DNA of 64,000 nt from Prolixibacter sp. NT017 (lineage in GTDB: Bacteria; Bacteroidota; Bacteroidia; Bacteroidales; Prolixibacteraceae). Within the stretch, counting starts at the first letter, position 1. Every line of letters starts with the position of its first letter. The stretch is taken from NCBI RefSeq assembly GCF_009617875.1, contig NZ_BLAV01000001.1, forward strand, positions 496,001 through 560,000, written 5' to 3'. Made by a program: the position numbers and the translations under genes. This document shows positions 1-64,000 of this stretch, one piece after another. A model generated the notes under the pieces. That model ran no database searches. It was not told the DNA's origin and was given only the letters and a program-made list of their open reading frames with translations.

Positions 1-417
1 AAATCTGCCGGAGCGAACTATGTGATTAATTCGGTCCGACAGGATCTTCATGAAGAATTGATGAAAATAACCAGAGGTAACGGTCCTTCGGTGGTGGTTG
101 AGGCCGTGGGCAGGTCAGAAACCTATCAGGCAGCCATTCAGGAGGTGAGTTTTGCCGGACGAGTGGTTTGCATCGGCTATGCGAGCGACGAAATTCAGTT
201 TAAAACGAAGCTGTGGGTCCAGAAGGAACTGAAGATAATGGGAGCTAGAAACGCTAGTCCCTCCGACTTTGAATCAGTCATCCGGTTTCTCAAGTCAGGC
301 AGTTTAAATGAAATAAATTTGATTTCCGATATTGTAAAACCGGAGGAGGCGGGAACGGCAATGCAGAAGTGGACCGAGAATCCGGGAAAAGTTATGAAAA
401 TACTGGTCCGGTTTTAG
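1..417 (+). CDS. Zinc-type (MDR) dehydrogenase, C-terminal part only
   Basis: The reading frame is open from the first base of the window, so the start lies upstream; only about 138 residues are visible. The text matches the C-terminal half of medium-chain dehydrogenases: end of the nucleotide-binding fold (KSAGANYVIN, then VVVEAVG and GRVVCIGY) and the terminal catalytic-domain helix (EEAGTAMQKW). The zinc ligands would be in the missing N-terminal part. It lies 48 bp before the FucP gene on the same strand, so a role as L-fucose or sugar-alcohol dehydrogenase is a reasonable inference from context, but substrate cannot be read from this fragment. Confidence 0.8.
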   Translation, partial: KSAGANYVINSVRQDLHEELMKITRGNGPSVVVEAVGRSETYQAAIQEVSFAGRVVCIGYASDEIQFKTKLWVQKELKIMGARNASPSDFESVIRFLKSGSLNEINLISDIVKPEEAGTAMQKWTENPGKVMKILVRF

Positions 418-465
418 TAATTCCAGTGTCAAATTTCAATGAAACGCTATTAAATCCATCATCCA

Positions 466-1770
466 ATGAATAAGTCTTTACCTGTGGTCGAACGAAAATA
501 TCTTTTCCCTTTTGTTTTGATCACCAGTTTGTTTGCCCTGTGGGGATTTGCCAATGATATCACCAATCCGATGGTGGCAGCCTTCCGGACCGTAATGGAG
601 ATATCCAATGCCAGGGCAGCGTTGGTACAGTTTGCTTTTTACGGAGGCTATGCTACCATGGCGATTCCCGCGGCTTTATTTATCCAGCGTTTTAGCTACA
701 AGAAGGGAATTTTAATGGGGTTGGGGTTATATGCCATCGGGGCACTGATGTTTTATCCTGCGGCCCGGTTTGAAATGTTTGGATTCTTTTTGCTGTCTCT
801 GTACATTTTGACCTTCGGACTGGCATTTCTGGAAACCACATCCAATCCGTTCATCCTTTCTATGGGCAGGAAAGAAACGGCAACCCGGAGATTGAATCTG
901 GCACAGGCATTCAACCCTATGGGCTCACTTTTAGGCATGTTTGTGGCTTCAACATATATTCTTAATTCATTGCAATCGAGTGCTAAGGACTCGACAGGGA
1001 ATTTGATCTTTAATACACTGGGAGCTTCACAAAAAGCAGTTATCCGGGCTCACGATCTCATGATTATCAGGAACCCCTATGTTTTGCTTGGGATTGTGGT
1101 TTGCGTGATGTTCGTGGTAATAGCATTGGCTAAAATTCCGGTAACCAATCCGGAACATCAAATTCACATCAGAAAAACGACAAAACGTTTATTGAAAAAC
1201 AAGTTATACAGGGAAGGGGTAATCGCCCAGCTGTTTTATGTGGCGGCCCAAATTATGTGCTGGACTTTCATTATTCAATATGCCGATCATCTGGGTATTT
1301 CTTATTCAGCAGCCGAGGGGTATAATATGGTAGCAATGGGTGTTTTTCTGGGTAGCCGCTTTATCAGCACCTTTTTGATGAAATATGTCAATTCCCGGAA
1401 ATTATTGACCGTATTTGCGCTAGGCGGAATTATTACATCGGCAGGGGCGATTTTTATTCAGGGTATGGGCGGTCTATACAGCCTCATTGCCACATCGGCC
1501 TTTATGTCGTTGATGTTTCCCACAATTTATGGAATCGCATTGGAGAAAGTTGATCCGAATGATACGCCTTTGGGCGCATCCGGACTTGTGATGGCGATTG
1601 TGGGAGGCGCTTTGCTTCCACCATTGCAGGGAGCTATCATTGATTTGGGACAGGTGGCCGGTTTGCCAGCGGTTAATTTTTCATTTATCCTGCCGCTCTT
1701 CTGTTTTATCATTATCGCTTTGTATGGCTGGCGGTGCCAGCGGTTCAACTTGCCATCGGGTAATGCATAG
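466..1770 (+). CDS. fucP: L-fucose:H+ symporter (FucP-like MFS permease)
   Basis: This 434-residue protein has about twelve hydrophobic segments and is close in length to E. coli FucP (438). It keeps the family features LWGFAND near residue 26 and FLETTSNPF near residue 122. Asp31 and Glu123 align with E. coli Asp46 and Glu135, the known proton and substrate residues. It should import L-fucose at the inner membrane. It follows the dehydrogenase by 48 bp and precedes the GH29 fucosidase by 55 bp, so uptake follows periplasmic release of fucose. Related permeases for glucose/galactose (GluP) share the fold; the fucosidase neighbour favours fucose. Confidence 0.9.
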   Translation: MNKSLPVVERKYLFPFVLITSLFALWGFANDITNPMVAAFRTVMEISNARAALVQFAFYGGYATMAIPAALFIQRFSYKKGILMGLGLYAIGALMFYPAARFEMFGFFLLSLYILTFGLAFLETTSNPFILSMGRKETATRRLNLAQAFNPMGSLLGMFVASTYILNSLQSSAKDSTGNLIFNTLGASQKAVIRAHDLMIIRNPYVLLGIVVCVMFVVIALAKIPVTNPEHQIHIRKTTKRLLKNKLYREGVIAQLFYVAAQIMCWTFIIQYADHLGISYSAAEGYNMVAMGVFLGSRFISTFLMKYVNSRKLLTVFALGGIITSAGAIFIQGMGGLYSLIATSAFMSLMFPTIYGIALEKVDPNDTPLGASGLVMAIVGGALLPPLQGAIIDLGQVAGLPAVNFSFILPLFCFIIIALYGWRCQRFNLPSGNA

Positions 1771-1825
1771 CTGCATCGATGAAATAAATACTTGATTAAT
1801 TGTCCAATATCATAAAGCCATTGAC

Positions 1826-3472
1826 ATGAAACGAAGATCACTGATTAAATTGCTGGGATTATCGGTGCCGGGAGTGATGCTGGCGCGTCAAAGCGTTGCA
1901 TCCGGCCTGCTTAACCCACAATCGGAAGATGAAATAGCCGGGGGGCCATTTGCACCTGATTGGGATTCCTTGCAACGCTACGAGGTGCCGGAATGGTTTC
2001 GCGATGCTAAATTCGGAATATGGGCACATTGGGGACCTCAGTGCCAACCGGAGCATGGCGATTGGTATGCACGTGAAATGTACATTGAAGGAAGCAGGGA
2101 TTATAAATCGCACCTGGCTGAGTATGGCCATCCTTCGGTGAAAGGTTTCAAAGACATTATTCACCAGTGGAAGGCAGCCGATTTTAATCCGGATCAATTG
2201 TTATCCTTTTACAGGGAAAATGGAGCTCAGTACTTTATGGCGCTCGCCAATCACCATGATAACTTCGATAACTTTAATTCCCGGTATCAACCGTGGAACT
2301 CGGTGAATTTAGGTCCCGGGAAGGATTTGATCGGGGGCTGGGAAAAGGCAGCCCGGAAACACGGACTTCGTTTTGCTGTCAGTGTTCATGCTTCCCACAC
2401 CTGGTCGTGGTATGAACCAGCACAGGGAGCTGACAAAAGTGGCCCGTTGGCGGGTGTTCCTTACGACGGGACCATGACCAAAGAAGACGGACGGGGTAAA
2501 TGGTGGGAAGGCCTCGATCCTCAGGCGCTTTATGCCCAGAATCATAAGCCGGGAAAGAAACTGGTGTGGGACTGGGACCCGAAACAGGGAAGCAGTCTTC
2601 CGGATAAAGCGTATCAGGAAAAATTCTTCCGTCGGACCAAACAGTTGCTGGATGATTATAAACCTGACATGATTTATTTCGACGATGATGTGCTTCCGCT
2701 GTACGAGGTAGATAAAGCGATAGGACTGAAGCTGGCAGCGCATTTTTACAATTCCAGTTTGAAATGGAATATGGGGAATAACCAGGCGGTCATCACCGGG
2801 AAACACCTCAATGATATTCAGAAGCGTTCCATCGTTTACGATATTGAACGAGGAAAGGCGAATGGAATATTGCCCTTACCCTGGCAGACAGATACCTGTA
2901 TTGGGTCGTGGCATTACGATCGCGCCATTTTTGAGAATCACTCCTATAAAACGGCTTCTACCGTCATCCCCATGTTGGCAGATATCGTCAGTAAAAACGG
3001 GAACCTGATGTTGAGTGTGCCTCTGCAACGGGGTGGTATGCCCGATTCGGATGAGATACAAATTGTCAAAGAAATTGGCGAATGGCTGAAAGTAAACGGC
3101 GAAGCTATTTATGCCACTCGTCCTTGGAAAATATATGGTGAGGGACCATCTACCAAGTCGTCCGAGAAAGGACAATTTGACGGGCAGAGCGATGTCCAGA
3201 AGAAACCGTTTACGGCGCAGGATATCCGCTTTACACAATCTAAAGATAAAAGCACGCTTTATGCGATGGTATTGCGTTTCCCCAAAGACGGAAAGGTTAC
3301 GATTCGTTCCTTATCGGGAAATTCAGAGCACTGGCCCGGGCAGATTCGCTCCGTTCAGATGTTGGGAATATCACAACCCTTGCAATTTACCCGCGACACA
3401 GAGGGCTTACATGTAACCTTGCCGGGAAAAGTTCCGGGTAAGATAGCATTTGCCTTGAAGATTCGTTCGTGA
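1826..3472 (+). CDS. Alpha-L-fucosidase, GH29
   Basis: The 548-residue protein starts with a twin-arginine-like leader (MKRRSLIKLLG, hydrophobic stretch, then cleavage near residue 25), so it is exported. The catalytic domain begins with the GH29 pattern PEWFRDAKFGIWAHWGP near residue 55, followed by YFMALANHHDNFDNF near 140 and KPDMIYFDDD near 280. Asp286 aligns with the GH29 nucleophile (the WND of the Thermotoga enzyme). The final about 110 residues resemble the C-terminal beta-sandwich of the family. It cleaves terminal alpha-linked L-fucose. It lies between the fucose permease and a GH97 gene. GH29 subfamily cannot be fixed by eye. Confidence 0.92.
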   Translation: MKRRSLIKLLGLSVPGVMLARQSVASGLLNPQSEDEIAGGPFAPDWDSLQRYEVPEWFRDAKFGIWAHWGPQCQPEHGDWYAREMYIEGSRDYKSHLAEYGHPSVKGFKDIIHQWKAADFNPDQLLSFYRENGAQYFMALANHHDNFDNFNSRYQPWNSVNLGPGKDLIGGWEKAARKHGLRFAVSVHASHTWSWYEPAQGADKSGPLAGVPYDGTMTKEDGRGKWWEGLDPQALYAQNHKPGKKLVWDWDPKQGSSLPDKAYQEKFFRRTKQLLDDYKPDMIYFDDDVLPLYEVDKAIGLKLAAHFYNSSLKWNMGNNQAVITGKHLNDIQKRSIVYDIERGKANGILPLPWQTDTCIGSWHYDRAIFENHSYKTASTVIPMLADIVSKNGNLMLSVPLQRGGMPDSDEIQIVKEIGEWLKVNGEAIYATRPWKIYGEGPSTKSSEKGQFDGQSDVQKKPFTAQDIRFTQSKDKSTLYAMVLRFPKDGKVTIRSLSGNSEHWPGQIRSVQMLGISQPLQFTRDTEGLHVTLPGKVPGKIAFALKIRS

Positions 3473-3575
3473 ATGTTTTCCATGGTAAGGTATCTGTCGG
3501 AAAGATCGGAGGAAAGCTTTTGGGGGAATACCTGGGTTCTCCATACATAAACAGGCAAATAAAATACTTAGCAGT

Positions 3576-5474
3576 ATGAGATTATTTAAAGTTTTAGCAT
3601 TAGTAATGGTTCTCTTTTGCGGACGCGGATATTTATATGCTTCCGATATTTTATCTTCTCCGGATGGTAAACTACATGTTGATGTAGCCTGTTCTCCGGT
3701 TAGTAGTGGTGGCGAAGCTTATTTTTCTGTTGACTATAACGGACAAAGTGTTTTTTCTAAAGTAAAATTGGGCATGTTGACTGAGTCGCAGGATTTCTCA
3801 GGAGACTTGAAAATAGTATCCGCTTCAAAGCCCAGGTTACACAAGGATGATTATATGATGCTGACTGGCAAAAGAAGTCATTGTGTCAATTCTGCCAACG
3901 AAAGCACTTACCGTTTTCAAAATAGTAAAGGGCAGACGCTTGGTGTTACGTTCCGCGTATACAATGACGGCATAGCGTTCCGATATAACCTGAAAGCTTC
4001 CGGTGCATCGGGAAATATTACCAATGAGTTTACTGAATATCCTGTTGCCAACGGTAAAAAACGTTGGATACAAAAATTTAACGGCGGCTACGAAGGTTTC
4101 TATCCAATGTCGACAAATGGCATTGGGAATAAAAAGCAGAACGGCACCCGATGGAATTATCCGGCTCTTATCGAGCCGCAAGATTCGGTTTTCGTGTTAG
4201 TTACCGAAGCGAATATCGAGCGGGACCATTGTGGTTCTTTTCTGGACAACACTACGGATCTGAATACTTACCGGGTGAAATTGGTTGACAAAAAACTGCC
4301 CTTTTCCGGCGAATGGACTTCTCCCTGGCGGGTTCTTATTATCGGTCCGCTTAACGAAATCGTAGAGTCAACGTTGGTCACCGACGTGTCTGATCCTTCG
4401 GTGATAAGTAACACCGATTGGGTCAAACCAGGACTGGCCTCGTGGATTTACTGGGCAAATAATCACGGCTCAAAGGATTTTAAGGTTGTGAAAAAGTATA
4501 TCGATTTGGCAGCTAACATGAAGTGGCCTTACGCTTTAATCGATTGGCAATGGGATGATATGACCAATGGGGGAAATGTAGAAGATGCAGTAAAGTATGC
4601 CTTAAGTAAAGGCATCAAACCCTTGTTATGGTATAATTCCAGTACGGCCTGGATGCCCGCTGGTGGGGGACCGTTTTTCCGGCTAAATGAAAAAGAAAAC
4701 CGGTTGAAAGAATACGCGTGGTTGCACAAAATCGGAGTGGCCGGTATCAAAGTCGATTTTTTCCCGGACGATAACGCCGCTACGATGAATTACTACATTA
4801 ATCTGTTAGAAGATGCTATTCCATATAAATTACTGCTCAATTTTCATGGATGTACCATTCCCCGGGGCTGGCAGCGTACCTATCCAAATCTGGTGAGCAT
4901 GGAAGCCGTGTACGGTGCCGAATGGTATAACAATAACGGTGTCCTGACCAACCGGGCTGCTGAACACAATGCTACATTGCCCTTTACCCGAAATGTTATC
5001 GGATCGATGGATTATACTCCCGGTACTTTCTCTAATTCACAACATCCGCACATTACTACTTATGGGCAGGAACTGGCGCTTCCTCTTCTTTTTGAATCCG
5101 GGATACAGCATATGCCGGACAGGCCTTCGGTTTACTATTCATTTGCAAAGCCAGTCAAAGACTTTCTTTCCAACCTTCCAACTGCATGGGATGATACAAA
5201 ACTGTTGGCCGGGTATCCGGGTGTTGACGTGGTTATTGCACGCAGAAAAGGAAAGGTTTGGTATGTGGCTGGCATCAACGGTACAAACGATCCGAAAACA
5301 CTTTCGTTTTCGCTAAGCGGGCTTTCTCCTTTGGGTAAGCGAATGACCATCATTAAAGATGGTGCCGATGACAAAAGTTTTGATATTCGTAAGGATGTTC
5401 GTCTTAACAGGAAGAACCGGAAAATGAGCGCGGAGTGTCTTCCGCGAGGAGGATTTGTTGCAGTGATAAAATAA
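3576..5474 (+). CDS. GH97 glycoside hydrolase (retaining type, alpha-galactosidase-like)
   Basis: The 632-residue protein has a signal peptide (cleavage near residue 23) and the GH97 layout: N-terminal beta-supersandwich, then a barrel beginning at GLASWIYWANNHG near residue 287. The barrel contains YALIDWQWD, GIKPLLWYNS, GIKVDFFPDD and NLVSMEAVYGAEW. Asp394 in KVDF and Glu443 in SMEA sit where retaining GH97 members (for example BtGH97b of B. thetaiotaomicron) have nucleophile and acid/base. Inverting SusB-like members use Glu residues instead, so I infer a retaining alpha-galactosidase-like enzyme. It is the last gene of the fucose run and is followed by a strong terminator. Confidence 0.9.
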   Translation: MRLFKVLALVMVLFCGRGYLYASDILSSPDGKLHVDVACSPVSSGGEAYFSVDYNGQSVFSKVKLGMLTESQDFSGDLKIVSASKPRLHKDDYMMLTGKRSHCVNSANESTYRFQNSKGQTLGVTFRVYNDGIAFRYNLKASGASGNITNEFTEYPVANGKKRWIQKFNGGYEGFYPMSTNGIGNKKQNGTRWNYPALIEPQDSVFVLVTEANIERDHCGSFLDNTTDLNTYRVKLVDKKLPFSGEWTSPWRVLIIGPLNEIVESTLVTDVSDPSVISNTDWVKPGLASWIYWANNHGSKDFKVVKKYIDLAANMKWPYALIDWQWDDMTNGGNVEDAVKYALSKGIKPLLWYNSSTAWMPAGGGPFFRLNEKENRLKEYAWLHKIGVAGIKVDFFPDDNAATMNYYINLLEDAIPYKLLLNFHGCTIPRGWQRTYPNLVSMEAVYGAEWYNNNGVLTNRAAEHNATLPFTRNVIGSMDYTPGTFSNSQHPHITTYGQELALPLLFESGIQHMPDRPSVYYSFAKPVKDFLSNLPTAWDDTKLLAGYPGVDVVIARRKGKVWYVAGINGTNDPKTLSFSLSGLSPLGKRMTIIKDGADDKSFDIRKDVRLNRKNRKMSAECLPRGGFVAVIK

Positions 5475-5490
5475 ACAACAAACGAAGGTA

Positions 5491-5533
5491 ATATCTGATG
5501 CTGGCCTGCTGACCTGCATCAGATATTTTTTTT
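5491..5533 (+). terminator. Rho-independent terminator after the GH97 gene
   Basis: A perfect 11-bp stem (5491-5501 with 5516-5526) encloses a 14-nt loop and runs into a T tract on the (+) strand. It ends the fucose operon. Confidence 0.85.
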
Positions 5534-5644
5534 ACACAAAACAAAAAACAGCAAGTCTCTTTGGTTTCAAATCATCAATATCCTCTGGGGCGTTCTCATT
5601 GAATGATTGTTCTATTTGCCCATCAGGTGCTTTGCTTGTATCTT

Positions 5645-6334
5645 TTAGTTATTGCAGTATTGTATGAGTTGAATGAGATCTTGCTCTGATTTCGGTTTCA
5701 GGCGATGACTTTTGGCGTATTGTTCAATATTGGGTTTAAACTGTGCCAGTTTTTTTAGCAGTTTTTTGTTGGGGCGAATTTTTTGAGGAACAGCTTTTCC
5801 CACAGCGATCAGGAGTTCGTCATCCTGCCTGACAAATCGGTTGGGTTCGGCTTCTTTGTATCCAATTGCCTTTGTGGCTTGCTCAAAATCTACCTGGTAT
5901 TTCTTGTACAGTTGAATGTGTCCATCGGCCAGTACTTCCAAAACGCCGTGTTTGACTTTACCTTTGTCGCCCAGGTAATCACAAATAGTAAATGTGTGGT
6001 TCCCAAAATCAAATCTGTAGGTCTGTTGCGAATTGTCGAGTACCCGTATTTGATTCTGAGCATTCAAAAACTGAATTTTATCTGTGTAAATATTGTATCT
6101 AAGTGGAATGTTGTGGTACTTGATGCTATCGTCTATGACTACCTCGCCCCGAGTAAATTCTTTGTTTAAATAAGGGGTTCCCTCTACGTAAACACCATCG
6201 AGTGTAGCGGTTTTGCTTTCCTCATAGCTGATTTTGTCAGAAAGATTATCTAAGTCGATTGTCGTTTGAGAAACCTGCGAAAGTGCGGGATAGCTAAAAG
6301 ACAGAAGCAAGAAAAATATCCAAACTGGTTTCAT
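5645..6334 (-). CDS. Secreted protein of unknown function
   Basis: The 229-residue product has a clear signal peptide (MKPVWIFFLLLSFSYPALSQ). The mature part is polar with alternating beta-like stretches (YNIYTDKIQF, RFDFGNHTFTICDYLG) and a lysine-rich C-terminal helix (KIRPNKKLLKKLAQFK). I do not recognise the family. It stands alone on the (-) strand, convergent with the GH97 gene and divergent from the esterase. Its base composition is more AT-rich than its neighbours. Confidence 0.75.
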   Translation of the reverse strand: MKPVWIFFLLLSFSYPALSQVSQTTIDLDNLSDKISYEESKTATLDGVYVEGTPYLNKEFTRGEVVIDDSIKYHNIPLRYNIYTDKIQFLNAQNQIRVLDNSQQTYRFDFGNHTFTICDYLGDKGKVKHGVLEVLADGHIQLYKKYQVDFEQATKAIGYKEAEPNRFVRQDDELLIAVGKAVPQKIRPNKKLLKKLAQFKPNIEQYAKSHRLKPKSEQDLIQLIQYCNN

Positions 6335-6650
6335 AGATTTGTTGGTTTAATATGATTACGAATTCGATGATGAAGTTATTACTCAGGGAATAAATGTTGT
6401 TCCAATTTTGGTTATTTGAATTCTCATTGTAGATATTTTGTATGTATTGGCAGGTCGTTATAATCTCTGCAAGACCTTTAAATTGAATCACTGATTTCTG
6501 TTTTGGGGTTTGCTTCCGGATATTTCCGATATGTGCGCAATTCTTATTCCGACCGCTATTTATGTTGGTTTTATGTCAATGAAAATGTATTTTGCACAGT
6601 AACACTTCTATTCACGGGAAGTGAAAACTATCATTAAATCACTAAAGCAA
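6335..6650. other. Divergent intergenic region
   Basis: This 316-bp AT-rich gap separates two divergently transcribed genes and should hold both promoters. A TATTTTGC element near 6586 loosely resembles the Bacteroidota -7 box (TAnnTTTG) for the esterase. I see no hairpin, repeat or RNA gene. Confidence 0.4.
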
Positions 6651-8288
6651 ATGGATATGCATACCAAAAGAAGTTTTCTAACCATCACACTACTCTTCCT
6701 GGCTGTCGGCGTTTTTGCCCAGTTAACCGGCCAGCATCCCCGCGTGACGACTCAAAACGGGGTATTGGAAGGTGTCAACGAGTCGGGTGTCGACGTTTTT
6801 AAAGGAATTCCATTTGCTGCTCCACCGGTAGGAAAATGGCGCTGGAGGGAACCTCAGCCGGCGAAAAACTGGGAGGGGATTCGCAAAGCGGACCATTTCG
6901 GCCCCAATCCTATGCAATTGCCGGTGTTTGGTGATATGAATTTTGGCACCGATTCGATGAGCGAGGATTGCCTCTATCTGAATGTCTGGACGCCTTCCAA
7001 AACCGGGAAAGAAGGTCTTCCCGTGCTGGTTTATTTTTATGGCGGCGGACTGATTGCCGGTGCCGGCAGTGAGCCCCGTTACGGTGGCGAACGGATGGCC
7101 CGGCGGGGTATGATTACCATTACCGCCAATTACCGGCTCGGCATCTTCGGGTTCTTCTCCTATCCCGGACTGACGAAGGAGTCGCCCAATCACGCATCGG
7201 GGAACTACGGATTCCTCGACCAGGTGGCCGCGTTGAAGTGGGTGAAAGAAAATATCAAGGCATTTGGCGGCGATCCCAATCGCATTACCATTGCCGGTGA
7301 ATCGGCCGGCTCGATTTCGGTGAGCGCGCTGATGTGCTCCCCGCTGTCGAGAAACCTGTTCGAGCAGGCGATTGGTTCCAGTGGCTCACTCATGGGAGCC
7401 CTGTCGCCCGAACCCTTAAAGGAGGCGGAGAAAGCCGGCGAAGCGTATGCTGAAAAGGAGGGATACCAGTCGCTGGCCGACCTGAGGGCTATCCCGGCTA
7501 AGAAATTGCTGCACATGAAAGCGCCCCGCTTTGCCACCGTCATCGACGGCTATTTCCTGCCCGAACAACCGGTGAAAATCTTTTCGGAAGGGAAACAAGC
7601 TCATGTCCCGTTGTTGGTGGGCTGGAACTCCGAGGAGATGGCGCCGGGCTTTTTGCTGCGTGGGAAAAAGCCGACACTGGAAAATCTGAAAGAAGCGCTC
7701 AAAGGACGGTTTGGCGATCAAACCGACGAAGTGCTGCAGAAGTATCATATTACCGACGACGCCTCTGTGATGGGGCAGGGAGGCATCGATTTGGCTTCCG
7801 ACCTGTTCATTGCATTCAGTACCTGGAAATGGAGTGAGATGCAGGCCAAAACCGGCGGCGAACAGGTGTACCGTTACCACTTCTGTCATCCCCGGCCCGA
7901 AATGGTAGCCGCGATGGCGGGCAAAACAGCCGGACTGGCCGGCGGTGTCCAGGATAACAAAGACAAGAGCGCTCCCAAACCACCGAGAGCCACCGGAGCG
8001 GTGCATTCGGCCGATATCGAATACGCGATGGGGAACCTGCCCACCAACCGGGTGTACGATTGGCAGCCGGGCGACTACATCGTTTCGGATATTTTCCAGA
8101 TGTATTACGCCAATTTCGTGAAAACCGGTAACCCGAACGGCCTGGGTGTCCCCGAATGGGAAGCAGTGAATAACCAGCCCGTGGCCCCGGTCATGCAGAT
8201 CAATGTGGATACCTATCAGAAGAAAGACCCGGAGCTGGAAGCCCGCTACCGGTTCATGGATAAGCTGTTCTTCCCCAAAGAACAATAA
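6651..8288 (+). CDS. Secreted type B carboxylesterase
   Basis: The alpha/beta-hydrolase of the carboxylesterase type B family is recognised by KGIPFAAPPVGKWRW, SEDCLYLNVW, the oxyanion-hole YFYGGG and the nucleophile elbow GESAG (Ser218 counting from 6651), with HSADIEYAMGN near the catalytic His. I place the start at ATG 6651 because MDMHTKRSFLTITLLFLAVG gives a normal signal peptide; an in-frame GTG at 6621 would add ten residues. Length (545) is typical. It may deacylate carbohydrate or aromatic esters in the periplasm. The last codons and terminator are duplicated 2 kb downstream (see 10331-10400). Confidence 0.9.
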   Translation: MDMHTKRSFLTITLLFLAVGVFAQLTGQHPRVTTQNGVLEGVNESGVDVFKGIPFAAPPVGKWRWREPQPAKNWEGIRKADHFGPNPMQLPVFGDMNFGTDSMSEDCLYLNVWTPSKTGKEGLPVLVYFYGGGLIAGAGSEPRYGGERMARRGMITITANYRLGIFGFFSYPGLTKESPNHASGNYGFLDQVAALKWVKENIKAFGGDPNRITIAGESAGSISVSALMCSPLSRNLFEQAIGSSGSLMGALSPEPLKEAEKAGEAYAEKEGYQSLADLRAIPAKKLLHMKAPRFATVIDGYFLPEQPVKIFSEGKQAHVPLLVGWNSEEMAPGFLLRGKKPTLENLKEALKGRFGDQTDEVLQKYHITDDASVMGQGGIDLASDLFIAFSTWKWSEMQAKTGGEQVYRYHFCHPRPEMVAAMAGKTAGLAGGVQDNKDKSAPKPPRATGAVHSADIEYAMGNLPTNRVYDWQPGDYIVSDIFQMYYANFVKTGNPNGLGVPEWEAVNNQPVAPVMQINVDTYQKKDPELEARYRFMDKLFFPKEQ

Positions 8289-8345
8289 CCGATAGTAACA
8301 TTTGAAATGAAGAAGGAGTTAGAGCAGTGCTTTAGCTCCTTTTTT
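8276..8345 (+). repeat. Left copy of a 70-bp direct repeat (esterase 3' end plus terminator)
   Basis: This segment contains the last esterase codons (PKEQ, stop) and a terminator hairpin. A close copy lies at 10331-10400; by eye about 60 of 70 positions agree. The two copies bracket the tandem array and the helical-protein gene. Confidence 0.85.
8313..8345 (+). terminator. Terminator of the esterase gene
   Basis: A stem formed by AAGGAGTTA (8313-8321) and TAGCTCCTT (8333-8341) is followed by T residues. The same hairpin, with a better stem, recurs at 10365-10399. Confidence 0.75.
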
Positions 8346-8780
8346 ATTGGTGATATCTTCCGTTTTCGGGAAAAGAGTTACCAGCTGGCAATAAGTGATC
8401 GGTCATTAATACACGCAGCAAGAAGCTATATTGCAGGGTAATTGACTTTTTTTAGATTGATTCTTAACGATATAATGATTAAGTTAGACTATCATTTTGG
8501 TTCAGCCGGACGATCGCCCGGCTAGCCACAGACAGAAAACAATAGCATCAGTTTACGGGGGAAAAAAGAAAACAACCGGAATCGATAGGTGATTCCAGGC
8601 TGAAACAGAAAAGTATAACCTTAAACCGAGACTGATGAAACGACCGACGAACAACCTTTTGACCCAACAGGGAAACCTCACTCCGGAGGTAACCCATTCC
8701 CATGTTTATCCTATCAATGAGAAAAATATCCCGCTCGCTCCGGGCAGGAGAGACTAAACCCATGAACAGTCGTTTCCTAA
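8346..8780. other. Gene-free left part of the island
   Basis: I find no convincing gene here. Short open frames lack family resemblance and plausible starts. There is an AT-rich stretch near 8440-8500 and then mixed sequence without obvious repeats until 8781. Confidence 0.4.
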
Positions 8781-8888
8781 CCCCGTCAGTGGTCACAGAC
8801 CCTGACGGTGGTCGAAAAATAACCGCGGACCTGTCAGCGTGTGAAGCTCCTGACAGCGTCGGGAAAAAAGATGTTTGACGCTGACAGG
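8781..8888 (+). repeat. Left copy of a ~108-bp direct repeat, palindrome-rich
   Basis: A close match lies at 10205-10314. Both begin with CCCCGTCAGTGGT and end with CGCTGACAGGT. The pair flanks the array and its gene inside the outer 70-bp repeat pair. Confidence 0.85.
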
Positions 8889-8906
8889 TCTGACGACGCT
8901 GTCAGG
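8830..8906. repeat. Interleaved inverted repeats (A-B-A'-B')
   Basis: Four 10-mers occur in order: CCTGTCAGCG (8830-8839), CCTGACAGCG (8849-8858), CGCTGACAGG (8879-8888) and CGCTGTCAGG (8897-8906). The third is the exact reverse complement of the first and the fourth of the second. A transcript could form interleaved stems (pseudoknot geometry) or alternative local hairpins through the shared CTGTCAG/CTGACAG core. The right-hand copy at 10205-10314 keeps A, B and A' but not B'. Confidence 0.75.
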
Positions 8907-9017
8907 TCGAAAAGAACAAACAACCCAAAACAACCAAAAACAATGAACCACACCACTTCCATAACGCCAACCGGTACCATGGCGTTGGTGGCCAGCCCAC
9001 ACCCGGGTGTAACCACT

Positions 9018-9206
9018 GGTGGGGATCGTTCGCTAAGTGGTGGGCGGACTTCGCTGAGTGGTGGGGATCGTTCGCTATGTGGTGGTCAGACCTCGCTGAG
9101 TGGTGGGGATCGTTCGCTATGTGGTGGTCAGACCTCGCTGAGTGGTGGGGAACGTTCGCTAAGTGGTGGTCAGACTTCGCTAAGTAGTGGGGACTGTTCG
9201 CTGAGT
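9018..9206 (+). repeat. Tandem array 1: nine 21-bp units
   Basis: Nine consecutive 21-bp units run without a gap, then a degenerate unit follows. Each unit has a conserved 14-bp part (consensus TCGCTNAGTGGTGG) and a variable 7-bp part. In order the variable parts are GGATCGT, GCGGACT, GGATCGT, TCAGACC, GGATCGT, TCAGACC, GGAACGT, TCAGACT, GGACTGT, so two variants alternate. Because 21 is a multiple of three, both strands stay open across it (a heptapeptide-repeat frame runs 8943-9239 on +), but I regard that as a by-product. The array ends 150 bp before the helical-protein gene. Confidence 0.92.
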
Positions 9207-9355
9207 GGTGGCCGGCATCCGCCATGGTGTGGGCGCTGACTACCGGTTATAAAAACGGGGGAAGTGGATGAAATGGTGCTACTCTGACAGGTCAACACCC
9301 TGTACATCCGCTTACCCCCATCGTTAATTGAAATAGAAATTTAAAAGTAAGTAAA

Positions 9356-10054
9356 ATGGGAAAAAATGATCGAATGTATTCGAAATCGGATGCAGAAATG
9401 CTGGAAACAGCCGACGTGATTGCGGCATCACTGGGTGATGATATCGGTGATTTTACAGCCTTTGATTCAACGCTGACGGCCGACTATGTGACAACGGTCC
9501 AGGGAGCTGTAGCCCAGGTGAAGGAAGTCAAACCGGATGACGTGGTCATTGACGAGATGGGTGAATGGACGCAGAAGGTGGATGCTGCTATGAAAAAGAG
9601 CAGCGATGCCTACTCCAACCTGGCCTACTTTGTCCGCAAAGCGTTCAACGGAAATGTAGCAGTCCAGAACCAGTTTGGTTTGAACGACTACAAGAAGGCG
9701 CGCGACAGCCAGGCGAAAATGGTATTGTTCATGGAAACGCTGGGCGACCAGGCCACCGCACATCACGATGAGTTGGTAGCTGCGGGTTGCGGCGAAGATG
9801 TGATTACAACCGTCTCCGAGGTAGCCACCGAACTGCGTGAGTCGAATATTGGCCAGGAGAAGTTCAAGAAGGAGCGGGGCGTGCTGACCCAGGAACGGGT
9901 GAAACGCCTGAACGAGGTGTACCAGTTGCTGGTTCCCCTCAGCGAAGCGGCACAGATCATCTATCGCAACGATCCGGCCCGCCTGAGCAAATACACCCTA
10001 ACCAGCACGAGTAGTGCTCCGGGCGAAACAGACGAACCGTCTGACGACCTCTAA
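9356..10054 (+). CDS. All-helical protein of unknown function, next to tandem array 1
   Basis: The 232-residue product has no signal peptide or membrane segment. It is dominated by amphipathic helices (for example DAAMKKSSDAYSNLAYFVRK near residue 79 and QAKMVLFMETLGDQATAHHD near 122) and ends in an acidic, Ser/Thr-rich tail (GETDEPSDDL). I do not recognise the family; no catalytic motif is visible. The start at 9356 follows an A-rich leader typical of Bacteroidota and lies downstream of the array, so the array itself is probably not in the coding transcript unless the promoter is further upstream. In size, helical character and position it parallels the DUF6261 gene at 26710. Confidence 0.8.
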   Translation: MGKNDRMYSKSDAEMLETADVIAASLGDDIGDFTAFDSTLTADYVTTVQGAVAQVKEVKPDDVVIDEMGEWTQKVDAAMKKSSDAYSNLAYFVRKAFNGNVAVQNQFGLNDYKKARDSQAKMVLFMETLGDQATAHHDELVAAGCGEDVITTVSEVATELRESNIGQEKFKKERGVLTQERVKRLNEVYQLLVPLSEAAQIIYRNDPARLSKYTLTSTSSAPGETDEPSDDL

Positions 10055-10060
10055 ACTCTC

Positions 10061-10095
10061 TTTCCCCGCCGGCCTGGTACCACCTGGCGGGGAAA
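10061..10095 (+). terminator. Hairpin after the array-1 gene
   Basis: A perfect 10-bp GC-rich stem (TTTCCCCGCC, 10061-10070, with GGCGGGGAAA, 10086-10095) begins six bases after the stop codon. It lacks a T tract, so it may be a 3'-end stabiliser or weak terminator. Confidence 0.6.
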
Positions 10096-10110
10096 TGAAA
10101 AGGCTTACTG

Positions 10111-10139
10111 CCCTGACAGGGTTCTGAACCCTGTCAGGG
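10111..10139. repeat. Near-perfect 29-bp palindrome (REP-like)
   Basis: The two 14-bp arms are exact reverse complements around one central base; the arm contains CCTGACAGGG. A weaker palindrome with the related core CTGTCGG...CCGACAG follows at about 10153-10190. Confidence 0.75.
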
Positions 10140-10204
10140 TTATTGTTGCAAGATGGCAGACCACTGTCGGGGTTCTCCGACCACCGACAGGGTCGTGGCC
10201 TATT

Positions 10205-10314
10205 CCCCGTCAGTGGTTGTAAACCCTGACGGTGGCATAAGAATATCCCGCAGACCTGTCAGCGTGCAAAGCACCTGACAGCGTCGGGAAAACAGGATGT
10301 TTAACGCTGACAGG
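10205..10314 (+). repeat. Right copy of the ~108-bp direct repeat
   Basis: This is the partner of 8781-8888. Here the 11-bp stem ACCTGTCAGCG (10254-10264) / CGCTGACAGGT (near 10305-10315) is followed by TTTTT, so this copy could act as a transcription terminator on the (+) strand. Confidence 0.85.
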
Positions 10315-10330
10315 TTTTTGCTGCGGCTGC

Positions 10331-10400
10331 CAAAGAACAATAACCGGTAGTAACAGTTAAAATAAAGAAGGAGTCAGAGCAGTGCTTTAACTCCTTCTTC
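10331..10400 (+). repeat. Right copy of the 70-bp direct repeat, with terminator
   Basis: This copy of the esterase 3' end retains the last codons (CCAAAGAACAATAA) although no esterase frame precedes it. It also carries a perfect 10-bp terminator stem (10365-10374 with 10390-10399). It marks the right edge of the island. Confidence 0.85.
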
Positions 10401-10480
10401 ATTTCACTGAATTTTGTAAGCGGCCGATTTTCCCTACTTTTAATGGCAATTGATATTCTTGGTAACTAAATGAGCAGGCT

Positions 10481-11119
10481 ATGGAAATAAATTGGACACA
10501 GGAATTAGAACCGCTATTTCAGCAATACGGAAAACGTCAGCACCCTTTGGATTATAAGAACCGCTACCAACTGGTGGTGATGGTTGTTTTATCTGCTCAG
10601 GATTCGGACAAACACATCAACGAGGTGGCGCCCGGATTCTTTGAGGCCTACCCGGATATGGAGGCGCTTTCGAGGGCTGAGCCAGCCGATTTACAACAAC
10701 ACATTGGCTCGGTCCGGAATTTTGGCAACAAATCGAAGTGGCTCATCAAAATGGCCGGAATGGTTGGAGCGGATGAAAATATTCCCCGAACCCTGGACGA
10801 GTTGGTCAAGCTACCGGGTATCGGAAGAAAATCGGCCAATGTAATTATCCGGGAATCGGGAGATTCGGCTGAGGGCATTATCGTCGATTTACATGTGGTA
10901 CGCGTGGCTCCGCGGTTAGGGATTGCTATGCAGGAAGAAAAGCCTAAGCCGGAAAAGATTGAGAAGCAATTGATGGCAGCCATCCCGCAGGAGCGGTGGA
11001 ATGAAGCAGGTATGTCGATCTCTTTCCTCGGACGTGAGATTTGCCGTCCGAGCAATCCCAGGTGCGAGCAGTGTGTCATGAATTCCGTTTGCCGGTATTA
11101 CAGAGAAGCGAGACGGTAA
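10481..11119 (+). CDS. nth: Endonuclease III-like DNA glycosylase/AP lyase
   Basis: The 212-residue protein has the helix-hairpin-helix motif LPGIGRKSANVI with the catalytic Lys117, the Asp136 in GIIVDLHVVRV, and the C-terminal iron-sulfur cluster pattern Cys-X6-Cys-X2-Cys-X5-Cys (ICRPSNPRCEQCVMNSVC). It removes oxidised pyrimidines from DNA and nicks the abasic site. Length matches E. coli Nth (211). It is a single gene between the island and the GH3 gene. MutY is excluded because the protein lacks the extra C-terminal domain. Confidence 0.93.
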   Translation: MEINWTQELEPLFQQYGKRQHPLDYKNRYQLVVMVVLSAQDSDKHINEVAPGFFEAYPDMEALSRAEPADLQQHIGSVRNFGNKSKWLIKMAGMVGADENIPRTLDELVKLPGIGRKSANVIIRESGDSAEGIIVDLHVVRVAPRLGIAMQEEKPKPEKIEKQLMAAIPQERWNEAGMSISFLGREICRPSNPRCEQCVMNSVCRYYREARR

Positions 11120-11395
11120 AACTACTGATACGTAGCGTTATTGGAAGAGACTGTTGAGTTTTGCTGTGGAATTCGTGTTTTTTTTACACTTTTTCTACAA
11201 ATTTGTTTTCTCAGATTTTTACGGAAATAAAGGTGGTGGGATCTGAACTCTACCGGTGATGGCATGGTTTTGCGGCGGATTACGGATGAGATAGAAGAGA
11301 ACCGGTAGGGGGACGTCACATCGGGAAAGGGCTGGTTAAAGCGGGCAGCGAATTAATTAAACCAATTTGAATAATAACTTATATTGATAACTCCT

Positions 11396-13609
11396 ATGAA
11401 GACAAAAGTAATTGCCTTGCTCGTCCTGTTTCATTTTTTTCATGCAGGATTAATGGCTCAGGAAAAGAAACCTAATGAAGCAAACTTTGAGTGGTACGAC
11501 ATGTCGTTGCCGATGGAAGACCGAATCGATGCCCTGATTTCGGCGATGACCGTTGATGAGAAAATTAGTCAGTTGATGAATGCCAACGCCCCGATACCGC
11601 GACTGGGCGTTAAGGAATACGACTGGTGGAACGAATGTCTCCATGGCGTGGCGCGCAACGGAAGAGCGACGGTATTCCCGCAGGCCATTGCTTTAGGGGC
11701 AACCTTCGACACCAAACTGGCTTTCCAGGTAGCAACTGCCATTTCCGACGAAGCCCGGGCAAAGTTTAACATCGCCCAGAAAATGGGGAATTATAACCGG
11801 TATGCCGGTCTGACCTTCTGGACACCGAATGTGAATATCTTTCGAGACCCGCGTTGGGGCCGGGGGCAGGAAACGTATGGCGAAGATCCCTTTCTGACAT
11901 CCCGAATCGGAGTGGCATTCGTTGAAGGATTGCAGGGAAATAATCCCAACTACCTGAAAGCTGCTGCCTGTGCGAAGCATTTTGCCGTACACTCCGGACC
12001 GGAGGCGTTTAGGCATCAGTTCAACGCGGTGGTTTCTCCCAAAGACTTATGGGAAACTTATCTGCCGGCTTTTGAAGCCCTTGTGAAAGAGGCAAAGGTT
12101 GAGGCCGTCATGGGAGCATACAACCGAACAGATGGAGAAGCCAGCTGTGCGAGTCCCTTTCTGTTACAGGATATTCTCACCAAACAGTGGGGTTTTAAAG
12201 GGCACATTGTTTCCGATTGCGGAGCAATTCAGGATATCTGGAAAGATCATCATCTTGCAAAGACGCCTGAAGAAGCTTCATCAATGGCCATTAAAGCCGG
12301 CCTGGATTTGAATTGCGGGAGGACATTTGAGAGCCTGAAAAAAGCACTGGATGAAAAGCTGGTGACAGAAAAAGATATTGACAAAGCCTTGCACGATTTG
12401 TTGAGAACCAAGTTTCGCCTGGGATTTTTTGACGACAACCGGGATAATCCATATGCGCATATTTCGCCGGATGTTATTGGCTCCAGCGAGCATCGAAAAC
12501 TGGCGCTCGAGGAAGCAGAAAAATCAATCGTCCTGGTGAAGAATAAAAACCATGTTCTTCCACTAAAAAAGGATCTGAAAAGTGTTTTTGTCACCGGCCC
12601 GCAAGCGGCTAACGAGGAGGTGCTGTTGGGGAATTACTATGGCGTTAACAACAATACCGTCAACATTCTGGACGGAATTGTCAGCCAATTGAGCCTGGGA
12701 ACGACCATCAATTACCGTTATGGTCAACTTCCTTACCAGAAAAATGTAAATCCGATGGATTATGTCACCGGAGGAGCTGCTGCGGCCGATGTTTGCATTG
12801 CTGTGATGGGGATTAACGGATTAGTGGAAGGCGAAGAGGGAGCTGCCATTGCTTCAGAGCATAAAGGCGACCGGAAGGACATCAGGCTTCCGCAAAGCCA
12901 GATCGACTTTCTCAAGAAAATTAAAGCGAAGGGGAAAGGTAACCCATTGGTTGTCGTGATTACAGGTGGTTCGCCAATCGCCATTCCCGAAATTTATGAT
13001 ATTGCCGATGCCGTTTTATATGTCTGGTACCCGGGTGAAGAAGGCGGAACCGCAGTTGGTAATATCCTTTTTGGCGATGCTGTTCCTTCCGGACGGTTAC
13101 CGTTCACAGTACCTAAATCGGTTAACGATCTTCCTCCTTATGAGGATTATTCGATGAAGGGGCGTACGTACAAATACATGGAGAAGGAACCACTTTTCCC
13201 GTTTGGCTTTGGACTCTCCTATTCCAAATTCGAATATAGTAAAATGACTATCGGCGCAGGCCCGGATGGCAAGATAACCGCCAAAGTAACGATTTCGAAC
13301 ACCGGTAAATTTGATGCCGAGGAGGTGGCTCAGATGTATACCAGTTCCCCGTTAGCCGGAAAGGGCGATCCCTTTTATTCACTGGTCGCTTTTCAACGCG
13401 TATCTGTGCCTGCAGGCCAGTCGAAAGTTGTTCAGTTTGAATTGCCCGAAAAAGCTTTCACGGAGGTTAATGAAGCGGGAAAACGGGTGCTTCGAAAAGG
13501 CAACTACAAGCTTTGGATTGGCGGATCGCTTCCCGGGAACCGGAGCACAGCGTTAGGGGCATCGAAATGCCAGGAGATGTCTGTTGATGTTGCCCAACTT
13601 TTGAAATAA
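11396..13609 (+). CDS. GH3 glycoside hydrolase (beta-xylosidase/beta-glucosidase type)
   Basis: I start this 737-residue protein at ATG 11396 (MKTKVIALLVLFHFFHAG), which gives a signal peptide; an in-frame TTG at 11384 is less likely. It has the three usual GH3 parts: barrel (KISQLMN, WWNECLHGVARNG, RDPRWGRGQETYGEDP), alpha/beta sandwich and fibronectin-III-like end. Asp274 in VSDCGAI is the expected nucleophile. The ECLHGVAR and PRWGRGQETYGEDP signatures are common in the xylosidase/arabinosidase branch. It stands alone between endonuclease III and the YncE-type gene, so its substrate is inferred weakly. Confidence 0.92.
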   Translation: MKTKVIALLVLFHFFHAGLMAQEKKPNEANFEWYDMSLPMEDRIDALISAMTVDEKISQLMNANAPIPRLGVKEYDWWNECLHGVARNGRATVFPQAIALGATFDTKLAFQVATAISDEARAKFNIAQKMGNYNRYAGLTFWTPNVNIFRDPRWGRGQETYGEDPFLTSRIGVAFVEGLQGNNPNYLKAAACAKHFAVHSGPEAFRHQFNAVVSPKDLWETYLPAFEALVKEAKVEAVMGAYNRTDGEASCASPFLLQDILTKQWGFKGHIVSDCGAIQDIWKDHHLAKTPEEASSMAIKAGLDLNCGRTFESLKKALDEKLVTEKDIDKALHDLLRTKFRLGFFDDNRDNPYAHISPDVIGSSEHRKLALEEAEKSIVLVKNKNHVLPLKKDLKSVFVTGPQAANEEVLLGNYYGVNNNTVNILDGIVSQLSLGTTINYRYGQLPYQKNVNPMDYVTGGAAAADVCIAVMGINGLVEGEEGAAIASEHKGDRKDIRLPQSQIDFLKKIKAKGKGNPLVVVITGGSPIAIPEIYDIADAVLYVWYPGEEGGTAVGNILFGDAVPSGRLPFTVPKSVNDLPPYEDYSMKGRTYKYMEKEPLFPFGFGLSYSKFEYSKMTIGAGPDGKITAKVTISNTGKFDAEEVAQMYTSSPLAGKGDPFYSLVAFQRVSVPAGQSKVVQFELPEKAFTEVNEAGKRVLRKGNYKLWIGGSLPGNRSTALGASKCQEMSVDVAQLLK

Positions 13610-13686
13610 GATACGATATACCGGTTAGCGAATTTTCCCTGGCGGAGATGAGCTACCCGGTATGAATTGAAAGATTTCGATATGAT

Positions 13687-13718
13687 AAAAAGAGCCGGAA
13701 ATTTTCCCGGCTCTTTTT
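13687..13718. terminator. Bidirectional terminator between convergent genes
   Basis: A 12-bp stem (AAAAAGAGCCGG with CCGGCTCTTTTT) and an 8-nt loop serve both the GH3 gene (+) and the YncE/phosphoesterase gene (-). Confidence 0.88.
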
Positions 13719-13751
13719 GTTTTGAATCATCAATATTTTGTTGCTCTTTGC

Positions 13752-16205
13752 CTAATCGTCGTCATCGTCTTTCACAGGAACTACGAATGCACTGTGACGC
13801 GGGGCAGGCATGACGGTGTTTTCGCCTTTAATCGCTTTCCAGATGACTTCGTTCAAAGCGATATCCGGAGCCGCGTCTTCGTGCGAAAAGTCGAAGGTGG
13901 CCGATAGCTTGCTACTGGCGTTTACGGCTACATTGCGTTTGTTCAGGTCGATGTTGGCCGGCTTATGTTCGTAGGGCGTAAAATCGGGATGATTGGTGAA
14001 ACACTTGTAGAGCGGAGTGGCGGCCGCATCGTATTGGCTCATGGGCGGCAGGCCCAGAATCAATTCAATGGTCCGTAGTACCCCTGAAGTGGAATACATG
14101 TCGTGAATAACCGTGTCGCGCTTCACATACGGGCCGGCTACAAATACCGGTGAGCGGTGTGCGTCCACATGGTCGGGGCCGTTCTGCGCATCGTCTTCCA
14201 AGACAAAAACTACCGATTCTTTCCAAATTGGACTGTGGGAAAGGTGTTCGAGGAAACGGCCCAGTGCCAAATCGTTATCAGCGACGGCAGCCCGTGGCGC
14301 AATACTTCCCAAATGCTGCCCGCTGGTGTGGTCATTCGACAGCCGGATGGTGTTGAAATGCGGAACGGCATGGCGGGTAACCAACGAATCAAAGTCGTGC
14401 ATCCAGGCATCTACCCGGACCTGGTCTTTAATATTCAGGTCGAAGCCGGGTGACTTTGGACAAATATGGCCTTTCAGTGCTTTCAGCGATGTTTTGCCCA
14501 TGTTGCAGAACTCGCCGTAACTGCGGTAACTCACTCCGGCCCGCTGGCAGTAGTTCCAGATATAGCCATCGCGTGGGTAGCTCGCTTTCATCTGCCCTTC
14601 GTAGCCGTAGGTTCCACCCCGACTGCCATAATAAGTAGGCCACGTTTTTTCTACTACGTCGGTGGCATAGGCCGCCATGCTCCAGTTGTGACCGTCAGCA
14701 CTCACCTCCGCGTCGGTATAGAAGTTGTCCAGCAACACAAAATCGTTGGCAATGGCATGATGGTTGGGAGTTACTTTTTTTCCGAAAATACAGAGTGAAT
14801 CAACACCGTTCCCTTTTTTCACGTCGCCCATCACCTGGTCGTAGGTGCGATTTTCCTTGATGATGTAGAAGACGTATTTGATGGGAGAGACGTCACCTTT
14901 CTTGCGGGGAATGGGATTTCCCTTTTCGCCCGGCGCGTCTTTTACCTTTTTCTCGTTGAACGGCGTGTTGGCGTAAACCTGGCGGGTGTAATTCTTTAGC
15001 AGTGCTTCATCCGGATTGTCAATAAACGAGAGCGCGCCCTTGAATAGCCCGGCAATGTACTGCACATGTTTCTTCGCCGAAATCCCCTGCTGATAACCGC
15101 TGTCGTCTTTTTTCGATACGGGTTGCGGTCCGTCCGGGTTGGCCATCGAAGTGAAGCCTTTCCCGTTGGTCACCAAAATTTTGTTGCCCAGTGTTTTTAC
15201 ATTGGTAGGGTACCATCCTACCGGGATGAAGCCTTTACTCTTGCTATCTCCCGGTTCGGAGACATCAAACACGGCTAAACAATTGTTGTCCGCATTGGCA
15301 ATGTACAAGGTCTTTTCGTCCTTCGACAAAGCCAGCCCATCGGTGGTTGAGCCGGTTAAACGGGTTGGATAAAGCGCTGCTGAAAGCGTTTCGATGACCT
15401 TGTTTTTGTCGGTGTTAATAACCGAAACTGTGTTGTCATTCGCGTTAGCAACAAACAGAATCGTACCTTTTTTATTCAGGACTAACTCATTTGGATGACT
15501 ACCCGTTTTGATCTCGTTGGTGATCTTTTTTTGCGTTGTGTTGAAAACAACCACATGATTTTTCCCCCACAGCGAAACATACAATTTCTTCTGGTCGGGC
15601 GACAACACACAGCTGTACGCTATTCCCGGCAACGGAACGCTATCTGTGACCCTTTTCGTTTTCAGGTCGATGGTGTAAATGCGGTTGTCCTCTTTGGTTA
15701 CCGTGTACAGAACCCGGTCGTTTTTGGTAACCGCTATCCCGGTAGGACAAACTCTGCCTTTGGGCCAGGGTTTTGCCAACCGAATGGTATCGGGGACGCT
15801 GAGTCGATTGTTGTTCAGGTGAAAATCAAGAATGATGTTGTCGTATCCGCCGGAGGCATACAGGTGCTTTTCATTATGACTGAAGGCCAACCCGTACCAC
15901 GATTTGCCAACCACTTTCGTGTCGAGTAACTTCTCGTGCTTCGGGTCGATCAACTGTACCGTTTGCGTACTTTCGCCATTGTTGGTTACAGCTGCATATT
16001 TCCCCGACGGACTGACTTGCAGGTTGAGCGGTAAATCACCAAGAGTTAGAGCTGTTCCGGCCGGACTTAATTTCCAGCCGTTAGGCAACAAAACCTGTTG
16101 GGCCTGCCCGGTGGGGCCCGGCGTTTGTGCTGAGGCGGGTTTTCCCTGAAATAGAAATGTAATAAGAATAGCCAGGATGACCCCGGCTTTGTAAATGTGA
16201 CTCAT
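13752..16205 (-). CDS. YncE-like beta-propeller fused to phosphoesterase domain, secreted
   Basis: The 817-residue protein starts with a signal peptide (MSHIYKAGVILAILITFLFQ). Residues about 40-360 form a seven-bladed propeller of the YncE/YVTN type (repeats such as NKKGTILFVANANDNTVSVI and SKDEKTLYIANADNNCLAVF). From about residue 445 comes a phosphoesterase/alkaline-phosphatase-like domain with YIIKENRTYDQVMGD, the metal-site text DGHNWSMAAYATD and FVLEDDAQNGPDHVDAHR. The protein ends in five Asp residues. The same fusion is known in Bacteroidota; the substrate is not established. A beta-barrel protein gene follows it upstream at 16221, possibly in one transcript. Confidence 0.88.
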   Translation of the reverse strand: MSHIYKAGVILAILITFLFQGKPASAQTPGPTGQAQQVLLPNGWKLSPAGTALTLGDLPLNLQVSPSGKYAAVTNNGESTQTVQLIDPKHEKLLDTKVVGKSWYGLAFSHNEKHLYASGGYDNIILDFHLNNNRLSVPDTIRLAKPWPKGRVCPTGIAVTKNDRVLYTVTKEDNRIYTIDLKTKRVTDSVPLPGIAYSCVLSPDQKKLYVSLWGKNHVVVFNTTQKKITNEIKTGSHPNELVLNKKGTILFVANANDNTVSVINTDKNKVIETLSAALYPTRLTGSTTDGLALSKDEKTLYIANADNNCLAVFDVSEPGDSKSKGFIPVGWYPTNVKTLGNKILVTNGKGFTSMANPDGPQPVSKKDDSGYQQGISAKKHVQYIAGLFKGALSFIDNPDEALLKNYTRQVYANTPFNEKKVKDAPGEKGNPIPRKKGDVSPIKYVFYIIKENRTYDQVMGDVKKGNGVDSLCIFGKKVTPNHHAIANDFVLLDNFYTDAEVSADGHNWSMAAYATDVVEKTWPTYYGSRGGTYGYEGQMKASYPRDGYIWNYCQRAGVSYRSYGEFCNMGKTSLKALKGHICPKSPGFDLNIKDQVRVDAWMHDFDSLVTRHAVPHFNTIRLSNDHTSGQHLGSIAPRAAVADNDLALGRFLEHLSHSPIWKESVVFVLEDDAQNGPDHVDAHRSPVFVAGPYVKRDTVIHDMYSTSGVLRTIELILGLPPMSQYDAAATPLYKCFTNHPDFTPYEHKPANIDLNKRNVAVNASSKLSATFDFSHEDAAPDIALNEVIWKAIKGENTVMPAPRHSAFVVPVKDDDDD

Positions 16206-16220
16206 CTGGTGAAATTATTT

Positions 16221-17069
16221 TTAACTACCTGAAAGATTGAAGACAATTCGCGCACGTACCATCAAACCCGCCTGTGATGGTAGTTCCCGGATGGCGGCGG
16301 GATTGGTCTCATTGCTGCGGGAGGCGTACATGACGGGACCACCAGAGAGGGAAAAGGAAAAACGGGATGCGCTGGGAACCAGGTTGAGCGAAGGACCTAC
16401 CAGTATTTTGGCACCACCTTCGGCTTCTTCCGGGTCCCAAAGGCCTTCCAAATCTTCTCCTACGGCTTCTACTCCGCCGTACAAACTGCCTAATAACTGA
16501 TATTGGACACCCAGGCTTGTGAGGATGTCAATTTTATCACGGTTGCTGGAAAATGCCTTTTCCAGTAATACATTTCCTCCGATGTCCCAGCGGGAAGCTT
16601 CCCATGATGCAGTTATCCTGCTTAATGCCGAGGTGACATTGCTGAAGTCGCGTTGCAATCCCAGCCCGACTCCGAGTCGCAATCCGGTGGCTTTCTTTCC
16701 ACCAATGACATCACGGATGATTTCCGCTTGCTGCGAACTGACAACATTCTGGTCGGTCTGGAAGCCCAGTGCGGCGTTCACGTACAAGGTGAACCGATGG
16801 CCTAAATAGCCCTTTAAGGCGAACTGCTGACCAACGCCGTCGTACCCAAAGAGCTCTTCGGAGCGTTTACCGTAACTGCTGGAATAGTTTACACTCCAGG
16901 AATGATCGTCCGGAGTAAGTGTTGAAACCGAGAAGAGAAAAGGTTCTGGCGTCCGGTTGGATGGCTCAACATACAGACTGTTGTCATCAACGGTTTGTGC
17001 CATGGCTGAGAAACTCAGCATTCCTGAAAGGGCCAGGAGCAGGAGTTTTTTGTTCATACGACTGTTCAT
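16221..17069 (-). CDS. Outer-membrane beta-barrel-like secreted protein
   Basis: The 282-residue product has a signal peptide; the internal start MNKKLLLLALSGMLSFSAMA at 17057 is equally plausible. The rest alternates polar and hydrophobic residues in strands (FTLYVNAALGFQ, TGLRLGVGLGLQRDF, ASWEASRWDIGGNVLLEKAF) and ends with RIVFNLSGS, as in small outer-membrane barrels. It lies 15 bp upstream of the YncE/phosphoesterase gene on the same strand, so the two are probably cotranscribed. I cannot name a family. Confidence 0.75.
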   Translation of the reverse strand: MNSRMNKKLLLLALSGMLSFSAMAQTVDDNSLYVEPSNRTPEPFLFSVSTLTPDDHSWSVNYSSSYGKRSEELFGYDGVGQQFALKGYLGHRFTLYVNAALGFQTDQNVVSSQQAEIIRDVIGGKKATGLRLGVGLGLQRDFSNVTSALSRITASWEASRWDIGGNVLLEKAFSSNRDKIDILTSLGVQYQLLGSLYGGVEAVGEDLEGLWDPEEAEGGAKILVGPSLNLVPSASRFSFSLSGGPVMYASRSNETNPAAIRELPSQAGLMVRARIVFNLSGS

Positions 17070-17283
17070 TTTGCCTTAGACTTGATAAGCATATTATTGA
17101 ATCATGTTTTGTAAACGCCCGAAAGCAACGAGGGTTTCCACTTTTTGCATATTATGGAGAACAAAGATGCATTAATTAAAATCATTCCACATAAAGGAAC
17201 ACGAAACCTTTCAGTCTTTCGTAAAGTCTGGGTTAAAACTTGATGACAGAAATGTTTTTATCGAATGGGTTTTGAAAGCCTTT

Positions 17284-17949
17284 TCACTTTTCTTCCCGCT
17301 CAAACTCCTCTATTTGTTTCAGGAAGCCGAGTGCTTCATCCACCTGGCTGCCGCTTCCCTGTAACATCCAGTTCAACCATCTTTTGTTGATGTTTTTAGG
17401 TCTGAGGGCCCTGAGTGCCATCAACGACAATGCTTCCAGGATGATGGTGGCGATGCCGAAGGAGAAGACCATGTTGTAATTCATCACTTCCACCATATCG
17501 AATTGAAACAGCGCTTTCACGACAAACAAGCCAATGAACGGGCTGAACGGAAGAATCCATGCTCCGATTCGCAAATTGGTCACCACCGAGAATTTGATCT
17601 TCGAAATATCTTTCTGGAGTTTCACGATAGGGGCGTTGTAATCGACCGAAAGGATTTGTTGTAGCTGTTTGAAGGATGAAACGACCAGCATAACTGAGAA
17701 TATGGCCACAACAGCGGCTGAGAACATGAAGTACCAGGCTCCCCAATTCGCTACCGCGAAATAGAGGGCATAGGATGTGGCGAAGAGGAAAAAAATCAGG
17801 GTACTGATGGGAAGGAAAAGCAGACTTTTCAGGGATGATTTGGCTTTGTCCAATTTGACTTCCCGTAAGAGTGTCGCATTGAGTTTGCGGGTACTGTCGA
17901 GCAATGCTTCATTCTGTTTCCAGAGTTCGTGTATATTGACGTTTTCCAT
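17284..17949 (-). CDS. Four-helix membrane protein paired with an ECF sigma factor
   Basis: The start at 17949 (MENVNIHELWKQNEALLDS) is preferred over an upstream in-frame start, because it lies 4 bp after the sigma factor stop; a longer form would overlap that gene. The 222-residue protein has four membrane segments (roughly residues 43-62, 68-90, 128-150, 160-182) separated by a cytosolic loop with a coiled-coil-like helix, and soluble ends. Its tight coupling to the sigma gene suggests an anti-sigma or regulator role, but no zinc-binding anti-sigma motif is visible. Confidence 0.8.
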   Translation of the reverse strand: MENVNIHELWKQNEALLDSTRKLNATLLREVKLDKAKSSLKSLLFLPISTLIFFLFATSYALYFAVANWGAWYFMFSAAVVAIFSVMLVVSSFKQLQQILSVDYNAPIVKLQKDISKIKFSVVTNLRIGAWILPFSPFIGLFVVKALFQFDMVEVMNYNMVFSFGIATIILEALSLMALRALRPKNINKRWLNWMLQGSGSQVDEALGFLKQIEEFEREEK

Positions 17950-17953
17950 GATG

Positions 17954-18457
17954 TTATTGATTAAATTTTTTCTTGAGTTGTTTTTTGATCCGGTTGATTT
18001 TGGTGCCCACGTTACTGACCGAAATTCCCATCGCTTCCGAGATTTCGGCATGGCTGTTTTCATCCAGGTACATAATGAATATCGCCTTGTTCAACGGGTC
18101 GAGTTCGTCAATGAGTTCCCGCAGCCGTTTGAGATTTTCATCGATTTCAGGCTCTTCGTCTTCTTCCACGCTGACCAGTTTCTCCGGCATCGCTACCACA
18201 TATTTTTGCCGGCTTCTTAGTTTCCGGTAGTGCGAGATGGAAACGTTGAAAGCTACTTTGTACATCCAGGTGGTTACTTTCACCCCGTGATCGAATTTCT
18301 CATATCCTTTGATGATTTGAAAAATGATTTCCTGGAGCAGATCCTCCTGTTCATGAATATCGGAGCAATAACTGTTGACGACCTTGTATATGAGTCTCCG
18401 GTGTTCCTCTATGAGATGAACTATCTCGGTATGATCTCCCATTTTCCTGTTATTCAT
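17954..18457 (-). CDS. ECF-type RNA polymerase sigma factor
   Basis: The 167-residue protein has sigma region 2 (EQEDLLQEIIFQIIKGYEKF and TTWMYKVAFNVSISHYRK) and region 4 (LDPLNKAIFIMYLDENSHAE, ISEAMGISVSNVGTKINRI), joined by an acidic linker. It should direct RNA polymerase to a small regulon. The membrane protein gene begins 4 bp downstream and is the likely partner. An internal start at 18442 (MGDHTE) is possible. Confidence 0.9.
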   Translation of the reverse strand: MNNRKMGDHTEIVHLIEEHRRLIYKVVNSYCSDIHEQEDLLQEIIFQIIKGYEKFDHGVKVTTWMYKVAFNVSISHYRKLRSRQKYVVAMPEKLVSVEEDEEPEIDENLKRLRELIDELDPLNKAIFIMYLDENSHAEISEAMGISVSNVGTKINRIKKQLKKKFNQ

Positions 18458-18750
18458 CCCGTTTAGTTTTTAACGGACAATGCCTGTGTGTTTTCACAAG
18501 TTTCGCTGTTTGGGCCGGTTATATTCGTTCTGCATCTACACATCTTGTTTTCTTTTTGGTTTTGTTTACCCCATTTATCGCGCGGCCTTCAAAAAAATCA
18601 CACACCGGCGAATTTTTTTTTATTCTTACTTTCCGTTGGGGTGATGAAAACAAATGTACGATGATTGCTTAGGTTGATTGTCGCGGACGGGAGGTGGGTG
18701 GCTGGCAGCAAATCGATAAACGAAGAAAGAGTGTAGCTAATGCGACGGGA

Positions 18751-19704
18751 TTAACCTTTTCTCCAGTTATATTCTGCCTTTCTCAGTCGGTCCATGATGG
18801 CTTTGCCAATGCCGGTTTCGGCCACCGGTTCAGCAACAATGATTTCGATTTCGCTGTCGTCTTCGAAGGTATGCATCGCATCGAACATGTTCACGGCGTA
18901 CTCTTTCAAATCGTTGTTCTCCGACATTCGGATGACTTTCCGGTAGCCGTTTTCCTGTTTTCCGGTAAACGACAGCAAACCAGCTTTGCTTTTATCAATA
19001 TCTACCGGAATATTTTCGTCGGCCACAATCATTTTTTTCACCGGGCTGTAATGCGATTTCACCATTCCCGGGGCAACGATCGATTCTGTTTTTTCGGAAT
19101 CGTCGAAAGATAAAACTTCTTCGATGTCCTCTTTGGTGATGATGCCATTGCGCAAAATCCGGAACCCTTTTTCGGTGAGCTCGATGATGGTGGATTCGAT
19201 ACCAACCGTCGTTTTTCCGCCGTCCAGAATGTAGTCGACGTCGGGCAGCTGCTTTCTCACATGGTTGGCTGTGGTGGGGCTGATGCGGCCAAATTTATTG
19301 GCGCTGGGAGCGGCAATCGGTCGGCCGGATGTTCTGATGAGTTCGCGGGCAATTTCATTCGCAGGCATGCGAATGCCCACGGTAGGCAGTCCTGAAGTAA
19401 CGATGTCGGGAACCAGTTTGCTTTTGGGAAGCACCAGGGTTAGCGAGCCGGGCCAGAATTTTTCTGCCAGCACGTAAACTCGGTCGTCCACCTCAGCCGT
19501 CAGCTTTTTCAGGTCGTCCAGATCAGCAATATGGATGATGAGCGGGTCGAACGAAGGACGCTCTTTCAGCGCGAAAATTTTGGCTACTGCCATCGGGTCA
19601 AGCGCGTTGGCTCCCAAACCATAAACGGTTTCGGTAGGGAAGGCTACCAGTTTTCCTTCCTGAATCAATCGAGCCGCCAGCTCCATGTTGTTTTGTCGAT
19701 CCAT
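18751..19704 (-). CDS. L-threonylcarbamoyladenylate synthase (Sua5/YwlC family)
   Basis: The 317-residue protein has the YrdC-like domain (FPTETVYGLGANAL, KIFALKERPSFDPLIIHI, RMPANEIARELI, SANKFGRISPTTANHV, DGGKTTVGIESTII) and the C-terminal Sua5 domain, so it is the long form. It makes the threonylcarbamoyl-AMP used for tRNA t6A modification. It is followed downstream by the sigma factor region and lies 150 bp from the MFS gene; no operon is evident. Confidence 0.93.
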   Translation of the reverse strand: MDRQNNMELAARLIQEGKLVAFPTETVYGLGANALDPMAVAKIFALKERPSFDPLIIHIADLDDLKKLTAEVDDRVYVLAEKFWPGSLTLVLPKSKLVPDIVTSGLPTVGIRMPANEIARELIRTSGRPIAAPSANKFGRISPTTANHVRKQLPDVDYILDGGKTTVGIESTIIELTEKGFRILRNGIITKEDIEEVLSFDDSEKTESIVAPGMVKSHYSPVKKMIVADENIPVDIDKSKAGLLSFTGKQENGYRKVIRMSENNDLKEYAVNMFDAMHTFEDDSEIEIIVAEPVAETGIGKAIMDRLRKAEYNWRKG

Positions 19705-19856
19705 CCTTCTTCCTAGCTATTTTTTGACATGTTGCATTCCAAATACAACGTTGTCCTGCAAAGGTTCATTAATCCGGCTGCAAAAATAGCACAAGAAAGA
19801 GTATTGGAAAAATATTCCGGCGCTTTACACTTCTGCCATGCGATAAATGGTCTTTT

Positions 19857-21179
19857 TCATTCCTCGCCTGTCTTCACCCGCTTCTCTACGTTGGGTAGGC
19901 GATAGCTTCGGTAAGCGCCCAGCAGCCCCAGCAACGATAGGAACAAAACAACGCCTTCAACCGAAAGCAACGATACCAAAGCGCTCAGGCTTCCTACCAG
20001 CAGCAGGATGATACCAATCAGCGTATTGCTAATCGACACATAGTTAATACGCTCGTTCCCGGTAGCCATGTCGATCACATAAGTCTTTCTTCCCAGCCGG
20101 ACGCCCTGGTGGGCAATTCCTAAAATGAAAAAGGCAGCCGGATAAATCCAGTGGTAACTTCTAACCGAGTCGGTGTACCGGGCGATGAAGAAAGTGGCAA
20201 TTCCCAATCCCGAAGCAATCAGTATGGCTGTCGACATCACATTCTTGCTCGATTTGTCGGCATATTTCCCCCAAATGGGCGAACTGACGATGGAGGCAAC
20301 TCCTTTAGCGATCACAAACAGCCCCAGGAGATAGGCTTCTTTCCCCACGTATCGTTGCGCCAGTATCACGTAAAACGGAGCCGACAGGGCCGAGCACAAC
20401 AGCAGGGTGCGGGCAATAATGAAATTGCGGAAATGCTGGTCGGTTTTTAGCAGGCTCAGGTGCGAGACCGCGCTGTTCTCCTCTTCATCTTCCGGTACCA
20501 CATCCGACGGAAACTCTTTGATGCGCGAATAAATCACGGCAGCCACCAGCCACGTTGCGGCGGCAAAAAAGATGATGGCGCTGTAAAACGAGAGGGTGGG
20601 ATGGTGATGCGATTGGTAAAGAATGTACAGACCGGCTACCAAAACCAAAACACCCGATGCCGAAACGGAGTATCCCTTCAGTTTTCCCCGCCGGTTTTTT
20701 GGGATGGTCTTCCCGGTAATGGCTTTCGACGACAAAGAACTGAGGCTTCTCGATAAACTAAAGAATACCAGGGCAACAATGATGAGCCATCCTGCCGTGC
20801 GTCCCTCAAAGTTCAGTACGATGAAACCAATCGATGCGATGGCGAGAAACTGAAGCAGCGAACCCAGCACCCAAATCCACTTCCTCACTGCCCGCTTGTT
20901 AATGTATTTGGCAAACAGCACCTGCGGAACCATGGCGCCCGACTCCCGAATGGGGACAATGAAGCTAATCAGATAGACCGGAGCGCTCACATAGCTCATC
21001 AGCCAGGTTAAAACCGTTTTGGGATTGCTCAACGTATCGCCGAGTTTGGTGAAAATCTGGCTGAAGATGGTCAGGAAGAAATTCCGGGGAACGTACCGGC
21101 AGGCCTCCTCCGATATTTCGGTGCATACTTGTTCGTCATCGTTGTCTTTGGTGAGGTAGCGATACAATTTCTTAATCAT
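19857..21179 (-). CDS. MFS transporter of unknown substrate
   Basis: The 440-residue protein has a soluble N-terminal stretch (DNDDEQVCTEISEEACRYVP) and then about twelve membrane segments. The loop between segments 2 and 3 reads KYINKRAVRKWIW, and the central loop is acidic (PEDEEENS). It is a major facilitator by layout, with no residues that fix the substrate. It is the last well-behaved chromosomal gene before the cassette-like region. Confidence 0.82.
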   Translation of the reverse strand: MIKKLYRYLTKDNDDEQVCTEISEEACRYVPRNFFLTIFSQIFTKLGDTLSNPKTVLTWLMSYVSAPVYLISFIVPIRESGAMVPQVLFAKYINKRAVRKWIWVLGSLLQFLAIASIGFIVLNFEGRTAGWLIIVALVFFSLSRSLSSLSSKAITGKTIPKNRRGKLKGYSVSASGVLVLVAGLYILYQSHHHPTLSFYSAIIFFAAATWLVAAVIYSRIKEFPSDVVPEDEEENSAVSHLSLLKTDQHFRNFIIARTLLLCSALSAPFYVILAQRYVGKEAYLLGLFVIAKGVASIVSSPIWGKYADKSSKNVMSTAILIASGLGIATFFIARYTDSVRSYHWIYPAAFFILGIAHQGVRLGRKTYVIDMATGNERINYVSISNTLIGIILLLVGSLSALVSLLSVEGVVLFLSLLGLLGAYRSYRLPNVEKRVKTGEE

Positions 21180-21393
21180 TCTGCAACTGGCTTATTCCGT
21201 TTTTTGACGTGTTAATCGTTGAGGTGCTACTTTTTTAACACGCTTGCGGGGGAATAGTTTGCAGAGTGCGGCCCCGGGACGCTGGTAGGTGCCAGTAACG
21301 GGCTGGCTTTTCACGCAGAACCCCATGGTTTGAAACAGAAAGGAAGAATGGTGGTTTTAGTTCCGGCAAGTATGAGAAATGAGGCCGGATATG

Positions 21394-21415
21394 AGAGGCT
21401 TTTGGGGCAGCCTCT
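21394..21415 (-). terminator. Hairpin downstream of the last cassette-like gene
   Basis: A 7-bp stem (AGAGGCT / AGCCTCT) with an 8-nt loop follows the stop of the lipoprotein gene at 21442. There is no T tract, so function as a terminator is uncertain. Confidence 0.4.
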
Positions 21416-21441
21416 TGTGTGTCGTAAATGGAATATGATGG

Positions 21442-22128
21442 TTAGTTTGACTGTTTAAACCCAAAATTCAGCGTGTCATTTTGTAACAGAATGCTAATCT
21501 GCAGTCCTTTTATGCTCATGGCAACCGGAAACAGGACCTCCCCGCTAATTTTAGTATTTGGAGCGACGTTTTGAGGTAACAAAGCACGGTTATTCCAAAA
21601 ATCAAGTTCTTTTTCTACCCTGCTTAACCGGGCACTATGGTCTTGTTCCCAGTTATATTCATCCTCTTCTCTTTGCGACTCCCATTTTTTAGGATCCTGG
21701 CCAAAAATAGCTGCTACGGTTCCCTGAATAAGTCCATTTTTTACTATCTCTTTTGTATTTTCCCCTTTCAGCGAATAGGGATTTTTTTCATTCATCAGGC
21801 TGTCCTTTTGCCTTTCCAATCTGTTGATTGTTTCGTCAGGGTTTACACAGTAAATTTGAGGGCTTATTTTATTTTTTCCCGGCCAAAAAATGTACGAAAA
21901 CAGGGAAGGATCAACTGAAACAGGATTGTTCGAATTGTTTTTGATGGCGACACTAAACTGGTAGTTCTTATTTCGCACCCTGGTAAAATTAACTTCTGCC
22001 TCGTAATTATGGCTTTGTCTCCTATTATTATCAACACGGATTAATTGAAGGTTAGGCGTTGTTGTGAGACGTTGAGTTGTGCAACAGGCAAGAATTAAAA
22101 AGACAACCGCTATACTTTTCTTTATCAT
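21442..22128 (-). CDS. Lipoprotein of unknown function (last gene of the cassette-like array)
   Basis: The 228-residue product begins with a lipobox leader (MIKKSIAVVFLILACCTTQR). The mature protein holds a beta-rich first half (NYQFSVAIKNNSNNPVSVDP) and a charged helical middle (QREEDEYNWEQDHSARLSRV). Family not recognised. It lies downstream (on the minus strand) of an attC-like site, but no clear attC follows it; it may be the terminal cassette or the chromosomal flank. Confidence 0.75.
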   Translation of the reverse strand: MIKKSIAVVFLILACCTTQRLTTTPNLQLIRVDNNRRQSHNYEAEVNFTRVRNKNYQFSVAIKNNSNNPVSVDPSLFSYIFWPGKNKISPQIYCVNPDETINRLERQKDSLMNEKNPYSLKGENTKEIVKNGLIQGTVAAIFGQDPKKWESQREEDEYNWEQDHSARLSRVEKELDFWNNRALLPQNVAPNTKISGEVLFPVAMSIKGLQISILLQNDTLNFGFKQSN

Positions 22129-22191
22129 ATCATTCTTGTTTTTACATCCTAATTGTTTAGCAGTGGTTCATCGTTCTGCCCGGTTTATTGC

Positions 22192-22313
22192 GGTTTGCTG
22201 TGTGAGTAGCGGCCGATTGCATGGTACAACCCTTTCGGGCCGCTACGTAGTTTGACAGAGCTGGGAGCCTTGATATTTAATTCATCATCCGCCATTACGT
22301 GTAAAACAGTAAA
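22192..22313 (-). other. attC-like recombination site 4 (degenerate)
   Basis: The two ends are imperfect inverted repeats: on the (-) strand the site begins with TACTGTTTTACACGTAATGG and ends with the near complement near 22192-22215 (GGCCGCTACTCACACAGC). The conserved TAAC cores are lost. The middle about 107 bp (22200-22306) is a close copy of 24210-24316. Confidence 0.6.
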
Positions 22314-22324
22314 TGTTTTTATTT

Positions 22325-23062
22325 CTATCTTTTCACAAAGCATTCACCCATGCCATATTCATCAGTTTCTTTTGAATGAAGAACAATGGAAATCTTATTA
22401 TAATTCAAATCCAACTTCTCAGAATTTTCTGGTTTTCGAATTTGTACCAAAAAACCATACATATAGGCTCCTCTTGCATATTCAGTTACCTTTTTTATGC
22501 CGATAACTTCAGATTTGTATCCATTTATACTAGCCCGTAGCTCATCTTTTGAAATTGTATTTGGGGCAATGTCTATTATTTTTTTCGCTGTAATAGCCTT
22601 CTGTTCAAGTTCTTTTTTATTATTTCTTCCTTGAAATTCTAAAGACTTGGTTAAGCTCATAGGTCTAAAATATACCATGTATGTATCGTACGGACTAACT
22701 TGTGGTTCAAAGGCATTCATCCCATAAATTTCCATTCGCTCATATTTTGGATTTATTTCCAAATCATTGTATGCCGGAATATTCCATGCCCAATACTCAA
22801 GTTTTGTCTTTCCATAATCATCTAATCTTATCGCATATAAACAACAGTATGTCTTTTTTTCTACTCTCATAGAAAAATATCCATCCTTATCTGTTAGGGT
22901 TTCATATAGATTTTCAAATTTTTTATTCTTCAATCGAACTGTTACACTGTCTAAAGGGGTGTCTTTGAAGTCTGTTACACGTCCATGGATGTTGATAGTG
23001 TCTTGTGCATATAGGTTCAAGCCGCTAACAGCTAAGAAAAAAAGAACCATTAATTGTTTCAT
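22325..23062 (-). CDS. Secreted protein with carboxypeptidase-regulatory-like domain
   Basis: The 245-residue protein has a signal peptide (MKQLMVLFFLAVSGLNLYAQ) followed by a transthyretin-like domain (INIHGRVTDFKDTPLDSVTV, then TLTDKDGYFSMRV) like the first domain of many Bacteroidota outer-membrane proteins. The remaining about 150 residues are not recognised. It is AT-rich and lies between attC-like sites 3 and 4, so it reads as one gene cassette. Function unknown. Confidence 0.8.
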   Translation of the reverse strand: MKQLMVLFFLAVSGLNLYAQDTINIHGRVTDFKDTPLDSVTVRLKNKKFENLYETLTDKDGYFSMRVEKKTYCCLYAIRLDDYGKTKLEYWAWNIPAYNDLEINPKYERMEIYGMNAFEPQVSPYDTYMVYFRPMSLTKSLEFQGRNNKKELEQKAITAKKIIDIAPNTISKDELRASINGYKSEVIGIKKVTEYARGAYMYGFLVQIRKPENSEKLDLNYNKISIVLHSKETDEYGMGECFVKR

Positions 23063-23143
23063 ATTGCATGTTTGTCATTAGTACTTTTTATTAGACAACG
23101 TGAAAATATAAAAAGTTACAGTTCTGAGAATTTTCGTAAAATA

Positions 23144-23204
23144 GTTGCTAACGGATGGCAGTATGAAAAGTTGCATTTTATACCGCATAGTAGGCGGTCG
23201 TAGT
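23144..23204 (-). other. attC-like recombination site 3 (short)
   Basis: On the (-) strand this about 61-bp site starts just after the methyltransferase stop (CCGCCTACTATGCGGTATAA) and ends with ATCCGTTAGCAAC. The end contains the GTTAG core expected of attC and the two ends are imperfectly complementary. The size is within the usual 57-141 bp range. Confidence 0.62.
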
Positions 23205-23206
23205 TT

Positions 23207-23770
23207 CTATTGTCTTATTTTCATTATTACTGTTCTGCTAAAAAATATCTCTGGTCTTTCACAGATTTCAAATCCTCTGGTTTCCATCTTTTCAATTATT
23301 TTGTTGAACTTATTTTTCGAAACGTGAAATTTTTGTTCGGAAATATAAATCATCGTCTCAGGTTTTACAATTCTTGTCAGGTCACGAATAATGTGGTCAA
23401 TATATTTCATTTCGTGAAAAGAATAAAAGGCAAAGATAAAATCAACTTTTTCTGTCAAACAGATTTCATTTTCTTCGCTGTTGTGAATTTCAATTAGCTT
23501 TTGTAATTCACTATTACGTAATTTACGTTTCAATATTTCAAGCATTCCTTCCTGCACATCAATTGCTATGACTTTCCCTTTTCCGTTAAGCAATTTTGCC
23601 ATTTCTAATGTAAAGTAGCCTGTTCCACAACCTAAATCAAGAACGGTCATACCCGGGCGAACATATTTTTTCAATATTCTTCTCGGATTCTGTAATAATA
23701 GTCGAAGTCGGCTATCTAAAGCACCAGCATTTTCTATTGGGTGCAAATGGATGTTGGAAAAATCATTCAT
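23207..23770 (-). CDS. Class I SAM-dependent methyltransferase (cassette gene)
   Basis: The 187-residue protein has the SAM-binding motif I VLDLGCGTGYFTLEMA near residue 42, motif II VIAIDVQEGML and the later KVDFIFAFYSFHEM. It belongs to the broad Methyltransf_11/25 group; the substrate is not readable. Its start overlaps the end of the frameshifted membrane-protein gene by 8 bp, so the two share a cassette or operon. It is more AT-rich than the chromosome around it. Confidence 0.88.
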   Translation of the reverse strand: MNDFSNIHLHPIENAGALDSRLRLLLQNPRRILKKYVRPGMTVLDLGCGTGYFTLEMAKLLNGKGKVIAIDVQEGMLEILKRKLRNSELQKLIEIHNSEENEICLTEKVDFIFAFYSFHEMKYIDHIIRDLTRIVKPETMIYISEQKFHVSKNKFNKIIEKMETRGFEICERPEIFFSRTVIMKIRQ

Positions 23771-24174
23771 TTAAAATTTGCTCCTTTACTTTTGTCCCAG
23801 GTAAAAGCAAAATAATTACTACAAAAATTGTAATCGCATCGGGTATTAATAGCGTACAATTACCTTTACTACTCATTACGGTAATATATGAAATTACTAT
23901 CCAGCGCATTGTTAAAACAGCAATAATTAGCCAGGCGGTAAACTTTACTTTTAATAGATTCTGTTGAAATGCCATTATTAGTAAAGCTATTCCAAAAACA
24001 AGATTTTCTATGCCTATTGTATGCCATACATAGGTAAACGCCACTTTTGCTGTGTTTTCAAATTTGGGAACGGTCTAAACTTGACAGAACCGTCTCGATT
24101 CCATTCAGTGTGTGAGCAACTGCAAAAAGAATACATAGAAGTCCAACAATTAAATAAAAGTAATTTCGAATCAT
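23763..24174 (-). pseudogene. Small membrane protein, frameshifted
   Basis: Reading from ATG 24174 gives MIRNYFYLIVGLLCILFAVA and continues to a stop at 24060-24058. A one-base shift near 24066-24075 continues in another frame as VPKFENTAKVAFTYVWHTIG and on to 23763, with three more hydrophobic segments. The joined product would be about 136 residues with four membrane helices. Either the gene is broken by an indel or the base call is wrong; the downstream part alone (from 24044) could also be translated. Family not recognised with certainty. Confidence 0.7.
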
Positions 24175-24194
24175 ATTTTGTTTTTTAATATGAC

Positions 24195-24327
24195 GTCTAA
24201 CGACAAATTGTATGAGTAGTGGCCGACTGCATGGTTCATCCCTGTCGGGCCGCTACGCAGTCTGACAGGGATGGAAACCTTGATATTTGACACATCATCC
24301 GCCATTACGTATAAAAAATGTTAGCGG
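24195..24327 (-). other. attC-like recombination site 2
   Basis: On the (-) strand this 133-bp site runs from CCGCTAACATTTTTTATACG (just after the acetyltransferase stop) to TTTGTCGTTAGAC. The ends are imperfect inverted repeats over about 28 bp including the CTAAC/GTTAG cores. GTTAGAC fits the attC core consensus GTTRRRY. Inside are nested stems (for example CATCCCTGTC with GACAGGGATG). The length is like Vibrio VCR sites. Confidence 0.72.
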
Positions 24328-24336
24328 TTCGTTGTT

Positions 24337-24840
24337 TTATTTCAGTTGCAATACCATTTGGTCTTCAGTAAAATATTTTTCCTTCCATTTTATTGCTTTG
24401 CTTTCAGAACTAAAAGTGACGAAGCCAAATTTCTCGTAGAGTTTTTTTGCTTTGTCATTATTTGCAATTACTGTCAAATTGATTTGTTCAATGTCAGAGA
24501 TTTGCTTCACTCTTTCAATTACTTTCTCAATTAACTTTTTTGCAATTCCTTGTCCACGAAAATCTTTGGAAACATACATTCTAAACAGAATACCTTTATG
24601 CTTTAATTTTTCTCTGTCTTTGCCGTCACGTGCAAAACTTACTACACCTACTAATTCATTGTCTGAATATGCCCCAAGTGAAAAACTGTCCAACTTGTCT
24701 TCCGTTGGGAAAGGCGCATTTAAGTCGTCATTAGGTGTTATACGAAAATTTTCTTCGTCATTAATAAGTCCGAAAGTCAGGAACTTTTTATACTGTTCAA
24801 CTTGGTCAGACTTGATTTCTACAATATCTATAATATTCAT
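24337..24840 (-). CDS. GNAT-family N-acetyltransferase (cassette gene)
   Basis: The 167-residue protein shows the GNAT fold: a central strand ELVGVVSFARDG, motif A with RMYVSKDFRGQGIAKKLIEK (acetyl-CoA binding R-G-Q-G-I-A), and motif B NNDKAKKLYEKFGFV. It transfers an acetyl group from acetyl-CoA to an unknown amine. Small GNATs are frequent integron cassettes. It lies between attC-like sites 1 and 2. Confidence 0.9.
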   Translation of the reverse strand: MNIIDIVEIKSDQVEQYKKFLTFGLINDEENFRITPNDDLNAPFPTEDKLDSFSLGAYSDNELVGVVSFARDGKDREKLKHKGILFRMYVSKDFRGQGIAKKLIEKVIERVKQISDIEQINLTVIANNDKAKKLYEKFGFVTFSSESKAIKWKEKYFTEDQMVLQLK

Positions 24841-24878
24841 AATATTTGTCAGTTGATGATTGTCGTTTTACAATGAAT

Positions 24879-25012
24879 GCTGACGGTCACTTGTAGGTGG
24901 TCGGGCGGTTCCGAAGCAATCGGAGCTGTCAGACCAGTAAGAAAGTGGGCACGAGGTCTGACTTGTCAAACCGAGAAACACCCCGCCTGCCATATGACAA
25001 AATGTTAGCGGC
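24879..25012 (-). other. attC-like recombination site 1
   Basis: On the (-) strand the site starts with CCGCTAACATTTTGTCATAT, in which the TAA stop codon of the preceding gene is part of the CTAAC core, and ends with GACCGTCAGC, a mutated core. The ends are imperfectly complementary and the inside contains further stems (GTCAGACC with GGTCTGAC). About 134 bp. Confidence 0.62.
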
Positions 25013-25454
25013 TGTAGTTTATTCCTTTATTGTCTCCATATTTTTTATAAATATCATCCAATTCGTTGACTGTTGAGTTCATGAAGGTTTGGTCTCCTGT
25101 TATTTCAAAATCTAGTATATTCTTCAGCATATAATTTTCAACAAATTTTCCATTGGTAATGACATGTCCTGTTTCATCGTATTTTATAGTCAATTGAAGA
25201 TTGTTCTCGTAAGATTCAAGTCGGGCAATTCCATCTAAATTCTTTTGGCATTTCTCTAACTCTTGGAAGAAATTAAAAATATTTCCGGTCGTTATCCAGA
25301 GCAATCCTTTCACATAGTAATTTGAACTTCTAATTTCAATTGTACTTTCAGTGTCATATCCACCAAAAACACTCGTTGTTTCAGGAAATCCTATAACTTT
25401 TGTCAAAATAATCCGGACAAATCCGTTTTCTCCTATGATTTCAAATTTCTCCAT
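25005..25454 (-). CDS. WapI-family immunity-like protein (cassette gene)
   Basis: The 149-residue product has no signal or membrane segment. Its layout (short beta strands, FNFFQELEKCQKNLDGIARL, then NNLQLTIKYDETGHVITNGK and a late FEITGDQTFMNSTVNELDDI) resembles the WapI-type immunity proteins that protect from contact-dependent or polymorphic toxins. I make this call from memory of the pattern, so it is moderate. No toxin gene is adjacent, so it would be an orphan immunity gene. Its stop codon is embedded in attC-like site 1. Confidence 0.6.
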   Translation of the reverse strand: MEKFEIIGENGFVRIILTKVIGFPETTSVFGGYDTESTIEIRSSNYYVKGLLWITTGNIFNFFQELEKCQKNLDGIARLESYENNLQLTIKYDETGHVITNGKFVENYMLKNILDFEITGDQTFMNSTVNELDDIYKKYGDNKGINYSR

Positions 25455-26136
25455 TTGGTTTTATTAAAATTACCGCCAACTTACGATATTGCATATGCGT
25501 TATATATCGTATATATGCATTGTTTTTCAATTGTCTGTCAGTCCAGGTTTACGGTGCAAAAACAAAACCAATGGACTTTTTCTTTTTGCAAGAGCGGACA
25601 GGCTCACATGCGGCGAAATTTCTGTCACCTCACACGATTTCTGTCTTGGTTTGATGCAGTTAGTTTTCATCCGTGAATTTTTGTTTATTAATTACCGGAT
25701 GGAACTTGCATGACAAATTCTCATTCGTGTTTCTGCTTTAACGAATTATGCTCGTTTCATCTGTTCGGTCATTTCGCTTTCCCAATTTAACAAAAAACAT
25801 CCGGAAACCGGTTTTTGACCTTCCTGAAAACGCTGTTTTTCTATTATCATAATTTTTGTTCGCTCAACAGATCCGGCCATTCATCAAAAAGTTTCGCACG
25901 TTCATCAAAAAAAATGGCATAGCCGGAAAGTTTAATCTATATTGATTATACGGTTTTTGGAGAAGGACAGATGTTAGCCGGAAGTTTGTGAAGAGTGACA
26001 GTGGGAGTGATGAACCGTTGTGCGTTCATTGAAAATGATACATCCCGGTCTGTCAACGGCACCCAATCGAATCAATCCGAACCATTCGGACTGTTTCGTT
26101 GGCACCGGACGAAGTGTTTCTGCCGGTATAAGTAAC
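25455..26136. other. Gene-free region between cassette array and tandem array 2
   Basis: Next to the first cassette gene, the (-) strand reads CGTAAGTTGGCGG, a possible remnant of a recombination core (attI or attC). The rest is AT-rich with no convincing gene. At 25880-25911 the 11-mer TTCATCAAAAA occurs twice, 21 bp apart. The region should hold the promoter for the cassette array on the (-) strand. Confidence 0.4.
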
Positions 26137-26604
26137 AACTCAGCATCCGATTTGGTACTTCTACAGATACAGGAACGAACTCAGCATCTGATTTGGTACT
26201 TCTACAGATATAGGGACCAACTCAGCATCTGATTTGGTACTTCTACAGATATAGGGACCAACTCAGCGTCTGATTTGCTACTTCTACAGATACAGGGACC
26301 AACTCAGCGTCTGATTTGCTACTTCTACAGATACAGGGACCAACTCAGCATCCGATTTGGTACTTCTACAGATACAGGGACCAACTCAGCGTCTGATTTG
26401 GTACTTCTACAGATACAGGGACCAACTCAGCATCCGATTTGGTACTTCCACAGATACAGGAACGAACTCGGCATCCGATTTGCTACTTCTACAGATACAG
26501 GAACGAACTCAGCATCTGATTCGGTACTTCTGCGGATACAGGAACCAACTCAGCGTCTGATTTGGTACTTCCACGGATACAGGGAGGAACTCAGCATCCG
26601 ATTT
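26137..26604 (+). repeat. Tandem array 2: eleven 41-bp units plus a partial
   Basis: Units begin with AACTCAGC at 26137, 26178, 26219, 26260, 26301, 26342, 26383, 26424, 26465, 26506 and 26547, with a partial unit at 26588. Differences are confined to a few positions (catC/Tgattt, GG/GC before TACTT, ggaacg/gggacc). The period is not a multiple of three, so no repeated peptide of unit length is encoded. The array ends about 105 bp before a DUF6261 gene. GTTGGCACC occurs on both flanks (near 26098 and 26631). Confidence 0.95.
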
Positions 26605-26709
26605 ATAGCTTCCGGGAACCGAGGTATGTTGTTGGCACCAGGCAGGGCATAACCGAACGAATCAAATCATATCAAATTTTATATACTAACCTTTTAAAAT
26701 GTTTATCAC

Positions 26710-27441
26710 ATGAAAAAACTAGTTTATTCGATCCTTCCGGTCGACGGATATTACACATTCAGTCAGCGTTTTCTCGAATTATTGAAATCTGCCGTTTCGG
26801 AAACATTCGATTTGTCGGCGGTGATAGCCCCGCTCGAATCGGTATTTCTCCGGTTTGAAACGGCGTACAAAAGAGAGCGGAAAAGCGAATATACCGCTAA
26901 GCTGGCGGCGGCCGACGAGGCGCGCGACCGGGCGTACCTGGCGCTGCGTCATTACCTGGTGGCCTGCTCGTATGCCAGCGTTGAGGGATATAAGGCTGCT
27001 GCCGATACGCTGCTGAGCATTCTTAAACGGCTGGGCTGGTCGATGCAACTGGCCAGCTACCAGACCGAATCGTCGCGCCTGGGGAACCTGATAGCTGAGC
27101 TGGGACAGGAAGAAAACGCCGCGTTGCTGACCACGGTTCAGGGGACTGCCTGGCTGGAACGCCTGATGACAGCTGCCGATGCCTTCGAGGCTATTTTTCA
27201 GCAAAAACTGACCGCGGAAGCAGCCGATACAAACACCTCGGCCTACCGTTTGCGGAAAGTTTTGCAGGAGCAGATTGAAATGAGCCTGTCGTGGCTGGAA
27301 GTACAACAGAAGTTCAACCCGTCGGACAAGCTGACCACCCTCATCGGGCAGGTCGACGAATTAATTGCCCACACCATGACGACGGCCCGGGCCAATGCCA
27401 CCCGGAAATCGGCGGAGGAAGAGGCTTTGGAAGAAGAATAA
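26710..27441 (+). CDS. DUF6261-family helical protein, next to tandem array 2
   Basis: The 243-residue protein is helical throughout without signal or membrane segment. Text such as VIAPLESVFLRFETAYKRER, AADEARDRAYLALRHYLVAC and WLERLMTAADAFEAIFQQKL matches the pattern I know for DUF6261 proteins of Bacteroidota, whose function is not established. The C-terminus is acidic (SAEEEALEEE). It is preceded by an A/T-rich leader and by the 41-bp array, and followed 56 bp on by a terminator. It parallels the 9356 gene in size, helical content and position after an array. Confidence 0.82.
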   Translation: MKKLVYSILPVDGYYTFSQRFLELLKSAVSETFDLSAVIAPLESVFLRFETAYKRERKSEYTAKLAAADEARDRAYLALRHYLVACSYASVEGYKAAADTLLSILKRLGWSMQLASYQTESSRLGNLIAELGQEENAALLTTVQGTAWLERLMTAADAFEAIFQQKLTAEAADTNTSAYRLRKVLQEQIEMSLSWLEVQQKFNPSDKLTTLIGQVDELIAHTMTTARANATRKSAEEEALEEE

Positions 27442-27496
27442 CGCACTTATCCTGGTTGCTCATCATACGTTTTTGAGGTTATTAATTATTGGTTTA

Positions 27497-27527
27497 GCCG
27501 CCGGGCGATTGTCCGGCGGTTTTTTTT
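27497..27527 (+). terminator. Terminator of the DUF6261 gene
   Basis: A GC-rich stem (GCCGCCGG with CCGGCGGT) is followed by eight T residues. Confidence 0.88.
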
Positions 27528-27529
27528 AT

Positions 27530-28435
27530 GCCCGCACCCTGTCAGAGGCTGCAGATCCTGGCAGAGGTTTATTTGGGAGCTGATGCGTTGAATTGGTTTT
27601 ATTGCCCCTCCCGGCCTCCCCTGGGGAGGAGAGCGGTCGCGAAGGACGGACGCACGGAACCAGGGGGCGGCGGTTCATTCAGCGTTTGCTTTTTATTGCA
27701 ATGCTGGTTGAATTTTCGTTTTTGAATCAGGTAATTGAGATTTTGCAGTGACACCCTCGTTTTGTTGATAGGTTTTAACCCGCCCCTTCAGGGCGATGGT
27801 CAATGTACGGCACTTTTTTACCCCAAGCCTGTCCTGACGAACATCGGGGGCGTTGCCGTTGGGCTGAAATAAGCTGTTCCTTTGGAATGGAAGGAGGGCG
27901 ATTTTGGAATTGAGTCCCCGCAATTTTGCAGTGCCGCTGGTCCTTCTCTATGTTAGAGAAGGGTTGGGATGAGTAGAAAATACTTCCCGGAATCATTTCG
28001 CGGTTGTGCTTTTATACTCTAAAAAGTAAGTGCATGTGTATGTTAAATAATCAATAGAATTTTATTCGAAAGAGGTATCCGGAACAATATCTTTTATCTT
28101 CGCATCGTTAAATAAAGGACAAATAGGTCCGAAATAGAATGCGCTATAACAACGCTCGCCTGCGCAAGCATTCGCGGAACGAAAAAAAGGTCTTGTGGAA
28201 TGAATTGGCATGGAACGGCTGAAATACCGCTATGGGACCTGTAACAGAGTGTGTGAATTGATAATGACTAATCCAAAAAAATGCCTGGCATGGTGAACGA
28301 AACAGGTAGCTGCGGTTCTCAACAAGATTTGAATTGTATGAGCAGTGATTCTGTTTTACACGATTTTCCTCTTTCAGTTGGCAGTGCATTGTCCTGAAAG
28401 AATTTATCCAAACCATAATCAAAGACGATTCGACA
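27530..28435. other. Gene-free region with short palindromes
   Basis: About 900 bp without a convincing gene. It holds CCTCCCC/GGGGAGG near 27614-27630, CCCGCCCCTTCAGGGCG near 27779-27795 and an 11-nt hairpin arm pair around CCTTCTC/GAGAAGG near 27940-27965. These look like intergenic palindromic repeats. CCTGTCAGAGG at 27538 recalls the palindrome family of the 8.8-10.3 kb island. The promoter of the giant gene must lie in the right-hand part. Confidence 0.4.
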
Positions 28436-31400
28436 ATGAAAAAGATTCCAATCCTAAAACTGTTTTTTCTACTGATTGCCCTCTTCTTCCTGCAAAATGC
28501 TGGGGCACAAACCACGCTGTCATCCAGCCCAACACTTACTTTTTCGAGTACTGCTGGTCTCTCGGATTATATCGCTCAGGATGGCGATGGAGGTTCAACG
28601 CCTATCAGCGACATTGATATCCAGATTTTCAACATCTCGGATGTAAACGGGACGATGCAGTCCGCTTTAAGTTGGGAGAACAACAGCTGGCTTGCTAGTG
28701 CCAACTCATCGTTTTCAGCCTTGACGAACCCTAACAATAGCGGCTCGAAAGGGATGGATATCAAATCTGCAGACGGTAGTGAATTCCGTTTGATGAAGTT
28801 TGATTATTATAATTGGGGGGAAAGTAATCCATTTACCAATACCATTAAGGGATATCGAAATGGGAGTGAAGTCGCTTCTACCACCTTTCAGGGATTTGAT
28901 GCTTCTTATAACCCAATCACCGTTACGTTGGGCTCAGCTTTCGAGAATGTCGATGAGGTGCGATTCTACATCAGTGCCGGAGGATATTTGGGCGACCAGT
29001 CTGCCACCAATCATAGCATCAACAATATCCAGGTGAGTAGTGCGGTTACTCCTTCACCCACTATTTCCAATGCCACCTACGATGCCTCTACCGGCATACT
29101 GGCAGTTACCGGGACCAATATGACGTCGGGGGATGTGATAGACCCGACCAAACTAACCCTCACCGGACAGGGCGGCGCAACCTATACCCTGACCGGTTCT
29201 GTTTCTGCGGTTACAGCTTCGGGCAGTACCAGCTTCTCGGTTGGATTGAATGCGAGCGATCAACTGGCCATCAACGGTATATTAAACAGGAACGGTACCT
29301 ATTCGGTGGACAATACTACCTATAACCTGGCCGGTGCTTCCGGCTGGGACGCAACGGCTGCTTCACCGGCTGATGTTACCGGAAATGGCATTACCGTCAG
29401 CAATGTGATGTCGCCAACTATCACTTCGGCTACTTACAATGCCAGTACTCATGTGCTGGCGGTAGCCGGTACCAACCTGGTGAGGGTACCCGGTGCCGCG
29501 AACGATATTACGGTGAATAAACTGACGGTAATCGGAGAAAACAACGGAAATTATACGCTGACCAGCAGTGACGTGGAGATTACCGATGCCACTTCGTTTT
29601 CGGTTACGCTGAATGGCGCGGACCAGTCAGGCGTGGCCGGTCTACTGAATAACAACGGAACTTCGTCGCTTGACGGAACGAATTATGACCTGGCTGCTGC
29701 CGACGACTGGAACAGTAACGTTACGGGCGGTGATATTTCGGACCTGACCGGGAATCAGATTACGGTTTCCGGGGTGAATACAACGCCTGTTCTCTCGAAC
29801 CTCGATGGAGACAGTAATGCCTGGGGAGGTGTTGGCAATACCGTGGCATTGGATGCTTTGGGCGATGCCACCGCCAGCGATGCCGAATTTGACGCACTGA
29901 ATGGCGGAAACGGCGATTGGGCTGGGGGCAGCCTCTCTGTTCAACGTGCAGGAACTGCCATCAGCAGCGATGTTTTTGGCTTTGATACCTCCGGCGCTCT
30001 TTTCACCGTGAGTGGCAGTGACCTGCAATCGGGCGGACTAACGTTTGCCACCTTTACCAATACCGGCGGCGTACTGACCATCAGTTTCACGAGCAGCGGT
30101 ACCTCCGCCACAACTGCTTTGGTGCAGGATGTCATCCGGCACACCGACTACCGGAACGATACGCCGGCAGGTGATGCTACCCTCCGGTTTAGCCTGAGCG
30201 ATGGGAATACTTCTGCTACCGCTGATGTGACCGTGACCAGCAATACGATATATGTGACCAATTCGACGGATGCAACCAGCATCGATGTTTCCAATGGTGT
30301 TAGTTTGAGCGAAGCCGTTGCCATCGCTGCTGCCGATAATACCGGTAGCCAGACGATTGTTTTTGGTTCGTCGCTGGCATCACAGACGATAGCGCTGGCC
30401 GGGAACCTGTCCATTAACGAAAGTTTGACTGTGAATACCGGTAATGCCGGTGGCGTATCTATCAACAGCAATACCATTACGCTGGGCAGCGGCGATGTCC
30501 TCACCTGGAGTGGCAGCAGTAGCGCGACTGTTAACTCCACGCTGTCCGGCTCCGGGAACCTGAGTAAAACAGGGTCGGGTACCTTAACGTTAAGTTCCGG
30601 GAGCAATAACGCTGGTTGGTCCGGGGCGATATCAGTCACCGGGGGAACCCTTTCAGCCGGAGTCAGTGCGCCCGGTTCGCTGCCATCGGGCAATCTGACG
30701 CTCGATGGTGGTACCTTGCAGTGTACCGTTACAGGGACCGCCGGTACTACCCGGACCATCGCAAACAATGTTGTCCTGGGGGCCAATGGCGGTACCATGA
30801 GTATCGGCGGCGGGGGCGGTGCCAACATAACCGATTTTACCGGCGTGATTTCCGGTACCGGAAACCTGACCAAAACAGGGGCAGCTATCCTTCGGTTGAA
30901 CGGTAGCAACACTTTTGCCGGCACTACAACGGTTTTTGCAGGAACATTGTCCGTCGCCGGCGACAGTAACCTGGGAACAGGAACACTCACACTGGATAAC
31001 GCTTCCACGCTAGCGGTCACCGGGCCGACGACCATCGATAACAGCATCGCTTTAAACGGTACTTCTACCATCGATAACAGCGCAGCCGTTACGTTGTCCG
31101 GCATCATCACAGGTGCGAACAACCTCGTCAAATCCGGTCCGGGAACACTGACCCTCTCCGGTACGAATACGTATTCGGGTACTACTACTGTTGATGCGGG
31201 TACGCTCAGTGTGAGTAGTGACAGCAATCTCGGCAACGGTGCCCTGACGTTATCGTCAGGTACAAACCTGGCCCTTACGGGAGCTACCACGGTTGACAAT
31301 GCAGTGGTCCTCAGCGGCAACGCTACGGTGAATACTTCGGCCAATGCTACCTTGTCGGGAGTGATTAGCGGTACCGGCAACCTGACGAAAACCGGAACCG

Positions 31401-34400
31401 GTACGCTCACCCTTAGCGGTAGCAATACCTATTCGGGTACGACCAGTACCTCCGCGGGAATACTTCAGGTTGCTTCCGACAGCAACCTTGGGACAGGTGC
31501 GGTTAACCTGGCGGGCAGCACCCTTGCTGTCAGTGGTGCGACAACGATTGATAATGCAGTTAACTTGTCCGGCAGTTCAACGGTTCGTGCTTCGGCTGAT
31601 GCCACCCTGTCGGGAGTTGTCAGCGGAAGCGGAAGTCTGACCAAACAGGGCAGCGCTTCGCTGACGCTAAGCAACACCGACACCTATACCGGCAGCACGA
31701 CAATTAGCGCCGGTACGCTGATGGTTACAGGCGCTTTGTCGGGCACCGCTTCGCTAACGGTAGGCAATACGGCCACGCTGGCCGGCGATGGCTCGGTTTT
31801 TGGCAGCGGAACTCCAACGCTGACAGTACAGAGCGGAGGTACCCTGGCTCCGGGAAACAGCGTAGGCACTCTGACGGTTAACGGTAACCTGAATGTGAGT
31901 TCCGGCGGTATGCTGGTAATAGATATTAACGGAAACACAGCTGGTACCGGCTACGACCAGGTAGCTGTATCCGGTACGGTAGATGTCACCGGCGCAACCA
32001 TTTCTGTCGCGCACAATTATTCCGCCGGAAAAAGTGTTAGCTATACCATCATCAACAATGACGGTTCGGATGCCATAACCGGAACGTTTGCCAATCTGGC
32101 GGAAGGCGCCACTCTGACTTCCGGCGGTAATGGCACGGTGTTAAAAGCAAGCTATGTTGGCGGTGATGGTAACGACTTGACATTAACGACCCCGGCGAAC
32201 GTTGCACCGGTGGTATCGAACCTGAATGGTGACAACGCCTCGTTTACCGAAAAAGGCAGTGCGGTTGCACTGGACACCGGTACGGCAGCGAATGTCAGTG
32301 ATGCCGATAATACCAATTTCAGCGGAGGAAATGTGACCGTCTCCCTGGTGACTAACCGGGTGGCATCGGAAGATGTTCTGGCAATTGCCAATCAAGGCAC
32401 CGGTGCAGGACAGATAGGAGTCTCCGGCAGTAGTGTGACCTACGGAGGAGCTACGATAGGTACTTTCACAGGAGGTAGCGGAACGAACGATTTGGTCATT
32501 TCGTTGAGTGCCAACGCTACTCCCACGGCCACTTCGGCCTTACTGCAGGCACTGACTTACAGCAACAGCAATACGACTACGCCTGACAATTCGACCCGTA
32601 CAGCGCGGGTGACCGTGAATGACGGTGATGGCGGAACCAGTGGCAACGCCGATGTTAGCATTGGCATAACGGCCGTTAACGATGCACCGACCTCTTCGAC
32701 AACCGGTGCTACGGCAAGCTTTACCGAAGGCGGTAGTGCGGTTGCATTGTTCTCGGGAACGACATCGTCGACGGTTGAGAGCGGCCAAAATATTACTGGC
32801 TTTGTAGTGGGGATGACCCACGCCGACGGCACGACAGACGAAACTCTGACCATCGACGGTACTTCCATTGTCGTTGTGGATGGTAATTCCGGGACCACCG
32901 GTGGAAATGGACTGAGCTATGTTGTTACGCAAGTGGGGGGCGCCGATCATCCGGCAACTGTAACACTTTCGGGCGGCAACTTGTCCACTGCTCAATTCGA
33001 TGCGGTGATTGACGGAATCAAGTGGTTGAGTACAAGCAATGATCCAACGGCTTACGGGTACAACTATCGCAGCTTCTATGTGGGAAGCGTAAAAGACAAT
33101 GGCGGTACGGCGAACGGTGGCAGCGACACGCAGTCCTCCAATACCGGGACGGCCTCAGTTACCATCACGGCAGTGAACAATGCACCTGTCGTTACGACTT
33201 CATCTACCGCACTTGATTTCACCGAAGGCGATGCCGCATCGGTCATCGATGCGGGAATTACGGTTTCGGATGTGGATAATGCCACGCTCGCATCGGCAAC
33301 CGTTTCTGTCAGCGGAAACTTTGCATCCGATGAAGATGTATTGGCTTTTGCCAATGACGGCAGTACGATGGGGAATATTTCGGCGAGCTATAACAGTTCT
33401 ACCGGAGTCCTGACGATGGCATCGTCCGGCTCTACCGCAACCCTTGCTCAATGGCAGACTGCCCTGAGAGCGGTGAGCTATGCAAATTCTTCGAACAATC
33501 CTTCCACATCGCCCCGGACAATCAGTTTTATCGTGAGCGATGGTACCGATGATAGTACACCGGTAACACAAACGGTTCATGTCACGGCGGTGAACGATCC
33601 GCCGGTTGTGTCGGGAACGTTTGCCGGTTCGGTGACCGAAGGAAACATCGGCGACAGCCCGGTAACAGCTACCGGAACGCTGTCCATTAGTGATGTGGAT
33701 GCAGCAACCAGTCCTTCGTTTGCTGACGAAGCTTCTACGGTTGGAGATAATGGCTACGGTAGTTTTGTTCTTGCTTCCGGGAACTGGACCTATACGCTGG
33801 ACGAAAGCAAGGTGCAGAGCCTGGCAGCCGGCGCTACGGTTACCGATACCCACACGTACACTGCCACCGACGGCACCACACAACAGATTACGATTACCAT
33901 TACGGGTACGGATGACCCGCCGGTATTGGCGGGAACATTTACCGGCTCAGTGACCGAGGGAAACACCGGCGACAGCCCGGTAACGGCTACGGGAACGCTA
34001 TCCATTAGTGATGTGGATGCAGCAACCAGTCCTTCGTTTGCTGACGAAGCTTCTACGGTTGGAGATAATGGCTACGGTAGTTTTGTTCTTGTTTCCGGAA
34101 CCTGGACTTATACGTTAGACGAGAGTAAGGTGCAGAGCCTGGCAGCCGGCGCTACCGTCACCGATACACATACCTACACTGCCACTGACGGTACGACACA
34201 ACAGATTACGATTACCATTACGGGTACGGATGACCCGCCGGTTGTGTCGGGAACGTTTGCCGGTTCGGTGACCGAAGGAAACATCGGCGACAGCCCGGTA
34301 ACGGCTACCGGAACGCTATCCATTAGTGATGTGGATGCAGCAACCAGTCCTTCGTTTGCTGATGAAGCTTCTACGGTTGGAGATAATGGCTACGGCAGCT

Positions 34401-35794
34401 TTGTTCTTGCTTCCGGAACCTGGACCTATACGCTGGACGAAAGCAAGGTGCAGAGCCTGGCAGCCGGCGCTACCGTCACCGATAGGCACACCTATACCGC
34501 CACCGACGGTACGACACAGCAGATTACGATTACCATTACGGGTACGGATGACCCGCCGGTTGTGTCGGGAACGTTTGCCGGTTCGGTGACCGAAGGAAAC
34601 ATCGGCGACAGCCCGGTAACGGCTACCGGAACGCTATCCATTAGTGATGTGGATGCAGCAACCAGTCCTTCGTTTGCTGATGAAGCTTCTACGGTTGGAG
34701 ATAATGGCTACGGCAGCTTTGTTCTTGCTTCCGGAACCTGGACCTATACGCTGGACGAAAGCAAGGTGCAGAGCCTGGCAGCCGGCGCTACCGTCACCGA
34801 TAGGCACACCTATACCGCCACCGACGGTACGACACAGCAGATTACGATTACCATTACGGGTACGGATGACCCGCCGGTATTGGCGGGAACATTTACCGGC
34901 TCGGTGACTGAAGGAAACATCGGCGACAGCCCGGTAACGGCTACCGGAACGCTATCCATTAGTGATGTGGATGCAGCAACCAGTCCTTCGTTTGCTGACG
35001 AAGCTTCTACGGTTGGAGATAATGGCTACGGTAGTTTTGTTCTTGCTTCCGGAACCTGGACCTATACGCTGGACGAAAGCAAGGTGCAGAGCCTGGCAGC
35101 CGGCGCTACCGTCACCGATACCCACACGTTCACTGCCACCGACGGCACCACGCAACAGGTTACCATTACGATTACGGGAACGGATGACCCGCCGGCCATG
35201 GACCTGTTTCAGGAAGCTGAGGCACTGGCTGCAGATGGGACCTTTGACTTTGGAACTCAGACGGTGAATACCAGTACCGATACAACATTTACTATTGAAA
35301 ACAACGGAATCGGGACTTTAACTCTGACCACTCCCATCTCGCTTTCCGGTGCTGATGCCAGCGATTTCGAAATCATTCAGCAGCCGGAGTCAATGGTTGC
35401 AGCTTCGTCGTCGACCACTTTTGTGGTGCGGTTTGCGCCCTCTTCTATTGGAACCAAAACTGCTGCGATAAGCATTGAGAATAACGATCCAAACAAAAAT
35501 CCTTATGTGGTCAATTTGCAGGCGACAGTGGTTACAGCCACCGGCGTTGATGATCATTCGGTAGAAAAGCTGGTGAAGGTATATCCAACGGCCACTCACG
35601 ATAAGGTTCATGTTCAGTTGGCGAACACCGAATTTGATGTGGCGTTGTACAGTCTTCAGGGAGTACAGTTGAAACAGTGGAATGGAGTCACTGACAATGT
35701 AACGTTGAATCTGGGGGCTTACCATCAGGGGATGTACATTTTGAGGATAAAAGCTGATCATAAGGTAGTGACCCGACGCGTCATCAGACGATAA
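28436..35794 (+). CDS. Giant repeat-rich T9SS-secreted surface protein (2452 aa)
   Basis: A signal peptide (MKKIPILKLFFLLIALFFLQ) is followed by a region with two repeated beta domains (ATYDASTGILAVTGTNM and ATYNASTHVLAVAGTNL). Residues about 690-1100 carry autotransporter-associated beta-strand repeats (GTLTLSGSNTYSGTTT). About 1250-1720 hold cadherin-like/VCBS-type domains. About 1722-2252 are five near-identical 106-residue VCBS repeats. About 2256-2368 form a choice-of-anchor-D-type (ASPM/SPD2/Hydin-like) domain. The last about 77 residues (VKVYPTATHDKVHVQL to KVVTRRVIRR) are a T9SS type A sorting domain. It is thus exported across the outer membrane and likely acts as an adhesin or surface fibre. 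It appears monocistronic. Confidence 0.9.
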   Translation: MKKIPILKLFFLLIALFFLQNAGAQTTLSSSPTLTFSSTAGLSDYIAQDGDGGSTPISDIDIQIFNISDVNGTMQSALSWENNSWLASANSSFSALTNPNNSGSKGMDIKSADGSEFRLMKFDYYNWGESNPFTNTIKGYRNGSEVASTTFQGFDASYNPITVTLGSAFENVDEVRFYISAGGYLGDQSATNHSINNIQVSSAVTPSPTISNATYDASTGILAVTGTNMTSGDVIDPTKLTLTGQGGATYTLTGSVSAVTASGSTSFSVGLNASDQLAINGILNRNGTYSVDNTTYNLAGASGWDATAASPADVTGNGITVSNVMSPTITSATYNASTHVLAVAGTNLVRVPGAANDITVNKLTVIGENNGNYTLTSSDVEITDATSFSVTLNGADQSGVAGLLNNNGTSSLDGTNYDLAAADDWNSNVTGGDISDLTGNQITVSGVNTTPVLSNLDGDSNAWGGVGNTVALDALGDATASDAEFDALNGGNGDWAGGSLSVQRAGTAISSDVFGFDTSGALFTVSGSDLQSGGLTFATFTNTGGVLTISFTSSGTSATTALVQDVIRHTDYRNDTPAGDATLRFSLSDGNTSATADVTVTSNTIYVTNSTDATSIDVSNGVSLSEAVAIAAADNTGSQTIVFGSSLASQTIALAGNLSINESLTVNTGNAGGVSINSNTITLGSGDVLTWSGSSSATVNSTLSGSGNLSKTGSGTLTLSSGSNNAGWSGAISVTGGTLSAGVSAPGSLPSGNLTLDGGTLQCTVTGTAGTTRTIANNVVLGANGGTMSIGGGGGANITDFTGVISGTGNLTKTGAAILRLNGSNTFAGTTTVFAGTLSVAGDSNLGTGTLTLDNASTLAVTGPTTIDNSIALNGTSTIDNSAAVTLSGIITGANNLVKSGPGTLTLSGTNTYSGTTTVDAGTLSVSSDSNLGNGALTLSSGTNLALTGATTVDNAVVLSGNATVNTSANATLSGVISGTGNLTKTGTGTLTLSGSNTYSGTTSTSAGILQVASDSNLGTGAVNLAGSTLAVSGATTIDNAVNLSGSSTVRASADATLSGVVSGSGSLTKQGSASLTLSNTDTYTGSTTISAGTLMVTGALSGTASLTVGNTATLAGDGSVFGSGTPTLTVQSGGTLAPGNSVGTLTVNGNLNVSSGGMLVIDINGNTAGTGYDQVAVSGTVDVTGATISVAHNYSAGKSVSYTIINNDGSDAITGTFANLAEGATLTSGGNGTVLKASYVGGDGNDLTLTTPANVAPVVSNLNGDNASFTEKGSAVALDTGTAANVSDADNTNFSGGNVTVSLVTNRVASEDVLAIANQGTGAGQIGVSGSSVTYGGATIGTFTGGSGTNDLVISLSANATPTATSALLQALTYSNSNTTTPDNSTRTARVTVNDGDGGTSGNADVSIGITAVNDAPTSSTTGATASFTEGGSAVALFSGTTSSTVESGQNITGFVVGMTHADGTTDETLTIDGTSIVVVDGNSGTTGGNGLSYVVTQVGGADHPATVTLSGGNLSTAQFDAVIDGIKWLSTSNDPTAYGYNYRSFYVGSVKDNGGTANGGSDTQSSNTGTASVTITAVNNAPVVTTSSTALDFTEGDAASVIDAGITVSDVDNATLASATVSVSGNFASDEDVLAFANDGSTMGNISASYNSSTGVLTMASSGSTATLAQWQTALRAVSYANSSNNPSTSPRTISFIVSDGTDDSTPVTQTVHVTAVNDPPVVSGTFAGSVTEGNIGDSPVTATGTLSISDVDAATSPSFADEASTVGDNGYGSFVLASGNWTYTLDESKVQSLAAGATVTDTHTYTATDGTTQQITITITGTDDPPVLAGTFTGSVTEGNTGDSPVTATGTLSISDVDAATSPSFADEASTVGDNGYGSFVLVSGTWTYTLDESKVQSLAAGATVTDTHTYTATDGTTQQITITITGTDDPPVVSGTFAGSVTEGNIGDSPVTATGTLSISDVDAATSPSFADEASTVGDNGYGSFVLASGTWTYTLDESKVQSLAAGATVTDRHTYTATDGTTQQITITITGTDDPPVVSGTFAGSVTEGNIGDSPVTATGTLSISDVDAATSPSFADEASTVGDNGYGSFVLASGTWTYTLDESKVQSLAAGATVTDRHTYTATDGTTQQITITITGTDDPPVLAGTFTGSVTEGNIGDSPVTATGTLSISDVDAATSPSFADEASTVGDNGYGSFVLASGTWTYTLDESKVQSLAAGATVTDTHTFTATDGTTQQVTITITGTDDPPAMDLFQEAEALAADGTFDFGTQTVNTSTDTTFTIENNGIGTLTLTTPISLSGADASDFEIIQQPESMVAASSSTTFVVRFAPSSIGTKTAAISIENNDPNKNPYVVNLQATVVTATGVDDHSVEKLVKVYPTATHDKVHVQLANTEFDVALYSLQGVQLKQWNGVTDNVTLNLGAYHQGMYILRIKADHKVVTRRVIRR
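30550..31740 (+). repeat. In-gene autotransporter-type beta-strand repeats
   Basis: About four to five copies of a roughly 83-residue unit repeat inside the giant gene, each with SGxGNLTKTGxGTLTLSG, NTYSGTTT, SDSNLGTG and a TTxDNxVxLxG segment. Copies have diverged at DNA level, unlike the later VCBS repeats. Confidence 0.8.
33601..35190 (+). repeat. Five 318-bp tandem VCBS repeats inside the giant gene
   Basis: Units start at 33601, 33919, 34237, 34555 and 34873, each encoding 106 residues (GTFAGSVTEGNIGDSPVTAT, DVDAATSPSFADEAS, GSFVLASGTWTYTLDES, ITITGTDDPP). Units 3 and 4 read as identical over 318 bp, pointing to recent duplication or conversion. Confidence 0.95.
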
Positions 35795-35816
35795 GAATAA
35801 GAGGGTAAATATTATC

Positions 35817-35852
35817 TGGGGCCAGGGGAGGTAACTTCTCTGGCCTCTTTTC
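35817..35852 (+). terminator. Terminator of the giant gene
   Basis: An 8-bp stem (GGGGCCAG with CTGGCCTC, one G:T pair) and a 14-nt loop precede TTTT, 23 bp after the stop codon. Confidence 0.75.
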
Positions 35853-35959
35853 ATCTGTGGTGATCAACCGAATTGTTAGGAATGGAAAGAGTGTAATGGG
35901 AGAATCAAACCAGAACTCCGTATGTTTGTTGAAGTCATATCATCCGGAAAGATTGAATC

Positions 35960-36880
35960 ATGGAAGACAACGAGTATTTTGCCCATCTGTACGAAATTGC
36001 CAGGAACCTGAACAAGGAGTTCTCGTTGCATTCCGCTTTGCGAATAGCACTGGAAAAGACGGTGGAATTATTGCACCTCGAAACCGGCTGGATTTGGCTG
36101 GTACAGGAAGGTACGCACTCGGTGTACCTGGCGGCTTCGTATAACCTGCCGCCAGCACTCAGTCGTTATCCGGAGCGGCTTTCCGGCAACTGTTACTGCA
36201 TCGATTCGTACCTGGCGGATGGCATTTCGGAAGCTCGCAACATCAGTGAGATTACCTGTACCCGTTTGAAGGATATCACAGCCGGTACACGCGGCTTGAA
36301 GTTCCATGCTACCATTCCGATTTCCATCGAAGGACAAAAGGTCGGACTGATTAACCTGGTGAGTAAGCAAACCCAGGAACTGGATGAAAAGAAACTGTCG
36401 GTTTTGAATACCATTGCGGAGCTGATTAGTATCGCGGTTCAGCGGACGCGCCGGCAGGAAGAGCAGCAGAACCGGCCGTCGGCAGTCATGGAAGTACTCA
36501 ACCGGGTGATTGAACCGGGAATGGACGAGCTGGTACAATCTCTTCAGCAGACTAAAAGCGCAGATAAGAATGTGCAATCGTCATTGGAAAAAGCACAGGA
36601 ATTGCACCGACAACTGCTTCTTATTCGCGAAGAGGTTGGCGAAGAAACCATTGAAAAGGTTGCTGACAATGCTTTCCATTATCCCACGTCGCCGTTAACC
36701 AACCGGGAACTGGAGGTATTGGTGCTGGTAAAAAAAGGAATGACCAACAAGCAAATTGCCGACCAGCTGTTTATTTCGGAACGCACCGTTAAATACCACA
36801 TTTCATCGATTCTGTCCAAACTGTTTGCACAAACTCGTACAGAGGCAGTCGAGACAGCTATTCAGCGTGGATTACTCTGA
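35960..36880 (+). CDS. GAF-domain LuxR-type transcriptional regulator
   Basis: The 306-residue protein has a GAF-like sensor domain in residues about 20-160 (HSALRIALEKTVELLHLETG, RGLKFHATIPISIEGQKVGL), a helical linker and a C-terminal LuxR HTH at about 237-300 (LTNRELEVLVLVKKGMTNKQ, IADQLFISERTVKYHISSIL). It should bind DNA in response to a small ligand or redox signal. The next gene, an FMN reductase, starts 180 bp downstream on the same strand and may be a target. Two Cys in GNCYCIDSY within the GAF part could matter for sensing, which is speculative. Confidence 0.9.
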   Translation: MEDNEYFAHLYEIARNLNKEFSLHSALRIALEKTVELLHLETGWIWLVQEGTHSVYLAASYNLPPALSRYPERLSGNCYCIDSYLADGISEARNISEITCTRLKDITAGTRGLKFHATIPISIEGQKVGLINLVSKQTQELDEKKLSVLNTIAELISIAVQRTRRQEEQQNRPSAVMEVLNRVIEPGMDELVQSLQQTKSADKNVQSSLEKAQELHRQLLLIREEVGEETIEKVADNAFHYPTSPLTNRELEVLVLVKKGMTNKQIADQLFISERTVKYHISSILSKLFAQTRTEAVETAIQRGLL

Positions 36881-37060
36881 TTTGTAGTTTATAAGATAAT
36901 GCAGCATGTCGGACACCTGTCCGATGGTACAGGTTCACTTCTGTCCTTTAGTCTGTTTCCGGGGTGCCCGGTTTGCTTCATCTTTGTCGTGTCGTTCATC
37001 ATTGGTATCTGCGACACAACATCAATCAATAGAAATTCATTTTATAAAACAGACACAAAG

Positions 37061-37642
37061 ATGAAAATAGCCATACTGTTGGGAGCTGTCCGTCCCGGAC
37101 GCCAGTCACACAAAGCAGCATACTATCTGGACAAATTGTTAAAAGAAGAGGACATGGAAACGGATGTGATCGATTTGCTGAAAACCCCGCTTCCTGTTTT
37201 TGGCAGTCTCGATGACAGTCCGGCTGCCGGGAAGATCGTCGAAAGTATCCGCCTGCGACTGGAAGAGGCCGATGCCCTGATTTTTGTAACCCCCGAATAC
37301 CAGGGAAGCTTCTCCGGCGCACTAAAGAATACGCTGGACTATTACTGGGCGGAGTTCAAACGGAAGCCCATTGGCGTGGTTTCTACATCGACCGGTAAGA
37401 TGGGCGGAATTAATGCTTCGACCCAACTGCAGCACGTTATTCTGAGCCTGGGTGCTTTTCCCCTTCCGGGTAAATTATTAATTGCCGGAATCCATGAAGC
37501 ATTCGATGATAATTATGAGCCGCAGAATGACTTGATTGTTGAACAGGTCAATCAATTTGTATCGGATTTCTTGTGGTTTGCCGAAGCACTTCATCAAAAG
37601 AAAACAGCAGAAGAAGTAGCTGTTCAATACATGAGAAACTGA
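37061..37642 (+). CDS. NADPH-dependent FMN reductase-like flavoprotein
   Basis: The start at 37061 (MKIAILLGAVRPGRQSHKAA) fits the flavodoxin-like fold; a longer frame begins at 36899 but its extra 54 residues look non-coding. The 193-residue protein has the phosphate-binding loop GAVRPGRQS and the typical FVTPEYQGSFSGALKNTLDY. It reduces flavin or quinone with NADPH. It follows the LuxR-type regulator. Confidence 0.9.
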   Translation: MKIAILLGAVRPGRQSHKAAYYLDKLLKEEDMETDVIDLLKTPLPVFGSLDDSPAAGKIVESIRLRLEEADALIFVTPEYQGSFSGALKNTLDYYWAEFKRKPIGVVSTSTGKMGGINASTQLQHVILSLGAFPLPGKLLIAGIHEAFDDNYEPQNDLIVEQVNQFVSDFLWFAEALHQKKTAEEVAVQYMRN

Positions 37643-37783
37643 TGTGGAAAACCTGTGTATACACCCGTATAAGAAATACAATGTGGGTGAATGCAGGGTT
37701 TCTAAGTCAATGAAGAAATCTTTTCGACGATCGTCGACCTTTTTAAGTCCGGATAATAGTCCTGATTTTTTGGTATAAAAAGA

Positions 37784-37814
37784 TACCCCTGATTCCAGGC
37801 AGGAACCAGGGGCA
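37784..37814 (-). terminator. Terminator of the M3 peptidase gene
   Basis: On the (-) strand a GC-rich hairpin (CCCCTG with CAGGGG) is followed by TATCTTTTT, downstream of the stop at 37848. Confidence 0.75.
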
Positions 37815-37847
37815 ATCCAGGTACTTATTATTTCGGCTAAGAATAAA

Positions 37848-39995
37848 CTATTCTGCTACCAGACCGCGGTTTTTCAGCATCGGTCCGATTTCCGGATCGC
37901 GGCCGCGGAATGCTTTGTACATCTTCTCGTAATCTTCGGTGTTACCACGAGACAAGATCATGTCGCGGAAACGCTGACCGTTGGCGCGGGTCAGACCACC
38001 ATTTTCTTCAAACCATGCATAAGCATCGTCGTCCAGCATTTCGGTCCACAGGTATGCATAGTAGCCAGCTGCATAACCATTTCCCCAGATGTGGAGGAAG
38101 TAAGTGGAGCGGTAACGCGGCGGAACCTGCTCCAGGTTCAGGTGCGTTTTCTGCAGCGCATTGGTCTCAAACTGGTCTACATTCTTGATGGAATCGCCTG
38201 CCGGGATGGTGTGCCATTGCATATCCAGTTCGGCGGCAGCCAGCAATTCAGTCAGAGCGTAACCCTGGTTGAACGTAGCTGATTTCTTGATTTTGTCAAC
38301 CAATTCTTTCGGCATCGGTTTGCCGGTTTTGTAATTCACCGCGTAGTGTTTAAACACTTTCGGGTACATCGCCCAGTGCTCGTTAAACTGAGATGGGAAT
38401 TCCACAAAGTCGCGGGCAACTGCTGTTCCTGAAAGGCTGGGATACTCCTGATCGGCGAAGAAGCCGTGAAGGGCGTGACCGAACTCGTGGAACATAGTGG
38501 TTACGTCGTCGAAGCTCAGCAATGCTGGTTGTCCTTCAGCAGGTTTGGTGAAGTTGCAAACGTTGTAAATAACCGGCTTAGTACCTAACAATTTAGACTG
38601 TCCGATGATGTTATCCATCCAGGCACCGCCCGATTTGTTGTCGCGTTTGAAGTAGTCGCAATAGAACAAACCGATGGTGGTACTGTCTTTGTCAATCACG
38701 TCGAATACACGAACATCCTTCTGGTAAACCGGAATGTCATGACGCTCTTTGAAAGTCAGTCCGTACAGTTCGTGAGCGGCATAGAACACACCATTTTCCA
38801 GTACGTTGTTCAGCTCAAAATAGGGTTTGATCTGGTTTTCGTCGAGATCGTATTTGGCTTTCCGCACTTTTTCAGCATAGAAGTTCCAGTCCCATGGCTG
38901 CAGTTTGAAACCGCCTTTGTTTTTGTCGATGACTTTCTGGATTTCGGCTGCTTCACGTTCTGCTTTCGCGGTAGCGGCAGGAACCAGTTTGCCGAGGAAT
39001 TTTTCTACTGCTTCGGGAGTTTTAGCCATCTGGTCCTGCAGTTTCCAGGCAGCAAAGTTTTTGTAACCGAGCAATTGGGCCTGGTCGGCACGGATTTCCG
39101 CTAAGCGGGAAATGATGGCGCGGGTATCGTTTTTATCGCCTTGCTCGGCACGGGTCCAGGAGTGCTCGAACAGTTCGTGACGAACCTTGCGGTTGGTCAA
39201 CGACTGGAGATCCGGCTGCTGCGTGGTGTTCTGCAGCGGAATCAGGTATTTACCATCCTGCTTGTCGGCTTTGGCATCTTGTGCTGCCGTTTGAATTTCG
39301 GCGTTCGACAGTCCAGCCAGTTTTTCCTTGTTATCTACGACCAGGGCTCCGGCTTTGGCTGCAGCCAGAAGACGGTTGGTGAACTGGGCGCTAAGCGTTG
39401 CTTCCTCTTCGTTCAGTTTTTTCAATTTCGCCTTGTCGGCATCCGAAAGATTCGCTCCGGCCAGTTGGAACTGCTGATAATAATACTCTACCAGCTTTTT
39501 CGATTCCGGATCGAGATTCAATGTGTCACGCTCGTTGTAAATCGTTTTTACGCGCTTAAAGAGTTTGCTATTGAGGTAAATGGCATCGTGGTGAGCTGCC
39601 AGTTTTGGCGCCTCTTCTTCGCCAATTTTTTGAATGGTAGGATTGGTATTGGCACCTGCCAACAGGTTAAATACGCCATAAACGCGGTTCAATAGCTGAC
39701 CGGTTTTTTCCATGGCTACCAGGGTGTTGTCAAACGTCGGAGCTTCCGGATTGTTGGCAATTTTCTCAATGGCAGCCAGTTGTTCTTTCATGCCTTCCTC
39801 CATGGCAGGCTGAAAATCGCTGTCTTTGATTTTGGTGAAATCCGGGGCGCCGTAGGGCAAGGTGCTGGGTTTCATAAAGGGGTTGTTCTTCAAATCGGTG
39901 GTTTTAGAATTGGCTGATTTGCCGTTGTTGCCATTGCTGCAGGAGGTTATCACAACCGCCAGCGCAATCAGCAAAAAAGAAAGATGTCGTTTCAT
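37848..39995 (-). CDS. dcp: M3-family peptidyl-dipeptidase (Dcp-like), lipoprotein
   Basis: The 715-residue protein starts with a lipoprotein leader (MKRHLSFLLIALAVVITSCS), so it is membrane-anchored in the periplasm or outer membrane. The zinc site is TMFHEFGHALHGFF (HEFGH at residues 503-507, Glu504 catalytic), with the third ligand in the following helix. N-terminal text (AIEKIANNPEAPTFDNTLVA) is typical of M3 Dcp/oligopeptidase A. It removes dipeptides from peptide C-termini. It is transcribed divergently from the DUF6377 regulator. Confidence 0.92.
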   Translation of the reverse strand: MKRHLSFLLIALAVVITSCSNGNNGKSANSKTTDLKNNPFMKPSTLPYGAPDFTKIKDSDFQPAMEEGMKEQLAAIEKIANNPEAPTFDNTLVAMEKTGQLLNRVYGVFNLLAGANTNPTIQKIGEEEAPKLAAHHDAIYLNSKLFKRVKTIYNERDTLNLDPESKKLVEYYYQQFQLAGANLSDADKAKLKKLNEEEATLSAQFTNRLLAAAKAGALVVDNKEKLAGLSNAEIQTAAQDAKADKQDGKYLIPLQNTTQQPDLQSLTNRKVRHELFEHSWTRAEQGDKNDTRAIISRLAEIRADQAQLLGYKNFAAWKLQDQMAKTPEAVEKFLGKLVPAATAKAEREAAEIQKVIDKNKGGFKLQPWDWNFYAEKVRKAKYDLDENQIKPYFELNNVLENGVFYAAHELYGLTFKERHDIPVYQKDVRVFDVIDKDSTTIGLFYCDYFKRDNKSGGAWMDNIIGQSKLLGTKPVIYNVCNFTKPAEGQPALLSFDDVTTMFHEFGHALHGFFADQEYPSLSGTAVARDFVEFPSQFNEHWAMYPKVFKHYAVNYKTGKPMPKELVDKIKKSATFNQGYALTELLAAAELDMQWHTIPAGDSIKNVDQFETNALQKTHLNLEQVPPRYRSTYFLHIWGNGYAAGYYAYLWTEMLDDDAYAWFEENGGLTRANGQRFRDMILSRGNTEDYEKMYKAFRGRDPEIGPMLKNRGLVAE

Positions 39996-40373
39996 GTGTT
40001 TGTCTTTTACTTTTTAAATTACCACATGGAATTCGCATGATTGGAAAATACTTATTTCTATTGGTATTTCGAAGAATCATGCTCATTTCATTCTGTCTGT
40101 TTTAAAATTTGAATGAATAAATGCGTCTGTATTGGCTCCCATCTAACGGGGAGTGTTAGAAAGAGTCGTTCTAAATAACCAACGAAAATAAAAAAATATG
40201 TTGGGAATATCCCTGATGAATGATGGGATGTGAATATGCTTCATGACATGATAACTAAAATCGGACCTTTATGTTTGATCTAAACGATTCACTTATTGTC
40301 AAATAAAGTATATTTGAAGACTTCTGTTAATTCATCGTATCAAAGACCTGTTATTGTTTTTTAATTTTGCAGA
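39996..40373. other. Divergent promoter region
   Basis: This 378-bp AT-rich gap separates the M3 peptidase (-) and the DUF6377 regulator (+). TAATTTTG at 40362-40369 matches the Bacteroidota -7 box (TAnnTTTG) but lies only 4 bp before the regulator ATG. I see no hairpin or small gene. Confidence 0.45.
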
Positions 40374-42029
40374 ATGAGGAAGTTACTGTTGTTGCTTATT
40401 CTTTTCGCAGGAAGCTGGCAGATGACCATGGCCAGCGAGATTGATTCGTTGTTACATCAGCTGGATGTAACCATGAAGCAGCGAAAGCAATATGAACAAG
40501 TAAAGCTGCAAAAGATAAAGAGCATCAAAAGCTTACTCAATGATCCGGGATTGAGTTCGTCTCAACGGTATTACATTAATAACCGTATCCTTGATGAGTA
40601 TATCCCGTTCAACTTCGATTCGGCCCTCCACTACATCGACCTGAATTTCCAGCTGGCCCGTGACCTGGATAATGAAACGATGCTGAATGAGACCCGCATT
40701 AACCTTTCGGGAATTCTGGCTTCATCGGGCAGGTACAAAGAGGCGCTGGATATTTTGCACGAAGTCGATCGGAAACACCTTTCGGAAAAACTATTACCGA
40801 ATTACTACCACGATTTCATGCACGTGTATTCCGACCTGAACGTATATAACCAGGTGAAGGAAAATGCAGGTAAATACTACAAGTTGTATAAAGCCTACCG
40901 TGATTCGGTGGTGAAGCTGCTCGACCCAAACTCGGAAGCTTACCTGGCCATCGAGGAAAAACAGTACCGGGATGCCGGTGAATATGATTCGTGTCGCTGG
41001 GTGAACAGCAAGCGTTTGGCGATGACGCAGATGGGAACCCGGGAGTATTCGATGATTACGTTCGATCGTTCCTTGTCCTATCAGCTGCAAAACAATACAG
41101 AAAAACGCGAAAAATACCTGATTCTGTCGGCGATGTCCGATATCCGGGCGGCGGTGAAAGACAATGCATCGATGGCAGCGCTTTCGACAATCCTCTACCA
41201 TCAAAATAAAATTGATCGGGCTTACGAGTACATCAAGTTCTCATTCGAAGATGCGGCTTATTTCAACTCGCGGCTTCGGTACATGCAGATATCGAACATT
41301 CTGCCCGTGGTGACAGCAGCTTATCAAAAGAAAAGCGATAAGCAAAAGGCACACCTGCGCAACCTGCTTATTATCATTAGTCTGCTGTCGGTTGTGTTGT
41401 TGCTCTCCATATTATTTATTTACAGTCAGGTGAAGAAATTGGCCCGTGCCCGGAAGGATTTGCAGGCCGTCAATCTGAAACTTCGTGATTTGAACGGCCA
41501 TCTTTCCGAAGCGAATACTCAGCTGAATGAGTTGAACAGCCAACTTTCTGAATCGAATCATGTGAAGGAACAATACATCGGCAGCTTCTTCAGCATTTGC
41601 TCCGATTATATCGATAAGCTTGATGGCTTCCGCCGGAATGTGAACAAGCAAATTGCCGACCGGGAAGTGTCGGAACTGTTCGAGCGAACCAAATCGAAGC
41701 GTTTGATCGAAGACGAAATCCGGGAGTTTTACGATAATTTCGATCATACCTTCCTGCAGATTTATCCCACTTTCGTGGAAGAATTCAACGCCTTGTTGAA
41801 AGAGGATGAGCAAATTACCGTGAAGAAGGGCGAAATGCTAAATACCGAACTGCGCATTTTCGCTTTAATCCGGCTGGGAATCTCCGATAGTGCCGCCATC
41901 GCCAAGCTTTTACGCTATTCGGTAAACACCATTTATAATTACCGGGTGAAAGTGAAAAACAGGGCTGTCGTTCCCCGCGACGACTTCGAAGATTACGTGA
42001 TGAAAATCGGAGAATTTTCAAGCGAATAG
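40374..42029 (+). CDS. DUF6377-type PUL regulator (signal peptide, TPR, membrane helix, HTH)
   Basis: The 551-residue protein starts with a signal peptide, followed by about 300 residues of TPR-like helices (QRYYINNRILDEYIPFNFDS, SSGRYKEALDILHEVDRKH). A membrane helix near residues 328-350 (NLLIIISLLSVVLLLSILFI) comes next, then a coiled coil with repeated NxQLNELNSQLSE text, and a C-terminal HTH-like end (LRIFALIRLGISDSAAIAKL, LRYSVNTIYNYRVKVK). This fits DUF6377 regulators that sense a glycan in the periplasm and control an adjacent SusCD operon. SusC begins 562 bp downstream. Confidence 0.85.
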   Translation: MRKLLLLLILFAGSWQMTMASEIDSLLHQLDVTMKQRKQYEQVKLQKIKSIKSLLNDPGLSSSQRYYINNRILDEYIPFNFDSALHYIDLNFQLARDLDNETMLNETRINLSGILASSGRYKEALDILHEVDRKHLSEKLLPNYYHDFMHVYSDLNVYNQVKENAGKYYKLYKAYRDSVVKLLDPNSEAYLAIEEKQYRDAGEYDSCRWVNSKRLAMTQMGTREYSMITFDRSLSYQLQNNTEKREKYLILSAMSDIRAAVKDNASMAALSTILYHQNKIDRAYEYIKFSFEDAAYFNSRLRYMQISNILPVVTAAYQKKSDKQKAHLRNLLIIISLLSVVLLLSILFIYSQVKKLARARKDLQAVNLKLRDLNGHLSEANTQLNELNSQLSESNHVKEQYIGSFFSICSDYIDKLDGFRRNVNKQIADREVSELFERTKSKRLIEDEIREFYDNFDHTFLQIYPTFVEEFNALLKEDEQITVKKGEMLNTELRIFALIRLGISDSAAIAKLLRYSVNTIYNYRVKVKNRAVVPRDDFEDYVMKIGEFSSE

Positions 42030-42591
42030 CAGACCGAAATTTCCCCCCTTTTTTACGTCTGAGAGGTAAATTTGTACTCATTTCGGGTTTAAACCATCCA
42101 CTTTTTTTGAATCTCCGAAAAAATGCAAGTGCCATAAAATGAGACAATAATCATTTTAGATGTCCTACTTTTATCTATATTTTCCCTACCGTCATTCGTA
42201 ATTCCTTCCCAATCTCATTCTATTTACCATCGCTTTAAAACCTGAAAATCGGGTGGAGCTTTTTGATATTCCGTCAGACAACCAATTGGGCACAATTGCT
42301 AACTTAAAATTACAATCGCTATGAAGAAGACGTTAAACACATCGGTGTGTGAAACCATCCTGTTTTGTCCTTTCGTTACGGGGCTAGCATAGGCCTACCA
42401 AAGAGGGATAAAAACTCCGATAAACTTTTCGAGTTGAATACAGCTATTCCGGCGGAAATCTGCAGCCGGTAACGAGAAAGAATTGCATCTGAATGTCAGG
42501 CTGCGTCTGGCAACGGGCGGGCGAAAGTTATGTGTTATAGCATAATGCGCGGATAGCCTGATAATGCAATGGAAGGTAAACAAATAATCCT
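42030..42591. other. SusC upstream region with a possible 23-codon ORF
   Basis: The gap between regulator and SusC is 562 bp. A short ORF at 42321-42392 (MKKTLNTSVCETILFCPFVT and three more residues) starts at an ATG with an A-rich leader, but there is no other support for it. The region should contain the susC promoter and a long 5' leader, and no clear terminator hairpin is seen. Confidence 0.4.
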
Positions 42592-45567
42592 ATGAAAAAA
42601 GAAAAAACAATGACGTTCTTGAAAATTCGTCTCTGGCATAAATCTGTTTTATGCCTTCTGGCAGGATTGCTCCTGTCGGTAAGTTCGTATGCACAGCAAC
42701 GAACGATTACAGGAACTGTGACGGACAAATCCGGGGAGCCCATTCCTTCGGTTACCGTTATGGTGAAAGGAACATCAACTGGTACTATCACCAATTTTGA
42801 TGGACAGTATTCCCTTTCGGGAGATATTCCTGCTGATGGTGTGCTCACTTTCAGTTTTATTGGTATGAAGACCAAAGACGTGAGCATTGGCAATCGCGCA
42901 ACCATTGATGTGACCATGGAAGAGAATGTAACGGGCCTCGATGAAGTGGTGGTGGTTGGTTATGGTACTCAGCAGAAAAAAGATGTAACCGGATCTGTTG
43001 CCATGGTCGATTCCAAACAGATGGACTCGCGACCCAATACGCAAATGGGGGCACTCATCGAAGGTAAAGCGGCCGGCGTACAGGTACTTTCCAGTTCTGG
43101 AAAACCTTCTCAGGGATTTAGTATTCGCATTCGCGGAACGAACTCCATTACTGCCGGAAGTGAGCCGCTTTACGTGGTCGACGGTGTACCGACAACCGAT
43201 ACCCGTTCCATAAATCCGGCTGACATTCAGAGTATTTCAATCCTGAAAGATGCTTCTTCGGCAGCTATTTATGGTGCTCAGGGAGCAAACGGTGTTGTGT
43301 TGATTACAACCTATAAAGGAACTACCGATCGCCCGACCGTGAAACTGGATGTGTACAATGGTTTCTCCCAGGTATGGAGAACCTTGCCGGTATTGAACGG
43401 TGAGCAATATCGCGACCTGATGACCGAAATGGGAAAAAACACCGACTGGTCGTTGTATACTCACAATACCGACTGGCAGAAAGAGATTTTCCAGAACGGA
43501 CGTTCACAAAATTATCAGTTGTCCGTTTCCGGAAAAAGCAATAAAACTTCTTACTACATGTCAGGCGGCTGGGTTGAACAGGTTGGTGCTGTCCGCAGTG
43601 CGCAGATGAACCGCTACAACTTCAAAATCAACCTCGACCAGGAAGTGAATAAGTGGCTGACCGTGGGAACCCGCATGGCTTACTCGGTTTATTCGGATGT
43701 GGACGTGAATGATAACCAGGGTGTAGACAAAGGCGGTGTACTGCTTGGAGCGTTAACAACTCCCCCTGTTATTGGCATTTATAATCCGGATGGAACGTTT
43801 ACCAGCAACCCATTCCAAAACTGGGAAAACCCGATTGCCAGCACCGATGGTTCGAATCGCAAATACAAGAGCCAGCGAATACTGGGGAATGTGTATGCTA
43901 AAATCGATTTCCTGAAAGATTTTAGTTTTAAAACGAATCTGGGTATCGATGATCGCAATGAAATTTACGATTATTTCCTCGATCCGTTCCTGACCAGCTA
44001 CGGTCGTGCTTTGAACGGACAGGGAATTAACAATACCAACAAAACCAGCTACTACATTTGGGATAACACTTTGACTTTCAATAAAACGTTAGGCTCACAC
44101 AAAATCGAAGCATTAGCCGGTAGTGTTATCCAGGAGTTTTACTGGGAAAACGCCCATATCGAAACCCGCAACTTTTCCGGCAACGGTGTTCAGACAACCA
44201 ATGGTGGTTCTGAAATGATTGCGGCGTCTTCCGATAAGGCTAAAAAGCGGAATACTTCCTTTCTGGGACGTATCAACTACAGTTTCAAAGACAAGTATCT
44301 GCTGACCGTTAACTTCCGTGCCGATGCTTCCAGTGTTTTCGGTCCGGACAACCGTTGGGGATATTTCCCATCATCATCCATCGGATGGCGTATTTCGCAG
44401 GAACCGTTCATGCAGGACCTGAGTTTCCTCGACGACCTGAAATTACGTGCCGGTTGGGGTGTTGTTGGTAACGACCAGATTACAAACTATGCCTGGTTTG
44501 GACGCGTAGGAAGTGGAGCTAATTATCCGATTGGTGGTTCTACACTGCCAGGAACATATCCTTCTTCGGTAGAAAACCGGAACTTGAAATGGGAGCAGTC
44601 GGAACAGACCAACGTAGGTCTTGATTTGTCTGTTTTTCGCGGACGCATCCGGTTTTCAGCTGATGCTTATATCCGGAACACCAGCGACCTGTTGTTGAAT
44701 GCACCGCTGCCCCGCAGTACCGGGTTCGATTCAGCTATCCAGAACGTAGGCAAACTGCAGAACAAAGGCCTGGAATTCAATTTGACTACGGTCAACGTGA
44801 AGAAAGCCATCAACTGGTCAACGAATTTCAATATCTCCTTCAACCGGAACAAAGTCGTTGATTTGGTTGGACAAGAGATCTTTGCCGGAGGTATTACGAA
44901 CCGTGGCGATGCCAGCCTGGTGAAAGAAGGCCTGCCGCTCGGAACACTCTTCGGCTATGTTTGGGGTGGTGTTGACCCGCAGACCGGTAATGCTTATTAC
45001 ATCGCTAAAGATGGCTCCAGTACTTTCACGCCTTCGGCTGACGATCGCGTAGTGATTGGTGACGCCAACCCGAAATTCATTTACGGTATGACCAACAACG
45101 TCAGCTATAAATCACTGTCTTTGTCCGTATTCCTGCAAGGTTCGCAAGGAAACGATATGTTGAATGCTTCCCGCATGGAGATTGAAGGCATGACCGGCCC
45201 GCAGAACCAGTCGACGGCTGTACTGCGCCGCTGGAGACAACCCGGTGACCAGACTGATATTCCGAAAGCCAGCTGGGGGAGCTATGATAACTCACGTATT
45301 TCCAGCCGTTTTATCGAAGATGGTTCTTACCTCCGTTTGAAAACAGTTACCCTGAGCTACCAACTGCCGAAAGCATGGACGGACAAAGTGAAGATGCAGA
45401 ACGTGAAGGTGTATGCCACCGGCGAAAACCTCTGGACATTGACTGACTACTCTGGATTTGACCCGGAGGTGAACGCCTTCGGAACTTCCAATACGGCAAA
45501 AGGCATCGATTATGGTACGTATCCACAGACCCGGAACATCATCTTTGGTTTAAATATAACTTTCTAA
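42592..45567 (+). CDS. susC: SusC-like TonB-dependent outer-membrane transporter
   Basis: The 991-residue protein has a signal peptide (cleavage near residue 35), a carboxypeptidase-like domain (RTITGTVTDKSGEPIPSVTV), the SusC signature DEVVVVGYGTQQKKDVTGSV, a plug domain (GTNSITAGSEPLYVVDGVP) and a large barrel ending in IIFGLNITF. It imports glycan oligosaccharides through the outer membrane with energy from TonB. SusD follows 13 bp later. Confidence 0.95.
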   Translation: MKKEKTMTFLKIRLWHKSVLCLLAGLLLSVSSYAQQRTITGTVTDKSGEPIPSVTVMVKGTSTGTITNFDGQYSLSGDIPADGVLTFSFIGMKTKDVSIGNRATIDVTMEENVTGLDEVVVVGYGTQQKKDVTGSVAMVDSKQMDSRPNTQMGALIEGKAAGVQVLSSSGKPSQGFSIRIRGTNSITAGSEPLYVVDGVPTTDTRSINPADIQSISILKDASSAAIYGAQGANGVVLITTYKGTTDRPTVKLDVYNGFSQVWRTLPVLNGEQYRDLMTEMGKNTDWSLYTHNTDWQKEIFQNGRSQNYQLSVSGKSNKTSYYMSGGWVEQVGAVRSAQMNRYNFKINLDQEVNKWLTVGTRMAYSVYSDVDVNDNQGVDKGGVLLGALTTPPVIGIYNPDGTFTSNPFQNWENPIASTDGSNRKYKSQRILGNVYAKIDFLKDFSFKTNLGIDDRNEIYDYFLDPFLTSYGRALNGQGINNTNKTSYYIWDNTLTFNKTLGSHKIEALAGSVIQEFYWENAHIETRNFSGNGVQTTNGGSEMIAASSDKAKKRNTSFLGRINYSFKDKYLLTVNFRADASSVFGPDNRWGYFPSSSIGWRISQEPFMQDLSFLDDLKLRAGWGVVGNDQITNYAWFGRVGSGANYPIGGSTLPGTYPSSVENRNLKWEQSEQTNVGLDLSVFRGRIRFSADAYIRNTSDLLLNAPLPRSTGFDSAIQNVGKLQNKGLEFNLTTVNVKKAINWSTNFNISFNRNKVVDLVGQEIFAGGITNRGDASLVKEGLPLGTLFGYVWGGVDPQTGNAYYIAKDGSSTFTPSADDRVVIGDANPKFIYGMTNNVSYKSLSLSVFLQGSQGNDMLNASRMEIEGMTGPQNQSTAVLRRWRQPGDQTDIPKASWGSYDNSRISSRFIEDGSYLRLKTVTLSYQLPKAWTDKVKMQNVKVYATGENLWTLTDYSGFDPEVNAFGTSNTAKGIDYGTYPQTRNIIFGLNITF

Positions 45568-45580
45568 AAAAGATAGAGAT

Positions 45581-47071
45581 ATGAATTTTCATTCATTCAA
45601 AAAATATATCCTCAGCGCAGCGATCCTCTTTTTGGCGGCTGCCTGTGACAACTATCTCGATTTGACTCCCATCTCGGAAGAGACGAGTGGCAGTGCCTAT
45701 TCTACCGCCAATCAAATCGAGGCCGCACTGACCGGTGCGTATGAGACTTTTCAGTCGTCTGACTACTATGTGTGGGATCAGATTCTGTTGGAAGATGTTC
45801 GTACGGATAATGACTATGCCGGAGGAGATAACCCGGAGATTTTTGCCATTGATCTATTCAATATCACCCCCACGAATAGTCGTATACTGGGGTGGTGGTC
45901 GTCTCTCTATAATGGGATTCTGAAGGCCAACACCGTACTTGACCGGCTACCGGACGTTACCGATCCCAAACTGACCGACGAGCGCAGACAGCAGATTAAG
46001 GGAGAAGCTCTGTTTCTGAGAGCGCTGCACTACTACAACCTGGCAAAAAACTGGGGCGGGGTACCCCTGGTTCTCGAATCGACCACAACGACCGATCCGG
46101 GTAAAACACAACTGCCTCGTGCTACCGAAGCAGAAGTGTATGCTCAGATTCTGAAAGATCTGGACGCAGCAGCCAAACTGTTACCGGATACATACGGTAG
46201 CGATGCAACGGTGAACAAGGCCCGTGCCACTGCCGGTGCTGCTTATGCGCTTGCCGCGAAAGCCTGTGCTCAGGAACCAGCACATGACTATGCCAAAGCG
46301 TTGGAATACATTGCCAAAGTGGAAGCCAGCACCGCCAATTACCGTTTGCTGGATAACTATGCAGACCTGTTCGATGGTAATCATTACAACAATGCCGAAT
46401 CGATTCTGGAAGTACAATACACCGGCGGAAGTGAAGGAAACTGGGCCCCGCAGATGATGTTGCCTCCGTCGCTGAGTGGCGACACCTGGCGGAAATTTGT
46501 TGTCCCGTCGCATAACCTGATTGATGCTTACGATGCAGAAGGCGATGTAGTGCGGAAAAACGCCAGCGTTATTTTCGAAAAAGTGAACGACTGGATTGAT
46601 GAATATTGGGGCAATGCCAAAGGCAGCAGCATCCCGTTTGCCTACAAAATGAAGAACGCGATGGGATGGGCCAGTACCGACCGGTTGTACATTCTTCGTT
46701 ACGGAGACATTGTCTTGCTGAAAGCAGAAGCTTTGAACGAAACCGGTGACTTGACCGATGCAGCTGCTGAGGTAAATAAAATCCGCGCCCGCGTAAACCT
46801 GGCACCACTGACTGCCGCGCAAACGGCTACGAAAGATGCCTTGCGTACGGCGATTCTCAACGAACGCCGTCTGGAGCTGGCCCAGGAAGGACAGCGTTGG
46901 GATGATCTGAAACGTCACAACCTGGTGGTTTCGACCATGAACAACCTGCAGGAAATTGACCTTAGGACTGGTCAGCCTACACCGTATAATGCAACGGAAG
47001 CCAAAACTCTGCTCCCGATTCCGCAGCAGGAACTTGACAGAAACCCGCAGCTGGAGCAGAATCCGCTTTAG
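45581..47071 (+). CDS. susD: SusD/RagB-like surface glycan-binding lipoprotein
   Basis: The 496-residue protein has a lipobox (LFLAAACDNY), the SusD N-terminal text (YLDLTPISEETSGSAYSTAN) and TPR-type helices (KGEALFLRALHYYNLAKNWG). The C-terminal ILNERRLELAQEGQRWDDLK is diagnostic of RagB/SusD. It forms the lid of the SusC transporter. It is cotranscribed with SusC. Confidence 0.95.
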   Translation: MNFHSFKKYILSAAILFLAAACDNYLDLTPISEETSGSAYSTANQIEAALTGAYETFQSSDYYVWDQILLEDVRTDNDYAGGDNPEIFAIDLFNITPTNSRILGWWSSLYNGILKANTVLDRLPDVTDPKLTDERRQQIKGEALFLRALHYYNLAKNWGGVPLVLESTTTTDPGKTQLPRATEAEVYAQILKDLDAAAKLLPDTYGSDATVNKARATAGAAYALAAKACAQEPAHDYAKALEYIAKVEASTANYRLLDNYADLFDGNHYNNAESILEVQYTGGSEGNWAPQMMLPPSLSGDTWRKFVVPSHNLIDAYDAEGDVVRKNASVIFEKVNDWIDEYWGNAKGSSIPFAYKMKNAMGWASTDRLYILRYGDIVLLKAEALNETGDLTDAAAEVNKIRARVNLAPLTAAQTATKDALRTAILNERRLELAQEGQRWDDLKRHNLVVSTMNNLQEIDLRTGQPTPYNATEAKTLLPIPQQELDRNPQLEQNPL

Positions 47072-47207
47072 TACTGGATAATATTGAAATTTATGTTACA
47101 TGAAAGGACATGGAAGGGTGGTTGCTAGTTGGACTCTCCATTCAGGAGGACAACGAATTTAAGGGCATTTATGGTGACGCCCGGACCATGTCTCTTTCAA
47201 ACAACAA

Positions 47208-48941
47208 ATGAAAAAAATGAAGACAAGATATAGTTTATTGCTCACGGTCATCGCGCTGTTGTTTGCCGGTTGGTCGTGCACCGAAAAAGATAATCTTGCG
47301 CCGGAAGGAAACTGGGAGCTAAGTGATCCTGCGATTGTTTCTCCGGCGACGAATTCATCCATCGTTTTGGATGAGAACAAACCTGATTCAACTATCGTCT
47401 TTACCTGGACAGGGGCCTCTTCCACGGCTGGTTTTGGCGTCTATTATTCTGTCGTAATCGATACTGCCGGTTCAACCAGTTTCGATACGCCGATTCTTTC
47501 GGTGAAAGCGGCGAACACGGGTGCCGCACTTACCGCGTCCATTTCGGCCAGTCAGCTGAATGAAGCGATGTCGCTGGCCGGTTATCCGGCGGATGCCGAA
47601 TCGAAAGTGACCTGGGCCGTCGTTGCCAGCTGTTTGAGTAAAAGCACTTACTCCTCGGGCGATTTGCTGGTGACCCGTTTCCAACACGAAATTATTCCGA
47701 CTTCTCTCTATGTTTCAGGAGAAGCTACAGAGACCGGCACGGATTTGTCGAAAGCAATTCCGATGCGCCGTCTGAAGGATGCCAATGGAAACGGACTGAA
47801 CCGTTACGAAGCTTACACTCATCTGGATAAAGGAAAAGCCTTTAAATTCTTCAGCGCTACGAGTCTGCCGGCTCATCAATATGGTGGTTCTGACGGAAAC
47901 CTGGTGAAATCAGGTACCGCGATTGTTGCTCCCGATTCAGCTGTTTACCGTATCTCGGTTGATTTGGATAACAACACCTATTCATTACTGAAAATTGACA
48001 AATGGAGTATTGTTGGTGGTATCATCGATGGCGGTTGGGGAGGTGACGAACCTCTGCAATACCAGGGCGGCGGTGTCTGGAAAGGCAGCATCAATCTGCT
48101 CGATAAAGGTGGATTTGTATTCCGCGCTAACGGCGACTGGGGCTATCTGCTGAAGCACATTGTCGGTACTGATAATTCGCTCATCATGGAATCGGAAGGA
48201 AATGAGCTGGGTATCTCATTCGAGGATGACCAGTCAACGTTGTCGGGGCAGTGCATCTTCACGCTCGACTTGTCCAACGATCCGTATACCTACACCATTG
48301 AGCGTGATCCGAATGCTGCTGGTCCGGTTGCGACACCAGATCACCTTTATCTGTTCGCTGATGGAACAATGATGAAGGAATTGACCAAAGATGGTGATAC
48401 CTTTACTTCGGGTACTTATCTGGCATTGCAAAGTGGCGTAGCGTATACCCTGAACAGTGCATCCGATGGTTCGGGAACCAGTTACGCGTTGAGCGGAAAT
48501 GTGGGTGCTTCTGATAATCCTACTGCTGATAAGGTGGCCGGAACTTCTGATTTGTCAGAAAGCGCCGATGGTATGACGGTTGAACAAGACCAGGCTTACA
48601 TGCTGAACATTGATTTCTCTTCAGCGAAAGCGAGCTGGTATTATTACAACATGAAGTTGTTCCACTGGTCGAACTGGGATACGCGCGATGAGTTTGTGAT
48701 GACTTACGTTCATCCTTATACCTTTACGGTAACAACAGACCTGAAAGCAGGTTACCTGATGAAATTCAACTCGCCGTGGGACGTGCAGTTCGGAGCAGAC
48801 GATCCTTCTGCATTGAGTGGTACGATGACCAATAACGGTGGTGAAAACTTTGATAACCTGACAGCTGATGGTAACTATACGGCAACGATTGTTGTGAGTG
48901 ATGACTATCAAACAGGAACTTACCAGTTTGTCAAAAACTAA
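47208..48941 (+). CDS. SusE/SusF-like surface glycan-binding lipoprotein
   Basis: The 577-residue product has a lipobox (LLFAGWSC) and an N-terminal SusE-type Ig-like domain (LSDPAIVSPATNSSIVLDEN, FTWTGASSTAGFGVYYSVVI). Repeated beta-sandwich modules follow, rich in surface aromatics (KWSIVGGIIDGGWGGDEPLQ; ANGDWGYLLKHI). It probably binds the target glycan at the cell surface. It lies 136 bp after SusD and before the GH30 genes, with a terminator after it. MKTRYS at 47217 is an alternative start. Confidence 0.85.
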   Translation: MKKMKTRYSLLLTVIALLFAGWSCTEKDNLAPEGNWELSDPAIVSPATNSSIVLDENKPDSTIVFTWTGASSTAGFGVYYSVVIDTAGSTSFDTPILSVKAANTGAALTASISASQLNEAMSLAGYPADAESKVTWAVVASCLSKSTYSSGDLLVTRFQHEIIPTSLYVSGEATETGTDLSKAIPMRRLKDANGNGLNRYEAYTHLDKGKAFKFFSATSLPAHQYGGSDGNLVKSGTAIVAPDSAVYRISVDLDNNTYSLLKIDKWSIVGGIIDGGWGGDEPLQYQGGGVWKGSINLLDKGGFVFRANGDWGYLLKHIVGTDNSLIMESEGNELGISFEDDQSTLSGQCIFTLDLSNDPYTYTIERDPNAAGPVATPDHLYLFADGTMMKELTKDGDTFTSGTYLALQSGVAYTLNSASDGSGTSYALSGNVGASDNPTADKVAGTSDLSESADGMTVEQDQAYMLNIDFSSAKASWYYYNMKLFHWSNWDTRDEFVMTYVHPYTFTVTTDLKAGYLMKFNSPWDVQFGADDPSALSGTMTNNGGENFDNLTADGNYTATIVVSDDYQTGTYQFVKN

Positions 48942-48953
48942 ACTAAAATAAAG

Positions 48954-48975
48954 CCAGGTGGTTTCGGCCACCTGG
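48954..48975 (+). terminator. Hairpin between the SusE-like gene and GH30
   Basis: A perfect 8-bp stem (CCAGGTGG with CCACCTGG) and 6-nt loop, with a weak T run (TTCCTT). It may attenuate transcription into the GH30 genes rather than stop it, since GH30 starts 16 bp later. Confidence 0.65.
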
Positions 48976-48991
48976 TTCCTTAACGAATTGA

Positions 48992-50440
48992 ATGATGGTT
49001 GGAAAGAGAAAATTAACGGTTGGATTGGCTGCATTGTTGACATTGAGTGTGATGGGATGGCGGTGTAACGACAAAAAAGAGGCAACTCCCGCACCTCCGC
49101 CACCTCCTTCGGTGCCGGTAGATGTAGCTTTCTATCTGACTAAGCCTGATAAATCGGTGTTGTTTTCACCGCAGGAAAACAGTTTAACCGAGTCGACGAA
49201 TAGTAATTTGCCAACGATTGAAATTGATCCATCGACAACATTTCAGACCATGGATGGCTTTGGTTTCGCGCTAACCGGCGGAAGTGCCATGCATCTTTAC
49301 AACATGTCGGCTGCCAAACGACATGCTTTGCTGACAGAGTTGTTCGATGATAACGATAACAATATCGGTATCAGTTACCTTCGTATCAGCATCGGAGCTT
49401 CCGATTTGGATGCTTCCGTATTTTCATACGACGATTTGCCTTCCGGTCAAACGGATGTCAACATGGACCATTTTTCGTTGGCTCCCGACCGGCAATACCT
49501 GATTCCGGTTCTGAAAGAGATTCTGACAATCAATCCAAATATCAAAATACTGGGTTCGCCCTGGTCGGCGCCATTGTGGATGAAAACCAACAATAATTCC
49601 GTCGGCGGTAGTCTGAAACCTGAATATTACGATGCATACGCGAAATATTTCGTGAAGTATATTGAAGGGATGGCGCAGGAAGGAATTACCATCGATGCCA
49701 TTACCATTCAGAATGAGCCGCTGCATGACGGAAACAATCCGAGTATGTATATGCCGGCCACGGAACAGGCGGCGTTTATTAAAACGAGCCTTGGACCTGC
49801 GTTTAAAGCAGCAGGAATTCAAACAAAAATTATTGTTTACGATCATAATTGCGACCGGACCGATTACCCGGCAGAAATATACAACGATGCTGATGCCTCG
49901 CAATATGTTGATGGTGCAGCGTTCCATCTTTATGCCGGTTCTATTAACAGTCTGGCTGCTTTGCATAACAGCTATCCTGATAAGAACCTGTACTTTACAG
50001 AGCAGTGGATTGGTGCTCCGGGGGACTTCCCGAGTGATTTGAAATGGCATACCCGGGAATTAATCATCGGCGCAAGCCGGAACTGGTGCAAAACCGTTCT
50101 GGAATGGAACCTGGCAGCGAATTCAAGCCTGGAACCACACACCGATGGAGGTTGTTCGCAGTGTTTGGGAGCGTTAACCATCGACGGTGACAATGTGAAG
50201 AGGAATCCGGCCTACTACATCATTGCTCATGCGTCCAAATTTGTTCGTCCTGGCTCGAAACGTATCTCGAGCAGTCAACCCGGTAACTTGCCCAACGTGG
50301 CCTTCAAAACACCCGATGGTTCAACTGTACTGATTGTTTTGAACGATGCTTCGGTTACCCAGGCATTCAATGTGAAACTCGGCGAAGAAACAGTGTGCAG
50401 CACACTTGCAGGAGGCGCTGTGGGAACATATATTTGGTAA
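48992..50440 (+). CDS. GH30 glycoside hydrolase, first copy
   Basis: The 482-residue lipoprotein-like protein has a leader with Cys near residue 25 (VMGWRCND) and a proline spacer. GH30 features follow: TMDGFGFALTGGSA, ISYLRISIGASD and LGSPWSAPLWMKTN. The acid/base is Glu242 in TIQNEPL and the nucleophile Glu337 in FTEQW. It is likely an exo- or endo-beta-glucanase (GH30_1 or GH30_3) acting on the PUL substrate. The second GH30 follows by 21 bp. Confidence 0.92.
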   Translation: MMVGKRKLTVGLAALLTLSVMGWRCNDKKEATPAPPPPPSVPVDVAFYLTKPDKSVLFSPQENSLTESTNSNLPTIEIDPSTTFQTMDGFGFALTGGSAMHLYNMSAAKRHALLTELFDDNDNNIGISYLRISIGASDLDASVFSYDDLPSGQTDVNMDHFSLAPDRQYLIPVLKEILTINPNIKILGSPWSAPLWMKTNNNSVGGSLKPEYYDAYAKYFVKYIEGMAQEGITIDAITIQNEPLHDGNNPSMYMPATEQAAFIKTSLGPAFKAAGIQTKIIVYDHNCDRTDYPAEIYNDADASQYVDGAAFHLYAGSINSLAALHNSYPDKNLYFTEQWIGAPGDFPSDLKWHTRELIIGASRNWCKTVLEWNLAANSSLEPHTDGGCSQCLGALTIDGDNVKRNPAYYIIAHASKFVRPGSKRISSSQPGNLPNVAFKTPDGSTVLIVLNDASVTQAFNVKLGEETVCSTLAGGAVGTYIW

Positions 50441-50461
50441 TCGAACAATAAATAAAACCAG

Positions 50462-51922
50462 ATGAAGTACTCCTTAATAATTGTTACTGTCTTTTGGGCC
50501 TGGTCGTGCGCTCAGCCAGTTCAGGAAAAGAAAGACACGACCGCACCTGATTTTTCGACCAGCGGAAAGAAAATTGAGGTATTCACTACGGCGAAAGATA
50601 CCAATCTGCGCCTGGCTCATACCGGTGAATCGAGCTTTCAGAAAGCTATTCAACCCAAAGAAACGGAAATTTCCATTTTCGTTAATCCGAAGAAGTCTTT
50701 CCAGTCATTCCTGGGAATCGGTGGTGCAATTACTGACGCTTCGGCAGAGGTGTTTGCTCAGCTTCCGGCTGATAAACAGAAGGAATTGTTGGCGGCTTAT
50801 TACGGAAAAAGTGGTATCGATTATTCGCTGATGCGGACGAATATTGGTAGTTGCGACTTTAGTAGCGAGAGTTACACTTACGTGGAAGATGGGGATAAAG
50901 ATCTGAAAACTTTCTCGGTAGCTCATGATATGAAATACCGTATTCCGATGATTAAAAGAGCGATTGCCGAGGCTGGCGGTCATATGGTTTTGTTTGCCAG
51001 CCCGTGGAGTCCGCCGGCTTTCATGAAAAGCAACAAGAGTTTGCTGCACGGCGGAAAATTGCTTCCGGAGTATGATCAGGCGTGGGCCAACTACTATGTG
51101 AAGTTTATTCAGGCATACCAAAAACGAGGAATTCCGATTTGGGGAATTACCATTCAAAACGAGCCAATGGCTGTGCAGACGTGGGAGTCATGTGTATATA
51201 CAGCTGCTGAAGAAAGGGATTTCCTGAAAAACTTCCTCGGTCCGACCATGGAAAAAGCAGGCTTTGGAGATAAGAAAATCATTGTCTGGGACCACAATCG
51301 TGATTTGATGGTCGACCGCGCCAACACCATTTTCGGTGATCCGGATGCGGCTAAATATGCCTGGGGAATGGGAATGCACTGGTACGAAACCTGGACCGGC
51401 GCGAAACCCAAATGGGACAATGAGCAAGTAGTGAAGGAATCTTATCCTGATAAGAACCTGTTGTTCACCGAAGGGTGTAACGAGGCATTTACGCCGGAAG
51501 AATACCAGCGCTGGTCTAATGCCGAGCGTTACGGGAGCAATATGATTCACGATTTCAACAACGGAACGGTAGGCTGGACAGACTGGAATATTCTCCTCGA
51601 TCAGAATGGCGGCCCGAATCATGTGGGCAACTTCTGTTTCGCGCCCGTACATGCCGATACCCGAACCGGCGAACTGAATTTCACGCCGGCTTATTATTAC
51701 ATCGGTCATTTCTCCAAATTCATTCATCCGGGAGCGAAGCGCATCAGTACGGCTTCCAGCCGGAGTACACTGCTCAGTACTTCTTTCATGAATAAAGACG
51801 GAAAGATGGCCACGGTGGTGATGAATGGTTCCGACAGCCCGGTTACTTACAACCTGATTGTAGGACAAGCGGAAACACACCTGGAAATACCGGCGCATGC
51901 CATTCAAACGCTGGTGTACTAA
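50462..51922 (+). CDS. GH30 glycoside hydrolase, second copy
   Basis: The 486-residue lipoprotein (lipobox VFWAWSCAQP) has LGIGGAITDASAEVF, MRTNIGSCDFSSESYTYVED, FASPWSPPAFMKSN, the acid/base Glu234 in TIQNEPM and the nucleophile Glu337 in FTEGC. The ASPWSPP and NIGSCDFS patterns are those of the beta-1,6-glucanase/glucosylceramidase branch. The two GH30 proteins are clearly different in sequence, so they are not a recent tandem duplication and may act on different bonds or chain lengths. A terminator follows. Confidence 0.92.
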   Translation: MKYSLIIVTVFWAWSCAQPVQEKKDTTAPDFSTSGKKIEVFTTAKDTNLRLAHTGESSFQKAIQPKETEISIFVNPKKSFQSFLGIGGAITDASAEVFAQLPADKQKELLAAYYGKSGIDYSLMRTNIGSCDFSSESYTYVEDGDKDLKTFSVAHDMKYRIPMIKRAIAEAGGHMVLFASPWSPPAFMKSNKSLLHGGKLLPEYDQAWANYYVKFIQAYQKRGIPIWGITIQNEPMAVQTWESCVYTAAEERDFLKNFLGPTMEKAGFGDKKIIVWDHNRDLMVDRANTIFGDPDAAKYAWGMGMHWYETWTGAKPKWDNEQVVKESYPDKNLLFTEGCNEAFTPEEYQRWSNAERYGSNMIHDFNNGTVGWTDWNILLDQNGGPNHVGNFCFAPVHADTRTGELNFTPAYYYIGHFSKFIHPGAKRISTASSRSTLLSTSFMNKDGKMATVVMNGSDSPVTYNLIVGQAETHLEIPAHAIQTLVY

Positions 51923-51961
51923 GTATATGTAGACAAACAGGATTTCATAGGTTTGCAAGTC

Positions 51962-52006
51962 AGCTGACGACGGATATCGAAGTATCTGTTGTCAGCTTTT
52001 TTTTTC
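51962..52006 (+). terminator. Terminator at the end of the PUL
   Basis: A 10-bp stem with one G:T pair (AGCTGACGAC with GTTGTCAGCT) runs into a long T tract. Confidence 0.88.
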
Positions 52007-52238
52007 CACTGGAGGATAATTTTTTACCTAAAACATAGATTTTAACGGGAGAGAACTGATTTATAGAAGATTATTTTCCAATTGGTGTAGGGTAAAATTC
52101 GTCTCATGCGGTACACTGAAAAAATGTAGCATTTGCTGAGAATAACTCACTGTTAAATGGTTGTTTGCCGACGACGGAGCTGAGACTCTTCAAATGCTGC
52201 ATCTTTTGAATTATTTGTAGTCGAACTTAAAATCAGTT

Positions 52239-52898
52239 GTGATGAAAAAAACGAGTTTCTTTATTGCATTCCTTGCAATAGCCGCACTAATTATCGTAAC
52301 CTCCTGTAGCGAAAACCCCTCTGTATCTGCCGATGAAGTTCAGGCTTCTGAGGTAAAAGCACTCTCTTTAATAATTGATGATGATGGCAATTTAGCTGGT
52401 GACCTGACTGATGAGGAAGTTGCCAGTCTGCAATTCATGATAGAAGAAGAAAAAGTCGCCCGCGATGTTTATCTGGAAATGTTTGACGTTCATGACCTTC
52501 GTGTATTCGACAATGTTTCGAAAAGTGAACAGCGCCATATGGATGCCGTCCTTTTTCTGATTGATGGTTATAACGTTGTAAATCCGGCTTCCGATGAGCG
52601 TGGTGTATTCGTGAATCCAGATTTACAAAGCCTCTACGATACGTTAGTTGAACAAGGACGCGCTGGAATTGAAGAGGCACTGAAGGTCGGCGCGTTAATT
52701 GAAGAGACTGACATTGTCGATTTGAATAACTGGCTGGAAAAGGTAGAAAATGCCAACGTAGAAATAGTTTATGCCAATTTGCTAAAAGGTTCAACCAATC
52801 ATCTTCGCGCATTCGTCCGCAATCTGGCTTCTTTGGGAATTACTTACGAGCCGCAGGTTATGGATGCCGATGCTTATGATGCGATTATCGGGCAATAA
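52239..52898 (+). CDS. DUF2202 ferritin-like lipoprotein
   Basis: The 219-residue protein has a lipobox (ALIIVTSCSEN) and a DUF2202 domain with MIEEEKVARDVYLEMFDVHD, SKSEQRHMDAVLFLID and TNHLRAFVRNL. The E-x-x-A-R-D and E-x-x-H patterns suggest a ferritin-like four-helix bundle with metal ligands. Function is not established. It lies alone between two terminators. Confidence 0.88.
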   Translation: MMKKTSFFIAFLAIAALIIVTSCSENPSVSADEVQASEVKALSLIIDDDGNLAGDLTDEEVASLQFMIEEEKVARDVYLEMFDVHDLRVFDNVSKSEQRHMDAVLFLIDGYNVVNPASDERGVFVNPDLQSLYDTLVEQGRAGIEEALKVGALIEETDIVDLNNWLEKVENANVEIVYANLLKGSTNHLRAFVRNLASLGITYEPQVMDADAYDAIIGQ

Positions 52899-52987
52899 TA
52901 TTTTACCGCCCGCAACATTTCATCGATAAATATTTCAGGGCTTTCATTGAACACTGAGCTAATAGCTTTCTTCATAGGTTTGGAAAT

Positions 52988-53042
52988 AAATAGCTGGCTA
53001 TTGACGGTACTTGATATCATAGCAGCAGTCAGCTATTTTTTT
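52988..53042 (+). terminator. Terminator after the DUF2202 gene
   Basis: A 9-bp stem (AAATAGCTG with CAGCTATTT) with a long loop leads into a T tract. The rest of the gap 52899-53234 is AT-rich and empty. Confidence 0.6.
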
Positions 53043-53234
53043 GCTTAATCAACCTTGCATGCGAGTTTTATGTCTTGATTTCTATATGTTTTACAATACA
53101 ATTTGAACGATCTAGCACTTTAATTATTAAATTCAGGAGAAACCGAACCCTCTCCTGTCGTTTAACTGACCAATGCTGATATTCCGATATGCGATGTGGA
53201 GAGGTAAAATTGCATTTAACCTAACTCACTTCCC

Positions 53235-54518
53235 ATGTCGAAGCGAAGAAAAAAACGACCATCGGCGCAGCAACAAAAACAAGCACAAGCCGAACAACGA
53301 AAAAAATTTTACCGGAAAGTCAGGCATTTTTTCACTCTTATTGAAAAGGAACATCTATTCCGACAGATTTCCGAACGTGAATTGCAATACCTCTGGAAGT
53401 TGCGAATGCGTGCGCCAAAAATAAAACCGGAAGACGGTTGTTCTTTATCGGCAAAACATGCGAAAATGATGACCGAAGCTTTATATTATTATCTGGATGA
53501 ATATAAAGTGGATATTTCAGATACTGATTATCAAATTAGCGCGTATGACTATCTGACTACAGGCCTGACTATTTATGCTTTTATTTTGCGAGAGCCAAAT
53601 CCTAATTTTCCGAAAGGTGATAATTTTTTTGAGGAAATGCGACCAATTACGGAAAATCTGTTTGGTGACGAACTTGAGTTGCTGATAAAGACGTTAAAAA
53701 CAAATCTGGGAATGATCTATGATGGAATTGATATCGATCATTATCCGGTTCAGTTCGAATGGAGAGGAGGGCAAAGTGCCCATCGGGGAGTGTTTGCTGC
53801 ATTTATAGTTAGTAGGGTTGCAAATCCAGTCATTCATATCAAAACAGGTGGTTCACGGCGCCCTGCCTACCAGGTAGGTTTTGCTATCGAAGAATTTGTC
53901 CCGCTGAAACTTAAGGCTGAAGTACTACATCTCGAAACAGCAGAATATCCCGAACTATTAAATGTTTATATACAAAGTCATGCACTTCGCCGTTTGAGCG
54001 AGCGGGTGGATTTGTTAGCCCCGGGAGAGCTTCGCTGGTGTATGTATGACTCTCTCGCAGAACCAACGGTTATTCCGTATCGCCATCATTCCTATTTAAT
54101 TGAGTATCGTGTACTGGGATATAAAATCGGTTATCTGGTTGCCGACTTAATGAAAAGGAAGATAATTATTCGGACTTTCCTTCTGGTTACGCAGTGCGGT
54201 ACACCAGAAGAACAAAAATTGTGTTCGAATACCGGTTTGTCCAAAGAAGATATTGCTTATCTGAACTTATGTAAGTTGAGTTCATTTGTCAATTCCGATA
54301 TTTATGAAAATCAAACATTAAAAGTAATGTTTGAAGAGGCTGGCTGCGGTCCTGTACTCGAATTTGCCAAAGACAAAGCTAAAAAACCAGCTAAAAAGAT
54401 TCCCCGGGCTGAACAGATTTTGAACTACTTGAAAGCAGAACCGCCAATGTTGGAATTTGAGCTAAAAAGACATTATGCTCTCCGTAAAGAAGGAAAGTCA
54501 TACATTGCTATTTTATAG
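53235..54518 (+). CDS. Protein of unknown function (427 aa)
   Basis: The product has a very basic start (MSKRRKKRPSAQQQKQAQAE) with a predicted helix, then a soluble mixed domain (CSLSAKHAKMMTEALYYYLD; FEWRGGQSAHRGVFAAFIVS; HALRRLSERVDLLAPGELRW) and a lysine-rich end (KDKAKKPAKKIPRAEQILNY). No signal peptide or membrane segment is visible and I do not recognise the family. The basic N-terminus could contact nucleic acid, which is only a guess. Its 3' end overlaps the convergent hemerythrin-like gene by 6 bp. Confidence 0.75.
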   Translation: MSKRRKKRPSAQQQKQAQAEQRKKFYRKVRHFFTLIEKEHLFRQISERELQYLWKLRMRAPKIKPEDGCSLSAKHAKMMTEALYYYLDEYKVDISDTDYQISAYDYLTTGLTIYAFILREPNPNFPKGDNFFEEMRPITENLFGDELELLIKTLKTNLGMIYDGIDIDHYPVQFEWRGGQSAHRGVFAAFIVSRVANPVIHIKTGGSRRPAYQVGFAIEEFVPLKLKAEVLHLETAEYPELLNVYIQSHALRRLSERVDLLAPGELRWCMYDSLAEPTVIPYRHHSYLIEYRVLGYKIGYLVADLMKRKIIIRTFLLVTQCGTPEEQKLCSNTGLSKEDIAYLNLCKLSSFVNSDIYENQTLKVMFEEAGCGPVLEFAKDKAKKPAKKIPRAEQILNYLKAEPPMLEFELKRHYALRKEGKSYIAIL

Positions 54519-55247
54519 TTTTTGTGGTGTGAACTGGCTCAAATCGTATATACCGAGTTTCTTTTCGAGATCGGCTACTTTTTCCACGACGCTTTCGAAG
54601 CCGTCCTGCCCGAATAGTTCGTGTTCTTTCTTTTCAAAATCTTCCCCCAACGAGTAAAATTCGTTTCTAGAGATAATCTTCCGTAAGGCAGGGAAAAGCA
54701 CCGTGTCTTCCCGGGCTTCGTGCGGACGGTACATCGTATTGAATGATCGCAGCAACTCAATCATCTGTTTCGCATTGTCTTCATTCGAAAGGGAATTCAT
54801 GTTCGCCAGTTGGATGATTTGGGCGGTTACGTCGCGACCAGCTTTGTGCTGTTTACGCAGCGTTGCAACTAAATCAGTCAGCAAGTTGGCCTTTTCGAAA
54901 CGAGGGAACAGGTAGTTTTCCTCCAGCTTTTCGTGGTAATCCTCGATAAAATTCCGAATGATTTGGGCTGAGTTGTTGAGGACCGATACATCGAACGATT
55001 CGCCAGTGGACAAGTGTATTCGGCAGGTATCGTAGATAAGTAGAATCCGGTTCAGTGCGCCGTGTTCACGCATCAGGTCTTCCGGCGGAGCCACATCTTC
55101 GCCTTCTTCCTTTTCGCAACCCGGCAGGAGCCCCAAACCAGCTATTCCGGCAAGTGAGCCTAACAGCAGACCGTTTTTCATGAATTGGCGTCGTTCTTCA
55201 TTCGGCTTTCCGAAAGGATGATTGGATGGTCGGTTGAATTTTTTCAT
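54513..55247 (-). CDS. Hemerythrin HHE-domain protein with Tat-like leader
   Basis: The 244-residue protein has a leader with an E-R-R motif and lipobox-like end (EERRQFMKNGLLLGSLAGIA, then LLPGCEKEE), so it is exported and probably lipid-anchored. The HHE domain has DLMREHGALNRIL, FIEDYHEKLEENYLFPRF, LRKQHKAGRDVTAQI and YRPHEAREDTVLFPAL, giving the His and Glu ligands of a di-iron site. It may bind oxygen or nitric oxide. Its start overlaps the stop of the DoxX gene by 4 bp (ATGA), so the pair is translationally coupled. Confidence 0.9.
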   Translation of the reverse strand: MKKFNRPSNHPFGKPNEERRQFMKNGLLLGSLAGIAGLGLLPGCEKEEGEDVAPPEDLMREHGALNRILLIYDTCRIHLSTGESFDVSVLNNSAQIIRNFIEDYHEKLEENYLFPRFEKANLLTDLVATLRKQHKAGRDVTAQIIQLANMNSLSNEDNAKQMIELLRSFNTMYRPHEAREDTVLFPALRKIISRNEFYSLGEDFEKKEHELFGQDGFESVVEKVADLEKKLGIYDLSQFTPQKL

Positions 55248-55702
55248 GATTTCTGTTTTAATCGTTTTGATAATCGGTAATCGATGGAAATTTTGCCACT
55301 TCCGTAGAGAAGCAGATAGATAAGCAGCACTGTCATGGCAAAGTCCGTGCGGTATTCATGAGCAAAAGTCCAGAATCCTTCGTGCATCAGTATGGGCCAT
55401 TTGGTAGCGACAAAAGCTGTTATCATGATGATGAGCAGTGGAATGGAGGCGATTCGGGTAAATAATCCCGGGAGGATGAGCAGAGCGGAGGCAGTCTCGA
55501 AGACAGCAGTGAGGTAAGCCCAGAATTCGGCATGGCTAAAACCAATTCTCACAAAACGGCCGGTTCCCAGGGCATCTGGGAAAAGAAACTTCTGGATTCC
55601 CTCCGACAGAAAAATGAGCCCGACAGTTAACCTGATGAGAAGTGCGCTGTTGTTGTGTACGGTTACGAGGAGGCGGTTAAGAAGGTTATTCTTTTCTGAC
55701 AT
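55244..55702 (-). CDS. DoxX-family membrane protein
   Basis: I start this at 55702 (MSEKNNLLNRLLVTVHNNSA), giving 152 residues; an upstream start at 55723 adds seven. There are four membrane helices and the DoxX pattern LIRLTVGLIFLSEGIQKFLF, GRFVRIGF and FETASALLILPGLFTRIASI. DoxX proteins are linked to redox and oxidative stress. It is coupled to the hemerythrin-like gene. Confidence 0.88.
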   Translation of the reverse strand: MSEKNNLLNRLLVTVHNNSALLIRLTVGLIFLSEGIQKFLFPDALGTGRFVRIGFSHAEFWAYLTAVFETASALLILPGLFTRIASIPLLIIMITAFVATKWPILMHEGFWTFAHEYRTDFAMTVLLIYLLLYGSGKISIDYRLSKRLKQKS

Positions 55703-55819
55703 AGCAACATGGATGTTTTTCAACGACTGGTCAAATCGTTGTACGCAAGTTGCTTCAGGTGCGATTCATTGTCAGTGGTATAACAGGTTGGCAGGAGATC
55801 TGTTCAGATGTTAGTGTAA

Positions 55820-56779
55820 TTATATATCAAGAGGACTGCGCACAGTGAATCGATTGTTGTTTAGTACTTGCTTGTAAACCATAGTATTCCGGATGTCTTT
55901 GTGTCCCAGTAATCGTTGAACCGTTTCGATGCAATAACCGTCTTCTAAAAGATGAGTGGCAAAGCTATGCCGGAAAGTATAACAGGAAACATGTTTGGAA
56001 ATTCCGGTATGGCGTACCGCTTCTTTTACGGCTTTTTGCAGGTGATTTTCATGAATGTGGTGTTGGAAAAGCTTCTCTGAGCCATTCTCGGTACTCGGTT
56101 TCCCGGAAGGAAAAAGGTATTGCCAGTCCCATTCCATCGCTGCTTCGGGATGTGCTTTTTGGATAGGTTCCGGAAGGTTGGTACCTGCAAAGCCTGGGAT
56201 TAATTTGTTTTCTTCGAATTGGATACTGATTTTTTGGATTTGTCTGGATAATCGTGGAATGAGCAGCGATGGCAACAAGGTCTTTCGTTCCATCTCGTTG
56301 TTTTCGTCCCGGACAATGATTTCTTCTTTCTCTATATTGATATCACGAATACGTAAGCGCAGACATTCGTTCAGTTTCAAACCACTGCCGTAAATTAACG
56401 ACGCCATCAAACGGAACTCTCCCTGCAGGTCGTTCAGAATCTCCTGCACCTCTTCGCGAGTCAAAATCGTTGGTAGTTTTTTCTTGATTTTGAAATGTTT
56501 CGAATGGAAATCATCAAAGGGAATACTCAACACTTTGGTATACAGAAAAACAAGTGCATTGAGTGCCTGGTTGCGGGTCGAGGGGGAAACACTGCGCTTT
56601 TGGCTCAGGTAATCAAGGTATTCAGTTACTTCGGGGGCACCCATCTCCTTCGGGTGTTGCTTGTTGTTGAAGATGATGAAGCGGTATATCCAAGCCAGGT
56701 AACTCTTTTCGGTACTGCTGCTGAAATGGTTTTTGTGGATGATATCCCTGACTTCATCTAAAAACTCAGTGTGCTCCAT
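55820..56779 (-). CDS. intI: Integron integrase (IntI-type tyrosine recombinase), active site altered
   Basis: The 319-residue protein matches IntI in length and text: FLDEVRDIIHKNHFSSSTEK, HPKEMGAPEVTEYLDYLSQK, VSPSTRNQALNALVFLY, the IntI-specific insertion (HPEAAMEWDWQYLFPSGKPS) and the end FTVRSPLDI. Against IntI1 the catalytic set is altered: Arg I (GTGMR) is Lys in YGSGLKLNE, the beta-hairpin Lys region (REGKGSKDR) reads VRDENNEMERK, and the His of HTLRH is Tyr in CYTFRHSF. Arg II, the LLGHKD His and the Tyr of NTMVYKQVL remain. It may be inactive or much impaired. No attI or cassette is visible next to it. Confidence 0.9.
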   Translation of the reverse strand: MEHTEFLDEVRDIIHKNHFSSSTEKSYLAWIYRFIIFNNKQHPKEMGAPEVTEYLDYLSQKRSVSPSTRNQALNALVFLYTKVLSIPFDDFHSKHFKIKKKLPTILTREEVQEILNDLQGEFRLMASLIYGSGLKLNECLRLRIRDINIEKEEIIVRDENNEMERKTLLPSLLIPRLSRQIQKISIQFEENKLIPGFAGTNLPEPIQKAHPEAAMEWDWQYLFPSGKPSTENGSEKLFQHHIHENHLQKAVKEAVRHTGISKHVSCYTFRHSFATHLLEDGYCIETVQRLLGHKDIRNTMVYKQVLNNNRFTVRSPLDI

Positions 56780-56958
56780 GGGATAACCATTTTGTGCATA
56801 TTACTACAAATCTAAGCTATTATCCATCAAAATGCTACGTTCTGACGATATATCTCATACTATGCTTTTTCATTAGTCTATTGATTGCCGCTGTTTAGTG
56901 TTGTAAATTTAATAGGTTCGTTAACAGTGTAATACGAACTAAAACGAGGAGGCGATAT

Positions 56959-57528
56959 ATGTCGAAACTGGTTGAGCATTTTAAAAAAGGCACATTCGAA
57001 GAACAATACTGGATACCGGCACATAACGAACGAAGAGAGTCATCTCTCTTCCGTAAGAACAAAAAACTGATACGTGATGAATGCGGAGCACCCTGTTGGG
57101 TATGTGGGAAAAAAGAAGACCGCGAAGTTCATCATGTTTTTGAATGGGCATTTTGGAATGCGCTTTCACCCCAAAAAGTAACCAATATTCTTAACGCAAT
57201 AGAATTTTACGACGAAGACTACATCGCTTCCGTCGACAATCCTGAAAAACTACACCAGTATTTGACAGAACTTTCGAAAACCAAAAAATTTCTTGACACT
57301 CCCGATGATGCGCGTAACCTGGTGGTTCTGTGCCGGGAGCACCACCGGTTGAAATATACCGGCATCCATACCATCTCGTTCCCACTGTGGCTGGCTATTG
57401 CAGCTGTTCCTTCCGAAGGAGGAATCCTGACCCGCGAACAAATCACAACCGCAGTAGCCCGCGTTTCGAAAATTGACGAAGAGCTGGCATCGTATGCCGC
57501 GAACAATTACACACCTCACCGGCTGTAA
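56959..57528 (+). CDS. HNH-type nuclease-like protein
   Basis: The 189-residue protein has a CWVCGKKEDREVHHVFEWAF motif near residue 44 and NLVVLCREHHRLKYTGIHTI near 115. This gives two Cys pairs and the His-His plus His residues of an HNH fold (C-x2-C ... HH ... C-x2-H). A preceding AGGAGG at 56945 serves as ribosome binding site, which is unusually strong for Bacteroidota. It is divergent from the integrase. Its substrate is unknown. Confidence 0.78.
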   Translation: MSKLVEHFKKGTFEEQYWIPAHNERRESSLFRKNKKLIRDECGAPCWVCGKKEDREVHHVFEWAFWNALSPQKVTNILNAIEFYDEDYIASVDNPEKLHQYLTELSKTKKFLDTPDDARNLVVLCREHHRLKYTGIHTISFPLWLAIAAVPSEGGILTREQITTAVARVSKIDEELASYAANNYTPHRL

Positions 57529-57609
57529 AGTCTGCAGGTTTTGTCTTAGGTGCTTTGCTTCCGGAAGGTTGATAAGGGAATGTTTAACCAAAAGAAAGGA
57601 GTATGGATC

Positions 57610-57914
57610 ATGCGTATCATGATGATTGTCCGAATGCCGCATTCAAAGTTCAATGCTGCAGTCCGAGACGGAAGCGTTGAGTCGAAAATGAAAACCATCC
57701 TGGACGAAACTAAACCGGAAGCAGCTTATTTTACTGAATTGGAAGGTTTGCGGGCTGTCGTTATTCAGGCTAACCTGGAAAAAGCTTCACGGTTCCTGCG
57801 CTGGCAGAGCCCTGGTTCCTGGCATTTGAAGCCAAAGTGGAGTTTCATGTGGTGATGAGCCCCGAAGAATTGGGACAGGCTCGTTTGGATAAGATAGGTT
57901 CTCGTTGGGCTTAG
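57610..57914 (+). pseudogene. YCII-related protein gene, frameshifted
   Basis: ATG 57610 opens MRIMMIVRMPHSKFNAAVRD and continues to ANLEKASR. A one-base shift near 57788-57793 then continues as VPALAEPWFLAFEAKVEFHV and ends with KIGSRWA at 57914. The joined text matches small YCII-like dimeric alpha/beta-barrel proteins of about 100 residues. Without the shift the frame ends at 57855. The gene is either broken or carries a base-call error. Confidence 0.78.
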
Positions 57915-57991
57915 AAGCGTACTGGTCTATGTCCGAATATATACGCGATAAGAGAATTTTTATTTCAACAAATAACCAAAATAGATACACT

Positions 57992-58756
57992 ATGAAAAAA
58001 AGGACACTGCTAGTTGGTTTAATGGTCGTTGTTATGTTCGGCCTTACAGCAAATGGTCTGTTTGCCCAATCGAAGAATTTGGCTAAGGTATATTATGTCA
58101 AGGTAAAAGACGGTGAAAGTGGAGCCTTTCAAAATGCCTTGAAGCAACACGCTCAATGGCGAATGGACAATGGCGATCCCTGGAACTGGAATATTTACCA
58201 GGTGGTAAACGGCAAGAACATGGGGGATTTCATTATTCGCTCAGGTGGTCATAGCTGGGCCGATTTCGACAACTACGAGGATTTTAATGCTAAGGGATCC
58301 GCTGAGTTTGTAAAGAATGTAAGCCCGTACATAGCCAAAATTACGAGCGAAATATCAGCCAATGATACGACGCTTGTGAACTGGTATCCAAATAACGACG
58401 AGGTGAATCTTATTCAGGTATATGCCTATAAGCTGAATCCCGGGCATGGAATGGATTTCTATAATGCCATTAAAGCGTATGGTGACGCGATTAAAAAGGA
58501 GGGGAGAAAGGACTATTATGGTGTCATCTGGAATGTTAACGGAGGTTCAGCATTGGTCGTTGATCTCGTTTTTCCCTATAAAAATTGGGCAGAAATGGAA
58601 GGACCGAAAGAGAAGTGGAGAGATTTTACCAAGCGTGTGTTGGGTGAGGAAAAAGCCAAAATGGTGCATGACAAACTTGTGAATAGTTATTCAGATGTTT
58701 ATGGTTATGTGGTGCAATGGCGGAAAGATTTATCGGTGAAAGCAAAAGGTATGTAG
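57992..58756 (+). CDS. Secreted protein with two ABM-like (dimeric alpha/beta barrel) domains
   Basis: I start at 57992 (MKKRTLLVGLMVVVMFGLTA), which gives a normal signal peptide; the open frame extends upstream to 57905. The 254-residue product has two similar halves: KVYYVKVKDGESGAFQNALK with WNIYQVVNGKNMGDFIIRSG, and IQVYAYKLNPGHGMDFYNAI with YGVIWNVNGGSALVVDLVFP. This suggests a tandem pair of dimeric alpha/beta barrel domains. Function unknown. Confidence 0.82.
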   Translation: MKKRTLLVGLMVVVMFGLTANGLFAQSKNLAKVYYVKVKDGESGAFQNALKQHAQWRMDNGDPWNWNIYQVVNGKNMGDFIIRSGGHSWADFDNYEDFNAKGSAEFVKNVSPYIAKITSEISANDTTLVNWYPNNDEVNLIQVYAYKLNPGHGMDFYNAIKAYGDAIKKEGRKDYYGVIWNVNGGSALVVDLVFPYKNWAEMEGPKEKWRDFTKRVLGEEKAKMVHDKLVNSYSDVYGYVVQWRKDLSVKAKGM

Positions 58757-58797
58757 AAAATAGAATTTCAGGACTCAGATGTGTAATTGAATCGATG

Positions 58798-58833
58798 AAA
58801 ACAGGGCAGTGCTTTTATGTGCTGCCCTGTTTT
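58798..58833. terminator. Bidirectional terminator
   Basis: A perfect 12-bp stem (AAAACAGGGCAG with CTGCCCTGTTTT) lies between the convergent genes ending at 58756 and 58838. Confidence 0.88.
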
Positions 58834-58837
58834 ATTT

Positions 58838-59554
58838 TTATACAAACATTTCTTCAAAGAAGTCAGCCATGGCTTTCCAGGCTCTTTTGCTTGATGTGGG
58901 TTGATAAAATAATCCTCTTTCGGGCGCGTTGGCTTTTGGATTGGTAAAGGCGTGGCCGGTATGTCCAAAGGCGTGCATCTGCCAGTCGGCCTTTCTTTCG
59001 GTCATTTCATTGGCGAATTCTACAAACATTTCTGGTTTTGCCAGTGGATCGTCCCAGCCATGAAGCACAAGTATGGAAGCCTTTATTGGGTTTTCTTCCG
59101 GAAGGCCGGGCTTATCAAACATGCCGTGAAGGCTAACAACACCTTTTACATCGGCTCCTGAACGAGCCAGGTCGAGGGCACATTTCCCGCCGAAGCAAAA
59201 TCCAATAGCGCCTGTTTTATCTTCATCTACCTCCGGATGATCCCGCAGTGTTTTCAACGAAAGTTCCATGCGTTTCAGCAGCAAGGCGCGATCATTGTTG
59301 AACTCGGCCATTAGCTTAGCGGCTTCTTCCGGATTAGAAGCCCGGCGTCCTTTCCCGTAAATGTCGATAGCCATTCCAACGTAGCCCAGTTCGGCCAGTT
59401 CGACTGATTTTCCTGTTTCAAAATCAGATTGACCGCCGAAAGCATGGGCAATGAGAATGCCCGGTTTTTTCCCGTTAAGGGAATCGTCCCAACTGATTTT
59501 CCCTTCGAAGGTCTGGTCTGCATCGTGGTAAGTAATTGTTTCTGTCCGAATCAT
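58838..59554 (-). CDS. Dienelactone hydrolase family protein
   Basis: The 238-residue alpha/beta-hydrolase has ILIAHAFGGQSDFETGKSVE, the nucleophile elbow GAIGFCFGGKCA with Cys120, LVLHGWDDPLAKPEMF with the Asp, and FGHTGHAFTNP with the His. The Cys nucleophile identifies the dienelactone hydrolase family. No signal peptide, so it is cytosolic. The natural substrate is not known. Confidence 0.92.
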   Translation of the reverse strand: MIRTETITYHDADQTFEGKISWDDSLNGKKPGILIAHAFGGQSDFETGKSVELAELGYVGMAIDIYGKGRRASNPEEAAKLMAEFNNDRALLLKRMELSLKTLRDHPEVDEDKTGAIGFCFGGKCALDLARSGADVKGVVSLHGMFDKPGLPEENPIKASILVLHGWDDPLAKPEMFVEFANEMTERKADWQMHAFGHTGHAFTNPKANAPERGLFYQPTSSKRAWKAMADFFEEMFV

Positions 59555-59641
59555 AATAACTTCGTTTTATCAGGAGTAATCTTTCCTCATAACGAGCAGT
59601 TGGCAAGCTAAGTTTCGGTGAGAGCGTTAAAGAGTATAAAA

Positions 59642-59673
59642 AAAGCCAGCGAAAGTGAATTCACTGGCCTTTG
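59642..59673 (-). terminator. Terminator of the 59720 gene
   Basis: On the (-) strand GCCAG...CTGGC forms a hairpin, with an inner AGTGAATTCACT palindrome, followed by seven T residues. Confidence 0.75.
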
Positions 59674-59719
59674 CCCCTAAATAGGGTATCGTCATAGGTA
59701 GGTAGTTGGTTTCGAATGG

Positions 59720-60619
59720 TTATTCTGTCAGTTGTTCCAGCATATCTTTGATGTTGCCCGGGGTCGACATGATTTTGGTGAAGATTCCCATGGTCAGGTC
59801 GGGGAATGAGAGCGCAATCCGGTACCGGCCGTGCAACATCAACACCTGGTTGCCGTCCACCAGCACTTCGTATGGCAGAAAAGCGGTATGCTTTGGTTGG
59901 CTAATGTCGATGGTCGGGAGGAAATCGCTTTCGCCGTCTTCTCCCGAAAGGGCAAATCCGTACAGGGTTAAATCCTTGCCGGGAATGGCCACTTTGTACA
60001 CCTCTTTTACATTCGGCACGCCTTTATCGACTGATGAGTTGACTTTATTCAACGCTGTTTGGTAATTATCAAATTCACCCAGTTCTACCGTGTCGTCAAA
60101 GCGGGGCATCCCGATCATGTAGTGGTACTTGTGCAGGTCTTTTATCGACAATCCTTTTTCCGAGCCGAATGGTTTTCCCACGAAAGTGCCGGTCGCTTTC
60201 ATGGCGCTTTCCAGGTGAGCTGTTAATGCGGCATAATCGGACGCTACTTTATTGTAATCATCGCGGAAGTATGCGTTTCCCCAATATTCCGGATTGGTAT
60301 AAGTGACCAGCGTCTTGCCGTCTTCTTTCGTAATGGCTACGCGTAGTGTGGAAGCAAAGCCGGTGAGGCCGCCAACGGTTTCCACCGCTTTTTGCAACTC
60401 CGGCGATGTAACAACGAGCAGCCAGCGGTTGGCATCGGCAGCCGGTTCGTATTGTCCCACAACCTGAATGCCGTTTTGTTCCAGGTTCGTTGCCACTCTT
60501 CCTTTGAGGTCAGCCACGCTTTCGGCTGATTCAACCCCGAGGATGTAAGGTTTCAGATTTTGGGCTACGGCCAACTGGAAGGACAAGAAAGTCAGCAGGA
60601 TAATTCCCGTAATTCTCAT
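59720..60619 (-). CDS. Secreted protein of unknown function (DUF302-like parts)
   Basis: The 299-residue protein has a signal peptide (MRITGIILLTFLSFQLAVAQ). The text GRVATNLEQNGIQVVGQYEP and LQKAVETVGGLTGFASTLRV, then VTYTNPEYWGNAYFRDDY, recalls DUF302-type small-molecule binding folds, without certainty. The protein stands alone on the (-) strand. Confidence 0.75.
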   Translation of the reverse strand: MRITGIILLTFLSFQLAVAQNLKPYILGVESAESVADLKGRVATNLEQNGIQVVGQYEPAADANRWLLVVTSPELQKAVETVGGLTGFASTLRVAITKEDGKTLVTYTNPEYWGNAYFRDDYNKVASDYAALTAHLESAMKATGTFVGKPFGSEKGLSIKDLHKYHYMIGMPRFDDTVELGEFDNYQTALNKVNSSVDKGVPNVKEVYKVAIPGKDLTLYGFALSGEDGESDFLPTIDISQPKHTAFLPYEVLVDGNQVLMLHGRYRIALSFPDLTMGIFTKIMSTPGNIKDMLEQLTE

Positions 60620-60851
60620 GATAGGTTTGATTTAAAGGTTATGATTTAGTTATCCATGTAAAAATATATTTAACCTTTTAAATAGTTATGTGATTTCATC
60701 ATTACCCGCATGTGTTTGATAGCATAAGGTTATGGAAGAGTAGTAGAGTAGGAGTCCAACGCAGAATTTTTGCCCGTAGGGCATTAAGTATTGTAGGACG
60801 AAGCTGGTAAGGGGATTTGTTACTCCGGAGGAGTTACACAAAGAAAGAGTG

Positions 60852-61439
60852 TTATTCCTTTCGAAAATTGGCGGTGTAATTTCGTTTGTTACCGTGAATT
60901 TTGTCTAACGTGAATCCGGCATTTTCACAGAGTGCTTTAATTTCGGTGGTGCTCATTTTGTCCGGGTCGCCCGCAAGTTCCGAGATGGAGAGGATGCCTC
61001 CCTTTTTCAGTATCCTGAGGAACTCTTTGAGGTAAGCTTCCTGGTTTTCGACTTCACCAATAACAGTGACCAGGAAGATGCGATCGAAATATTCGTCGGG
61101 GAAAGGGAAAGTCTGGCCGTTGCAAAGCGAATACGATACGTTGGTAAGGCCCCGTTTGTCGACGCGCTTTTTGGCATAATCGAGCATTTCCTGCTGAATG
61201 TCGGCCAGTACCAGTTCGCCGTCGGGAATGGCTTTTGCCACTTTCACGCTAAAATAGCCCGGTCCGGGACCTACTTCCAGTACTTTGGACGATGGATTCA
61301 GTTCGAGTCGTTTGATGAGCTGCCTGGGCGAGAGAAACATATTCCGCAAGGGAATGAGCAGGGTAAAAGCCATTTCGTGGGGAAACACGCCTTTGCCGGC
61401 CAGCCTGCCGCCGATGTCCTTTTTCTCTCGTTTGCTCAT
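60852..61439 (-). CDS. Class I SAM-dependent methyltransferase
   Basis: The 195-residue protein has motif I KVLEVGPGPGYFSVKVAKA near residue 52, the acidic strand end ELVLADIQQEML, and DEYFDRIFLVTVIGEVENQE. It belongs to the Methyltransf_11/31 group. It is soluble and the substrate is unknown. Its sequence differs from the cassette methyltransferase at 23207. Confidence 0.9.
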   Translation of the reverse strand: MSKREKKDIGGRLAGKGVFPHEMAFTLLIPLRNMFLSPRQLIKRLELNPSSKVLEVGPGPGYFSVKVAKAIPDGELVLADIQQEMLDYAKKRVDKRGLTNVSYSLCNGQTFPFPDEYFDRIFLVTVIGEVENQEAYLKEFLRILKKGGILSISELAGDPDKMSTTEIKALCENAGFTLDKIHGNKRNYTANFRKE

Positions 61440-61553
61440 GGCCTGAATATTCCGAAGTTTCAGGGGCGAAAGTTACAAAATTTTGTACGCAACAATTAAA
61501 TGTTGCACAAAGAGAGATTTCTGAAAAAAGGGAAATGAAGAGATGTGCAATGC

Positions 61554-61919
61554 TTATCTTTTCACGAAGGTGAGAAGTTCAGTAGGAAAGCCAAAACAAT
61601 GTTTACTGGCGAAATCGATGGTGAGTCGGCTACCGCTAATGGTGTATTTGTGTTTGGTGGGGGGTACCGCAATGAAAGATTCTCCAACGTACTGAATTTC
61701 TATTGAATCTTTTTCGAGTTGGTAACGATAGGGTTCGTGGATATTTTTGTTCGATTTGTAGAAAGTATCTTCATCCGTGAAATCGAGAATGTCTTCTGTG
61801 CTGGTCGATACCCACACACCCAGAATTTGTTTCTCCGGGGGGAGGTCATCGTTTTTTTTGCACCCCGGTTGTGCAGCGATGAATAAAAGTAATCCGAGCA
61901 GGATGGTTCTTCCAGTCAT
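61554..61919 (-). CDS. Small lipoprotein, lipocalin-like
   Basis: The 121-residue protein has a lipobox leader (LLLFIAAQPGCKKND) and short beta strands (ILGVWVSTSTEDILDFTDED; YQLEKDSIEIQYVG; HKYTISGSRLTIDF) as in lipocalin-like Bacteroidota proteins. Its start codon is about 120 bp from tandem array 3, which lies upstream of it. Confidence 0.75.
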   Translation of the reverse strand: MTGRTILLGLLLFIAAQPGCKKNDDLPPEKQILGVWVSTSTEDILDFTDEDTFYKSNKNIHEPYRYQLEKDSIEIQYVGESFIAVPPTKHKYTISGSRLTIDFASKHCFGFPTELLTFVKR

Positions 61920-62040
61920 GGCGTTTCGTTTAGGTACCGGTAAGATGCGGGGATGAATGATTTCGTTGCGTGTATTTCTTGTGCCTGTTTTTCAGCGATT
62001 TTTGTGAAATCCTTTGGGTGATTAAAAGTTGGAGTAAACC

Positions 62041-62203
62041 AGATCGGGACTTCATTGAAAGAAGGTCCGGACTTTTTTTAAAAAAGACCGGACCTGATTG
62101 AAAGGAGATCGGTACCTTCTTCAAAAAAGATCCGGACCTTGTCGTGAAAAGATCCGGACTTTCTTGAAATTAGATCGGGACCTTGTTTTATTAAAGTCCC
62201 GAG
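62041..62203. repeat. Tandem array 3: seven 22-bp units plus a partial
   Basis: Units start at 62041, 62063, about 62085, 62106, 62128, 62150 and 62172, with a partial at 62194. Each has a conserved near-palindromic core (AGRTCCGGACYT and close variants) and about 10 variable, A/T-rich bases. The 22-bp period is about two helical turns. The array lies between the HU-related gene (its 3' side) and the small lipoprotein gene (its 5' side), both on (-). The 311-bp gap holds no gene. Confidence 0.92.
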
Positions 62204-62230
62204 GATAACCAATCAATTAACCTTTATATG

Positions 62231-62623
62231 CTATTCGGCGTGGTTGAGTTTGACGAATTCCGCGGCATTCAGTTCTTTACGGAACAGCTTTCCGGGGCGG
62301 AAAGCTACTTTAGCGCCTTCAATTAAACTACTGTTAAAATCCTCTTCGGTTTCGGCAGCCTGACTTTTGGCTATCAGGTTCATGGTGCCAAAATCACCCA
62401 GGTCGACAGTATAGCCGTCGGTTAGGGTTGTGGGAACAATTTGCAGGAAACCTTCGATAACCGATAATACATCCATTTCGTTGAGGGAAGAGCGGTCGGC
62501 AATTTGCTTGGCAATGTAGCGGTTGTTTCTGCGTCCTTTGCTGTTGATCGACGCATAATACTTGGGATCTGCGGTAATATTACCCGGATTTTTCCGCGGT
62601 ATCACCTTGTAATTGATACTCAT
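62231..62623 (-). CDS. HU-related DNA-binding protein (longer Bacteroidota type)
   Basis: The 130-residue protein begins with MSINYKVIPRKNPG, has an HU-like helical part (RYIAKQIADRSSLNEMDVLS, VIEGFLQIVPTTLTDGYTVD) and the strand text LGDFGTMNLIAKSQ and KVAFRPGKLFRKELN. It is longer than classical HU (about 90) and fits the HU-related group (TIGR01201) of Bacteroidota. It should bind DNA. Tandem array 3 lies 27 bp past its stop codon. Confidence 0.88.
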   Translation of the reverse strand: MSINYKVIPRKNPGNITADPKYYASINSKGRRNNRYIAKQIADRSSLNEMDVLSVIEGFLQIVPTTLTDGYTVDLGDFGTMNLIAKSQAAETEEDFNSSLIEGAKVAFRPGKLFRKELNAAEFVKLNHAE

Positions 62624-62791
62624 TTGGTTAAAAATTTAAGTTAGTAAAATAGGAGTCTATCCTGGTATTTGTCTCTTCAAGTTAGCATAATAACTATTTA
62701 GAGTCAATTTAAATTTTTAATGGTATGGATATTATGATTGAGTGAATAATGGACGAAGAGGTTTTATGGTCATTAATCGTTTTTTAGCTTT

Positions 62792-63268
62792 TCAAGGTGT
62801 CACCCGGATATACCTGATGGATGACTGGCCAGGATCAGCGCTGCCTGTCCCAAGTCCAAATGTATTATTGTCAATAAATTTCACTTCGTAGTCTTGTGTG
62901 GTATCCAGCCCGTATAGTGAAAACAATTGACTGGCGATTTTCTTTTCGGTCAGAACAAACTCAAAATTGGATGAGCGACCGATGCCGGTTACCCATGTAT
63001 CTCCCACGTTGACAAACAAGTCGACATATTTGTTGTCATTTAGTTCTACAACTTTGCCCACGAAATTGCCGTTCTTATCCTCGGTGATTTTTATTTTAAT
63101 TCCGTCAAACATGGTTCTCCCCTTGAGTTGCCACGTTCCCTTAAAATTGTCGATTGGGGTTTTATGAAGAAGATTTGAATCGCAACTAAAGAACAGAAAG
63201 CTAACGAGAATAATCGTGACAGCTTTCAAAACTATCGTTTGAGGCTTTTGTTTGAACATGAGCAACAA
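62792..63268 (-). CDS. Lipoprotein of unknown function
   Basis: The 158-residue product has a lipobox leader (VSFLFFSCDSN), and a compact beta domain starting GTWQLKGRTMFDGIKIKITE and including GNFVGKVVELNDNKYVDLFV. It looks like a small lipocalin-type or DUF2147-like fold, which I cannot confirm. Single gene on (-). Confidence 0.75.
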   Translation of the reverse strand: MLLMFKQKPQTIVLKAVTIILVSFLFFSCDSNLLHKTPIDNFKGTWQLKGRTMFDGIKIKITEDKNGNFVGKVVELNDNKYVDLFVNVGDTWVTGIGRSSNFEFVLTEKKIASQLFSLYGLDTTQDYEVKFIDNNTFGLGTGSADPGQSSIRYIRVTP

Positions 63269-63356
63269 AGTATCAAGAGTGAAAAATCAAATTTGCTTTC
63301 CCAATTTATGAAAAATTAGGTTTGGGGTACTTGAACCGGGAAAATGTTTATGGGGG

Positions 63357-64000
63357 CTATTGTTTTCCGGAGCGAATCCCCATTTCCCGGTACACCGGTA
63401 AGATGCCTTCCCGGATTTTGGGAAGTTGGCGGGCAAACAGGAGGGCGCCCAGAACAACAGCCACACCGCCAATCGTTAACGTCAGCGGGGCACCGACGGC
63501 TTTCGCGACGGCTCCGGCAAACAAACTTCCGAAAGGCGCAGTGCCCATAAAAGCCATCGCATAAAAACTCATCACGCGGCCACGCTTGCTGTCGTCGACC
63601 ACCGTTTGAATCACCGTGTTGCTGGAGGCCATCGTCAGCATCATTCCAAGGCCGGTAATGACCATCAGTGGCATCGACAACCAGAAAAACCGGGATTGCG
63701 AAAAGGCAATCAGTCCCAGTCCGAAAACGGCAGCTGCTGCCGGAATCAGTCGTTCCAGGCCAATCACATTCTTACGCGAAGCCAGGTACATGGCGCCTGT
63801 AATGGCTCCCAGCCCTGAAGCGCCCATCAGGAAACCAAAGGTATGTGAGTCGCCGTGAAGGACCTCTTTGGCAAATACCGGCATTAGTACATTGTAAGGC
63901 ATGCCCATCAGGCTGACCAATGCCAGCAGCAGAATGATGGATTTGATGGGCGCAAAGCCAAACGTGTAGTGATAACCTTCCTTCAGTTCCTCGATGATGC
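63357..64000 (-). CDS. MFS exporter, C-terminal part (start beyond the window)
   Basis: The frame is open to the right edge, giving about 214 residues with six membrane segments. Text such as MPYNVLMPVFAKEVLHGDSH, FGFLMGASGLGAITGAMYLA and VIQTVVDDSKRGRVMSFYAM fits the EntS/TetA-like MFS drug or metabolite exporters. The substrate is unknown. Confidence 0.85.
   Translation of the reverse strand, partial: IIEELKEGYHYTFGFAPIKSIILLLALVSLMGMPYNVLMPVFAKEVLHGDSHTFGFLMGASGLGAITGAMYLASRKNVIGLERLIPAAAAVFGLGLIAFSQSRFFWLSMPLMVITGLGMMLTMASSNTVIQTVVDDSKRGRVMSFYAMAFMGTAPFGSLFAGAVAKAVGAPLTLTIGGVAVVLGALLFARQLPKIREGILPVYREMGIRSGKQ

Follow-up and report, generated by a model that had tools for sequence, protein, structure and literature searches.

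The analysed window, a 64-kb stretch of the Prolixibacter sp. NT017 genome (G000), holds six open reading frames on the (–) strand, which encode a WapI-like immunity protein (25005-25454; Pfam WapI, E 9.3e-18), a GNAT acetyltransferase (24337-24840; Pfam Acetyltransf_1, E 2.3e-19), a small protein without family that looks membrane-spanning by eye (23763-24044), a methyltransferase (23207-23770; Pfam, E 1.1e-17), a CarboxypepD_reg-like protein (22325-23062; match under the Pfam cut-off) and a protein without family match (21442-22128). The G+C content of positions 22190-25480 is 34.3%, compared to 47.5% elsewhere in the window, which agrees with the preliminary description of small AT-rich genes, all on one strand.

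The four palindromic intergenic sites of that description are likewise present, all on the (–) strand. Covariance models R1 and R2 were made for this analysis, and R2 matched S1 (24879..25014, type GTCTGACAAGTCAGACC; 77.1 bits, E 3.5e-15), S2 (24194..24329, type AATATCAAGG; 88.2 bits, E 8.9e-18) and S4 (22182..22317; 46.5 bits, E 5.2e-8). One covariance model consists of seven sites of the window genome including these three, so that their own match is given by construction. S3 (23144..23210) was recognized from the sequence as a truncated site with a right half that keeps CCGTTAGCAAC; it was matched by neither model, and neither found further sites in the window at E<=0.01. CTAAC/GTTAG cores had been proposed for three sites, and they are intact at both ends of S2 only: GCTAAC forms one end of S1 and S2, the other end is GTTAG in S2 and GTCAG in S1 (right core GTCAGC), S3 has GTTAGC at a single end, and S4 has lost both cores. 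The stop codon reported to lie in a core is the TAA of 25005-25454, which falls within GCTAAC of S1. S2 and S4 contain 108-nt direct copies with 85% identity. The sites exceed what chance would give: across the whole window genome, the covariance model gave 22 matches at E<=0.01, and the 18 that were listed are spread over seven clusters. Rfam returned a single match at chance level for positions 21000-26100.

Upstream of the first gene, an attI-like array head was assigned to 25481..25600 on the (–) strand, with a predicted crossover 3' of the G at 25480 (G|TTGGCGG). It aligns (71%) with an element that the sister species has at this locus (G112, L184 1948-2061) and that runs on as ...ACATAC|GTTAGGGG, and the window head seems to be shortened by a few bases beside the crossover. 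BLAST found no match between the window head and the attI-like heads of other arrays, and its standing as attI is therefore putative. Cassette 1 (24884..25479) comprises the WapI-like immunity gene and S1, and its start, GTTGGCGG, differs by one mismatch in 8 from GTTAGCGG, which is predicted from its own end core. Cassette 2 (24201..24883) carries the GNAT gene and S2; its start, GTCAGCATTC, does not match its own end core (expected GTTAGCGGTTC), indicating that it is decayed or fused. Cassette 3 (23152..24200), with the small protein and the methyltransferase, starts with GTTAGACG at S2, and an end core fitting this start was looked for in the sequence and not found. Cassette 4 (22190..23151; start GTTAGCAAC) consists of the CarboxypepD_reg-like protein gene and S4, and its end core is lost. 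A near match between core and own start is thus seen in cassette 1 only. The cores of the window array are mostly decayed, too far for the array alone to display the signature described below, and support comes mostly from related arrays.

In 89 of 117 cassettes from related arrays, the five bases that follow GTT at the cassette start are reverse-complementary to the end core of the same cassette, and the same signature occurs in 32/49 and 31/54 cassettes of two further sets, the latter from outside the family; in the remaining pairs (28, 17 and 23, respectively) it is incomplete. When the adjacent core was used instead, matches dropped to 2/117, 0/49 and 3/54. The mean number of matches out of 8 in the largest set was 5.58 for own cores and 2.59 after permutation, with 2.98 as the highest value of 2000 permutations (permuted means in the 49- and 54-cassette sets: 1.7 and 1.8). 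This signature is decisive for the reading as cassette arrays; it reveals units that each carry their own site, with a crossover register at G|TT. Transposon-like or REP-like repeats inserted after the genes of ordinary operons might have been suspected, given that the sites belong to few sequence types and that S2-like copies in the window genome are 74-85% identical to S2. However, such repeats should not have cores that fit the far end of their own cassette rather than the adjacent half-site, and the own-start test contradicts this explanation. Furthermore, whole cassettes reappear in other species beside unlike neighbours, and at four attI loci common to Prolixibacter species the flanks align up to 2-24 nt from G|TT while the contents diverge, which together leave a repeat family as a highly improbable origin.

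The sites have the structure of imperfect hairpins with extrahelical bases. In an alignment fitted to the covariance model, 84.7% of the stem cells were paired and 430 cells were changed on both sides, compared to 157 in shuffled alignments (0/500 shuffles as high). One arm was longer by one base in 97 of 149 sites and the arms were equal in 47. The canonical attC core consensus is GTTRRRY / RYYYAAC. The cores here do not follow this consensus, which the preliminary description gave for known attC sites: only 8/89 fit GTTRRRY, although GTT and AAC are retained. Conserved attI-like sequences that end at G|TT open the arrays and have the position of attI, a role that we consider putative.

No integrase gene adjoins the window array, which in this respect resembles a CALIN, a cluster of attC sites without integron integrase. 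Related arrays, however, have a recombinase at their head that definitions based on the IntI extra domain would not count. For this XerA-like enzyme without IntI patch we coined the label BacInt. It is encoded upstream of same-strand sites at 17/20 loci in relatives, and at eight loci (L185-L188, L190, L191, L193, L201) the first cassette starts 70-91 nt past the BacInt stop codon; L238 carries a BacInt relative but lacks same-strand sites. Eight loci selected for this arrangement have BacInt at the array head, pointing away from the array. BacInt 3'-end remnants adjoin attI at some loci of the sister species. The patch test found BacInt to lack the IntI-specific patch, so that it does not qualify as the integrase of a canonical integron. 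The distance between box I and box II is 91-92 residues in 21/21 BacInt proteins, compared to a median of 135 in 20 IntI proteins, at least one of which was misread by the box pattern. BacInt and IntI separate in the tree with SH-aLRT values of 95 and 99, for which long-branch warnings apply. BacInt from G069 scored just above the cut-off for XerA / NF040815 (222.2 bits, cut-off 220), named by NCBI as site-specific tyrosine recombinase/integron integrase, from which BacInt differs by its location at cassette arrays and, in the family genomes, by an extra N-terminal domain of approximately 90 residues. The integron-like character ascribed to the array thus stands with regard to hairpins, own-start cores, attI-like heads and differing contents, but the recombinase at the head of related arrays is not IntI.

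Sites were detected in 137/395 sampled Bacteroidota genomes, with 66 genomes containing sites without BacInt and 26 BacInt without sites. Within the family, R1 sites occur in 97/140 genomes and IntI (E<=1e-50) in only 5/140, BacInt without R1 site in 13/140 and R1 sites without BacInt in 33/140. BacInt is present in 31 of the 33 family genomes with at least ten R1 sites; G000 and G112, the two exceptions, have IntI. Alternatively, the arrays could be ordinary CALINs built by a classical IntI that is now lost or located elsewhere, with BacInt as a bystander. The family genomes with sites and without BacInt would fit this scenario, as would the true IntI of three Prolixibacter genomes, and CALINs are described as commoner than complete integrons in bacteria and more widely spread (PMC9668308). 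Nevertheless, the rarity of IntI relative to R1 sites and the position and orientation of BacInt at the array heads render this scenario rather unlikely.

The IntI of the window (55820..56779, (–) strand) has the patch (TIGR02249, 357.2 bits, cut-off 265), aligns across it with IntI4 2a3v (E 9.8e-70) and lies about 30 kb from the array of four sites. R2 had no matches at the IntI loci L001, L025, L026, L124 and L125. IntI is free of internal stops in G000, G112 and G113, and BacInt was not found in these three Prolixibacter genomes (threshold for G000: E<=1e-60). By virtue of its presence, the window IntI is a candidate integrase that may act in trans on dispersed arrays. Whether any integrase of the window genome acts on the window array, or whether the array is dead debris, we regard as evenly balanced: the cores of S1, S3 and S4 are changed or lost, BacInt is missing at the given threshold and the 14.6-kb segment around the array has no match in P. 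denitrificans, whereas other arrays of the same genome (L086, L088, L089, L022) retain matching cores and differ in content from those of the sister species, and IntI has no internal stop.

We therefore consider it very probable, judging from sequence comparisons, that the window array belongs, as a decayed member, to a dispersed system of cassettes in which BacInt presumably serves as integrase in site-rich relatives. On each platform, an attI-like site would precede a series of genes that share one orientation, and every gene would close with a hairpin site some 125-140 nt long. The tyrosine recombinase, presumably BacInt encoded at the array head in site-rich relatives, would cut 3' of the G in GTT, probably on a folded single strand. 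In the free cassette circle, the two ends would pair perfectly over a core of 9-10 nt, and the circle would join at attI or another site. In G000, G112 and G113, canonical IntI may replace BacInt and serve dispersed arrays in trans.

Chromosomal (sedentary) integrons with IntI, attI and attC likewise have mostly co-oriented genes, hairpin sites, G|TT crossover, an attI-like head with a tyrosine recombinase gene, and cassettes common to several species. In contrast to these, the recombinase of BacInt arrays lacks the patch, the cores are mostly not GTTRRRY and match over 9-10 nt, the spacers are unequal (4 and 6-7 nt), the arrays are dispersed over many loci, many with their own attI-like site, and the recombinase gene frequently shares the strand of the array, its stop codon being followed by the attI-like site. 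Related arrays in many Bacteroidota resemble integrons, with a likely integrase that is devoid of the defining IntI domain; what is new, as far as sequences can tell, is an integron variant in which this domain was tested for and is absent. Somewhat more tentatively, we favor a second integron lineage in about one third of the sampled Bacteroidota genomes, with hairpin-site cassettes moved by a XerA-type integrase that lacks I2/patch; the lineage would be either a pre-patch survivor or an independent invention.

The extra domain is described as distinguishing IntI from other integrases in two papers (PMC9024848, PMC2426708), and a genome survey lists Bacteroidetes with cassette-less integrases only and then adds one complete integron, in Salinibacter (PMC9024848). 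With IntI defined in this way, a large gene-exchange system may have been overlooked in Bacteroidota. Another paper poses as an open question how selection could have favored the I2 domain in the absence of attC sites, and attC sites in the absence of the I2 domain, a "chicken-egg paradox" (PMC4792948). Recombinases that lie at arrays of hairpin sites and lack the patch are candidates for an intermediate stage in this paradox, one that is open to direct testing.

The six small genes and four attC-like palindromic sites (S1–S4) that the preliminary description had placed on the minus strand at 22–25 kb of the window were recovered as described by sequence, open reading frames, Pfam and site comparison. 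Copies of S2 within the same genome (G000, a single contig of 5.14 Mb, C1, with the window at 496001–560000) led to two further loci, L021 and L022. Covariance model R1 was built from seven G000 sites and model R2 from 150 R1 matches. With E-values that are rough for such home-made models, R1 matched G000 in 22 places at E ≤ 10, of which 18 reached E ≤ 1e-3, and R2 at E ≤ 0.01 gave 22 matches in G000, 50 and 15 in the Prolixibacter genomes G112 and G113, 22 in G114 and 110 in G069. Within the window, both models matched S1, S2 and S4 and nothing else, and R2 detected no site in five loci around genes for the true integron integrase, IntI. Over 150 sites, 84.7% of the stem cells were paired, and 430 two-sided stem changes were observed vs 157 in shuffles, in an alignment that was fitted to the model and thereby biased in favor of pairing. 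On one side the spacer measured 4 nt in 146 of 149 sites; on the opposite side it was 7 nt in 105 sites and 6 nt in 43. One arm was longer by one base in 97 of the 149.

Recombination at such sites would cut after the G of GTT, so that the bases behind it would belong to the next cassette and face the end core of that cassette in the circle. Successive sites on one strand were therefore examined by comparing the five bases behind each GTT with the reverse complement of the core. In a first set, in which both cores were readable in 140 of 149 sites, the own end core was matched in 89 of 117 pairs vs 2 of 117 for the adjacent core. The matching pairs represented 59 different nonamers, and 8 of the 89 conformed to the GTTRRRY consensus. 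The second set, with loci of the family genomes G069, G112 and G114 alone, gave 32 of 49 matches to the own core vs none to the adjacent core, with nine pairs unreadable. Loci from genomes outside the family (third set) yielded 31 of 54 vs 3, with three pairs unreadable. Several misses in this set consisted of one repeated string per locus, e.g. in four of the five L248 pairs, suggesting that a wrong GTT had been picked by the script.

The window array itself scores poorly on this signature: cassette 1 has one mismatch to its own end core among the first eight bases, start and own end core of cassette 2 disagree, and cassettes 3 and 4 yielded no end core. The methyltransferase encoded in the window resembles part of Mad2 (E 5.1e-23, the sole notable PADLOC match). 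The window IntI (55820–56779, minus strand) shares 91% identity with its counterpart in Prolixibacter denitrificans DSM 27267 and 75% with the one in P. bellariivorans. Segment 21262–35906 has no match in P. denitrificans, where three other genes occupy the locus, and the edges of this difference do not coincide with core sites. The unmatched segment also encodes a repeat-rich, adhesin-like protein of 2452 residues (28436–35794) with long antisense ORFs; between this large repeat protein and the cassettes lie tandem repeats (26130–26600) with a unit of ~45 bp by eye (GATACAGGGACCAACTCAGC...). Short elements at 25836–26032, 27594–27649 and 27902–27980 match other Prolixibacter genomes at several dispersed positions.

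IntI was present in 5 of the 140 family genomes (TIGR02249, E ≤ 1e-50) and R1 sites in 97 (E ≤ 0.01, with no more than 21 candidates per genome scored). When eight genomes rich in arrays were searched with the IntI protein, the best hits fell within open frames of 375–412 residues, and five of these frames stand immediately upstream of an array. BacInt, as we call this XerA-like tyrosine recombinase, lacks the IntI patch; its nearest PDB relatives are archaeal Xer recombinases, and its group was separate from IntI in a tree in which the Xer rows formed long branches. The AlphaFold model of BacInt has a mean pLDDT of 83.4. Residues 1–78 make up an N-terminal domain with the predicted order β-β-α-β-β-α-β; profile comparison gives a weak resemblance to HARP or DUF5710 and fold comparison one to the XPB damage-recognition domain, neither of them decisive. 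BacInt occurred in 77 of the 140 genomes (E ≤ 1e-60). Ignoring kinship, 64 genomes had both sites and BacInt, 33 sites only, 13 BacInt only and 30 neither, and the mean site number was 8.2 with vs 1.7 without BacInt. Ten or more sites were counted in 33 genomes, of which 31 contained BacInt and the remaining two carry IntI. The BacInt loci initially examined were those with sites already known nearby; of twenty more chosen irrespective of sites, 17 had same-strand sites downstream, L225 and L241 offered less than 1.8 kb downstream of BacInt, and L238 had one site match, on the opposite strand only.

Upstream of the first cassettes lies a conserved, attI-like sequence of roughly 70–110 nt that ends at G|TT, the expected crossover point; a cassette start was looked for on 24 locus strands and could be located on all but those of L192, L021 and the window. 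The copy adjoining BacInt in G114 starts inside the last codons of the BacInt gene. It had six matches in G000 (four array heads and two weak ones), 11 in G112, four in G113 and three in G114, and related heads precede dispersed G069 arrays and occur within L021 and L022. At four G112 loci (L117–L120), the match includes the last codons of BacInt; at L119:5066–5227, tblastn aligned the last 54 BacInt residues, with interrupted similarity, as a remnant of the C-terminus directly upstream of the attI-like site. The window head aligns solely to the same-locus element in G112, where different sequence comes next.

At four attI loci common to Prolixibacter species, the aligned flank stops near G|TT: 3 nt past GTT vs G112 and 21 nt vs G113 and G114 at 625k, 2 nt vs G112 at 1404k, 24 nt vs G112 at 2722k, and 3 nt at 1856k vs G113, whose contig stops soon after. 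Beyond these points, no alignment longer than 150 nt was found before the far flank or short matches of site length, the latter at 1404k and elsewhere. When 274 extracted cassettes (some double-counted through overlapping loci) were compared all against all, 15 full-length pairs between genomes emerged, with neighbors unlike at E ≤ 1e-10 wherever both were comparable. In 255 of the 274, the longest ORF shared the strand of the array. Two pairs are protein-coding (G071/G054, 93.6%; G067/G108, 88.2%), and the other 13 are versions of a single ~480-nt cassette starting with GTTAACGGCAAG, 78–88% identical among full-length pairs, from genomes spanning four genus codes (G069, G131, G114, G109). This cassette (L193:2049–2528; L090 from 6007; L092, L094, L122 and L123) has no conserved gene and no Rfam match, and it or a close variant comes first after attI in L193, L196 and L186, raising the question whether it is a promoter or RNA cassette.

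In 395 evenly drawn Bacteroidota genomes, 97 contained BacInt relatives (E ≤ 1e-60) and 137 contained R2 sites (E ≤ 1e-3, strict filters, at most eight scored per genome); 71 had both, 26 BacInt only, 66 sites only and 232 neither, an odds ratio of 9.6 with kinship ignored. Eight loci (L242–L249), selected for recombinase and sites facing apart, represent a second layout, in which the recombinase (frames of 280–319 codons) lies at the array head on the opposite strand and lacks both the patch and the N-terminal domain; L246 has an additional site on the other side of the recombinase gene.

In the parts of the literature considered, an additional domain is what distinguishes IntI from other integrases (PMC9024848) and is termed defining (PMC9668308). 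Bacteroidota are counted among the integron-bearing phyla (PMC9668308, PMC8618304); PMC9024848 states that Bacteroidetes were previously known with In0 only and reports one complete integron in Salinibacter, and the eleven taxon models of PMC8352920 name no Bacteroidetes. Among the matches listed, a scope outside which bioRxiv and most subscription journals fall, no title or abstract opening announces attC-like Bacteroidota arrays paired with a patch-less integrase. BacInt was not found in the Prolixibacter genomes G000, G112 and G113 at E ≤ 1e-60; judging from its presence, the Prolixibacter IntI may work in trans on the arrays.
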